The notes under the pieces: generated by a model
What the model saw: the letters and a program-made list of their open reading frames with translations, nothing else
Database searches by the model: none
Told to the model about the DNA's origin: nothing
Origin: a virus
Direction: 5' to 3' (one strand)
IMG/VR virus record: IMGVR_UViG_3300028400_000021
Span: 1 to 33,970 of that record
DNA length: 33,970 bases
Made by a program: the position numbers and the translations under genes
Shown: positions 1-33,970 of the stretch, in pieces
How positions within the stretch are numbered: the first letter of the stretch is position 1
Layout of the letters: each line of letters begins with the position of its first letter

Positions 1-60
1 GAAAAAGATTACGAAAAATGGAAAACCTGGCAAAAGGTATCATTCAATGAAAAAAATTAA
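1..60 (+). CDS. 3' end of an unidentified gene (partial)
   Basis: An open frame runs from the window edge to a TAA at 58-60 and encodes 19 residues ending KVSFNEKN. It overlaps the start of the next gene by 14 bases, matching the overlaps seen throughout this cluster. An in-frame AAAGG that serves as the SD of the next gene lies inside it. Too little is visible to name a product; the charged, tryptophan-containing tail gives no family clue. Confidence 0.5.
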   Translation, partial: EKDYEKWKTWQKVSFNEKN

Positions 61-331
61 ATATGAGAATCTTGAAGAAGAATTTTATAAAGTTAAACAA
101 CAGAATGGATTATTAAAACTTCATATCGGACAATTAAAAACCACAATAGAAAGAATAAAAAAAGACCATAAATCTGACATTAATGAAATTAAAATTTTAG
201 CAACTGAATGTAAAAAGAATTTTGGGAAGAGATTTATCTGGGAATCACTTAGTGATAAAGAATCTATTGAATTGAAATCGCTGAAAGAAATGATTAAAAA
301 AGTTTATGTAATTGCAGAAAAATATAAGTAA
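47..331 (+). CDS. Small coiled-coil protein, unknown function
   Basis: 94 residues, lysine and glutamate rich, with long helical stretches in the first 60 residues (EFYKVKQQNGLLKLHIGQLK has heptad-like leucine and isoleucine spacing), so a coiled coil is likely. There is no signal peptide, cysteine cluster or catalytic motif. The ATG at 47 has AAAGG about 9 bases upstream, a good SD. It overlaps the end of the preceding gene, and the next ORF begins inside or just after its stop, so it belongs to a translationally coupled run of small phage genes. I do not recognise the family. Confidence 0.7.
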   Translation: MKKIKYENLEEEFYKVKQQNGLLKLHIGQLKTTIERIKKDHKSDINEIKILATECKKNFGKRFIWESLSDKESIELKSLKEMIKKVYVIAEKYK

Positions 332-545
332 TTATGTGAAATGGTGTAATCCCCCAAAAGAGGAAAGACGCAATAATTGGTTTACAGTGCCGCCTCCTCC
401 ACGGGATAAAATTAAAGAAGCACATAAATGGTGCGTTCAACAAGAGTCAAAAGGATGTTTTTACCACCATTATACAAATACAAGATGGTGGTTTCAATAT
501 GAAAAAGATGCAATAATGTTTGCAATAAAATTTAGTGGATTATGA
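312..545 (+). CDS. Small aromatic-rich phage protein, unknown function
   Basis: About 77 residues from a TTG at 312, or 69 from a GTG at 336; neither has a convincing SD, and a TAA at 309 closes the frame upstream. The GTG start would follow the previous stop directly and avoid overlap. The protein is rich in Trp, Tyr, His and Pro: a VPPPP stretch, HKWC, and a C-terminal TRWWFQYEKDAIMFAIKF. This compact style, with a Trp-Trp-Phe and a terminal amphipathic segment, resembles short conserved proteins of T4-like aquatic phages, but I cannot assign a role. Its stop overlaps the ATG of the next gene (ATGA). Confidence 0.6.
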   Translation: MQKNISNYVKWCNPPKEERRNNWFTVPPPPRDKIKEAHKWCVQQESKGCFYHHYTNTRWWFQYEKDAIMFAIKFSGL

Positions 546-889
546 TACTACCAAAAAAAATATTTGATCAAATTAGTTTCTGGGAACACACCGTAGAATT
601 TGGTCGTGGTTATAGAGTATGGGATGTTTTTACTATTCATTTTAAGCAATGGTGGAAATTTAGAAAAAAAATAAAAATACAAAGAAAAATTGATTTTGAC
701 GATCAAAACTCTAACCGATTTACTCATTCCCCAACACCTAGCGCCGCTGATTTATATAATCAACTATATAACTGGTCGATACAATCCTGGGACGAAAAAT
801 TAGATAGTATCCAACGTAAATATGAAAAAAATAAATCAGGGAATGTAATTTATCTTAAACAGAAACCTAAAAATCTTAATAATGACTAA
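542..889 (+). CDS. Hypothetical phage protein
   Basis: 115 residues. The N-terminal half is aromatic and basic (FWEHTVEFGRGYRVWDVF, then a KFRKKIKIQRKIDF stretch); the C-terminal half is polar with two Trp-containing helices (LYNQLYNWSIQSWDEKLDSI). There is no signal peptide or known catalytic motif. The ATG at 542 overlaps the upstream stop as ATGA, and its own end overlaps the next ORF by 8 bases, so it is almost certainly translated in series with its neighbours. Family not recognised. Confidence 0.65.
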   Translation: MILPKKIFDQISFWEHTVEFGRGYRVWDVFTIHFKQWWKFRKKIKIQRKIDFDDQNSNRFTHSPTPSAADLYNQLYNWSIQSWDEKLDSIQRKYEKNKSGNVIYLKQKPKNLNND

Positions 890-1130
890 AAACGAACATT
901 TTGAGAAAGCAAAAGAATTAATTGAGAAAAATTTTGATAAAGGTAAATCATATATTAGAGGGTCTTTATCTGTAAAAGATGATGGTCCTTTAAGCGAAAA
1001 GTTAAAAGGATTATTAAATGGCAATATCAAAAAGACGAAAAAGAAGGCAACGAGGAAAAAGAAAAGAACTACTCAAACGCAAAAAAGCCGAGACTTAGGC
1101 AAAACTACAAAGCCGAAAAAAAAGTCTTGA
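882..1130 (+). CDS. Small lysine-rich basic protein
   Basis: 82 residues. The first 45 are acidic to neutral and helical (EHFEKAKELIEKNFDKGKSY); the rest is extremely basic (KKTKKKATRKKKRTTQTQK ... TTKPKKKS), which suggests nucleic-acid binding or a packaged internal peptide, though that is inference. It starts inside the end of the previous gene. From 1018 onwards it shares DNA with a second ORF in the +1 frame that has a better SD, so its C-terminal 37 codons may be partly a by-product of A-rich sequence. An A8 run at 1116-1123 lies near its end, where an indel or slippage could join the frames. Confidence 0.5.
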   Translation: MTKNEHFEKAKELIEKNFDKGKSYIRGSLSVKDDGPLSEKLKGLLNGNIKKTKKKATRKKKRTTQTQKSRDLGKTTKPKKKS

Positions 1131-1278
1131 CCCAGGCACAATAAATTCCAGGGTTCGAGGAGTTGTTCCAAATTTGATAGCAAATAACATAGTCGGCGTA
1201 CAACCAATATCGATACCTAGTGGATTTTCGTTTAAAGATTTAGGTATAGTCGTGCATAAGGAGAAAAATTTCAAATAA
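1018..1278 (+). CDS. Amber-interrupted basic ORF with gp23 Gol-like segment
   Basis: ATG at 1018 has an excellent SD (AAAAGGA at 1004-1010, 7-base spacing). It encodes 26 very basic residues (MAISKRRKRRQRGKRKELLK ...) and meets TAG at 1096-1098. The same frame then stays open for 59 codons to TAA at 1276-1278. That second part reads as a genuine protein, containing VPNLIANNIVGVQP then PSGF, but has no ATG/GTG/TTG before a TTG at 1174. The motif closely resembles the gp23 major-capsid segment PNLIAFDICGVQP, the core of the T4 Gol region. The final TAA overlaps the next ATG (TAATG), typical of coupled functional genes. Alternatives: amber readthrough, a TTG start at 1174, a frameshift from the 882 ORF, or a recent nonsense mutation. 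Confidence 0.5.
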
Positions 1279-1556
1279 TGGAAACAAAAATAGAAATATG
1301 GAAACGAAAAATCCGTAATGGAAAAAGAAAACAAGCTGAGATGGTTGCAAGAAAAAAAGCAACAGAGCAGGAAGAAATTTGGCAACGATTATCAACTGTT
1401 AATAATCATACAAAAAAACGTAAACTCAAAGCAAGTTGGAAAGTTAATATATCTAATGATTTAACATCATTAAATTTTGATGCTATTAACGAAATAACAG
1501 ATGCACTTGCTGATGAAATTCTTAAAAACAGAATTAACGAGGTACTGAGAAAATGA
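1278..1556 (+). CDS. Small protein with gp23-like helical segment
   Basis: 92 residues. The N-terminal half is basic and helical. The C-terminal half, from KRKLKASWKVNISNDLTS to EILKNRINEVLRK, resembles a conserved stretch of T4 gp23 (SRQLKAAYSIELAQDL ... EIMLEINREVV): LKA, an aromatic, DL, DA, E, EI(L), IN and EV align in order with similar spacing. It follows an ORF that resembles a different, more N-terminal gp23 segment. The ATG overlaps the upstream stop (TAATG), and its own stop overlaps the HesB start (ATGA), so it is tightly coupled. I infer a small capsid-related or capsid-mimicking protein; no function is proven. Confidence 0.6.
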   Translation: METKIEIWKRKIRNGKRKQAEMVARKKATEQEEIWQRLSTVNNHTKKRKLKASWKVNISNDLTSLNFDAINEITDALADEILKNRINEVLRK

Positions 1557-1870
1557 ATTTAACAACCGAAGCTGAAAATCAGATTAAAAAATTACTAACT
1601 GAAAATGATGACGCAATAGCAATCCGTATTGGAATTATTGGTGGTGGATGTAGTGGATTTAGTTATGCATTTACTTTTGCCGATATGATTGAAGATGGAG
1701 ATGTCGTTGTCAATGATCATGATGCAATTGTAATTGTTGATCCATTAAGTTATCAATATCTTCAAGATGCTGAAATTGATTATGTAAAAAATATCGAAGG
1801 CGAACGATTTGTAATTAATAATCCTATTGTTTCAAATCAATGTGGTTGCGGAATGAGTTTTTCCATATAA
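1553..1870 (+). CDS. hesB: A-type Fe-S cluster carrier (HesB/IscA/ErpA family)
   Basis: 105 residues, the usual length for A-type carriers, which accept Fe-S clusters from scaffolds and hand them to apoproteins in the cytosol. The three ligand cysteines are present: Cys33 in GGGCSGFSY, and Cys97 and Cys99 in the C-terminal CGCGMSF. The MNLTTEAENQIKKLL opening is also typical. Members of this family are known passengers in aquatic T4-like phages, where they are thought to support host or phage Fe-S enzymes during infection. It is coupled by ATGA overlap to the preceding gene. Family assignment is firm; whether it is closer to ErpA or IscA cannot be told by eye. Confidence 0.92.
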   Translation: MNLTTEAENQIKKLLTENDDAIAIRIGIIGGGCSGFSYAFTFADMIEDGDVVVNDHDAIVIVDPLSYQYLQDAEIDYVKNIEGERFVINNPIVSNQCGCGMSFSI

Positions 1871-1875
1871 AGAAA

Positions 1876-2631
1876 ATGAATTGGAGACAAAAACAAAAAT
1901 TACATTCAACATCTATTCACACTGCTTGGGATGAAGAATTACCGTATAGTTATATGTACCCATCTAATACTACTGTTGATTGGGCCGATACCGACACTCC
2001 TGAAAATGCTCAATATATCAAAAATATAAAATATACTTTCAATGAACATGGATTTCGTAGTGATCCTTTTAATATAAAAAGTGATATAAATGTTTTGGCT
2101 GTTGGGTGTAGCATGACAGTTGGCGTTGGCGTTGATCAAAATGAAAATTGGCCAAATAGACTTAAACAGAAAATTATTGAAAAAACACAAAAATCAGTTT
2201 CAATGTGGAATTTAGCCACAAGCGGTGCAAGTTGCGATTATGTTTCGAGAATAATAGCAAAATCGATATCGAGTCTCCAACCAAATTTAATAGTAATATT
2301 CTGGCCCCCTATTTCAAGACTTGAAATTCCTACACAATATGAGGGTAAAATAATACAAGGATTCCCTCATATGGATATTTTTCCAAAAGAATTAGTTGAT
2401 GAAAAATATTTCATTTATAATTTTAGAAAAAATAAATTACTAGTTGATGCAATTAGTAAAAATTATGACATTCCTATAATATCAAATCCTGTTTTTGAAA
2501 TTGATCCCCTAGGGAGAAAGTTCCCTTTTATTAAAGATACCTCTGGACGAGATGGTCAACATCCAGGCCCAACCTGGCACGAAAATATAGCAAATTGGTA
2601 TTATCAATCCTGGCTCTATAACTATCTTTAA
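1876..2631 (+). CDS. SGNH/GDSL-like hydrolase
   Basis: 252 residues from ATG 1876; an earlier in-frame ATG at 1840 lies inside hesB and is less likely. SGNH hydrolase blocks are visible: block I GCSMTVGVG with nucleophile Ser79, an NLATSGAS stretch that may supply the oxyanion Gly/Asn region, and block V DGQHPG with Asp226 and His229 in the DxxH arrangement. A hydrophobic strand LIVIFWPP lies between. SGNH enzymes are esterases or acyl hydrolases; here the substrate could be a surface polysaccharide acyl group, but that is inference. There is no signal peptide, so it acts in the cytoplasm or as a virion part. It is the last gene before a late promoter and structured leader. Confidence 0.78.
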   Translation: MNWRQKQKLHSTSIHTAWDEELPYSYMYPSNTTVDWADTDTPENAQYIKNIKYTFNEHGFRSDPFNIKSDINVLAVGCSMTVGVGVDQNENWPNRLKQKIIEKTQKSVSMWNLATSGASCDYVSRIIAKSISSLQPNLIVIFWPPISRLEIPTQYEGKIIQGFPHMDIFPKELVDEKYFIYNFRKNKLLVDAISKNYDIPIISNPVFEIDPLGRKFPFIKDTSGRDGQHPGPTWHENIANWYYQSWLYNYL

Positions 2632-2639
2632 GATAAATA
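2632..2639 (+). promoter_or_regulatory. Putative T4-type late promoter (GATAAATA)
   Basis: GATAAATA differs from the T4 late consensus TATAAATA at one position and sits just after the SGNH hydrolase stop. Placing the octamer at -13 to -6 puts the start near 2645, giving an 84-base leader before the structural gene at 2729. Confidence 0.55.
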
Positions 2640-2651
2640 AAAATACATAAT

Positions 2652-2704
2652 CGCCGGTTTAACCGGTTTATGCGGAGGACCCACCGCGTAGTCCCTAGAA
2701 CGGC
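2652..2704 (+). promoter_or_regulatory. Structured mRNA leader with possible H-type pseudoknot
   Basis: Upstream of the SD (AGGAG about 2716-2720) of the 2729 gene. CCGGT (2654-2658) pairs with ACCGG (2662-2666). GCGG (2672-2675) pairs with CCGC (2684-2687), while GGAC (2677-2680) pairs with GTCC (2691-2694). These last two stems interleave, which is the topology of an H-type pseudoknot with loops of 1, 3 and 3 bases. GCCG (2653-2656) and CGGC (2701-2704) could close the whole element as an alternative. The region is GC-rich compared with its surroundings. Function is inferred only. Confidence 0.45.
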
Positions 2705-2728
2705 AATATAATATAGGAGTAAAAAACA

Positions 2729-3283
2729 ATGGGCAGACCTCTCAATAAAAGGTATTTTGGCAAGCCAACTGCTGGTGGACACGAAGTTAAGGTTCGTTTT
2801 AATGACGGCACTGGCGAAAAAGAAGGTTGGATTGTTAAGCAACGTTCTTCACGTAAATTTCTTGTTACCGACGGAACAGTAACAGCAGAATGTAAATTAG
2901 TTGATAAAGCACCTGGTGCTACAACCGCAGGTGAAATGACAATTTCAGTAAGAGATGATGCTGGTGTTGTAAAACAAGTAATCAAGGTTGCTGGACGTAA
3001 AGTAACGGTTGATACTGGTGAAAGTATTGGCTGGACATTCGATGACAGTACTACTGATAATCGTGTTGAGATGCCCGAAGCAGGTAATCCAACTAATGTT
3101 ATCCCAGCTACAGCAATGGTTGCCGATGTAGAATATGAAATCGTAACGGCTGGTACAACTGACTTCGTTACTGAACAAGGTGCAGCAGACAATAATCCTG
3201 GTACACGTTTCGTAGCAGTTGGTCCAGGTACTGGTGATGGAACAGTTATAAGCACAGCCGATGCTGAAGCTGATTCGTTCTAA
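2729..3283 (+). CDS. Probable virion structural protein (MGRPLNKR family)
   Basis: 184 residues starting MGRPLNKRYFGKP, an opening I associate with small structural proteins of aquatic T4-like phages. The middle is beta-rich and polar. The C-terminal part contains VEYEIVTAGTTDFVTEQGA followed by GTRFVAVGPGTGDGTVI, a repeat-like motif common in phage tail and fibre-associated proteins. There is no signal peptide or enzyme motif. It is the first gene behind a late promoter and a structured leader, has a good SD (AGGAG), and is followed by a strong terminator, so it is a single-gene late transcript, often the arrangement of an abundant virion protein. Exact role unknown. Confidence 0.75.
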   Translation: MGRPLNKRYFGKPTAGGHEVKVRFNDGTGEKEGWIVKQRSSRKFLVTDGTVTAECKLVDKAPGATTAGEMTISVRDDAGVVKQVIKVAGRKVTVDTGESIGWTFDDSTTDNRVEMPEAGNPTNVIPATAMVADVEYEIVTAGTTDFVTEQGAADNNPGTRFVAVGPGTGDGTVISTADAEADSF

Positions 3284-3307
3284 TAATAATAAAATTTTAC
3301 CTATTAG

Positions 3308-3344
3308 ACCTCTTGTGTGATAATTACATACAAGAGGTTTTTTT
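3308..3344 (+). terminator. Rho-independent terminator overlapping an RBS
   Basis: ACCTCTTGT (3308-3316) pairs perfectly with ACAAGAGGT (3330-3338), followed by a run of seven T (3338-3344). The AAGAGG of the 3' arm lies 7 bases before the ATG at 3345 and looks like the SD of the next gene, so the stem would also hide that SD. Confidence 0.85.
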
Positions 3345-3926
3345 ATGGTTGCATATATTGCCGGAAATGGAGAGTCACGTCGCCGTATTTGTGTCCGAAA
3401 AGTCAAAGAAAAAGGTTATCTTTATGGGTGTAATGCTCTTTATAAAGAGATAACTCCAGATGTCTTAGTGGCTACTGATTATGATCAAGCACATACAATT
3501 CAAATGACAGGATATGCAAAACACAATAGATTTTACACAAGAGAACCGTATGCGAATACAGGAGCCAAAAAGTTAAAGATGCCGTATGCAAATTGGTGTA
3601 GTGGAGCTAATGCTATACAATTAGCAATTGAAGATGGTCATAAAGAACTTTATATTTTTGGTTTTGATTTTGGTAGTAACAATGGAAAATTTAATAATGT
3701 TTATGCTGGTCACGAACATTATCGAAAGAAAAATGATGAACCAATAGATGGAAAAAATTGGTTTTGGCAAATTAGTATTTTAATAAAGTTTAATAAAACA
3801 GTTAAATTTAATTTTGTTTTCGGAGAGGAATCAGTTCAAGAATATATTGATTTACTACAAAATTTCGAAAATGTTAAGATTCTAAGTATTCGTGATTTTT
3901 TAATTCATATAAATAACAACGTATAA
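3345..3926 (+). CDS. Rossmann-like MptE/DUF115-type protein, possible sugar-linked enzyme
   Basis: 193 residues. The opening YIAGNGESRRRI resembles a glycine-containing nucleotide-binding turn, followed by YLYGCNALYKE, LVATDYDQ and later ANAIQLAIEDGHKELYIFGF. This order of motifs (GNG-S, GCN, D, then an alpha-helix and strand ending in FGFD) recalls the MptE-like/DUF115 Rossmann family that occurs beside fibre genes in aquatic phages. A paralogue with the matching motif LWLACFDGHKEIFMFGYNYY sits at 14270, so the two bracket the fibre block. The ATG abuts the T-run of the upstream terminator, with the SD supplied by the terminator stem. A role in modifying virion or host glycans is inference. 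Confidence 0.6.
   Translation: MVAYIAGNGESRRRICVRKVKEKGYLYGCNALYKEITPDVLVATDYDQAHTIQMTGYAKHNRFYTREPYANTGAKKLKMPYANWCSGANAIQLAIEDGHKELYIFGFDFGSNNGKFNNVYAGHEHYRKKNDEPIDGKNWFWQISILIKFNKTVKFNFVFGEESVQEYIDLLQNFENVKILSIRDFLIHINNNV
3908..3915 (+). promoter_or_regulatory. T4-type late promoter (TATAAATA, exact)
   Basis: An exact TATAAATA in the last codons of the 3345 gene. The predicted start is near 3921, 18 bases before the ATG at 3939, leaving room for the AAAGGGA SD. Confidence 0.7.
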
Positions 3927-3938
3927 AGGGATCTTTTG

Positions 3939-4607
3939 ATGAGCTTGAAAAAGAGGATTAAAGGCGATTACACCATCGAAACTATCAATGACGGCAATGA
4001 CAATACTATCACATTACGAGCTCTTGGCGGTAATAGTAAAGTAGTTATCGACGGTGATTTAACAGTTCTTGGAACACAAACATCGGTTAACTCAACAGAT
4101 ACCAATATTGTTGATAACACAATTGTTTTAAATTCGGGCGAAATTGGTGCTGGTGTAGGCGAAGGTTTTTCGGGTATTGTTGTTGATCGAGGAACACTTG
4201 CTGATGCAGGACTGAGATTTAATGAATTAACAGATACCTGGGAAATCGATAATGGATCTGGTACTTGGTCTCCGATACTTACATCATCATCGGGTTCGGG
4301 TCTACAAAATATAGTTGAAGACACCACGCCTCAATTAGGTGGTGATTTAGATGTAAATGGATTTTTAATTACCAGTGCTGCAAACGGTGATGTTACAATT
4401 GTTGCGAATGGTACTGGATTAGTGAAAATTGATCAAGAACTTTCATTAAAAGAACAACTAACAGACGAAACACCAGTGCCGGGATATAATAAATTGTACG
4501 CAAAATCAGTAGGCGCTGGCGGCACCGGCATTTATTTTTCAAATTTATCAGAAACCGGTGAAATGATTTCGAAGAAAAAAGCAATTGTGTACAGTATTAT
4601 TTTTTAA
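3939..4607 (+). CDS. Virion structural / tail-fibre-associated protein
   Basis: 222 residues starting at ATG 3939 with AAAGGGA 7 bases upstream; a TTG one codon earlier is less likely. It is built of short beta repeats: VVIDGDLTVLGTQTSVNSTD then NTIVLNSGE, and later GGDLDVNGFLITSAANGD. The C-terminus has YNKLYAKSVGAGGTGIYFSN, typical of aquatic T4-like virion proteins. The same DLTV-G-TTT-ST-N opening recurs at the N-terminus of the 1922-residue fibre, suggesting a common fold, probably a beta-helix or trimeric fibre shaft. It starts the fibre operon behind an exact late promoter. Precise position in the virion unknown. Confidence 0.75.
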   Translation: MSLKKRIKGDYTIETINDGNDNTITLRALGGNSKVVIDGDLTVLGTQTSVNSTDTNIVDNTIVLNSGEIGAGVGEGFSGIVVDRGTLADAGLRFNELTDTWEIDNGSGTWSPILTSSSGSGLQNIVEDTTPQLGGDLDVNGFLITSAANGDVTIVANGTGLVKIDQELSLKEQLTDETPVPGYNKLYAKSVGAGGTGIYFSNLSETGEMISKKKAIVYSIIF

Positions 4608-4617
4608 GGGTAGATAA

Positions 4618-4935
4618 ATGTCAATACAAACAGCAACCGTAGGATTAACACCAACTACCGTATATACAAGTGTAGGTGGATCGGCAATTACATTTATGTC
4701 ATTATGTAATTTTGGAACAAATGATGTTACATGTAATGTATATGTAGTTCCAAATGGTGATGTACCATCAGATTCAAATATTGTTATTAAAGATTTAGAA
4801 ATATTAGCTGGTGATACGTATATCCTTTATCAAGGTGGCGAGAAAATTTTATTAGATGGAAATGACAGCGTTGTTGTTTCGTCATCAATAGGAAATACTG
4901 TTTCGGTAGTTACCAGCTTTGCTGGAGGATTGTAA
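4618..4935 (+). CDS. Small beta-rich virion protein
   Basis: 105 residues, nearly all beta-strand forming and polar with few charges (SIQTATVGLTPTTVYTSVGG ... LLDGNDSVVVSSSIGNTVSV), the pattern of a single immunoglobulin- or jelly-roll-like domain such as a fibre accessory or capsid decoration. The SD is AAGGGT shortly before ATG 4618. Its TAA overlaps the ATG of the next gene (TAATG). Location between fibre genes supports a tail-fibre accessory role; no specific family is recognised. Confidence 0.65.
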   Translation: MSIQTATVGLTPTTVYTSVGGSAITFMSLCNFGTNDVTCNVYVVPNGDVPSDSNIVIKDLEILAGDTYILYQGGEKILLDGNDSVVVSSSIGNTVSVVTSFAGGL

Positions 4936-5387
4936 TGGGATATTTTGTTAAAAAAAATATTATCGGAAGCGAAGGGTTAGTTATTCCGTCTGGTGGTACA
5001 GCCGAAAGACCTATAACACCTATTAAAGGTGCACTTAGATTTAATAATGATACAAATAGTCTAGAATATTTTAATGGCTCAGCGTTTGTAACTATTGCTA
5101 AAGCCGGGAATAGTACAGTTGATGTCCATAATTTTGTTACAGATGGCGTTAATGATACTTATATATTGCCTTGGAATGATATAACCGATGAAAGATCTTT
5201 AGTATTTTTAAATGGCATTCATCAAACACCTGGACCAACTGAACATTATGTTATTGACAATGTTGGTGGTAATGTATCAATAATATTCCAATCAGTACCA
5301 CCATCAAATTTACCAGTAACAGTTATTCATGGAATGTTTAGTACATTGGTATCAGATTCTGAAATATTTGATGTTCCAAATTTATAA
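4935..5387 (+). CDS. Tail-fibre accessory protein with shared C-terminal-type module
   Basis: 150 residues. The N-terminal half holds GGTAERPITPIKGALRFNND followed by SLEYFNGSAFVTIAK, a motif used in phage fibres where a chain ends a shaft and begins a globular domain. The second half has DGVNDTYILPW and SLVFLNGIHQTPG, then a beta-rich end. The same two motifs, in the same order, occur at the C-termini of the 5398 gene and of the 1922-residue fibre, so this protein looks like a free-standing copy of that module. It is coupled to the gene before it by overlapping stop and start. Confidence 0.7.
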   Translation: MGYFVKKNIIGSEGLVIPSGGTAERPITPIKGALRFNNDTNSLEYFNGSAFVTIAKAGNSTVDVHNFVTDGVNDTYILPWNDITDERSLVFLNGIHQTPGPTEHYVIDNVGGNVSIIFQSVPPSNLPVTVIHGMFSTLVSDSEIFDVPNL

Positions 5388-5397
5388 GGTAGAATAA

Positions 5398-6645
5398 ATG
5401 GCACTTAATTTAATTAGCGGTAAAATGTTGCAATCGGATTTGTTGCGAGATAGTATCGATCTTGCATTCGAAACAAATCTATTATATTTGGATGTTACTA
5501 ACAATAGAATTGGTGTTAAGACCAATGCACCATCAGCCGAACTAGATATTCAAGGTAATCTAAATGTAACTGGTCAGGTGCAAATTGCTAACCAAGCGCA
5601 AATTGCAAATATTATCGCCGCATCAAATTCTATTACAAGCAACAATGGTGATTTAATTTTTAACTCACTTAGTGGAAACATTTCTGTAAGTAATAAAAGA
5701 ATTACTAATCTTCTTGACCCTACTGCAAATACAGATGCCGTTACAAAGCAATATTTAGATAATGCACTTTCTGCTCTTAACGCCGATAAAATTGTAAGCG
5801 ATAATTCTGCATTAACTGTTTTTGATGACGGAATAAATCCAGGATCGTTTGATTTTACACTTGATGGTAATAGTGTTGCAACGTTAGATAGCAATATTTT
5901 TAATTATCAGGGTCAGATTATTGCAGGAAGTCAGATAACGACACCAACTGCAAATCTTGGTTCACTTATTATTAACAATGATACAATCAGTGATACCACA
6001 GGTACAGTAAATATTAATGCATCAACACAGATAAATTTAAATTCTTCGGTGAATATATCTGGGATGGGAACCAGTCGAATTTTATTTGTTGATTCTGCTG
6101 GACTTATCGACACAAATCCAAATTTTACATGGGACGGAAGTAATGGAGTCGTTACTGGTTCACTTACCGTTGATGATGTTAATATTGATACTAACAGTAT
6201 TTCATCAGTTACAGCAGGATTAAATATCAACACCGCAGCGAATGGTTCGCTTATTATTTCAACAGGCACAGGCATTGTTGATATCAATACAACATCGGCT
6301 ATTCAATTACCGGCAGGTTTAACTACTCAACGTCCAACAACACCGACAGCAGGAATGACACGTTGGAATTCAGCAAATGCAGAAATTGAATATTATGATG
6401 GAACAACATGGCAATCTACACAAAGAGCATTCAGTGTAACATCACAACAAATCATTCCCGACGGTGTTTCAACATCATACACTCTAAATAAATCAGCTAC
6501 TACTGACGGGGTATTAGTTACCGTTAATGGTATTGTTCAAGATCCCGAAGGCGGCGCGGTTTATTCTGTTACAGGAACCACTATTACTTTTACATCAGTT
6601 CTTCAACCATCAGATGTAGTTTCTATTAGATTTTTAGAACCTTAA
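5398..6645 (+). CDS. Tail-fibre-like structural protein
   Basis: 415 residues. It starts with an alpha/beta opening (ALNLISGKMLQSDLLRDSID), then a low-charge beta-repeat shaft with NLNVTGQV, ISVSNKRITNLLDP and AVTKQYLDNALSAL, the last being a variant of the TKAYVD repeat common in phage fibres. The C-terminus carries the module QRPTTPTAGMTRWNS, IEYYDGTTWQ, DGVSTSYTLN and VLVTVNGIVQDP, shared with the 4935 and 6718 products. The length and repeat style fit a fibre or fibre-hinge subunit. SD AAGGT; co-transcribed with the three genes upstream. Confidence 0.75.
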   Translation: MALNLISGKMLQSDLLRDSIDLAFETNLLYLDVTNNRIGVKTNAPSAELDIQGNLNVTGQVQIANQAQIANIIAASNSITSNNGDLIFNSLSGNISVSNKRITNLLDPTANTDAVTKQYLDNALSALNADKIVSDNSALTVFDDGINPGSFDFTLDGNSVATLDSNIFNYQGQIIAGSQITTPTANLGSLIINNDTISDTTGTVNINASTQINLNSSVNISGMGTSRILFVDSAGLIDTNPNFTWDGSNGVVTGSLTVDDVNIDTNSISSVTAGLNINTAANGSLIISTGTGIVDINTTSAIQLPAGLTTQRPTTPTAGMTRWNSANAEIEYYDGTTWQSTQRAFSVTSQQIIPDGVSTSYTLNKSATTDGVLVTVNGIVQDPEGGAVYSVTGTTITFTSVLQPSDVVSIRFLEP

Positions 6646-6681
6646 AAATTATATACGTATAGCCAAAATTGCTCAATTTGC

Positions 6682-6689
6682 AATAAATA
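6682..6689 (+). promoter_or_regulatory. Putative T4-type late promoter (AATAAATA)
   Basis: AATAAATA lies in the short gap between fibre genes; the predicted start is near 6695, 23 bases before ATG 6718, which has AGGAG at 6704-6708. Confidence 0.55.
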
Positions 6690-6717
6690 CTGTTAAGATT
6701 AACAGGAGCTAACCAGA

Positions 6718-9700
6718 ATGGCTATTACACGTATTAAAAATAACCAGATTACTGATGCAACAATTGATGCATCAACAAAAGTCGTGCCAAATTCAGTTAC
6801 AGCAGGACTTCTAGAAAATAATTTAACATATGGTTCGAATCTTACCGTTACCGGTGATCTTATCGTTAACGGTACTACAACAACTATTAGTACAACAAAT
6901 ACCGTTGTTGAAGATCCAGTTCTTTTGTTAGGATCTCAACAAACAACCCCATTTGCTGACCTTGGTTTTATTGGGGAACGTGGAACTGCATCAAGTGTTG
7001 CATTTGTATGGGACGAAAGCAATAACAAATTTAGAACAGGATTTACATCAGACACCGATACTTCGGGTGCAGTTACTTTTACAGGCGATGCTGATTTACA
7101 AGTTGGTGGTTTAACTGCTACTGCTACATCATCTTTTACATCATTAAATCTAAGTGGCAATTTATCAGTTAATGGCACAACCACTCTAACAGGTCTTGTA
7201 ACAGCAAATGATATTGATACAGGCACAATGGACGCTACCGGAAATGCTACCGTTGGCGGTACTCTTAGTGTTACTGGTGCAACAACACTTTCGTCAGTTA
7301 CAGCATCAGGTCTTGCTAACTTAGATGGTGGTATTGCAGTTGATACCAATGCATTTACTGTAGCAGGTGATGGAACTGGTAACACAGCAATTGCTGGTAC
7401 ACTTGATGTTACTGGTGCAGTAACTTTTAATACTGATGTTACATTGTCCGGCGGTTTAGGCGACACATTTACTATCACTGATGGCGGCGTTACTCCAACA
7501 ACTACTTTTGAAGTTGCAAGCGATACTGGTAATACAACAATTGGTGGCACATTAACAGCTTCAAGTACCTTAACTGTAGCTGGTTTAACTGATTTAAATG
7601 GCGGGTTAACAGTTGGAAACGTAACACTTGATTCAGGATCAACTTTTGATGCAGGCGCTAATGCGTTAACAAATCTAGCTGATCCATCAGCAGCACAAGA
7701 CGCAGCTACTAAGGCCTATGTTGATTCAACAATTGCTAGTAGTACATTCACATTAACAGACGGTACAAACTCACAAGTTATTGCTGGTGGCGATACATTA
7801 ACTGTTAATGGTACAGCAAACGAAGTTGAAGTTACAGTTTCAGCTACAGATACACTTACAATCGGTTTACCAAATGACGTTTCAATTGCAGGTACATTAG
7901 CAGTAGCTGGTGTTTCGACACTTAGCGGTCTATTAAATGCTAATGGCGGTATTGCAGTTGATACATCAAACTTCACAGTTGATGGAACCACTGGTGCTGT
8001 TACTACAGCCGGATCACTAACAGCAGCTGGTCTTGCTAATCTTAATGGTGGTATTGCAGTTGATACATCAAACTTTACAGTTGATGGAACCACTGGTGCC
8101 GTTACTACAGCAAGTACTTTAACAGTAGCTGGTTTAACTGATCTAAATGGCGGTTTAACTGTTGGTGATATTACCGTTGATGCAACAAGTACACTTGATG
8201 CTGGTGCTAATAAATGGACAAACTTAGCAGATCCAACACTTGCACAAGACGCAGCTACTAAGGCTTATGTTGATAATGTTTCTTCAACTGGATGGACACT
8301 TAGTGATGGTACAACTTCACAAGTTGTTCAAATTGGCGATACCGTAACACTTCAAGGTACTGCCAACGAAGTTGATGTTCTTGTATCAGCACCTGATACA
8401 ATGACAATTGGTTTACCAAACGATGTAACAATTGGAAATGCATTAACTGTTACGGGTGCTGGTTCAGTTGGTGGAACACTTACTGTTACTGGTGCAACTG
8501 ATCTCAATGGTGGTTTAACTGTTGGTGATACCACTTGGGATACTGCAAGCACCATTAACGCGAACTCTAACAAGATTATTAACCTAGCAGATCCGACAGC
8601 AGCACAAGACGCGGCTACTAAGGCTTATGTTGATAATGTTTCTTCAACTGGATGGACATTAACAGACGGTACAACCTCTCAAACTATCCAGATTGGTGAT
8701 ACCGTAACACTTCAAGGTACTGCTAACGAAGTTGAAGTTTCGGTAACTGCTATTGATACAATGACAATTGGTTTACCAAACGACGTATCAATTACAAATA
8801 ACCTTACTGTAGCAGGTCTTGCTAATCTCAATGGTGGTATTGCAGTTGATACCAATGCGTTCACGGTAGCAGATGCTACTGGTAATACAGCAATTGCTGG
8901 TACACTCGATGTCGCTGGAACTACTACATTAACTGGTGGTTTCGTTGCAAATGGAACAGCTGACTTTAATGGTGCTGTTACAATGGGTAATGTTACTTTT
9001 GGTGCAGGAAGCACCATTGATGCCGGTGCCAACAAAATTACTAACGTAGCAGATCCGACAGCAGCACAAGATGCTACTACTAAGGCATACGTTGATGCTC
9101 TTGTTACTTCTGGTACAGTATGGCGCGATCCAATTCGCGATCCAAATTTTGTTGGTGTACAAGGTACAGAGCCAGCTTCGCCACAAACAAATACAGGTTA
9201 TATTGCAACTGCATCGGGCACCTGGACAGGTGGTATTGCTGTTACCGCTGGTGATTATATGTTCTGGAATGGTAGTGCCTGGTCTAAGGTACAAAATCCA
9301 GTAGTTGCAGGCGATCGCTTTATTATTGCTGGTGAAAATGGAAATATTGAATCAACCCTTTATGATATTGGTTTCCGCACTGGTGACATTGTTGAATATG
9401 TAAGTGGTCCATTTGATCAATTCTCATCATGGTCGACACCACAAGACGATGGATACCAAGTAATTAACTTCACTGTTAAAAAGACAAGTACAGATTCAAC
9501 AGGATTTGCAAATGATGCAACTGTTTACGTACTTGATATTTCGACTGATGTTGGTAGCGGCGAAACATTAGCACAAGTACAAGTAACTGGTTCAGCAGCA
9601 CAGACTATTGGCGATTTAATTAACGAGATTAATACTGATCTTGATTCAACATTTGGTGCTGGCAATGTTGTAGCATCACTTGAGCCAGAAGGTCATATTC

Positions 9701-12486
9701 ATATTGCCAATACCGCTAATTCAAATCGCGTAACAATCAAAGAAGGTACAGCAGCAGGTACCGGAATGCTTGCTACACTTACTGATTTTGATAAGATTTT
9801 AGCAGGTATCGAGGATGGTACTACTGTTATCGCGAATGATCCAGATAGTATTGATTATGGTCATACTTATACATACTCGCACGAAGGAAATGTTTGGGTC
9901 GAAATTGCTGGTCCAGGTTCAATTGAAGCTGGTAACCAACTATATTATAGCGGTAACATTCTGAATGTTAGTGAAGGTGCTGGAAGCGGTCTCGATGCTG
10001 ATTTACTCGACGGTCAAGACAGCCCATATTACTTAGATTGGACAAATACAACTAATAAACCAAGCCCAACCATTACTTTAGCTGGTGATGCAAGTGGTTC
10101 GATTACACTCACAGAACTTAATAGCGGTACACTTACCGTAACAGTTCTTGATGATAGCCATAATCACATCATTTCAAATATTGATGGATTGCAATCGGCT
10201 CTTGATGCTAAGCTAAATGATACCGGCGATACAATGGACGGTGCCTATACCGTAACAGCTACCGGATCAATTAGTTGGTCAACTGCTCCAACACTCGGCG
10301 ATCATTTAACAAATAAAACTTACGTTGATGGTTTAATTGCTGCTGGTTTTACATTACAAGATGATGCAGCAACACCAAATACCACAACGATTTCGGGCGG
10401 CGATACACTTACCGTTAATGGTACCACTAACGAAATAGAAGTTCTTGTTGGAACCGATTCTCTTACAATTGGATTACCAGACAATGTTACAATAACTGGC
10501 TTACTTTCAGCTAGTGGTGGTATTAGTACCGATGGTGCGTTTACAGTAGCAGATACAACAGGTAACGTTGCTACAACAGGTACACTAACAGTTTCGGGAC
10601 TTTCATCTCTTGATGGTGGTATTGATGTTAGTAGTAGTGCATTTACAGTAGCAAGTGGTACTGGTAATGTGTCTACAAGTGGTACATTGAATGTTACTGG
10701 CGCGGCTACTTTTGGTACAGATGTAACATTAAACGGTGGTGCTGGTGATACCTTTACTATCACTGATGGTGCACTTACACCAGCAACTACTTTTGAAGTT
10801 GCAAGCGATACTGGTAACACAACTATTGCCGGTACTGCTACAGTTAGTGGTCTTGCTAATCTTAATGGTGGTATTGCAGTTGATACATCAAACTTTACAG
10901 TTGATGGAACGTCTGGTGATGTTAGCACTGCTGGAACGTTAACCGTAGCTGGTTTAACTGATCTAAATGGCGGTTTAACTGTTGGTGATGTAACACTCGA
11001 CGCGGCATCAACTTTTGATGCTGGTGCTAATAAACTTACAAACTTAGCAGATCCAACAGCAGCACAAGATGCAGCTACCAAGGCTTATGTTGATGCACAG
11101 TCAGCAACTGGTTTCACATTACAAGATGATGCAGCAACACCAAATACCACTGTTATTTCGGGAGGTGATACACTTACTGTTAATGGTACCACTAACGAAG
11201 TTGACGTAGTTGTTGGAACAGATACTCTTACAATTGGTTTACCAAACGACGTAACAATTGGTAATAACCTAACTGTTACAACAAATGCAACAGTTGGCGG
11301 CGCGCTAAGTGTTACTGGTACTGCTACGGTTAATGGCGTTGCTAATCTCAACGGTGGTATTGCAGTCGATACATCAAACTTCACAGTTGACGGAACCACT
11401 GGTGCTGTTAGTACTGCAAGCACCTTAACTGTTAGTGGTGCAACTTCATTAGGAAGCACACTTAGCGTTGTTGGCCTTGCTAACTTAGATGGTGGTATTG
11501 CAGTTGATACTAATGCATTTACTGTAGCAGGTGATGGAACCGGTAATACAGCAATTGCTGGTACACTTGATGTTACCGGCGCAACTTCTTTAACAACTAC
11601 TGGTATTACAGGAGTTCTAACAGTTACCGGATCAGCAGCAATTGATAACATTACTATTAACGGTAATTCAATTGATGCTACTGCTGGTACAGAGATCGCT
11701 ATTAATGATGCAGGTGGCGATTATAATGTACGTATTGAAGGTAACTCAGATACTAACCTTGTTGTAGTTGATGCAGGTACTGACACCGTTAATATTGGAA
11801 CAGCAACACCGGTTACCGATGTTAAGTTCCAAGTTGGCGGTACTTCTTCAGTAATACTTCCAATTGGTACAACAGCACAACGTCCAGCTACTGGTGTTAC
11901 CGGTATGCTACGTTACAATACAACACGTAATAAGTACGAGTACTTTGATGGAAGCGTTTGGCAAGGAATGGGAACTGAATTCACTGTTATTGCAAGTGAA
12001 GTATTTAACGGTGATGGTTCAACAACAACCTTTACTTTATCGAGTGCTCAAACAACGGCATCTTGTATTGTAAGTATTAACGGTATTGTTCAGCAACCAA
12101 CCACAGCATATAGTGTAACTGGTACAACGTTAACATTTACACAAGCACCAGCAGTTGGTGATGTTATTGAAGTACGTGAAATTACTACAACTACTTCAAT
12201 TGTTGCAGTATCTGATGGTGTTTCAACACTGCAAGCAAATAATACACAGTTTGATTTAACTGGACATATTATTCCGACTGTTGATGTTACTTACGATCTC
12301 GGTAGCGCAACAAACCGCTTCAGAGATCTTTATCTAAGTGGTGCTACTATTGATTTAGGTGGTGTTAAGATTAAGAATAATGCTGGTACAGTTCAATTCT
12401 TACAAAGTGATGGAGTAACACCAGCACCAGTTGATCTTGGTACAACACTTGACCCAGATGTAACAATTGATGGTGGTACATATTAA
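6718..12486 (+). CDS. Giant repetitive tail-fibre protein
   Basis: 1922 residues, one of the longest fibre-type proteins expected in a T4-like phage. The shaft is made of many imperfect repeats: GGIAVDTSNFTVDGTTG, TVAGLTDLNGGLTVGD, GANKLTNLADPTAAQDAATK followed by AYVD (five copies plus one degenerate TNKTYVD), and NDV-I-NLTV segments. About residues 800-1150 form a less repetitive insert beginning TVWRDPIRDPNFVG and including GSGLDADLLDGQDSPYYLDW, a motif also seen in T4 gp37-type fibres. The C-terminus has the QRPATGVTGMLRYNT / YEYFDGSVWQ / SINGIVQQP module and ends with DLGSATNRFRDLYLSGATID. Acts outside the cell in host recognition, probably as a trimer. Which T4 fibre it replaces cannot be told. 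Large antisense frames over it are by-products of the repeats. Confidence 0.85.
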   Translation: MAITRIKNNQITDATIDASTKVVPNSVTAGLLENNLTYGSNLTVTGDLIVNGTTTTISTTNTVVEDPVLLLGSQQTTPFADLGFIGERGTASSVAFVWDESNNKFRTGFTSDTDTSGAVTFTGDADLQVGGLTATATSSFTSLNLSGNLSVNGTTTLTGLVTANDIDTGTMDATGNATVGGTLSVTGATTLSSVTASGLANLDGGIAVDTNAFTVAGDGTGNTAIAGTLDVTGAVTFNTDVTLSGGLGDTFTITDGGVTPTTTFEVASDTGNTTIGGTLTASSTLTVAGLTDLNGGLTVGNVTLDSGSTFDAGANALTNLADPSAAQDAATKAYVDSTIASSTFTLTDGTNSQVIAGGDTLTVNGTANEVEVTVSATDTLTIGLPNDVSIAGTLAVAGVSTLSGLLNANGGIAVDTSNFTVDGTTGAVTTAGSLTAAGLANLNGGIAVDTSNFTVDGTTGAVTTASTLTVAGLTDLNGGLTVGDITVDATSTLDAGANKWTNLADPTLAQDAATKAYVDNVSSTGWTLSDGTTSQVVQIGDTVTLQGTANEVDVLVSAPDTMTIGLPNDVTIGNALTVTGAGSVGGTLTVTGATDLNGGLTVGDTTWDTASTINANSNKIINLADPTAAQDAATKAYVDNVSSTGWTLTDGTTSQTIQIGDTVTLQGTANEVEVSVTAIDTMTIGLPNDVSITNNLTVAGLANLNGGIAVDTNAFTVADATGNTAIAGTLDVAGTTTLTGGFVANGTADFNGAVTMGNVTFGAGSTIDAGANKITNVADPTAAQDATTKAYVDALVTSGTVWRDPIRDPNFVGVQGTEPASPQTNTGYIATASGTWTGGIAVTAGDYMFWNGSAWSKVQNPVVAGDRFIIAGENGNIESTLYDIGFRTGDIVEYVSGPFDQFSSWSTPQDDGYQVINFTVKKTSTDSTGFANDATVYVLDISTDVGSGETLAQVQVTGSAAQTIGDLINEINTDLDSTFGAGNVVASLEPEGHIHIANTANSNRVTIKEGTAAGTGMLATLTDFDKILAGIEDGTTVIANDPDSIDYGHTYTYSHEGNVWVEIAGPGSIEAGNQLYYSGNILNVSEGAGSGLDADLLDGQDSPYYLDWTNTTNKPSPTITLAGDASGSITLTELNSGTLTVTVLDDSHNHIISNIDGLQSALDAKLNDTGDTMDGAYTVTATGSISWSTAPTLGDHLTNKTYVDGLIAAGFTLQDDAATPNTTTISGGDTLTVNGTTNEIEVLVGTDSLTIGLPDNVTITGLLSASGGISTDGAFTVADTTGNVATTGTLTVSGLSSLDGGIDVSSSAFTVASGTGNVSTSGTLNVTGAATFGTDVTLNGGAGDTFTITDGALTPATTFEVASDTGNTTIAGTATVSGLANLNGGIAVDTSNFTVDGTSGDVSTAGTLTVAGLTDLNGGLTVGDVTLDAASTFDAGANKLTNLADPTAAQDAATKAYVDAQSATGFTLQDDAATPNTTVISGGDTLTVNGTTNEVDVVVGTDTLTIGLPNDVTIGNNLTVTTNATVGGALSVTGTATVNGVANLNGGIAVDTSNFTVDGTTGAVSTASTLTVSGATSLGSTLSVVGLANLDGGIAVDTNAFTVAGDGTGNTAIAGTLDVTGATSLTTTGITGVLTVTGSAAIDNITINGNSIDATAGTEIAINDAGGDYNVRIEGNSDTNLVVVDAGTDTVNIGTATPVTDVKFQVGGTSSVILPIGTTAQRPATGVTGMLRYNTTRNKYEYFDGSVWQGMGTEFTVIASEVFNGDGSTTTFTLSSAQTTASCIVSINGIVQQPTTAYSVTGTTLTFTQAPAVGDVIEVREITTTTSIVAVSDGVSTLQANNTQFDLTGHIIPTVDVTYDLGSATNRFRDLYLSGATIDLGGVKIKNNAGTVQFLQSDGVTPAPVDLGTTLDPDVTIDGGTY
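7948..8146 (+). repeat. 102-base tandem repeat inside the fibre gene
   Basis: Two adjacent near-identical copies, offset by 102 bases (34 codons), encode GGIAVDTSNFTVDGTTGAV. Copies differ at a few mostly third-codon positions. Further copies occur near 10870 and 11350. Confidence 0.8.
8221..8800 (+). repeat. 360-base tandem repeat inside the fibre gene
   Basis: The sequence around 8221-8430 recurs at exactly +360 bases (8581-8790). Stretches such as ctaaggcttatgttgataat and cgtaacacttcaaggtactg are identical in both copies. The period of 120 codons keeps the reading frame and marks a recent duplication of a shaft unit. Confidence 0.8.
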
Positions 12487-12613
12487 TAGATTGGGCGGCT
12501 GGGATTAATTCCCAGCCCTGACCCGTTGGGCAATAGCATTTTGCTATTCTGACCCGTTGGGCATTATTGTTAGCCGCAATAATTTGACCCTCTCAAATAA
12601 GGAGACTATATAA
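12487..12613 (+). promoter_or_regulatory. Hairpin array with repeated 14-base linker between fibre genes
   Basis: Three perfect hairpins are separated by identical linkers: GGCTGGGA/TCCCAGCC (12497-12504 with 12510-12517), AATAGCA/TGCTATT (12532-12538 with 12542-12548) and ATTATTG/CAATAAT (12563-12569 with 12577-12583). The 14-mer CTGACCCGTTGGGC occurs at 12518-12531 and 12549-12562, and a shortened TTGACCC follows the third hairpin. Each linker can itself form a small CCC-GTT-GGG stem. An SD (AAGGAG, 12599-12604) follows. No T-run is present, so this is not a simple terminator. Confidence 0.7.
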
Positions 12614-14212
12614 ATGGCAAATACGATTTTACATAAAAGGAGCTCGGTAAGCGGTAAGGTTCCGTTAACAACGGACTTACAAGATGGCGAGCTTGCTCTT
12701 AATACTGCTGATGGTATTGTTTATTTTAAGGATTCGAGTGGTGCTGTTATCGATCCAGCAGCAATTCGATATACTGACGCTGAAAAATCAAAATTAGCTG
12801 GTATTGAAGCTGGCGCTCAGGTTAACCCAACCGCAGCAGAAATCAAAACAGCATATGAATCAAACCCAGATACTAATGCTTATACCGATGCTGAAAAATC
12901 AAAATTAGCTGGTATTGAAGCTGGTGCTACTGGAGATCAAACCGCCGGAGAGATCCTTTCTCTTCTCTTAACTGTTGACGGTCCTGGTTCAGGTCTTGAT
13001 GCAGATACACTTGACGGAACTTCAAGTTCAGGTTTCATTAAAACCGATGGAACATCGACTGTTACCGCTAATATTTCATTAAATGGTAATCGTTTAACTA
13101 ATGTTGCTGATGGTATTGATGTTAGTGATGTTGTCACTAAGCAACAACTTGATTCAGCACAAGCTGGATTATTAACAAAACAACAATGTCGTGTTGCTAC
13201 AACTACTGCTTTACCAGCTGTGACAGCATCTGGTTCTGGTGTTGGTAAAACATTGACAGCTAATTCACCAGGTGTTTTAACTGTCGACGGAATAAACACA
13301 GTGTTAGGTGATCGTATCTTAGTTAAAGATCAAGCTAATGCTGTTGATAACGGTATTTACGAAGTAACAGTTGAAGGTAATTCCTCAACTGCATTCGTGC
13401 TAACTCGTGCCTCAGACTTTGATGGTAATCCATCTGGTGAAGTAAAAGCTGGTGTATTCACCTTTATTAACGAAGGTAATGATCTTGGAAAATCTGGTTG
13501 GACGTTGCTTGATACTGGTCTCACTGGCGGAGGAAGTCCTGTTGTCGCTGTTGTTGATACAGACCCTCTCACTTTTACACAGTTCCAAGGTTTACCGCAG
13601 TACATCGCTGGTAATCAACTAACTTTAACCGGTCAGACTTTTGATGTTGTTGAAGGTCCAGGTAGTGGTTTAGATGCCGATACAGTTGATGGTATTCAGG
13701 CGGCTTCGTTTTTACGTAGCGACACAACCGATACACATAGCGGATCGATTACACCAAATGTCGATAATACCATTAATCTTGGTAGTGCTACAAAGCGTTA
13801 TACAGGTATTTACGCTGTTACCTTTTATGGTGAAGCAACCACAGCACAATACGCTGACTTAGCTGAAATTTATGTAGCCGATGAAAATATCGAACCAGGC
13901 ACTGTTGTATCATTTGGGGGATCAGCAGAAGTAACACGCTGTCTAATAGACATGGATACTCGTGTAGCCGGTGTTGTTTCGACTAACCCTGCATATCTAA
14001 TGAACAGTAATGCTGATGGTATTCCGGTTGCATTGCAAGGTCGCGTTCCTTGTAAAGTTAGCGGAACAATTAAGAAAGGTGATATGCTCGTTGCCGACGG
14101 TAAAGGTGGTGCTCGAGCTGAAGAAAATCCAAAAATCGGGTCCGTAATTGGTAAGGCACTTGAAGATTCTGAAGGCGATGCAGTTATTGAAGTTGTTGTT
14201 GGACGACTTTGA
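12614..14212 (+). CDS. Tail fibre protein with possible C-terminal self-processing domain
   Basis: 532 residues. The N-terminus ILHKRSSVSGKVPLTTDL then DGELALNTADGIVYFKDSSG is a standard phage fibre attachment motif. It is followed by two copies of YTDAEKSKLAGIEAGA, two copies of GPGSGLDADT(L/V)DG and a segment RVATTTALPAV ... GDRILVKDQANAVDNGIYEV that occurs in many fibre and appendage proteins. The C-terminal 150 residues (YADLAEIYVADENIEPGTVV, GVVSTNPAYLMNS, ALQGRVPCKVSGTIKKGDML) resemble the peptidase_G2/intramolecular-chaperone type ends of phage appendage proteins; this last assignment is from memory of the pattern only. It follows a hairpin array and precedes a bidirectional terminator. 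Confidence 0.78.
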   Translation: MANTILHKRSSVSGKVPLTTDLQDGELALNTADGIVYFKDSSGAVIDPAAIRYTDAEKSKLAGIEAGAQVNPTAAEIKTAYESNPDTNAYTDAEKSKLAGIEAGATGDQTAGEILSLLLTVDGPGSGLDADTLDGTSSSGFIKTDGTSTVTANISLNGNRLTNVADGIDVSDVVTKQQLDSAQAGLLTKQQCRVATTTALPAVTASGSGVGKTLTANSPGVLTVDGINTVLGDRILVKDQANAVDNGIYEVTVEGNSSTAFVLTRASDFDGNPSGEVKAGVFTFINEGNDLGKSGWTLLDTGLTGGGSPVVAVVDTDPLTFTQFQGLPQYIAGNQLTLTGQTFDVVEGPGSGLDADTVDGIQAASFLRSDTTDTHSGSITPNVDNTINLGSATKRYTGIYAVTFYGEATTAQYADLAEIYVADENIEPGTVVSFGGSAEVTRCLIDMDTRVAGVVSTNPAYLMNSNADGIPVALQGRVPCKVSGTIKKGDMLVADGKGGARAEENPKIGSVIGKALEDSEGDAVIEVVVGRL

Positions 14213-14228
14213 TAACTATTTGCAATAA

Positions 14229-14257
14229 TTGAAAAAGGGCCGATGGCCCTTTTTCAA
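14229..14257. terminator. Bidirectional Rho-independent terminator
   Basis: TTGAAAAAGGGCC (14229-14241) and GGCCCTTTTTCAA (14245-14257) form a perfect 13-bp stem with a GAT loop. A-runs on one side and T-runs on the other let it work on both strands. It ends the fibre operon. Confidence 0.88.
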
Positions 14258-14259
14258 TG

Positions 14260-14267
14260 ACTAAATA
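14260..14267 (+). promoter_or_regulatory. Late-promoter-like box ACTAAATA, leaderless spacing
   Basis: ACTAAATA ends 5 bases before the second ATG (14273) of the following gene. With late-promoter geometry the transcript would start at that A. The same box and spacing precede the minus-strand gene starting at 25416. Confidence 0.4.
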
Positions 14268-14269
14268 TT

Positions 14270-14926
14270 ATGATGCAAAAATTATATAGATCTGAATACC
14301 CTGGTGAATTTGTTATTATTGATACTGTTTTTTCAAATGGCGAGAAAAAACAAACACGAGAATGGGTTAATAACCCTATAGAAGTTAAAAGTACAAGTCG
14401 ACGTGCATGTTGTATTGCACCTGGAGAAGATACTGAAACATTTCCAATGATTCGACTCGAAAAGCATCCAGGAGGACTTCTTGGTCGCGATCGAATGCAA
14501 TTATACGCTACTGAAACATTATGGAAAAAATTAAATTCAGATTTTTTAATTGTTCAAGATCAATATAATCTTAACGAAATATTAGAAGCCGGATACCAAA
14601 ACGATCATATCGTGTACACGTCAACAAAATTATGTATTGAAAATCCTGGCGAATTTTATTTAATACCATATGGTATTCGATTATTATCACCAGCAACAGC
14701 TCTATGGCTTGCTTGTTTTGATGGACATAAAGAAATTTTTATGTTCGGATATAATTATTATGATGAAGATGAAAAAATTGTATCACAAATAAAAAAGGTC
14801 ATGGACACATATAATGACGTGAACTTTTATCATGTCACAGATAATATCTCACCGGAACTCTTCAGAAGATGTATTAACTGCGAAATTATTGGAAAGAGAG
14901 ATTTTGTTACTCGTTGTGACATCTAA
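14270..14926 (+). CDS. MptE/DUF115-like Rossmann protein, paralogue of the 3345 product
   Basis: 218 residues from ATG 14270; an ATG follows at 14273. The second half contains the recognisable segment SPATALWLACFDGHKEIFMF then GYNYYDEDE, which matches ANAIQLAIEDGHKELYIFGFDF in the 3345 gene. The N-terminal half has RRACCIAPGED where the paralogue has GNGESRR, and DFLIVQDQYNL where it has VLVATDYDQ. Both proteins therefore seem to share one Rossmann-like fold. No SD is visible; a late-type box lies so close that leaderless translation is possible. It overlaps the convergent Nudix gene by 20 bases. A glycan-related activity is a guess from context. Confidence 0.6.
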   Translation: MMQKLYRSEYPGEFVIIDTVFSNGEKKQTREWVNNPIEVKSTSRRACCIAPGEDTETFPMIRLEKHPGGLLGRDRMQLYATETLWKKLNSDFLIVQDQYNLNEILEAGYQNDHIVYTSTKLCIENPGEFYLIPYGIRLLSPATALWLACFDGHKEIFMFGYNYYDEDEKIVSQIKKVMDTYNDVNFYHVTDNISPELFRRCINCEIIGKRDFVTRCDI

Positions 14927-15362
14927 AATTTTCTTTAACTGTAGTAATTTTGTCAAAAACATCATCAATTTTTAAGGTAGCCCAAAATCCCGGATGTAAT
15001 GGTTTTGGAACAATATCCGAATCAATCCAAGCAAATCCAACATGTTCGTGATTTAGATGCGGAATAAATTCGTCTTTGACTATACAATAAAATGTATGGT
15101 AAATGAAATGTTCGTTATTAGCAGTAAATTTTTCTATTGGAATAAGTTTTATAATCTCAGGCATAAAACCCATTTCTTCGCGGCATTCTCTCTCAATAGT
15201 TTCTAATAATGTTTCGTTGTTTTCAACTTTGCCACCAGGTAACCCCCAATGGCCTCGGTGTTTTTCGTCGTCTCGCATTAAAAATAAATGGCGGTTTGTG
15301 TTTTGTGAATAAAACCAAATACCAACAGCATTAATTGGATCATTCATAAAACAAGGCCCCAT
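14907..15362 (-). CDS. Nudix hydrolase
   Basis: 151 residues with a complete Nudix box, G44-x5-E50-x7-R58-E59-C60-x-E62-E63-x-G65 (GGKVENNETLLETIERECRE), preceded by WGLP as usual. Nudix enzymes hydrolyse nucleoside diphosphates linked to other groups, using Mg2+ held by the box glutamates; possible substrates here include oxidised dNTPs, ADP-ribose, NADH or mRNA caps, and the sequence alone does not choose. The start at 15362 has GGTGG five bases upstream; an internal ATG at 15347 overlaps the gp15 stop (ATGA). It is the last gene of the gp14-gp15 late transcript. Confidence 0.9.
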   Translation of the reverse strand: MGPCFMNDPINAVGIWFYSQNTNRHLFLMRDDEKHRGHWGLPGGKVENNETLLETIERECREEMGFMPEIIKLIPIEKFTANNEHFIYHTFYCIVKDEFIPHLNHEHVGFAWIDSDIVPKPLHPGFWATLKIDDVFDKITTVKENFRCHNE

Positions 15363-16798
15363 CGACCACCAGGATATATGCCTTCATAACTACGACGCCA
15401 CCTACCTTTTGATTCTCCATTATCAACTTTGTATTTGTATTGAATACCTGTTGAAAGATTGGTAACAAATTCTGGTGTTTTTCCTGAACTATTCGGATCA
15501 AGACTAATAATGTTTTTGTGGTCTTCATCAAATTCTTTATAGCTAAATGCCACGAACCAATCACTGCCGTTAAACTCAATAATATCATTTTTCTTTGCTT
15601 CGAGTGGTGATCCGGTACCTTGCCAAGCATCAGCGACATCTAGGTTTGAAATATTACCAATATCATCGAGTAAAAGATATCGTTGTCCAGTTGCAGCAGG
15701 CGGTAAACCTATACCAGGACCACTTTCAAGAGGATCAATTACAGCATCGATTGGATCTAAAGTATTCACAGGTAAAGTATCAGGATCGATTGTTACGAGC
15801 AGTACGTTTTCGTCACTAGGATGATAAGCTACTGTGCCGATAATATCTGGTTCACCTTCTTCTTCAGGTTCAAGACGGATTTGCGATATTCCATCATTTA
15901 GTGCACCATACTCGTCAATGATAGCATGCCAAGATATGCTGGTATTAATTAAATCAGGGAAAGTAGTAATATCACCATCGTCGCCGGGTTGTTCTTGTGG
16001 AACTGCTCGAATTTCGTTATTCAACAAAACGGCTTTGTAACCATGAGGTGTAATTTTAATGCGAGTACCAAGTAAAATATTATCACCTTCGATAGCATCA
16101 ACATACGAGCCACTATCATCATAAATGCTTGCAATGACTTTATGAATAACACCTTCTTTTGTTACCCTCGCTGGCGGACTAATCCAAATCGGAATATTAA
16201 ATTTCATTGATGCGATATCAATACTTTCATCACCGTTAGGGATATTTCTTGATGTCCATGTAATGTCTTCTAATTCTACAACACTTAAACTAGTCCAATC
16301 AAGATAATTGTCGGTTGATTGGATTTCAAGTGATGGATTAAATAAGGTAGCAATTTGTTCAATTAATTGTAATTTTTGATTCGTATTTGAAGTCCAAATA
16401 TCTAATGTTATCCCTAAGGCATAAGGAACCGGCATTGGGCGTTCAATTAAAAATGCATTACCTTGTGTTGTTTCGTAAGTTTGTGACGTTTCATCCCATT
16501 CACGCTGTCTAACTTGTCGACGATCGACGAAATGTGGTTCTTGTATTCGTGGTCGATCATATTTTAATGAATTAATATAAAAAGACATCATTGGTGCACA
16601 AGGAAGATTATTGCGTGAATTTTCTTGAAGTATAACTTGAGCATTACGAGACGAGTCACCATAACGAATAGGTACTCTTACTAAAGTAACATTTCCGCTA
16701 TCGTCGACGCCACCTTCAACTTCAAAATTACTAAACATTCGAGCAAATTGCAGTAGAAATCGACGAATTTGTTCATCATAGAAATAGTGGCTACTCAT
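15344..16798 (-). CDS. 15: Tail terminator / sheath stabiliser, gp15-like
   Basis: 484 residues. The opening YFYDEQIRRFLLQFARMFSN followed by TLVRVPIRYGDSSR parallels T4 gp15 (YFYNSSFRRYATLMGDLFSN ... FIRVPITYAS), the hexameric protein that caps the tail tube and stabilises the sheath before joining the head. Further gp15-like signals are PMPVPYALGITLDIWTSN, QLIEQIATLFNPSLEIQ and the MKFNIPIWISPPA region. T4 gp15 has 272 residues, so about 200 extra C-terminal residues (from about 290) are an added beta-rich domain; its GSDWFVAFSY and KYKVDNGESKGRWRRSYEGI segments look like structural-protein add-ons. It lies directly downstream of gp14 and overlaps the Nudix gene. Confidence 0.85.
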   Translation of the reverse strand: MSSHYFYDEQIRRFLLQFARMFSNFEVEGGVDDSGNVTLVRVPIRYGDSSRNAQVILQENSRNNLPCAPMMSFYINSLKYDRPRIQEPHFVDRRQVRQREWDETSQTYETTQGNAFLIERPMPVPYALGITLDIWTSNTNQKLQLIEQIATLFNPSLEIQSTDNYLDWTSLSVVELEDITWTSRNIPNGDESIDIASMKFNIPIWISPPARVTKEGVIHKVIASIYDDSGSYVDAIEGDNILLGTRIKITPHGYKAVLLNNEIRAVPQEQPGDDGDITTFPDLINTSISWHAIIDEYGALNDGISQIRLEPEEEGEPDIIGTVAYHPSDENVLLVTIDPDTLPVNTLDPIDAVIDPLESGPGIGLPPAATGQRYLLLDDIGNISNLDVADAWQGTGSPLEAKKNDIIEFNGSDWFVAFSYKEFDEDHKNIISLDPNSSGKTPEFVTNLSTGIQYKYKVDNGESKGRWRRSYEGIYPGGRWGLVL

Positions 16799-16803
16799 TA
16801 TTT

Positions 16804-18009
16804 TTAATTATCCTTCTTTGGGTCTAATAAATCGCTAAGCGATTGTCTGCTTGGAATTTCGCCACGATCAGTAGTTGATATGGTATCATTATTATTAAAG
16901 AATTTACTGCGTTGAGTTTCGCCGTCGAGATAGAGATCTGTTCTAACATTATCTTCAACCTTCACCCAGATATGACCATTATAGCGGAATAGTCTATTAG
17001 GATAGTAATCGAGTCGTAAAACATAATCTCCAATTTCAGGATTTGGTGGAAACGAAACAGCCGGTGTAACTGGCCAACCATTTGGCGGAATGCCATCACC
17101 ATCTAAATATCCTAATTTTAACTCTCCACGAGTATCCGGTGATATGGCACCTCGATCAGCAGTAAGAAGGGTTGAGTCAACTGTTACGATAGCATTGTCA
17201 GCAGTAAAGCCTGTTGTATCAACAGGATGGCCTTCTTCATCGTAAGTGACAATATAAAATTTACTTACATCATAACCACTAAGTGGAACTTCAACCTCGG
17301 CTTGAGTAAGAATAGCATCATTTAATTCGCCATTTTTAGCACATTGCGACATATAATCGCGTAATGTACCGGATCCATTTCCTGCTCCATCATCGCCGTC
17401 AATGTCACCCTGGGTATCTATGTATCGATCAAGTATATCATTATATTCTTGTGTTCCAACCATTGGTATAGCTTTGACTCTCCATAGATGAGGATACCAA
17501 GTTTGGCTGAATCCTTCGCTTGCATAATCAGCATCTTGAATTACATAAAATTTAGGAATAGCCTTGGGAATTGAATTATCCAATGGATGATAATCTTTAA
17601 GGTTAGGAATTTCAAGAACATCACCATTCATCAATTTTCGACCAATTTGGTCAATCATATCGTTATAGTGAAATGTGACAAACAATGTGTCATTTTGCAA
17701 AAATAAACCAAATTGCGATAAATCAAAATCAATATCTTGTGTTTGATAAACCCCTCTTAAAGTGTAAACATCATCTTCGTATTCTCGATTTCTGTTTTCT
17801 AACAGAAGAAGATCTTCGATGAATAAAGGGTTTGTTTCGGAATATGATGGGCGGGTAGCATCACCAGATGGTTCGGCTGTTTGCTTTGGGCCTAAATATT
17901 TATGAATGTGTATATCAATCCCGCCAACAATATATTGTTCTCTGATAATACGATCCAGAAAACGATAATCGTTAGATTTTTCAGGTCTATATAGACTTAA
18001 TCGAGGCAT
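16804..18009 (-). CDS. 14: Neck protein, gp14-like
   Basis: 401 residues. The N-terminal half matches the gp14 neck family pattern: IEDLLLLENRNREYEDDVYT followed by FVTFHYNDMIDQIGRKLMNG, then DVLEIPNL and YVIQDADYASEGFSQTWYPH LW, corresponding to the LVAESIQMRG...YYVPRE and GDLIYFP...FEI segments of T4 gp14. T4 gp14 has 256 residues; the C-terminal 200 residues here hold an extra region with GLYLDG-type turns and a Gly-Trp-Pro linker. Gp14 works with gp13 to seal the packaged head for tail joining. ATG 18009 has AGGA upstream and a late promoter box at 18033-18040. It is followed at once by gp15. Confidence 0.8.
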   Translation of the reverse strand: MPRLSLYRPEKSNDYRFLDRIIREQYIVGGIDIHIHKYLGPKQTAEPSGDATRPSYSETNPLFIEDLLLLENRNREYEDDVYTLRGVYQTQDIDFDLSQFGLFLQNDTLFVTFHYNDMIDQIGRKLMNGDVLEIPNLKDYHPLDNSIPKAIPKFYVIQDADYASEGFSQTWYPHLWRVKAIPMVGTQEYNDILDRYIDTQGDIDGDDGAGNGSGTLRDYMSQCAKNGELNDAILTQAEVEVPLSGYDVSKFYIVTYDEEGHPVDTTGFTADNAIVTVDSTLLTADRGAISPDTRGELKLGYLDGDGIPPNGWPVTPAVSFPPNPEIGDYVLRLDYYPNRLFRYNGHIWVKVEDNVRTDLYLDGETQRSKFFNNNDTISTTDRGEIPSRQSLSDLLDPKKDN

Positions 18010-18032
18010 ACATTTTATTCCTGCATTGTTTG

Positions 18033-18040
18033 TATTTATG
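18033..18040 (-). promoter_or_regulatory. Putative T4-type late promoter (CATAAATA) for gp14-gp15-Nudix
   Basis: On the minus strand CATAAATA predicts a start near 18027, 18 bases before the gp14 ATG with an AGGA SD between. Confidence 0.6.
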
Positions 18041-18062
18041 CAGAAATAAAATGAGAAATATT

Positions 18063-18347
18063 TCAGAATATTTGTTCAGCGGCTTCGCTTAATGTTATTT
18101 CGTTATCGAATGCTAAACCTAATGAATCTTTTGTTGATATCGAGCATCTAATTACTTTATTATCTGAATTTATATATACAATAACAAGATATTTGTCGTC
18201 GTTTGATTTTATGATGTATTTTATTAGTTGATTAGGATTTGACCAATCCCGAGTTATATCTCTCCAGGATTCATCCAGATTCATTTTTTCACACGAAATA
18301 GCAAAGTTCATAAGTTTGCATGTAACAAGGAATTTTTCAAAATCCAT
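18063..18347 (-). CDS. Small hypothetical protein
   Basis: 94 residues, mixed alpha/beta, with a strand-like KYLVIVYINSDNKVIRCSIS segment and an acidic C-terminus (LSEAAEQIF). ATG 18347 overlaps the TGA of the preceding gene. Last gene of the minus-strand chain of small genes, just before the gp14 late promoter. No family recognised. Confidence 0.6.
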   Translation of the reverse strand: MDFEKFLVTCKLMNFAISCEKMNLDESWRDITRDWSNPNQLIKYIIKSNDDKYLVIVYINSDNKVIRCSISTKDSLGLAFDNEITLSEAAEQIF

Positions 18348-18643
18348 CAGGTAAAATACTCCATAAGATCAGAAAGCTTAGCTTTTTCGATAAACAGTTT
18401 AGATTCTTTCTGAGGTAAAATAAAAACAATATCTGAATGAATTAATGATATGTTTGAAATATTACCAGACATATCAGACTTATATCGATAAAGTATATGA
18501 GCTTCAAAATTAGAATTGGAAATAATTAAATATTGAGTAACATGATAATTATCTGAATTTTTGTCTCTGTGTAGAGATATGGTTTCGTTGTGTGAAACCA
18601 TATCTCTCAATTTCCAGTGTGACAACAAAGATGAGAATTTCAT
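18347..18643 (-). CDS. Small hypothetical protein
   Basis: 98 residues from the ATG at 18643, placed one base after the TAA of the preceding gene; a longer frame upstream overlaps that gene and is unlikely. The protein has a helical start (MKFSSLLSHWKLRDM) and a beta-rich centre (YLIISNSNFEAHILYRYKSD). Its layout, a helical start and KYLVIV/YLIIS-type strands, is loosely like that of the next gene, so the two could be distant paralogues, but identity by eye is low. Confidence 0.55.
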   Translation of the reverse strand: MKFSSLLSHWKLRDMVSHNETISLHRDKNSDNYHVTQYLIISNSNFEAHILYRYKSDMSGNISNISLIHSDIVFILPQKESKLFIEKAKLSDLMEYFT

Positions 18644-18644
18644 T

Positions 18645-18830
18645 TTAATTTTGGATAAATTTCTTTGCTTTATAAGCTGCAAGTCGGCTAATGTTTCGGA
18701 GGTTTTCTTCTGCTTGCCTTTGTCCTTCGCACGAAGGATTATATCCAGCAATAAAAATTCGTCGAGGCAAAAAAGAGTACATTAAGTCAAAAATAATGTT
18801 TGGGAGCCAGAACACTGCACGAAACATCAT
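18645..18830 (-). CDS. Small membrane-associated protein
   Basis: 61 residues. The N-terminal half is hydrophobic and aromatic (MMFRAVFWLPNIIFDLMYSF), long enough for one membrane helix, followed by a basic RR and a soluble tail with AYKAKKFIQN. It begins with ATGATG overlapping the stop of the previous gene and has AGGTGA upstream. Function unknown; an early-expressed inner-membrane protein is a reasonable inference. Confidence 0.55.
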   Translation of the reverse strand: MMFRAVFWLPNIIFDLMYSFLPRRIFIAGYNPSCEGQRQAEENLRNISRLAAYKAKKFIQN

Positions 18831-19009
18831 TCACCTCGAATTTTATTTAGGATTTCATCAATACGAAATTTTGCGTCTTCGTATGCTTCAGATTTCCCTT
18901 CGTACATTCCATAAAGGTACGGATCTAACCGCTGACCTGGGTTTCCGTATTCTTTACTTTCGTAATCAAATTCGTCACGCAAATCTTCAAGCAATTTAAC
19001 GATGTCCAT
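18827..19009 (-). CDS. Small acidic hypothetical protein
   Basis: 60 residues from ATG 19009, which has GAGGT upstream; upstream in-frame ATGs lie within the preceding gene. Highly charged and helical (MDIVKLLEDLRDEFDYESKE ... AKFRIDEILNKIRGE) with a tyrosine-rich centre (PYLYGMYEGKSEAY). No family recognised; part of the overlapping minus-strand chain. Confidence 0.6.
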   Translation of the reverse strand: MDIVKLLEDLRDEFDYESKEYGNPGQRLDPYLYGMYEGKSEAYEDAKFRIDEILNKIRGE

Positions 19010-19166
19010 ATTTTTTACCTCGCATGTCTTTTTCGAGAATACCAATAAACCGCCCCATTGAAAGGAATTTATCATCACGAATCAGAATAGTACGGTAATA
19101 ACGGAATGCCATTTCGAGCGAACCGTATTTCCTCAAAAGGAAGTCTTCGGTAACATTTTTACACAT
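18996..19166 (-). CDS. Small basic hypothetical protein
   Basis: 56 residues from ATG 19166, with GGGTGA five bases upstream formed by the end of the preceding gene. Basic and helical: FLLRKYGSLEMAFRYYRTIL, then FLSMGRFIGILEKDMRGKK. A longer frame to 19343 exists but overlaps the neighbouring gene entirely, so the short start is preferred. No family recognised. Confidence 0.55.
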   Translation of the reverse strand: MCKNVTEDFLLRKYGSLEMAFRYYRTILIRDDKFLSMGRFIGILEKDMRGKKYGHR

Positions 19167-19170
19167 GATA

Positions 19171-19356
19171 TCACCCAAGTGTTGTTTCGCAACCGAACTC
19201 GTAACAGTGTTCACCATATTCGGTAACAGTAGAGATCTTCCAGCAATCGCAGCGATATGGGCGAGAATCGCGATATGCTTCACATTCGTCTTTTGTACCC
19301 ATGCACATAATCTGAGAATCAATGTGCGCGATGTAGATTTCATCAGGATTAAGCAT
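19171..19356 (-). CDS. Small cysteine-rich hypothetical protein
   Basis: 61 residues from ATG 19356, which overlaps the end of the preceding gene by 8 bases and has AGAGGTGG upstream. Six cysteines (IMCMG, DECEAY, RCDCWK, HCYEFGCE) in 45 residues suggest metal binding, perhaps a small zinc-binding fold; an exact zinc-ribbon spacing is not evident. The start MLNPDEIYIAHIDSQ is beta-like. Role unknown. Confidence 0.6.
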   Translation of the reverse strand: MLNPDEIYIAHIDSQIMCMGTKDECEAYRDSRPYRCDCWKISTVTEYGEHCYEFGCETTLG

Positions 19357-19615
19357 TATCGTCCACCTCTGGAAAATGACGCCAGTAATCGTCGGGATCT
19401 TCGTAACCGCCATCAACATAGCTTTGATATGCGGTATGATGCTGTCTAGCAAAATCAAGAATTGCAGCAAGATCGTCAATACTAACTGTTAAATTGACAT
19501 CTTCACCATGATATCCACCATCTACGATAAATTCAACTTCGGCGAACCCGTCAACTTCGATATTTGGAAAATCAGGTACTGTTCTTACAAACGGAACATC
19601 AGTTCGATCAACCAT
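19349..19615 (-). CDS. Small acidic hypothetical protein, first gene of the minus-strand chain
   Basis: 88 residues from ATG 19615, with GGAAGGTGA five bases upstream; an ATG three codons earlier is possible but sits inside the SD. Acidic with the repeated motif VDGGY (VDGGYHGED and YVDGGYEDPDDYW) and a helical centre (IDDLAAILDFARQHHTAYQS). Promoter-proximal gene of the small-gene chain behind a sigma70-like promoter. Function unknown. Confidence 0.65.
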   Translation of the reverse strand: MVDRTDVPFVRTVPDFPNIEVDGFAEVEFIVDGGYHGEDVNLTVSIDDLAAILDFARQHHTAYQSYVDGGYEDPDDYWRHFPEVDDNA

Positions 19616-19648
19616 TATCGTCACCTTCCGTTGTTTCGCAATAACATA

Positions 19649-19676
19649 AGTATAGCAAAATTACCCAAAAAGTCTA
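19649..19676 (-). promoter_or_regulatory. Putative sigma70 promoter, minus strand
   Basis: TATACT (19649-19654 on the minus strand) with TAGACT (19671-19676) 16 bases upstream. The -10 is strong and the -35 weak. It points into the minus-strand small-gene chain starting at 19615. Confidence 0.5.
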
Positions 19677-19788
19677 CCTTTTTAATAGCAGTAAAATCAA
19701 TAACTTACAAATTATTTTTTTCTTTAATAATTTCAATAACTTAGTGCCCCTACCCGCTAAGTCATTGATTTATATAGACTTATAAATC

Positions 19789-19817
19789 TTGACCGTTAGT
19801 GGATATTCGCATATACT
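19789..19817 (+). promoter_or_regulatory. Sigma70 promoter, plus strand
   Basis: TTGACC (19789-19794), exactly 17 bases, then TATACT (19812-19817). The predicted start near 19824 gives a 24-base leader with AGGAG (19837-19841) before ATG 19848. It shares the TATACT -10 with the divergent promoter on the other strand. No late box is present, so early expression by host polymerase is likely. Confidence 0.8.
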
Positions 19818-19847
19818 TGTAGAATATTAAGGAAACAGGAGTGACAA

Positions 19848-21029
19848 ATGGCTCGTACAAAAAATCGCACCAAATATGCATCTACTTCACCTATTGTAGC
19901 AGGTGCTAAAGCCCTTAAACTGAGTGCTGATTTTGTGCAGCATGTCGGACCAGAGCCAGTCTGGGAAGATATCACTCTTACCGAAGAAAACCGCAAGCAT
20001 TATATGATTAATGGTTTTAATTGGTATAACTATTGTTTTACCAGCAAAGAAGCCATTGATTTTGTAGTTGAATATCTGAATGTTCAGAAGCGCAAAGACG
20101 AAGCAAAACAAGTTAAACGAGCACCTGAGCTGTCGTTTCCTAATGCCATTGGTTGGTTAGCCCGTATGAGCATGATGGGCTGGGAACTCACCGAAGAAGA
20201 AGAGCAACGAATTGAAGATGCAATTAAAAAAGCAATTGCATCGGTTCCGGTTAAAGTGGTAGTAGATAACACCGAAGAAAATAAAGTAAATAAGCCTACT
20301 ATCCAGGATCGTATGCGCGAAAAATGCGCCGAAACTGGTGGTGAACTCGAAGGAATGCTTGATGAATATATTGCCAAAGGCGCTCCTACCAAGCATTCTT
20401 ATAAGCCTATTAATATCTTAAAGTCTGCAAATATCTTGCCTGGTCATGTAAAAGATGAAGTTGCGCATTGGGAGAAAATGCGTGACGAATTCCAGAAAGC
20501 ATACGAAGGCAAAGATGCTGATCTCGTCGAAGCGTATTCCCAATTTGGAAAGATTCAATTGCGGAATTTGGTTAAGTTCTGTGATCTGATTATTTCTGAT
20601 TACCACGGTTATGTTGCGTTTAAGAAGGCAAACAAAAAAGTACGCAAGCGTAAAGTTAAGACCCCGCGCGAACTGGTGCGTAAACTGAAATATATGCCCG
20701 AATTTAAGGATCTTGGGTTAACCAGTGTTAAACCTGAGAAGATTGTGGGTGCCAAGGAAATGTTTGTTTACGATACTAAGAAACGTAAATTGATGTATTT
20801 CGTAGCAGATGATCATGCCGGTGAGTTGACTGTCCGAAACAATATTATCGAAGGTTTTGACAAGATGAAGTCAATTCAAAAGACTGTTCGCAAGCCTGCA
20901 GAACAGCTGAAGGAATTTATGAAGGCAAGTAAGCCCGGTAGTCGTAAGTTTTTCAAGGCAATGAAGTCTGTTGAACAGAAGTTTAGTGGACGGTTTAACG
21001 ATAACATTGTAATTCTGAAGGTGTGGTAA
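19848..21029 (+). CDS. Conserved-looking phage protein, unknown function (early class)
   Basis: 393 residues, strongly charged and mostly helical, with a very basic middle (FKKANKKVRKRKVKTPREL) and an acidic segment around residues 110-190. Segments FNWYNYCFTSKEAIDFVVEY and FPNAIGWLARMSMMGWEL look like a structured N-terminal domain; VGAKEMFVYDTKKRKLMYFV and VRNNIIEGFDKMKSIQKTVR suggest a beta-alpha C-terminal domain. I recall similar 'hypothetical' proteins in aquatic T4-like phages, but no function. It has a strong promoter and SD, and its base composition is visibly less A+T-rich than the structural genes. Nucleic-acid binding is possible from the basic stretch. Confidence 0.8.
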   Translation: MARTKNRTKYASTSPIVAGAKALKLSADFVQHVGPEPVWEDITLTEENRKHYMINGFNWYNYCFTSKEAIDFVVEYLNVQKRKDEAKQVKRAPELSFPNAIGWLARMSMMGWELTEEEEQRIEDAIKKAIASVPVKVVVDNTEENKVNKPTIQDRMREKCAETGGELEGMLDEYIAKGAPTKHSYKPINILKSANILPGHVKDEVAHWEKMRDEFQKAYEGKDADLVEAYSQFGKIQLRNLVKFCDLIISDYHGYVAFKKANKKVRKRKVKTPRELVRKLKYMPEFKDLGLTSVKPEKIVGAKEMFVYDTKKRKLMYFVADDHAGELTVRNNIIEGFDKMKSIQKTVRKPAEQLKEFMKASKPGSRKFFKAMKSVEQKFSGRFNDNIVILKVW

Positions 21030-21105
21030 AATTATTTCGACTCAACGAGAAAAGTAAAACGAACAATAGATATTTTTTGAAACTAAAAAACAGAAAGGTA
21101 AAATT

Positions 21106-21309
21106 ATGAAAGCACCTGATGATGTAAAAGAAGCACTGGCAGCAATTGGATTCGAAGCTAACGATGTTTCGCCTGCGGACGAACCAGCCTATACAGAGTT
21201 TCGACGAGGCAAAGAATTTTTTCATGTTTGTTTTGCAGTTGAAATTGAAGCACTATCGATTAATGATGTAATAGAACAATTGGACAATAAATTTAATGGA
21301 GCAAAATAA
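21106..21309 (+). CDS. Small hypothetical protein
   Basis: 67 residues with GAAAGG before ATG 21106. Acidic N-terminus (APDDVKEALAAIGFEANDVS), then a strand-like RGKEFFHVCFAVEIEALS segment and a helical tail. The stop overlaps the next ATG (TAATG). Probably expressed with the 19848 gene. No family recognised. Confidence 0.65.
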   Translation: MKAPDDVKEALAAIGFEANDVSPADEPAYTEFRRGKEFFHVCFAVEIEALSINDVIEQLDNKFNGAK

Positions 21310-22058
21310 TGGGTGGTACAGTGGCAGTAACACTTCGTAAAGCAGACGGTACCGAGTACCGCATGTCACGATGGACAAATAGTATGCCATGGGGCATTGC
21401 AAATATGCGTATGCTTAATGGCGACGAAGATCATATTAATGCTTATCTAGACCAATGGCTTAAAATGCGAGATGATTATGAGCGTAATAAAGATATTGGA
21501 AAATTTGAGTATGATATGACTGATTGTTATTTTCCGGGAAACGGCCTTGTCCCAGACGGATATGGTCTTGTGGTTGTTGATCATATCAACAAAGTTATTC
21601 TGAGTATGCAAAGGTATTGTAGTTTTAACACAATTCATGCTGCTGGGATTTCATTGGAATTTAGTGGTAATGTTTTGGGAGTTTCGCCCGAAGATGACGA
21701 TAGCGATACTACCCGCTTACGTGAATTTTGGGAAGCAGGACGCATCATCGGATGGTTAACCGATAAATCTACACCGCCTGCTCAATGTAAGAGTCGAAAA
21801 GATGCGTATTTGCCAATTGATAAAACCTTTGACGAAGTAATCGAGATACTCAAAGATTATCGCACATCGATGACCATTTATGAATTTGGTCTCGATCTTG
21901 GTGATTGGAAGTACGAAGAATTTGAAGAATATAATCCACATGAGCTTCGTAGAATGCGAAATCGTATTCTTGAATTAGGTTTTAAACTTACTGATGTTGA
22001 AAATAAAGTGTGGGATGAAGTAATCAAAGAAAGTGAGAAAGAGTATGAGCTGTCCTAA
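21309..22058 (+). CDS. Hypothetical phage protein
   Basis: 249 residues. Starts with a beta-hairpin-like TVAVTLRKADGTEYRMSRW, then a helical acidic region, a strand YGLVVVDHINKVILSMQRY, the segment FNTIHAAGISLEFSGN, and a long helical C-terminus (NPHELRRMRNRILELGFKLT). It has no recognised motif. The start overlaps the preceding stop, and the next gene starts 14 bases before its end, so the three genes are translated in series. Confidence 0.7.
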   Translation: MGGTVAVTLRKADGTEYRMSRWTNSMPWGIANMRMLNGDEDHINAYLDQWLKMRDDYERNKDIGKFEYDMTDCYFPGNGLVPDGYGLVVVDHINKVILSMQRYCSFNTIHAAGISLEFSGNVLGVSPEDDDSDTTRLREFWEAGRIIGWLTDKSTPPAQCKSRKDAYLPIDKTFDEVIEILKDYRTSMTIYEFGLDLGDWKYEEFEEYNPHELRRMRNRILELGFKLTDVENKVWDEVIKESEKEYELS

Positions 22059-22263
22059 AGATATACCACGGTTTGAAAAACCATTACCCTGCGGCGGCAC
22101 GCCATTTTGGGATAACGCGAGTGATTGTGGATATCGTTGCATGGATTGTTTTGCAGTAATTGGGTCTATCGGAATGCCGGCATATTGCCGAGAGTTGCTT
22201 GATAAAGAAAACGAACGTAAAATAATAGTAAAGAAAATGGGTTTTGAAAATGAAACGATTTAA
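22045..22263 (+). CDS. Small cysteine-rich protein, possible zinc binder
   Basis: 72 residues from ATG 22045 (MSCPKDIPRF); a start four codons earlier is possible. Cysteines occur as MSCPK, LPCGG, DCGYRCMDCF and AYCREL. The DCGYRCMDC group, with CxxxC and CxxC spacing, suggests a metal-binding knuckle. The tail is basic and helical. No family recognised. The next small ORF starts 14 bases before its end. Confidence 0.6.
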   Translation: MSCPKDIPRFEKPLPCGGTPFWDNASDCGYRCMDCFAVIGSIGMPAYCRELLDKENERKIIVKKMGFENETI

Positions 22264-22393
22264 TATAAAAAATATTTTTAAAATGACACCTTCGCGCCGA
22301 TTCGGTATAGCATATTGGACAGGATGCTTCTCAACGGCAATTTTTATGATGTTTTATCAAGACCTGATGGGCAAAGAAAAATATATTAAATAG
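22250..22393 (+). CDS. 47-residue single-span membrane ORF ending in TAG
   Basis: ATG 22250 overlaps the previous gene. The product starts basic (MKRFNIKNIFKMTPSRRFGI), followed by an aromatic membrane span (AYWTGCFSTAIFMMFY) and the tail QDLMGKEKYIK before TAG at 22391-22393. The same frame continues open past this TAG for 83 codons, with a second hydrophobic segment and no good start. Read together the two parts would make a 131-codon protein with two membrane spans. Its position two genes upstream of gp13 and the lysis enzyme would suit a holin or membrane accessory, but that is a guess. Confidence 0.55.
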   Translation: MKRFNIKNIFKMTPSRRFGIAYWTGCFSTAIFMMFYQDLMGKEKYIK

Positions 22394-22441
22394 GTAAAGG
22401 AAAATTGGGTAGATTCTTCTCCGTGGATTTGGATAATCCTA

Positions 22442-22645
22442 ATGGTTTTAATTATGGTAATATATGGGTATAACAAACGTCAATTTGAAAAAGAAACCAG
22501 CTGGATGACATTAAAAAACCCAAATAAATTAACACCATACGAAATAGAATTAATTAAAGAATTACGAGAGGTATCGTCAAAACCGCAGCAAAATAAACCA
22601 TCTGCACCGCCTCCGCCGCCGAAACCGAAGACAAAAATCAAATAA
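22442..22645 (+). CDS. Membrane-anchored proline-tailed small protein (start uncertain)
   Basis: 67 residues from ATG 22442, but the open frame extends back to 22394, directly after the TAG of the preceding ORF, adding VKENWVDSSPWIWIIL. With the extension the segment WIWIILMVLIMVIYGY forms a complete membrane span; from ATG 22442 it is cut roughly in half, and there is no SD. This argues that translation enters upstream, by amber readthrough or a non-standard start. After the span comes a helical region (PNKLTPYEIELIKELREVSS) and a tail with PPPPPKPKTK. Role unknown. Confidence 0.5.
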   Translation: MVLIMVIYGYNKRQFEKETSWMTLKNPNKLTPYEIELIKELREVSSKPQQNKPSAPPPPPKPKTKIK

Positions 22646-22655
22646 GAGGATTATC

Positions 22656-22970
22656 ATGACAACAGAAACAATCGAGAAAGAAAAAATATCGGTAAAGGAA
22701 AAACAAGATATTCAGCCGCCTAAAATGTATAAGGTGTTTATTCTAAATGATAACACCACTACTTTTGATTTTGTGATTGCAGTTTTAATGAGAATTTTTG
22801 GTCATTCGTTTGACTCCGCAGAAAAAATTACTCTTGATGTTCACTATAATGGAAAAGGATTAGCTGGAATATATCCTCATGATATAGCAGAAACAAAAGC
22901 AGATGAGACTTGCCAGGTGGCTAAAAGTGCAGGATTTCCTTTGCGTGCTGTTATCGAACAAGAAGAATAA
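22656..22970 (+). CDS. clpS: ClpS-like N-degron adaptor
   Basis: 104 residues matching ClpS throughout: YKVFILNDNTTTFDFVIAVL, then FDSAEKITLDVHYNGKG, IAETKADETCQVAKSAGFPL. ClpS delivers proteins with destabilising N-termini to ClpAP protease. Compared with E. coli ClpS, the conserved NDD reads NDN here (Asn31-Asp32-Asn33), the Met that lines the pocket becomes Phe37, and the VHY histidine is kept (His63). The first 20 residues are a charged extension, as in other ClpS proteins. A phage copy could redirect host ClpAP to chosen targets; that is inference. SD GAGGA before ATG 22656. Late promoter box for gp13 overlaps its end. Confidence 0.9.
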   Translation: MTTETIEKEKISVKEKQDIQPPKMYKVFILNDNTTTFDFVIAVLMRIFGHSFDSAEKITLDVHYNGKGLAGIYPHDIAETKADETCQVAKSAGFPLRAVIEQEE

Positions 22971-22973
22971 ATA
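22966..22973 (+). promoter_or_regulatory. Putative T4-type late promoter (AATAAATA) for gp13
   Basis: AATAAATA overlaps the clpS stop; the predicted start near 22979 leaves 18 bases with GGAAAG before ATG 22997. Confidence 0.5.
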
Positions 22974-22996
22974 ATGACATAACACGGAAAGAAAAA

Positions 22997-23746
22997 ATGT
23001 CTCAATTAGAAGATTTAAAACAAGAAGTTTTTGATTATGCATCGGCCTTATTAGGCGAAGGAATGATTGATCTTAGTCTAGATCCTAAGCATTACGAAAC
23101 GGCATATAAAAGAGCAATCGGAAAATATCGACAAGTAGCACAAAATGCACACGAAGAAGCCTATATTTTGCTCGAACTCGAAGAAAATAAAAACGAATAT
23201 ATTTTGCCTCAGGAAGTAATGGAAGTACGACAAGTATTTAGAAGAACATTTGGATCAATCGGCGGCGATTCAGCTTTTGATCCATTTTCGTCAGCAGTAA
23301 TTAATACCTATTTAATTAATCTTGGCGGCGCAGGCGGTTTAGCTACCTGGGAATTATATTCTCAAAAATTAGAATTAGCTGCGAGAATGTTTGGTGGATA
23401 TGTGAATTTTACTTTTAATCCGTCAACAAAGAGATTAACACTTGTTCGTAATATTACTTCATCAGGCGAATCTGTTCTTCTCTGGACATATAATCTAAAA
23501 CCAGAAGTACAATTACTTACAGAGCTTCAAACATCGCAATGGATTAAAGATTATACCTATGCTGTATGCAAATATATTGAGGGCGAAGCCCGAGAAAAAT
23601 TCCAGTCAATTGCTGGTCCACAAGGTGGTACTTCATTAAATGGTTCTCAGTTGAAGTCTGAAGCACAGGAATTAATGAATAAATTAGAGGATGATTTAAG
23701 AAAATATGCAGATGGAAGTGATCCTTTATCATTTATTATTGGATAG
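22997..23746 (+). CDS. 13: Neck protein, gp13-like
   Basis: 249 residues. It matches the gp13 family: LKQEVFDYASALLGEGMIDL followed by DPKHYETAYKRAIGKYRQVA parallels [20 protein letters not shown] / ALELYGEYH of T4 gp13, and the end (KDYTYAVCKYIEGEAREKFQ ... LNGSQLKSEAQELMNKLEDD ... SFIIG) parallels the T4 end (ALAKELNGQILARHQG ... [20 protein letters not shown] ... GILVG). Gp13 forms the neck with gp14 after DNA packaging. T4 gp13 has 309 residues, so this is a shorter version like those of aquatic phages. It ends with TAG, and T4 gp13 ends at the same point, so TAG is a true stop here. Confidence 0.88.
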   Translation: MSQLEDLKQEVFDYASALLGEGMIDLSLDPKHYETAYKRAIGKYRQVAQNAHEEAYILLELEENKNEYILPQEVMEVRQVFRRTFGSIGGDSAFDPFSSAVINTYLINLGGAGGLATWELYSQKLELAARMFGGYVNFTFNPSTKRLTLVRNITSSGESVLLWTYNLKPEVQLLTELQTSQWIKDYTYAVCKYIEGEAREKFQSIAGPQGGTSLNGSQLKSEAQELMNKLEDDLRKYADGSDPLSFIIG

Positions 23747-23754
23747 GTGGTTCG

Positions 23755-24522
23755 ATGAGATTTACTCTAATTTTGATATTTTCAATAATTAGCTTTATTG
23801 TTGCTAGTCATGTTATCGATATTCAAACAAGAAATGATGTTACTAAAATACCAGTATCAATAAAATCAACACCTATAAATATCGAACAATTGGTTATTAA
23901 TAAATCAATATCGGTAGTACCAGATATTTTTCTTGACAATCCAAAAGAGACTCCGTACCTTTTTGAAGGTAAACGCGATTCTATAAAAGTCCCAGATGAT
24001 ATCACACGAGAACAAGCAGAGTTATTGTTGTATGCTTATATGGTCGCTAAAAAAGATGGCCATAGAGACCCAAGTGTTCTTCAGGGCATAATTTGGCAAG
24101 AATCTCGCGCTGGCGGTTATCCCGGTTATGAAGTAGCAGGTGATGAATTTGGATTACCGGTTGGAAAACGATATTACGGTGTAGCACAAATAAAAGTTGC
24201 AGCAGCCCGAGATGTATTCAAGAGATTTCCAAAAGACTTTCCAGAAGTCAATTGGAAACGTACCACAGATGAAGAAATTATCGTATTATTAATTACTGAT
24301 AAGAAGTTTAATATTCGAGTAGCCAGTAAATATCTCTGGATGCTTGGACATAACGAACGAAAAAAATATAAAAGACCGACTAACTTTGCTATTACAGCGT
24401 ACAATAGAGGTATAGGAAATGCCCGAAAAATAGATTATAATAAGTGGCATTATACTGTTGCTGTAAATCGATATCGCCGCGGGTTTATTTCACACTTTAA
24501 TAAAGAAAATGATCTCCAATAA
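23755..24522 (+). CDS. Membrane-anchored lytic transglycosylase (endolysin)
   Basis: 255 residues. Residues 4-20 are a hydrophobic signal or anchor (TLILIFSIISFIVASHV), followed by a 60-residue linker and an SLT/goose-lysozyme-type domain from about residue 85. Catalytic Glu116 lies in GIIWQESRAG; YYGVAQIKVAAARDV and FAITAYNRGIGNA are the family's substrate-groove motifs. It cuts the glycan strands of peptidoglycan in the periplasm. The N-terminal segment suggests export as a SAR-type or secreted endolysin. SD GGTGG before ATG 23755; it follows gp13 by 8 bases and so is probably late. A virion-bound role in DNA entry is possible but less likely. Confidence 0.85.
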   Translation: MRFTLILIFSIISFIVASHVIDIQTRNDVTKIPVSIKSTPINIEQLVINKSISVVPDIFLDNPKETPYLFEGKRDSIKVPDDITREQAELLLYAYMVAKKDGHRDPSVLQGIIWQESRAGGYPGYEVAGDEFGLPVGKRYYGVAQIKVAAARDVFKRFPKDFPEVNWKRTTDEEIIVLLITDKKFNIRVASKYLWMLGHNERKKYKRPTNFAITAYNRGIGNARKIDYNKWHYTVAVNRYRRGFISHFNKENDLQ

Positions 24523-24525
24523 GTC

Positions 24526-24554
24526 TTGACTTTCTTAATTTTTATCCATATAAT
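24526..24554 (+). promoter_or_regulatory. Consensus sigma70 promoter with leaderless spacing
   Basis: TTGACT (24526-24531), 17 bases, TATAAT (24549-24554). The standard start lies 7 bases after the -10, at 24561, which is the A of the exonuclease ATG. Confidence 0.85.
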
Positions 24555-24560
24555 GTGCTA

Positions 24561-25085
24561 ATGCAACATTTAATGATAGACCTCGAAACGTTAGATGTAA
24601 CCCCAACATCTACCATTCTTACCATTGGTGCACAAGGGTTTGATCCATTTAGTGATCATTTTACCGAAGATACTTTTTATGTGCGTGTAGATTTAGATTC
24701 TCAAGAAAATCGCACGATTAATGAAAGTACCATTAAATGGTGGAGCAAACAAGATTCAGCTGTTCGAGAAGAAGCATTTAGCGATGAAGATCGCATTCCT
24801 TTAAAAGATGCTCTTGAGCAATTATCAAAAATTGCTTTCAAATATGATAAAATTTGGGCAAACGGTATTCTTTTTGATATTGCTATTTTAGAAAATGCAA
24901 TGTATCAAACTGGTGTTCACATTCCTTGGAAGTATTTTCAAGTAATGGATGCTCGTACAATTTATCAAATGTTTCCTGGAAAAAATAATTTAGGAAATAG
25001 TCATAATGCTCTCGAAGATTGTGTAAACCAAATTATTCTTCTTCAGAAGATTTTTAAGGAAAACGGAATTACAAGTTTTCAATAA
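24561..25085 (+). CDS. dexA: DexA-like 3'-5' exonuclease (DEDD family)
   Basis: 174 residues from ATG 24561. Exo I is MIDLETLD (Asp7 and Glu9), Exo II lies in IWANGILFDIAILENAM, and Exo III is SHNALEDCVNQI with the His-x4-Asp arrangement; together they hold the two metal ions. NRTINESTIKWWSKQDSAVR corresponds to the STIEWWKNQSPEAR segment of T4 DexA. T4 DexA removes nucleotides from 3' ends of single-stranded DNA; related enzymes also process RNA. It is shorter than T4 DexA (227 residues). A consensus promoter places transcription start on its ATG, so the mRNA would be leaderless. Its end overlaps the convergent HNH-like gene. Confidence 0.85.
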   Translation: MQHLMIDLETLDVTPTSTILTIGAQGFDPFSDHFTEDTFYVRVDLDSQENRTINESTIKWWSKQDSAVREEAFSDEDRIPLKDALEQLSKIAFKYDKIWANGILFDIAILENAMYQTGVHIPWKYFQVMDARTIYQMFPGKNNLGNSHNALEDCVNQIILLQKIFKENGITSFQ

Positions 25086-25416
25086 ATGGATCTTTAATCC
25101 ACGGCAAATCTTGTTTTTCGACACTTACTGAACAGTTAAGACATATTGATCGCAAATTATTCTGTTTAGTATTATTCATATTTCCGTCAATATAAAAAAC
25201 AATAATTTGTTTTGCCCACCGAGCTTTAAAACCACATTTATCGCACACCATTTTTTTCTTGTAACCGTTACGTGCCCAATTTGGTTTTGGTAACGGTTTT
25301 TTCTTTGTTTGTCTAATACACGAATCGCATTTTGACCTATAATAGGTTTTTCCATCTTTTTTATAGTTTATTCCTGCTGGTTTCTGTTTGCAAATTTTGC
25401 ACATTGGGCGGTTCAT
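25069..25416 (-). CDS. HNH-like zinc-ribbon protein, catalytic His replaced
   Basis: 115 residues with four CxxC pairs (CKIC, CDSC, CDKC, CLNC) that would hold two zinc ions. The layout MCKICKQKPAGINY, basic middle with PKPNWARNGYKKK, and IIVFYIDGNMNN ... NLRSICLNC matches a family common in T4-like aquatic phages in which the core normally reads VFHIDGN. Here the histidine of the H-N-H core is Tyr (FYIDGN), so nuclease activity may be lost or changed. It is convergent with the exonuclease, with a 17-base overlap, and has a late-type ACTAAATA box five bases before its ATG. Confidence 0.75.
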   Translation of the reverse strand: MNRPMCKICKQKPAGINYKKDGKTYYRSKCDSCIRQTKKKPLPKPNWARNGYKKKMVCDKCGFKARWAKQIIVFYIDGNMNNTKQNNLRSICLNCSVSVEKQDLPWIKDPFIENL

Positions 25417-25421
25417 AACAT

Positions 25422-25429
25422 TATTTAGT
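25422..25429 (-). promoter_or_regulatory. Late-promoter-like box ACTAAATA, leaderless spacing
   Basis: On the minus strand ACTAAATA ends 5 bases before ATG 25416. With late-promoter geometry +1 falls on the A of the ATG. Same box and spacing as upstream of 14273. Confidence 0.4.
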
Positions 25430-25501
25430 TATGCGAACCTTTTCGATGCCCTTTAAGAAGCGAATTTCTCCTTCGATAACCACCAATTATTTCGGATTTT
25501 T

Positions 25502-25509
25502 TATAAATA
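25502..25509 (+). promoter_or_regulatory. T4-type late promoter (TATAAATA, exact) for gp18
   Basis: Exact TATAAATA; the predicted start near 25515 gives a 37-base leader carrying GAGGAG (25537-25542) 9 bases before ATG 25552. Confidence 0.8.
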
Positions 25510-25551
25510 GATATAATATTAGAAAAAACGAATTTTGAGGAGAATAATAAC

Positions 25552-28500
25552 ATGGCACTTGTTTCACCAGGCGTTGAGGTAACTATTATTGATGAAGCAC
25601 AATATACCTCAGCAGCACAGAATACAGTACCTTATATTTTAATTGCTACAGCGCAAGATAAAGTAGATCCATCAGGTACAAATATTGCACCAGGCACTAC
25701 AAAAGAATCAGCAGATAATTTGTATTTAATTACAAGTCAACGAGAATTAGTTAACACTTTTGGAAATCCAAAATTTTATAAAACTGCTGGCGGAAACCCT
25801 ATTCATGGTCATGAATTAAATGAATATGGTTTAATGACAGCATATAGTGTTTTAGGCGTTACAAACCGAGTTTATATTCAGCGAGTTGATATTGATTTAG
25901 CTGAACTCGAAGCATCATTAGTTCGACCTGAAGGCAAACCTAATAACGGAACATATTGGTTTGATTTAGCTGAATCGAGATATGGTTTGCTTGTATGGAA
26001 TTCTGCTTCGAATTCGTTTAATGCCATAGAACCTATTCTTATTACAGATACAGCAGATCTTGATAGTGGTGTTCCAGCAGCGAGTATTGGTACGATTGGT
26101 TCTTACGCAATTGTAACAACTAATACAAATAATCCAACATATTACAAAAACAAAAATAACGCATGGGTACTTATTGGTTCAGATGAATGGAAAGCAAGTA
26201 TTCCTACTATCGTTGGTAATAATGCTAACCCAACACTTACTGTTGGCGATGATATGGTTATTAACGGAACTACTATTGCAGCAACCGGAACTACTGTTGA
26301 TACACTTGTTGTTGATATTAACACTGCAAATATTCCTGGTGTAACTGCTGGCAAAGAAAATGATCGTTTAGCTTTATATATTGAAAGCCCAGACCCGGGT
26401 CAAAGTCCAGATAGTTCAATTGATGTTACTTTAACTATTGCTGCTGGTGGCACAGGCGATCTTCTCGGAGCCCTTGGTATTGCAGCTGGTTCGTACGCCG
26501 GACCTATTGTTGAACATGCATCTCATATCAATATTCCACGTTGGAGAACAACTGATACAACACCACGTCCAAGCGGTTCAATTTGGGTTAAAACATCATC
26601 TGTTACAGATGGTATGAAAATTATCATTAAACGTTATAATTCAACATCAAATGAATTTGATATTCAAGGTGCACCTGTTTATGAGAATGATTGGGCAGCT
26701 AATGCTGATTTAGATCCGGCAGCCGGAGGTAAAAATATTACTCAAGGTGCTACTTACGTTCAAGTTGACGTAAATGAAAATGACACTGGTACCTTTAAGA
26801 TTTTTGAACGTTTAGCAGGCGAAACTGTTGTAATTGGTGCAACTGTTAACCCAACATTCACCGTCGGTGATGAATTCACTGTTTCTGCAAGTGCAGCAAA
26901 TTCGTCGAGCTTGTTAGCGCCCGTAACAGTTACAATGACCGGAACAACAGCAGCAGATTTTGTTGCTGATGTTAACGGTGCTGGTATTCCAAATGTTGAA
27001 GCAGAAGTTACTTCAAATGGTCGTGTGCAGATCAAACACACTGGCGGCGGCGTTATGGTGGTTGAAGATGTTACTGGCGGCCCACTTCTTGCAGCTGGTA
27101 TTACCGCTGCACTTGAAAATGTTCGTACACGCAATAATGGACAGTTGATTATAAGTAATTGGCTACCATTAACTTATGTTGCTAGTAATGTTGAGCCTGG
27201 ACAGGATCCAATTGATGGAACACGTTGGTACTATCCAGCTTTTGACGAAGTGGATATTATGATTCACGAAGGTGGAATTTGGAAAGGTTACCGCAACGTA
27301 ACAAATGACATTCGTGGTCATGATTTAACACTTACTGATCCAAATGGTCCTATTTTTAGTACAATAGCACCTGAATTCCAATCAGACGGATCATCTCTTG
27401 AATATGGTGATCTTTGGATTGATACCAGCGATTTAGAGAATTATCCATTGCTTTACCGTTGGGAAAATGTTAATGGTGTTGATAGTTGGGTAAAAATTGA
27501 TTTAAGTGACCAAGTATCAACAAATGGAATTTTATTTGCTGATGCACGTTGGGCAAATAATGATTCAACAGATCCAATTTCCGATGATATTCCTTTAATT
27601 AGCGATTTACTTGGAAGCGACTATGTTGACATTGACGCACCAAACCCAGCTTTATATCCAGATGGAATGTTACTTTGGAACACACGACGTAGCGGTTTTA
27701 ATGTTAAAGAATTCCGTGTTAATTATTTTAATGCGAATGATTTTACAAGTGCAATTCTTCCAACCGAAACCAATGCCTGGGTAACAGTTTCTGGACTTAA
27801 AGATGATGGATCAGCAAACTTCGGTCGTTTAGCACAACGAGCAATGATTGTAAGTGCAATGAAAGAAGCAATTGATACCAATCCAGATATACGAGAAGAA
27901 CAGCGTCAGTTTAATCTTTACGCAGCTCCTGGATATCCAGAACTTATACCAAATATGGTTGCACTTAATAATGAACGTGCTAATACTGGATTTGTAGTAG
28001 GTGACACACCATTAAGACTACCAAATACCGGAAGCGAAATTCAAAAATGGGCAACTAATAATAATGGTTTAGGTTTACCAACAAATGACGGTCTTGCAGT
28101 AAATGATGAATATTTAGGTGTATTTTATCCAAGCGGCAGAACCACTGATCTTGATGGTACAACAATTGTAGTTCCGCCAAGTTATATGATGATTCGTACA
28201 ATTATTCATAGTGATGAACAGTCATATCCTTGGTTAGCACCAGCAGGTACACGTCGCGGACAAATTGATAATGTTGACGGAATTGGTTATCTAGATGCAA
28301 TTACGAATGAATTTAAGCCAATGCTTACAAGACAAGGCATTCGTGATGTATTGTACTCAAATAATGTTAACCCAATTACCTTTATGTCGGGTGCTGGATA
28401 CATTAACTTTGGTAATAAAACAACCAAGCCAGGTTCAGCATTAGATCGCATTAACGTTTCGCGTTTGGTGTCATATATTAGACAACAAGCTGATGCTATT

Positions 28501-28761
28501 GGCAAATTGTTTGTGTTTGAGCCAAATGATAAGTTAACACGAGACGAAATCAAAGGTCAAATGGAACGTATGCTTAATGATTTAATTGCAAAACGTGGTC
28601 TTTACGATTATGTTGTAGTATGCGATGAGTCGAATAATACACCAGCACGTATTGATCGTAATGAAATTTGGGTTGATATTGCTATCGAACCTGTTAAAGC
28701 TGGTGAATTCATCTACATTCCGGTTCGCCTTAAGAACACAGGTGAAATTTCCGGCCAGTAA
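25552..28761 (+). CDS. 18: Tail sheath protein gp18
   Basis: 1069 residues. The N-terminus MALVSPGVEVTIIDEAQYTS and the C-terminal third (LFVFEPNDKLTRDEIKGQME ... YVVVCDESNNTPARIDRNEI WVDIAIEP) are standard for T4-like contractile sheaths; the subunits form the contracting tube around gp19. T4 gp18 has 659 residues, so about 400 extra residues are inserted between the conserved ends. Two of the inserts share a repeat: NPTLTVGDDM ... TGTTVDTLVVDINTANIPGV at about residues 226-265 and NPTFTVGDEF ... TGTTAADFVADVNGAGIPNV at about 433-480. Such exposed domains probably decorate the outside of the tail. Exact late promoter and a strong terminator make it a single-gene late unit. Confidence 0.95.
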   Translation: MALVSPGVEVTIIDEAQYTSAAQNTVPYILIATAQDKVDPSGTNIAPGTTKESADNLYLITSQRELVNTFGNPKFYKTAGGNPIHGHELNEYGLMTAYSVLGVTNRVYIQRVDIDLAELEASLVRPEGKPNNGTYWFDLAESRYGLLVWNSASNSFNAIEPILITDTADLDSGVPAASIGTIGSYAIVTTNTNNPTYYKNKNNAWVLIGSDEWKASIPTIVGNNANPTLTVGDDMVINGTTIAATGTTVDTLVVDINTANIPGVTAGKENDRLALYIESPDPGQSPDSSIDVTLTIAAGGTGDLLGALGIAAGSYAGPIVEHASHINIPRWRTTDTTPRPSGSIWVKTSSVTDGMKIIIKRYNSTSNEFDIQGAPVYENDWAANADLDPAAGGKNITQGATYVQVDVNENDTGTFKIFERLAGETVVIGATVNPTFTVGDEFTVSASAANSSSLLAPVTVTMTGTTAADFVADVNGAGIPNVEAEVTSNGRVQIKHTGGGVMVVEDVTGGPLLAAGITAALENVRTRNNGQLIISNWLPLTYVASNVEPGQDPIDGTRWYYPAFDEVDIMIHEGGIWKGYRNVTNDIRGHDLTLTDPNGPIFSTIAPEFQSDGSSLEYGDLWIDTSDLENYPLLYRWENVNGVDSWVKIDLSDQVSTNGILFADARWANNDSTDPISDDIPLISDLLGSDYVDIDAPNPALYPDGMLLWNTRRSGFNVKEFRVNYFNANDFTSAILPTETNAWVTVSGLKDDGSANFGRLAQRAMIVSAMKEAIDTNPDIREEQRQFNLYAAPGYPELIPNMVALNNERANTGFVVGDTPLRLPNTGSEIQKWATNNNGLGLPTNDGLAVNDEYLGVFYPSGRTTDLDGTTIVVPPSYMMIRTIIHSDEQSYPWLAPAGTRRGQIDNVDGIGYLDAITNEFKPMLTRQGIRDVLYSNNVNPITFMSGAGYINFGNKTTKPGSALDRINVSRLVSYIRQQADAIGKLFVFEPNDKLTRDEIKGQMERMLNDLIAKRGLYDYVVVCDESNNTPARIDRNEIWVDIAIEPVKAGEFIYIPVRLKNTGEISGQ

Positions 28762-28762
28762 G

Positions 28763-28801
28763 TTAAGCAATTAACTATATTAAAAAGCCCCTTAATTGGG
28801 G
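28763..28801 (+). repeat. 39-base direct repeat, copy 1 (contains gp18 terminator)
   Basis: Identical over 39 bases (starting TTAAGCAATTAACTATATTA) to 30545-30583. The pair brackets the homing endonuclease gene, with a period of 1782 bases. Confidence 0.95.
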
Positions 28802-28808
28802 CTTTTTT
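28782..28808 (+). terminator. Rho-independent terminator of gp18
   Basis: AAAAAGCCCC (28782-28791), loop TTAATT, GGGGCTTTTT (28798-28807), plus a further T. A 10-bp perfect stem with T-run, 20 bases after the gp18 stop. Confidence 0.9.
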
Positions 28809-28936
28809 ATTGTCTCCATATATATATATTTCTCGTGACCACAATCCCAAATTCTTAAATAACCATTTTTCTTTGATATATTCTTGTTGCATACGATTAT
28901 TTAAAGAGGAAGATATTTTTCATATATTTTTTTCAG

Positions 28937-28944
28937 CATAAATA
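28937..28944 (+). promoter_or_regulatory. Putative T4-type late promoter (CATAAATA) of the homing endonuclease
   Basis: CATAAATA predicts a start near 28950, 29 bases before ATG 28979. The stretch 28809-28936 is A+T-rich and shows no gene. Confidence 0.55.
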
Positions 28945-28978
28945 GATTTAACAGGTTAAATAGCAGGTTCAGAGCATT

Positions 28979-30535
28979 ATGAAATGTAAGATATGTCAAA
29001 AAGAATTAAAAATGATTACAAACACTCATCTGAAATTGCACGGCATTACAATCGACGAGTATAAAAAGAAATATGGAGATTTAGTTGACGATGAATTTCG
29101 GAAGCTAAAAAGCCAGCAAAGTTCCGGAAAGAATAATCCAAATTTTGGAAAGAAGCATGATGCTAAAACCAGAAAAATCATCAGCGAAAAACTCAAAGGG
29201 CGTGAAGCCTATAATAAAGGCATACCAATGACTGAGGAACAGAAACAAAAATTAAGTCAAAAAGCAAAAGAGAGAAATGAAATTTGGAAAGAAACCAATA
29301 GTCATCCCCGGACAGGAAGAAAGCATACCGAAGAAACTAAACAAAAAATTCGTGAAAAACGAAAGAAACAAATAATCAAACCCGAATCAGTTCAAAAAGC
29401 AATCGAAACAAAACGTCGTAACGGATACAATTTGGCATTTTTCAAAGGCAAGAAACACACTGCCGAAACCAAAAAAATTATCAGCCAAAAATCAAAAGAA
29501 TCTAATAAATTGCGATCGCAAAAAGCTCTTGAAGAAACAGCTCAGCGTATTTCTAAATATGGATATTCAATTGTCAAAGTTGACAGCATCAATGCCACTA
29601 TAAAATGCGAAAATGGTCATGAGTTTACTTTTACGCGACAATATCTAACTGAATCAAAATTTAAAAAAGAATTATGTCCCGAATGTTACCCAAGAGAATT
29701 CTATATTAGTAAAGGAGAATCGGAAATAGCAAATTTTCTAAGACAATTTACAGAAGTAATTCAAAACACCAGAAAAATAATTCCACCAAAGGAGATAGAC
29801 ATTTATCTACCAGAATACAATATCGCCGTTGAGTATAATGGTTTATATTGGCACTCAGAAAAATTCAAAGAAAAAAATAATCATTATGAAAAATCACAAA
29901 AATGCTATAAAAAAGGTATCAAGTTAATTCAAATTTTTGAAGATGAATGGATTAATAATCCTGAAATTGTTAAATCACGATTGCTATCGTATATGAATAA
30001 AAATAAAACCATATATGCCCGAAAATGCAGTATTAAGGAAATTAATTCTAAATTAGCGAATGAATTTATCAATAAAAATCATATTCAGGGTCGAGGGCGA
30101 AGTAACGTCAGAATTGGATTATTTTATAAAGATCGACTTGTTGCTGTTATGACATTCCTGAATGGCGACAAATCAAAATCGTTAAACGGTTGGGAATTAA
30201 ATAGGTATTGTTCAATTATTGGATACAATGTAGTTGGTGGTGCGTCAAAACTTTTCAAATATTTTATTGAAAAGTATTCACCTGATCAAATTACGACGTT
30301 TGCAGATTTACGATGGGCATTTGGATCAAAATTTTATGAAAAATTAGGTTTCTCATTCGTATATAATTCGCCGCCAAATTATTGGTACGTTTACCCAAAT
30401 GAAATGAAACGCCGCCATAGATTTTCATTGCGTAAAAAAGATACGGTATTATCTGAGCGAGAACTTCGTGATTCTGAAGGATATATTCGAATATATGATT
30501 GCGGGCACGCCAAATATATATGGCATAGAAGATAA
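28979..30535 (+). CDS. Free-standing homing endonuclease (NUMOD3 repeats, Vsr-like core)
   Basis: 518 residues. Residues 1-35 form a MucR/Ros-like zinc finger (Cys3, Cys6, His17, His21: MKCKICQKELKMITNTHLKL). Three NUMOD3-type DNA-binding repeats follow (NPNFGKKHDAKTRKIISEKL, TGRKHTEETKQKIREKRKK, FKGKKHTAETKKIISQKS). Around residues 272-293 PKEIDIYLPEYNIAVEYNG then LYWHSE, followed by GIKLIQIFEDEW, is a Vsr/EDxHD-type nuclease core. The C-terminal 170 residues (KNHIQGRGRSNVRIGLFYKD, GGASKLFKYFIEKY, FYEKLGFSFVYNSPPNYWYV) look like a GNAT-type fold used as an extra DNA-recognition part. It sits between gp18 and gp19 and is flanked by 39-base terminator repeats. Such enzymes cut uninserted genomes to spread their own gene. 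Confidence 0.85.
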   Translation: MKCKICQKELKMITNTHLKLHGITIDEYKKKYGDLVDDEFRKLKSQQSSGKNNPNFGKKHDAKTRKIISEKLKGREAYNKGIPMTEEQKQKLSQKAKERNEIWKETNSHPRTGRKHTEETKQKIREKRKKQIIKPESVQKAIETKRRNGYNLAFFKGKKHTAETKKIISQKSKESNKLRSQKALEETAQRISKYGYSIVKVDSINATIKCENGHEFTFTRQYLTESKFKKELCPECYPREFYISKGESEIANFLRQFTEVIQNTRKIIPPKEIDIYLPEYNIAVEYNGLYWHSEKFKEKNNHYEKSQKCYKKGIKLIQIFEDEWINNPEIVKSRLLSYMNKNKTIYARKCSIKEINSKLANEFINKNHIQGRGRSNVRIGLFYKDRLVAVMTFLNGDKSKSLNGWELNRYCSIIGYNVVGGASKLFKYFIEKYSPDQITTFADLRWAFGSKFYEKLGFSFVYNSPPNYWYVYPNEMKRRHRFSLRKKDTVLSERELRDSEGYIRIYDCGHAKYIWHRR

Positions 30536-30544
30536 GAGTCTTAA

Positions 30545-30583
30545 TTAAGCAATTAACTATATTAAAAAGCCCCTTAATTGGGG
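30545..30583 (+). repeat. 39-base direct repeat, copy 2
   Basis: Identical to 28763-28801. After the repeat the two copies diverge at once (C is missing here before the T-run). Confidence 0.95.
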
Positions 30584-30589
30584 TTTTTT
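30564..30589 (+). terminator. Rho-independent terminator of the homing endonuclease
   Basis: AAAAAGCCCC, loop TTAATT, GGGG, then six T. One C is lost compared with copy 1, so the stem contains a G-T wobble pair but keeps the T-run. Confidence 0.85.
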
Positions 30590-30603
30590 GGTGAAAGAAA
30601 AAT

Positions 30604-30611
30604 GATAAATA
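30604..30611 (+). promoter_or_regulatory. Putative T4-type late promoter (GATAAATA) for gp19
   Basis: GATAAATA; predicted start near 30617, with AGGAG (30631-30635) 7 bases before ATG 30643. Confidence 0.65.
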
Positions 30612-30642
30612 ATATTAAGAAATATACTATAGGAGACAAATA

Positions 30643-31260
30643 ATGTCAGTTTCATCATTAACAAAAATGACGGTTCCAGTACCTGGTGGTCAAAGCGCAA
30701 CAAGCCAAGGTTTGTTAATGCCTAAATTAAAATATCGTTTTCGCGTTATTTTCGAGAATCTAGGTGTTTCAACTCCGCGTACTGAATTGACAAAACAAGT
30801 AATGGATTTCACACGTCCTAACCCAACATTTGAAAATATCGACATTCATGTTTATAACTCGATTGTTAAATTAGCTGGCAAGCCAAGTTGGGCTGATGTT
30901 TCATGTAATATTCGCGATGACGCAAGTGGCACTGTTACAAAACTCGTTGGTGAGCAAATGCAGAAGCAATTTGATTTTATGGAACAAGCCTCAGCAGCAT
31001 CAGGAATCGATTATAAATTCACAACTCGTGTCGAAATGCTTGACGGTGGTAATGGTGCTCACGAGCCGCAAGTTCTCGAAACATGGGAATTATATGGATG
31101 CTATTTACAAAGTGCTAATTATAATGATGTGAATTACGGTGCTAATGAACCAGCAACAATTAGTCTTGTCATTCGTTTTGATAACGCAGTTCAAACACCA
31201 CTTGGTGCAGGAATTGGCGCAGACGTTGGGCGTACACTTGGCTCAAACGTTACAGGCTAA
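30643..31260 (+). CDS. 19: Tail tube protein gp19
   Basis: 205 residues, the typical length in aquatic T4-like phages (T4 gp19 has 163). The conserved opening KYRFRVIFENLGVS, the TRPNPTFENIDIHVYNSIVK stretch, the AGKPSWADVSCNIRDDASG region and the WELYGCYLQSANYNDVNYGA segment identify the tail tube fold, which stacks as hexameric rings inside the sheath and carries DNA. Its own late promoter and SD would support the high copy number needed. It directly precedes a larger relative of the tube family. Confidence 0.93.
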   Translation: MSVSSLTKMTVPVPGGQSATSQGLLMPKLKYRFRVIFENLGVSTPRTELTKQVMDFTRPNPTFENIDIHVYNSIVKLAGKPSWADVSCNIRDDASGTVTKLVGEQMQKQFDFMEQASAASGIDYKFTTRVEMLDGGNGAHEPQVLETWELYGCYLQSANYNDVNYGANEPATISLVIRFDNAVQTPLGAGIGADVGRTLGSNVTG

Positions 31261-31266
31261 TATTTA

Positions 31267-32376
31267 ATGAGTGGATTAGATAAATTTCTCGGTGTAAAAT
31301 CCGTTAGCGATCTAACAAAACAGGTTGCTGACGGATTTACCGAAACAAAGTATCTTAAAGATTACGCACACGCATCAAAATTGATGCGTTCAAATAATCT
31401 TGCGTTAGCACCGAAACAAAAATTTCTATTCCACGTTTTTTTTAATTTAACTTACCCTAGATTACTTAAATCTGAAGATAAAGGGCTAGTTGGTGCATTA
31501 GTTAAAAGCATTCAACTACCATCATTTCATTTAGACACTCAAGAATATATTCAATATAACAGAAAACGTTTAGTTCATAATAGAATTAAATATCAGCCAG
31601 TGACAATGAAACTTCATGATGATGGCGAAGGTCATGTACTTGATTTATGGAATCAATATTATAATTATTACTTCGCTGATTCTCGTTATGATTATGATGC
31701 AGGACTTGTTGTTAATAACCCAGGTGTAAGAGTTAATTATAATGCACGTGATATATATCAACGTCCGATAATTAATAATGTTTGGGGTAAAACAATTGAA
31801 ACACCAGATGCGAATGGAACAAAGCCGGCCTTTTTCAAAGATATTACAATTTATGGTTTTAATCGCGGAAGGTTTATAGCTTATATCTTGATAAATCCAG
31901 TGATAGTTAGTTGGAGTCATGATAATTATGATTATTCTGCAACTAACGGGACTATGGAACATAATGTTCAAATACAATATGAAGCTGTTAAATATGTCGA
32001 CTCGTCAGCTGTCGTTGACACCGAAAAAGAAAATGTTAAAGGATTTGGAGACAAATCTCGTTACGACACTGAACCAGGAGCATTAGGTCCAGGAAGTACA
32101 AAATCTATTGCAGGACCTGGAGGTCTAGCTGAAACATTTAGTGCAATTGGAACAGATTTGGCTCAAGGTAACATTGCCGGTGCCGTTCAGAAATTAGGAG
32201 CAGGCGCAAAGACTTTTGGTAGTGTTGAGAACTTGGTTGAAACTGTAACTACTGAAACACGCGAGATACTTTCATCAGGTGTATTAGAACAATTTTCAGC
32301 GCCAACAAGTGCTCTGCATTTTCCAGTAGGCGGCGAAAATGTAGCTAAAAAAATATTTAGACCGAAAGGATCGTAG
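31267..32376 (+). CDS. Tube-fold baseplate protein, probably tail tube initiator gp54-like
   Basis: 369 residues. Residues 48-250 resemble the gp19/gp54 tube fold: PKQKFLFHVFFNLTYPRLLK, then VKSIQLPSFHLDTQEYIQYN, KYQPVTMKLHDDGEGHVLDL and ITIYGFNRGRFIAYILINPV. The C-terminal 120 residues are Gly/Ala-rich and helical (GGLAETFSAIGTDLAQGNIA), as in the extended ends of tube initiators. In T4, gp54 starts tube polymerisation on the baseplate. Position right after gp19 and before gp4 supports a tail role. It could instead be a second tube paralogue. It ends with TAG; reading through would add only four residues. Confidence 0.6.
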   Translation: MSGLDKFLGVKSVSDLTKQVADGFTETKYLKDYAHASKLMRSNNLALAPKQKFLFHVFFNLTYPRLLKSEDKGLVGALVKSIQLPSFHLDTQEYIQYNRKRLVHNRIKYQPVTMKLHDDGEGHVLDLWNQYYNYYFADSRYDYDAGLVVNNPGVRVNYNARDIYQRPIINNVWGKTIETPDANGTKPAFFKDITIYGFNRGRFIAYILINPVIVSWSHDNYDYSATNGTMEHNVQIQYEAVKYVDSSAVVDTEKENVKGFGDKSRYDTEPGALGPGSTKSIAGPGGLAETFSAIGTDLAQGNIAGAVQKLGAGAKTFGSVENLVETVTTETREILSSGVLEQFSAPTSALHFPVGGENVAKKIFRPKGS

Positions 32377-32378
32377 TT

Positions 32379-32663
32379 ATGGCAATTATAGGCAATGAAT
32401 ATGATTATATAGTTGAATCGTTTGAAAAAGTGACTGGAAGTAAAAGTGTAGCACAGAATTTTACTGACCTTCTGTATCAAATTTCTCAAAAAACAAATAT
32501 TCATGTTTTAGAATTATTCGAATCAATAAATCTTGAAAATGAATTGTCGCTAAATTTATCGATGGCATACTACCTTAATTCAATCGGACCAAAAACTGCA
32601 TTATACGGGATTCAAAATCCTATCAAACCAAATTATTATGCCGGGCGCAACGTCTTGGAGTGA
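32379..32663 (+). CDS. Small phage protein, unknown function
   Basis: 94 residues with AAAGGA upstream of ATG 32379. Helical with an acidic start (GNEYDYIVESFEKVTGSKSV), a central FTDLLYQISQKTNIHVLELF and a conserved-looking end (NSIGPKTALYGI ... NYYAGRNVLE) that I associate with short proteins near gp19/gp4 in aquatic T4-like phages. A structural accessory is plausible. Stop is 3 bases before gp4. Confidence 0.65.
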   Translation: MAIIGNEYDYIVESFEKVTGSKSVAQNFTDLLYQISQKTNIHVLELFESINLENELSLNLSMAYYLNSIGPKTALYGIQNPIKPNYYAGRNVLE

Positions 32664-32666
32664 TAA

Positions 32667-33128
32667 ATGAGACGTGGTAGTCAAAAATACTCCCAGGGAA
32701 TCTTTACTCCTAAAAATCCACAAAAATATGTAGGGAAAGGAAAGATTATATATAGAAGTTCGTGGGAACATGCCTTTATGACATTCTGTGATAATAATGA
32801 GCATGTTCTTGAATGGGCATCAGAACCTATCAGAATTCCTTATGTTAATCCTTTAACCGGCAAAAAAACAACGTATGTTCCGGACTTTTTAATAAGATAT
32901 AGAGATAAAAATAATAAAATTCATACCGAACTTATCGAGATTAAACCATCCGATCAATCTTATCTTAAAGAAAACATGACTTCTCAACAAAGAGCGGTTG
33001 TTGCATTAAATCATGCAAAATGGAAGCAAGCACAGAAATGGTGTAATAAACAAGGTATTACATTTAGACTTATTCATAAAGAAGATATATTTGCTCAATC
33101 CGGAAAACAAAATTTACGTCGCAGATGA
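32667..33128 (+). CDS. 4: Head completion nuclease gp4-like
   Basis: 153 residues, as in T4 gp4 (150). IIYRSSWEHAFMTF parallels MYRSQWERTVFEYL; ASEPIRIPYVNPLTGKKTTY followed by VPDF parallels SEELIIPYVSPLTGR..YFVD; and ELIEIKPSDQ parallels IVEVKPE. Together Glu34, Asp73 and Glu91-x-Lys93 form a PD-(D/E)XK nuclease site. T4 gp4 acts on packaged heads before tail joining. It lies between the tube-fold gene and the small terminase, and begins 3 bases after the preceding stop. Confidence 0.9.
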   Translation: MRRGSQKYSQGIFTPKNPQKYVGKGKIIYRSSWEHAFMTFCDNNEHVLEWASEPIRIPYVNPLTGKKTTYVPDFLIRYRDKNNKIHTELIEIKPSDQSYLKENMTSQQRAVVALNHAKWKQAQKWCNKQGITFRLIHKEDIFAQSGKQNLRRR

Positions 33129-33147
33129 TATTTTATAACTATTAAAT

Positions 33148-33360
33148 ATGAGCGACAAAAATATCTTTTCACCACCAACCTACGGTTCTATTGAAACACA
33201 TTATATTCTTGCAATTAAAGATAAATCTCCAAAAGAACTTAATGCATATATTGATAGACTTAATAAGTATGATGATAAAGAAATTTTAACTTTAATTTTT
33301 AAAAGATACCCAGATAAAGATATTAGAATAAAAGTAGGAAAAATTCTTTATTATAATTAG
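33148..33360 (+). CDS. Small hypothetical protein
   Basis: 70 residues, charged and helical (PKELNAYIDRLNKYDDKEIL, then LIFKRYPDKDIRIKVGKILY), starting at ATG 33148 without an obvious SD. It ends with TAG, and reading through would add only one residue before TAA. Located between gp4 and gp16. No family recognised. Confidence 0.6.
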   Translation: MSDKNIFSPPTYGSIETHYILAIKDKSPKELNAYIDRLNKYDDKEILTLIFKRYPDKDIRIKVGKILYYN

Positions 33361-33361
33361 T

Positions 33362-33369
33362 CATAAATA
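33362..33369 (+). promoter_or_regulatory. Late-promoter box CATAAATA with leaderless spacing, for gp16
   Basis: CATAAATA ends 5 bases before ATG 33375, so the expected +1 is the A of the ATG. There is no SD in the gap. Confidence 0.45.
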
Positions 33370-33374
33370 CTTGT

Positions 33375-33863
33375 ATGACTAAAAAATTAGAATCTCTTTT
33401 TGACTTACCGACTGAAGTTGATGAAAGCGATGACATCAACTCAACTCCACCTAGCGAAACTAAAAATTCCGAAATGGTAACATTGGAAGCAATGGACAAT
33501 CTTGAAAAGATTGATCAGGCATTACCAGCGATTAAAGGTCTTGAAGCTGCCGATTCTGAAATGGATGAAATAGCCGAAATGGCAATCGGAAGTTATAAAG
33601 ATTTAATGGATCTTGGAATGAATGTTGAAGCCAGGCTTGCAAGTGAGATTTTGAGTTCGGCAAGTAATTTTTTAGGTCATGCTATTACAGCGAAGAATGC
33701 AAAAATCAATAAAAAACTAAAAATGATTGAGTTGCAATTACGCAAGGCAAAGCTCGATCAAGAAAGAAAAAAAACAAACGAAGAAGAAAATACCGGTGAA
33801 GGAAAATTACTTGATAGAAATGAGTTGTTAGCAGAAATTCTTAAGCAGAATAAAAAAGACTAA
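33375..33863 (+). CDS. 16: Small terminase subunit gp16-like
   Basis: 162 residues, equal to T4 gp16 (164). An acidic disordered N-terminus is followed by a long helical core (DEIAEMAIGSYKDLMDLGMN, VEARLASEILSSASNFLGHA) and a coiled C-terminal helix (KLKMIELQLRKAKLDQERKK), ending LLDRNELLAEILKQNKKD. Gp16 forms rings that recognise phage DNA and regulate the gp17 packaging motor. Position downstream of gp4 matches this class. A late box sits so close that its transcript may be leaderless. Assignment is from helical layout and context more than from exact motifs. Confidence 0.75.
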   Translation: MTKKLESLFDLPTEVDESDDINSTPPSETKNSEMVTLEAMDNLEKIDQALPAIKGLEAADSEMDEIAEMAIGSYKDLMDLGMNVEARLASEILSSASNFLGHAITAKNAKINKKLKMIELQLRKAKLDQERKKTNEEENTGEGKLLDRNELLAEILKQNKKD

Positions 33864-33866
33864 ATC

Positions 33867-33874
33867 GATAAATA
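33867..33874 (+). promoter_or_regulatory. Putative T4-type late promoter (GATAAATA)
   Basis: GATAAATA just after the gp16 stop; predicted start near 33880, 21 bases before ATG 33901. Confidence 0.55.
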
Positions 33875-33900
33875 TAAAGAAAATAAGTGAGTTTATAACT

Positions 33901-33970
33901 ATGAAATCATTAAATGAATATCTCATCGACGCTAAAAGAGAATTTAATTATCGTATCAAAGTTGCTGGCG
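33901..33970 (+). CDS. 5' end of a late gene, unidentified (partial)
   Basis: An open frame from ATG 33901 runs off the window: MKSLNEYLIDAKREFNYRIK and three more codons (VAG). The short helical opening followed by a strand-like NYRIKVAG recalls conserved structural or scaffold-associated proteins of aquatic T4-like phages. It has a late promoter box upstream and a weak GTGAG as SD. The large terminase gp17 does not start like this. Confidence 0.6.
   Translation, partial: MKSLNEYLIDAKREFNYRIKVAG

Follow-up and report, generated by a model that had tools for sequence, protein, structure and literature searches.

The Gol segment of the T4 major capsid protein gp23 binds domains II and III of EF-Tu, is described as the best conserved stretch of that protein and activates Lit rather than blocking it (PMC3014915). 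A section of another report describes triggering of CapRel by capsid proteins and cites Gol as a trigger of Lit (PMC9712102). The Gol peptide of T4 is internal to gp23. At the locus described here the same sequence region, with the same spacing, is encoded separately and behind a basic N-terminus, and related ORFs carry other segments.

Truncated dominant-negative microproteins each duplicate a small portion of a larger protein and could compete with that parent. To our knowledge, a W..L motif shared over unrelated parents in phage gene clusters is not part of the microprotein concept. The pieces considered here share homology with gp23 (PF07068, PHROG 138) in its N-arm/Gol, spine-helix or C-terminal strand region, but they are short and have foreign N-termini, and full-length gp23 is encoded by a separate gene in the 344-kb record G032, in G042 and in the cultured Sinorhizobium phage Phosso. 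The presence of a further gp23-like gene beside the first also recalls the T4 vertex protein gp24 and other gp23 paralogs, among them a 352-aa paralog of Stenotrophomonas phage RAS14 (OP752703, 178501-179559) that is annotated hypothetical and is possibly a vertex protein; these are long, at about 350 aa or more, in contrast to the small modular pieces treated here. No description of such chimeras was found in the open literature, as judged by titles and the beginnings of abstracts, and we rate the arrangement as outside the kinds known to us.

Two gp23 segments in the window

The window, that is, the whole stretch of 33,970 b that was analysed, is an IMG/VR virus record with a tail module of T4 type. 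Over the best segment the sheath of the window is 72% identical to that of G032, and the kin of the window include Atu_ph07, Phosso, PA5oct and Vibrio phage 2.275. The genes of the locus discussed below lie on the plus strand. An earlier note on this DNA had pointed to a copy of the T4 Gol motif in the 59-aa frame at 1099..1278, and both the similarity and the T4 motif as given there, with its spacing, proved right: the frame (1099-1275) reads ...VRGVVPNLIANNIVGVQPISIPSG..., T4 gp23 (NC_000866) reads ...AIPNLIAFDICGVQPMNSPTG..., and the core PNLIA...GVQP...P[ST]G is common to both at identical spacing. The frame contains VPNLIANNIVGVQPISIPSG and has a gp23 match at 1153-1236; it covers positions 11-37 of 376 in the Pfam Gp23 profile with E 1.5e-4 and 21.7 bits, below the curated cut-off of 24.4. 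The frame also matches PHROG 138 (major head protein) at E 3.8e-4 and scores 28.9 bits on a custom gp23 HMM made from 23 full or near-full sequences, on which the best of 5000 shuffles reached 7.2. The observation is thus confirmed and is larger than described, since a second gp23-like ORF and the continuation of the Gol frame from an upstream start had both been missed.

The second gene, ORF2 (1278..1556, 92 aa), combines an RKIRNG-type basic helix, a W..L motif and a gp23 spine-helix segment (RKLKASWKVNISNDLTSLNFDAINEITDALADEILKNRINEVLRK, 1419..1553), and its reading frame is intact. Its W..L variant, IWQRL (1377..1391), fits a looser form of the pattern and fails the strict one owing to the Q. 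Positions 1278-1553 match the Pfam Gp23 profile above the cut-off (E 3.1e-6, 27.3 bits, profile 107-193 of 376) and score 25.4 bits on the custom HMM. Chance similarity to gp23 is ruled out, none of 5000 shuffles reaching the score of either ORF; these two alone among the 238 window frames of at least 45 aa exceed 0.6 bits on the custom HMM. Together they fall far short of a full HK97-type capsid subunit, which has about 390 aa or more. In a low-confidence AlphaFold model of ORF2 (pLDDT 73, pTM 0.34) a long helix is predicted at residues 4-42, ending just past the W..L motif, and a second at 67-91, within the gp23 segment. A tblastn search of phages with ORF2 at E 0.01 returned no match, and no locus was confirmed when viral contigs were searched with it. 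The corresponding contig search with window ORF1 gave 45 loci, in all of which the match lies in a frame of 103-562 aa that reads as gp23, with the frame cut by the locus end in two of the 45.

The gene to which the Gol frame belongs begins at ATG 1018, with AAAGGA 7 nt upstream, and its basic N-terminal module (MAISKRRKRRQRGKRKELLKRKKAET, 1018..1098) runs in frame into the TAG at 1096-1098. The Gol piece of G032 is a single ORF that starts MTSVRRRRRQRGKRK...LETWNKLTNV, and the window amber aligns with a tryptophan codon in G032 and G028, so that in window ORF1 the stop codon stands at the tryptophan position of the W..L motif. The tight stop/start coupling that had been held to argue against decay therefore loses its force, the upstream stop being an amber within a gene that relatives keep open. 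It also follows that the Gol part in the window needs readthrough or re-initiation. Without readthrough the product would be a 26-aa basic peptide; re-initiation could use TTG 1174, the sole ATG, GTG or TTG start listed in the frame, which lies within the motif, has GAGGAG about 11 nt upstream and would open a 34-aa ORF (1174..1278) containing only the second half of the motif. The window copy may accordingly be broken or depend on readthrough, and it looks newly interrupted; the amber may be genuine, of recent origin or an error of assembly. Decoding of TAG as an amino acid throughout was rejected: three of the 35 window ORFs counted end in TAG, and as two of these are ORFs other than the Gol ORF, nothing suggests reassignment. 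A search of the window for tRNA genes found none.

The anchor gene upstream (542..889, 115 aa, MILPK...) is 52 and 47% identical to its counterparts in G032 and G028, where it lies directly 5' of the Gol gene. A Lys-rich ORF of 82 aa (882..1130) reads in a different frame across the beginning of the Gol gene; it has no family match in Pfam and PHROG profile searches and may or may not be a gene. Downstream lie an IscA/HesB-like gene (1553..1870), 57% identical to the gene at the same position in G032, and an SGNH/GDSL-like gene (1876..2631), which follows the cluster also in G032 and in the loci L125 and L203; both are found inside the structural region. Rfam gave no matches in the window. Two side observations concern other parts of it. 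Positions 312-545, together with G032 259671-259432 and others, form a small family with ..HKWC..WWF..DAI.FA.KF, represented by several frames in G032 and its kin with weak similarity. The large ORF after the sheath (28979-30535) has endonuclease-like repeats; PA5oct has a Hef-like homing endonuclease at that place, and a 41-aa minus-strand frame at 28900 resembles the C-terminus of the window ORF (41% over 27 aa, E 1.7e-5).

gp23 pieces in related phages

The idea of a separately encoded gp23 piece is borne out by related phages, as stand-alone pieces of at least 20 bits occur two each in G032, G040 (locus L201), G042 (locus L203) and Phosso. The gp23 pieces are proteins of 43-205 aa with 15-60 gp23 residues. 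When 21 candidate proteins were scored on the custom HMM, eight reached at least 20 bits and 13 had scores that none of 1000 shuffles attained; seven were negative, all three G028 candidates included, and the score of L203 5655-5933 was reached by one shuffle. By the Pfam cut-off, G032 has two separate pieces besides its full gp23, G040 two, G042 one and Phosso two (hmmscan), and G044 has one piece below it. G040 (18.6 kb) and the window are fragments in which no full gp23 of their own was seen.

Among 32 sheath-bearing records from the family search gp23 was found in two, G032 and G028, of which G028 has the full gp23 only; G028 and an identical stretch, L099, keep the N-terminal modules with no recognisable gp23 piece. 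Stand-alone pieces were present in three of 30 gp23 or cluster records and absent from 27, many of the 30 being short fragments, though one record of 147,553 b also has none. Nine of 11 named phages have the capsid gene alone, the others being RAS14 with its paralog and Phosso with two extra pieces. In Phosso (PV764938) the Gol piece is joined to collagen-like repeats in a frame extending upstream of XYS97433.1 (L235 4239-4853), and a gp23 C-terminal piece is fused to another small domain (XYS97328.1, L236 2924-3304). Both genes are annotated hypothetical, and the two pieces lie at separate places and have no W..L motif. Four short PHROG families of unannotated function (28511, 26053, 13936 and 14392; 43-77 positions) match different pieces weakly and may hold stand-alone capsid pieces of other phages; PHROG 26053 gave two weak matches in 13 records (E 0.02 and 0.048).

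The Gol core is retained in the window, G032, L203 and Phosso, and L201 retains ...IAGVQPMAEPVG without the PNLIA half. The abrupt end of similarity after PSG, which had been remarked on in the window, holds for that copy and not for L201 and Phosso, where similarity to gp23 runs on past the equivalent point. The two pieces stand in gp23 order in the window and G032, which would suit a single gp23 or gp24-like paralog that has decayed and split into fragments, as would a loose search with ORF2 (E up to 10), in which the 30 matches listed are mostly capsid vertex or head proteins. The order is, however, reversed in L201 and mixed in L203, and a piece order that differs between phages speaks against one decaying capsid gene. 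G042 moreover has several spine pieces, and the N-terminal parts are not gp23 and are common to other ORFs. Piece order and foreign N-termini largely refute the decay of a single gp23 copy, including the simple relic considered in the earlier note, and we regard it as exceedingly improbable.

The earlier note had named two outcomes that would refute it. The first, a lack of gp23 similarity in profile searches, is contradicted by the matches above, and the second, random decay in relatives, is not seen for ORF2. Its orthologs in the window, G032, L201 and L125 share the layout MxExxI...RKIRNGxRKQ, then W with L three residues on, then the spine segment, the spine match of L125 being weak (8.8 bits). 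In all six pairs of these four phages pN (0.39-0.50) is below pS (0.68-0.96), with synonymous sites saturated or nearly so; for the spine segment alone the values are 0.36-0.42 and 0.62-0.82 (three pairs). This supports the view that ORF2 is under constraint. Pairs of Gol frames (24-34% identity) gave pN 0.44-0.52 and pS 0.71-0.83, which lends weaker support to constraint on these than on ORF2. As to origin, a tree of the spine segment (54 columns) neither rejected (p 0.355) nor showed a single clade of the four pieces. The G032 spine piece is 55% identical over 44 aa to a cyanophage gp23 vs 48% to the gp23 of G032 itself, only a hint, given the few residues, that it may be nearer the former.

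An apparent family of small chimeric proteins

Sequence comparison places the locus in an apparent family of small phage chimeras. In these, a basic N-terminal stretch is typically followed by a W..L motif, after which comes part of a phage core protein, either a short segment or a domain. The N-terminal parts recur in ORFs with other or unrecognised C-terminal parts: one RKIRNG-W..L module precedes spine, P-loop-like and polymerase-motif-like parts, and the RKIRNG module stands before unrecognised parts in G028, L201 (723 and 998) and L202. A W..L motif upstream of a core-protein segment is found in window ORF2, by the looser pattern, and in several ORFs of G032 and G042. The segments recognised by profiles are the gp23 N-arm/Gol, spine helix and C-terminal strand, the late sigma factor gp55, the tail-sheath C-terminus and a DnaB-like P-loop. 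Late-sigma ORFs with the motif occur in G032 and L203 (phrog_234, E 1.1e-16 and 7.9e-22), a sheath C-terminus ORF lies outside the cluster in G042 (71300; phrog_10581, E 9.1e-12), a DnaB P-loop ORF is present in G032 (phrog_19, E 4.8e-5) and a gp23 C-terminal strand ORF in L203 (Pfam E 0.037; 16.2 bits on the custom HMM). A role specific to Gol or Lit, as first proposed, finds no support in such a set, in which ORFs of the same clusters carry the other gp23 segment, late sigma and the P-loop, and in G042 the sheath segment is found elsewhere.

Other members are less certain. L203 4144-4455 joins the RKIRNG module to a P-loop-like part with no significant profile (divDNAB, E 0.14), and in L122 one ORF joins a polymerase-motif-like to a P-loop-like part, of which the P-loop match is weak (phrog_19, E 0.069). 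Similarity is also weak for the polymerase and fibre pieces and for some of the spine pieces, with blastp E values of 0.019 and 0.031 or scores of 7-9 bits: L203 4998-5231 joins the module to a polymerase motif-A-like part (E 0.019 to its own polymerase), and spine-like pieces at G032 255810-255610 and L203 7299-7544 score 8.3 and 7.8 bits, Pfam favouring the unrelated PF06819 (E 4.3e-4) over gp23 for the latter. An 85-aa plus-strand frame far from the cluster in G042 (57577-57831) has a weak spine match of 7.0 bits, reached by none of 1000 shuffles. Searches of genome contigs with query A7 confirmed none of 106 stretches, and a search with the W-sigma alignment found only G042 and G032 themselves.

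The motif, summarised as [VIM]W[DNEK][KR]L-type, is present in many small ORFs of G032 and G042, which cluster between the gp23 and fibre genes. The strict pattern [VIM]W[DNEK][RK]L has 18 matches in G032 frames of at least 40 aa, 13 of them within 4.6 kb (255.8-260.3 kb); with H allowed, there are 13 matches in G042 frames of at least 45 aa, nine in the cluster (9.6 kb), and two of the four outside carry a sheath or gp23 segment. The pattern was set after the cluster had been seen, so that binomial values of 3e-21 and 1e-10 make the enrichment look stronger than it is. G042 provides the less biased count, although the inclusion of H followed its observation in that genome. Matches to large proteins of the same genome at E 0.05 are also enriched in the cluster frames, with 5/34 vs 30/1517 elsewhere in G042 (p 7.6e-4) and 5/31 vs 58/2199 in G032 (p 1.5e-3), the 'elsewhere' counts being raised by frames truncated at the borders of the stretches used; at E 0.001 the counts are 2/34 vs 3/1517 and 3/31 vs 10/2199. 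A family of tagged core-protein fragments thus appears well supported in outline, strongly for the gp23, late-sigma, sheath and G032 DnaB segments and weakly for polymerase and fibre.

The main rival to a functional family is gene-birth debris, whereby recombination near gp23 and fibre genes would repeatedly make small ORFs out of parts of existing genes behind a re-used 5' module, most of them functionless and quickly turned over, with a few kept for a time. The flanking of the cluster by gp23 and fibre genes suits this explanation, as do the fast turnover, with G028 lacking gp23 pieces, the amber codon in the window Gol copy and the scatter of further pieces in G042 (57577, 71300 and 156939). 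Debris would not, however, be expected to keep the ORF2 frame and sequence in four phages while synonymous sites saturate, and the motifs of highest conservation lie in the segments that were kept, though profile methods see only those. We consider debris somewhat unlikely as an account of the whole.

T4 packages internal proteins with its DNA. Small basic proteins of the present kind might similarly be virion or prohead components, their gp23 segments letting them co-assemble with the capsid lattice or core and be packaged with DNA; their basic N-termini, their N-arm and spine segments and their position just after gp23 and before the fibres would all agree with this. Late-sigma, P-loop and sheath segments in proteins of like design would be left unexplained, however, and no match to the late-promoter pattern TATAAATA lies near the locus (three in the whole window vs 5.3 expected). 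We consider a structural role decidedly unlikely.

Possible roles of the chimeras

We tentatively read the chimeric family as one whose members could mimic the parent proteins or compete with them. The genes would be expressed during infection, and each segment would be bound by the normal partner of that part of its parent, which for Gol would be EF-Tu together with any sensor of the capsid, and a second partner would be recruited or held by the basic helix and the W..L motif. Because Gol binds EF-Tu and capsid triggers CapRel, a separately encoded Gol or spine segment could compete with gp23 for EF-Tu, for a sensor or for partners in assembly, and other segments might compete likewise for the partners of their own parents. 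Such a decoy or competitor would have one of three effects: protection of the phage from a sensor, adjustment of assembly, or impairment of a T4-type phage in the same cell. Counting against mimicry are the amber in the window Gol gene, G028 and L099 without pieces, and the 27 of 30 records without one. The earlier interpretation, which had offered a decoy or an assembly competitor among its options, is thus partly supported.

Narrower and broader versions can be weighed in the same terms. A free Gol peptide acting on Lit or EF-Tu as decoy or antagonist would agree with retention of the core in the window, G032, L203 and Phosso and with the EF-Tu binding described in part of PMC3014915. It would account for only one of several pieces, however, and L201 lacks the PNLIA half, the window copy lies behind an amber and T4 Gol, in the same part of that source, activates Lit rather than blocking it; we hold it to be very improbable. 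In the broader version, tagged mimics on a basic-helix and W..L handle would form an arsenal, dispersed and subject to shuffling, in some jumbo phages of the T4 superfamily. Their segments would come from capsid, sheath, late sigma, helicase and perhaps polymerase and fibres, and they would serve as interchangeable decoys or poisons against competing T4-type phages or against host sensors that recognise such conserved segments. The hint that the G032 spine piece may be nearer to a cyanophage gp23 would agree with this. We consider the broader version rather unlikely as a whole.

If the chimeras are functional, these phages would maintain a set of short mimics of the motifs that they conserve most, joined to a common handle. 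Such a set would suggest that host sensors or rival phages recognise the motifs, and it would supply ready-made peptides with which to identify those sensors or rivals. The W..L handle would be a defined bait for a partner, and as Phosso is cultured, part of the idea can be tested at once. Even as by-products, the clusters show that phage genes are put together from fragments placed behind a module that is used repeatedly.

In Vibrio phage 2.275, gp23 is likewise followed by several small proteins in a row (L117 12990-15499), a number of them ending ..T[YW]ELL, which constitute a different small-protein array at the equivalent place.

What the first reader, a model, noticed from the sequence alone, without database searches (positions are those of the whole stretch)
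28763..30589. 39-base terminator repeats bracket a homing endonuclease gene
Perfect 39-base copies at 28763 and 30545 flank the endonuclease with its own late promoter, between gp18 and gp19. The insert therefore arrived with, or created, a second terminator, leaving both neighbours properly ended. Recombination between the repeats would remove the cassette cleanly (1782 bases).
Basis: seen in the sequence. Interest (0 to 1): 0.7.

Follow-up and report, generated by a model that had tools for sequence, protein, structure and literature searches.

The report
Homing-gene insertion duplicated a tail-gene terminator
In this large bacterial virus a selfish DNA-cutting gene sits between two tail genes, and the transcription stop signal that once stood alone there now stands on both sides of it; related viruses show the same kind of scar, and one matched pair shows it appearing together with the insertion.

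Summary
In detail: 28763-28801 and 30545-30583 are identical (39/39; 44/45 over 45 nt). They flank a 518-aa homing endonuclease gene between a tail-sheath and a tail-tube gene. None of 70 distinct empty sheath|tube gaps in relatives has two terminators (48 have one). Collapsing the repeat would leave a 99-nt gap (empty median 94). The second terminator was most likely created, not carried in: it copies the sheath's own 3' flank. The same scar recurs in related phages. In L129/L130 (99.9% identical to L128 on the tube side) a second endonuclease gene came with a direct copy of the last 78 nt of the sheath gene plus terminator, which L128 lacks. L202 has three copies, both extra ones starting at the same sheath position. 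Best model: one-sided homing. A sheath-proximal break is repaired by copying terminator and endonuclease gene, then joined to the unmatched right end. Deletion by repeat recombination is plausible but unobserved.

The parts
25552..28761 (+). tail sheath gene (gp18-like, 1069 aa)
   Evidence: PHROG 10581 E 8e-212; Pfam Phage_sheath_1C
28763..28807 (+). T1: first repeat copy, sheath 3' flank plus bidirectional intrinsic terminator (hairpin 28782-28807)
   Evidence: same hairpin at the same place in L001, L111, L112
28817..28879 (-). relic of the C-terminus of an earlier antisense endonuclease gene (..NGYLRIWDCGHEKYI..), apparently frameshifted, its former stop abutting the T1 T-tract
   Evidence: profile of 48 family tails hits it at E 2.4e-9 in a six-frame scan of the whole window; the only significant hit besides the real gene
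28937..28944 (+). T4-type late promoter box CATAAATA of the endonuclease gene, 42 nt before ATG
   Evidence: in antisense relatives the box sits 36-43 nt before ATG in 13 of 29, opposite-strand control 1 of 29
28979..30535 (+). Hef-like homing endonuclease, 518 aa: N-terminal finger-like motif (Cys3, Cys6, His17, His21) and NUMOD3, Vsr-like nuclease (about aa 241-341), Mom-like GNAT domain (aa 347-518)
30545..30589 (+). T2: second repeat copy, 39/39 identical, then a T-tract that aligns with the second T-tract of empty relatives; strong hairpin on + strand only
30604..30611 (+). late promoter box GATAAATA of the tube gene
   Evidence: NATAAATA present in 53 of 70 distinct empty gaps
30643..31260 (+). 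tail tube gene (gp19-like, 205 aa)
   Evidence: PHROG 4542 E 3e-52

Best explanation
The sheath|tube junction is the residence of a family of free-standing homing endonuclease genes. The ancestor had sheath - one terminator - late promoter - tube (shown by empty relatives). In this lineage an antisense endonuclease gene, ending at the sheath terminator, was once present and is now a relic (relic shown). A sense-oriented endonuclease gene with its own late-promoter box then occupied the gap. The terminator duplication is best read as the scar of one-sided (illegitimate) homing. A recipient genome was broken near the sheath 3' end (inferred). The sheath-side end copied sheath - terminator - endonuclease gene from a donor (inferred). 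The new end was then joined by little or no homology to the trimmed right end of the break, which still began with the recipient's own sheath 3' flank and terminator (inferred; the product is shown). Result: sheath - T1 - endonuclease - T2 - tube. T1 still ends the sheath transcript and T2 ends the endonuclease transcript before the tube promoter (predicted from sequence). The direct repeat should allow precise loss by recombination (untested).
For: Empty relatives have one terminator or none, never two. T2 carries sheath 3' flank, and its downstream sequence aligns with the empty sites. Before/after pair: L128 (one antisense endonuclease gene) against L129/L130, 99.9% identical over 3.8 kb on the tube side; L130 has a second endonuclease gene plus a direct copy of the last 78 nt of sheath and the terminator, same polarity as the window. 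L202: two extra copies of the last 67 nt of sheath plus terminator, both starting at the same base. Copies of the terminator elsewhere: L152/L221 full hairpin; L111/L203, L116, L122 start at or beside the loop; L147/L215 start at the T-tract. Self-repeats at E<=1e-6 in 7 of 51 non-redundant occupied loci (one of them, L184, endonuclease tail only) against 0.22 expected from cross-locus comparison. Precedent: one-sided td intron homing in T4 gives illegitimate junctions at microhomology, and free-standing endonucleases cut neighbouring genes (PMC2988022); SegB breaks cause tandem duplications with microhomology (PMC13096335).
Against: No before/after pair exists for the window itself. Junction microhomology is short or absent (1-5 matches in the 10 nt before the junction). 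The start of the duplicate varies from -78 to +38 relative to the sheath stop, so the cut site is not fixed by these data. No cleavage has been shown. Most occupied sites carry no duplicate, so duplication is a by-product of some events, not of all.
Confidence: 0.66

Rival explanations
1. The endonuclease cassette carries its own 3' terminator and arrived with it (moron-like unit: promoter, gene, terminator).
For: PA5oct has the same gene family at the same gap with two terminators of different sequence, the endonuclease stop codon lying in the second hairpin. L169 has a hairpin 57 nt downstream of the gene.
Against: In the window T2 is identical to T1 including sheath-flank sequence. Sense relatives L008/L108 and L121 have no second terminator. 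Cassettes beside different sheath terminators have correspondingly different copies.
Confidence: 0.12
2. The terminator was tandemly duplicated first by replication slippage at the hairpin, and the endonuclease gene later landed between the copies.
For: Palindromes can promote slippage (general knowledge); T4 recombines at 6-10 bp microhomologies (PMC9391042).
Against: 0 of 70 distinct empty gaps have two terminators. In L130 the duplication and the endonuclease gain together separate L130 from L128.
Confidence: 0.08
3. Breaks at the terminator come from cruciform cutting by a resolvase (T4 endonuclease VII type), not from the endonuclease itself; the gene is a passive insert.
For: Three duplicates start in or beside the hairpin loop (L111, L116, L122).
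Against: L130 and L202 start 67-78 nt upstream, inside the sheath gene. The same endonuclease family recurs at the gap across many lineages.
Confidence: 0.08
4. Assembly artefact of the metagenomic contig.
For: The window is a virus record of 33,970 bases and reads are not available.
Against: The two copies have distinct flanks and differ at their 3' edge. The equivalent L130 structure is found in two metagenomes (L129, L130).
Confidence: 0.04

Closest known systems
Illegitimate (one-sided) double-strand-break repair in T4 intron homing, as reviewed in PMC2988022 (Parker et al. 1999 cited there)
   Same: endonuclease break, copying of the mobile gene from one homologous side, microhomology or non-homologous junction on the other
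   Different: here a free-standing gene, in natural phages, and the unmatched end leaves a direct duplication of gene end and/or terminator
Hef / SegH-type free-standing homing endonucleases of T4-like phages (Sandegren 2005, cited in PMC13096335; not held)
   Same: relatives are annotated 'Hef-like'; intergenic, next to conserved genes
   Different: different target gap (sheath|tube of large myoviruses) and frequent antisense placement with the stop codon inside the host gene's terminator
SegB-driven segmental amplification in T6/T4 (PMC13096335)
   Same: homing endonuclease break leads to direct duplications that can collapse
   Different: SegB amplifies neighbouring genes under selection; here the duplication is the join of an insertion
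REase-Mom fusions of jumbo phages (PMC7824862)
   Same: nuclease domain fused to a Mom-like GNAT domain
   Different: described there as restriction-modification; here the fusion behaves as a site-resident homing gene with NUMOD3 and finger-like motifs
Lambdoid morons (promoter-gene-terminator inserts; mentioned in PMC1524935)
   Same: gene with own promoter between insulated neighbours
   Different: here the terminator is a copy of the neighbour's, not part of the incoming unit

Membership tests
free-standing homing endonuclease gene | homing-type nuclease domain plus modular DNA-binding motifs | tested here: met
   I-Bth0305I catalytic domain by profile (E 3e-4) and fold (TMt 0.79); NUMOD3 above cut-off; I-TevI DNA-binding domain E 2e-4
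free-standing homing endonuclease gene | occupied and empty alleles of one site in related genomes | tested here: met
   70 distinct empty gaps against 64 non-redundant occupied loci at sheath|tube
free-standing homing endonuclease gene | cuts the empty allele near the insertion site and is inherited by repair | not testable with these tools
   only footprints: duplicates starting at the sheath 3' end or terminator
Mom DNA-modification family (PF25680) | curated Pfam score cut-off | tested here: not met
   19.1 against 27.1 bits
Mom DNA-modification family (PF25680) | Mom-like GNAT fold and ELNR / FAD.R motifs | tested here: met
   best Foldseek hit 8bv8 (E 2e-7), VIA Z 12.7 over 162 residues; motifs align in profile comparison
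transposon with target-site duplication | duplication of fixed short length | tested here: not met
   duplicated lengths range from about 23 to 167 nt with variable start
intrinsic terminator | GC-rich hairpin followed by a T-tract, more stable than shuffles | tested here: met
   -15.7 and -17.0 kcal/mol, 0 of 200 shuffles as stable; termination itself not tested
moron (promoter-gene-terminator cassette) | terminator belongs to the incoming cassette | tested here: not met
   T2 copies sheath 3' flank; several other sense members lack a second terminator

The most novel reading that the evidence does not exclude
A lineage of nuclease-Mom fusion endonucleases uses the tail-sheath terminator as its dock. 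Aberrant homing repeatedly copies the sheath end and terminator, building ladders of endonuclease genes each with its own terminator copy. The gene can switch between an antisense state sharing the sheath's bidirectional terminator and a sense state that may be served by a duplicated one.
Probability: 0.35. Interest if true: 0.75.

Novelty: new variant of a known kind. Interest (0 to 1): 0.58.

Why it matters
How a free-standing homing gene first enters a gap without damaging essential late genes is an open question in T4-type phage biology. Here natural phages preserve the scars: the repair that inserts the gene can also duplicate the neighbour's terminator, so both neighbours stay insulated at once and the insert is bracketed by a repeat that could remove it. 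Matched before/after genomes make the model directly testable.

Tried and rejected
Megablast of the region in isolated phages: no match. Exact search of the hairpin region in viral contigs: none, so no near-identical empty strain. Rfam: no RNA family. Idea that T2 came from inversion of an antisense cassette: rejected, because T2 lies in the same orientation as T1 with the sheath flank attached. Idea that the relic is an inverted piece of the present gene: unlikely, only 74% complementary. Idea of fixed-length target-site duplication: rejected (lengths vary). The first late-box control (reversed string) was invalid because ATAAATA reads the same reversed; redone with the opposite strand. The L184 self-repeat is endonuclease tail only and is not counted as terminator duplication. 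A search of relatives by genome kinship was not possible for a virus record. Scan of bacterial/archaeal genomes with the endonuclease gave only distant or mis-binned hits. One search ended in a print error after giving its count.

Full report
OBSERVATION. The repeat is exactly as described: 39 of 39 bases identical at 28763 and 30545, 44 of 45 when extended. Apart from repeats inside the tail-fibre region, no other direct repeat of 28 nt or more was found in the window. Both copies fold as terminator hairpins on the coding strand (-15.7 and -17.0 kcal/mol). T1 also folds well on the other strand (-15.6), T2 less so (-8.7). The flanking genes are a tail sheath and a tail tube gene. The ORF between is a 518-aa Hef-like homing endonuclease.

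WHAT THE SITE LOOKS LIKE ELSEWHERE. Tube- and sheath-based searches brought 92 viral loci. Nearly all have an empty gap: sheath stop, usually one hairpin, late box NATAAATA, ribosome site, tube. Of 70 distinct empty gaps, 48 have one terminator-like hairpin by my criterion, 22 none, and none has two; the median gap is 94 nt. Collapsing the window's repeat would leave 99 nt. (My hairpin criterion is strict: it scores T2 itself as absent because of its G-U pair, so counts of one and none are approximate; a reading of the sequences also shows no empty gap with two.)

THE ENDONUCLEASE FAMILY LIVES HERE. Profile searches with the endonuclease show that its closest relatives mostly sit in this same sheath|tube gap. 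In the first set, 43 loci are antisense and 17 sense. In the enlarged non-redundant set of 64 occupied loci, 35 are single antisense, 20 single sense, 8 hold two endonuclease stretches, and one holds other genes. PA5oct, an isolated Pseudomonas jumbo phage, has a 40% identical gene at the same gap. In the antisense state the gene ends against the sheath terminator: in 24 of 31 distinct loci its stop codon lies inside the hairpin. On the endonuclease tree orientation needs at least 6 changes forced by starred branches, 11 in all (quick tree, some long branches).

HISTORY IN THE WINDOW. Between T1 and the endonuclease's promoter lies the decayed C-terminus of another endonuclease gene on the minus strand (28817-28879; E 2.4e-9 in a whole-window six-frame scan). 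Its former stop abuts T1, as in antisense relatives. L111 and L112, which carry antisense genes of the same clade, have the identical hairpin GCCCCTTAATTGGGGC at the same place. The lineage probably held an antisense gene before the present sense one.

HOW THE SECOND TERMINATOR AROSE. T2 contains the sheath 3' flank, not only the hairpin, and is followed by sequence that aligns with empty relatives (GGTTTTTT, 12 nt, ATGATAAATAA). So the left part (sheath-T1-endonuclease) and the right part (T2-tube) each look like a complete piece meeting at the sheath end. The same arrangement occurs in relatives. L128 has one antisense gene; L129 and L130, 99.9% identical to it on the tube side, have a second one plus a direct copy of the last 78 nt of the sheath gene and the terminator. 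L202 has two extra copies, both starting 67 nt before the sheath stop at the same base. L152/L221 has a full hairpin copy. L111/L203, L116 and L122 have copies starting in or beside the loop, L147/L215 in the T-tract, and L126 a diverged copy. Self-repeats at E<=1e-6 occur in 7 of 51 non-redundant occupied loci (L184 by endonuclease tail only) against 0.22 expected from cross-locus comparison. These are the marks expected if a break near the sheath 3' end is repaired on the left by copying a donor and on the right by joining to the trimmed, unmatched end. One-sided homing with microhomology junctions has been shown for the T4 td intron, and free-standing T4 endonucleases cut neighbouring genes (PMC2988022). 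SegB breaks yield direct duplications (PMC13096335). T4 recombines at 6-10 bp microhomologies (PMC9391042), so a 39-bp repeat should be able to collapse; this is inference.

WHAT IS SHOWN AND WHAT IS NOT. Shown: the repeat, the empty state with at most one terminator, the relic, the recurrence of sheath-end/terminator copies beside inserted endonuclease genes, and one before/after pair. Inferred: the break, its position, the one-sided repair, termination in vivo, and excision. A second terminator is not obligatory, since sense relatives L008/L108 and L121 lack one.

THE ENZYME. An AlphaFold2 model (mean pLDDT 83, pTM 0.55) and searches show a Vsr-like nuclease domain (I-Bth0305I, TMt 0.79) and a C-terminal GNAT domain whose best Foldseek match is phage Mu Mom. 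The Pfam Mom model scores below its cut-off (19.1 against 27.1), but motifs ELNR and FAD.R align. REase-Mom fusions in jumbo phages were described earlier as restriction-modification systems (PMC7824862). The fixed residence of this branch at one gap suggests that it also homes; whether the Mom-like domain modifies DNA is untested.

VERDICT.

Noticed in passing
window 30017-30532 (endonuclease residues 347-518): Mom-like GNAT domain fused to a Vsr-like nuclease and NUMOD3; possible self-protection or DNA modification by a homing endonuclease.
   Followed up: partly
L116:988-2688 (-): A methyl-accepting chemotaxis protein gene (sCache_2, HAMP, MCPsignal) lies in the sheath|tube gap of a phage contig, between a half-terminator copy and the tube gene.
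   Followed up: no
L007:4283-5791 (-): A 4-kb insert at the same gap holds an N6/N4 DNA methylase gene and no endonuclease of this family.
   Followed up: no
L202 8534-10220 (sheath-forward strand): Tandem genes of 92-138 aa with the motif YRNSDG..HREDGPA next to the endonuclease ladder.
   Followed up: no
L083:6580-6700 (PA5oct): The endonuclease stop codon lies in the loop of its own second terminator hairpin.
   Followed up: no
window 6718-12486: Gene of 1922 aa with many internal repeats of 60-300 nt, tail-fibre-like.
   Followed up: no
L001:5449-7000 and L005:5590-7000: Different inserted ORFs, with only partial similarity to the endonuclease, occupy the same gap after the same type of terminator.
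   Followed up: partly
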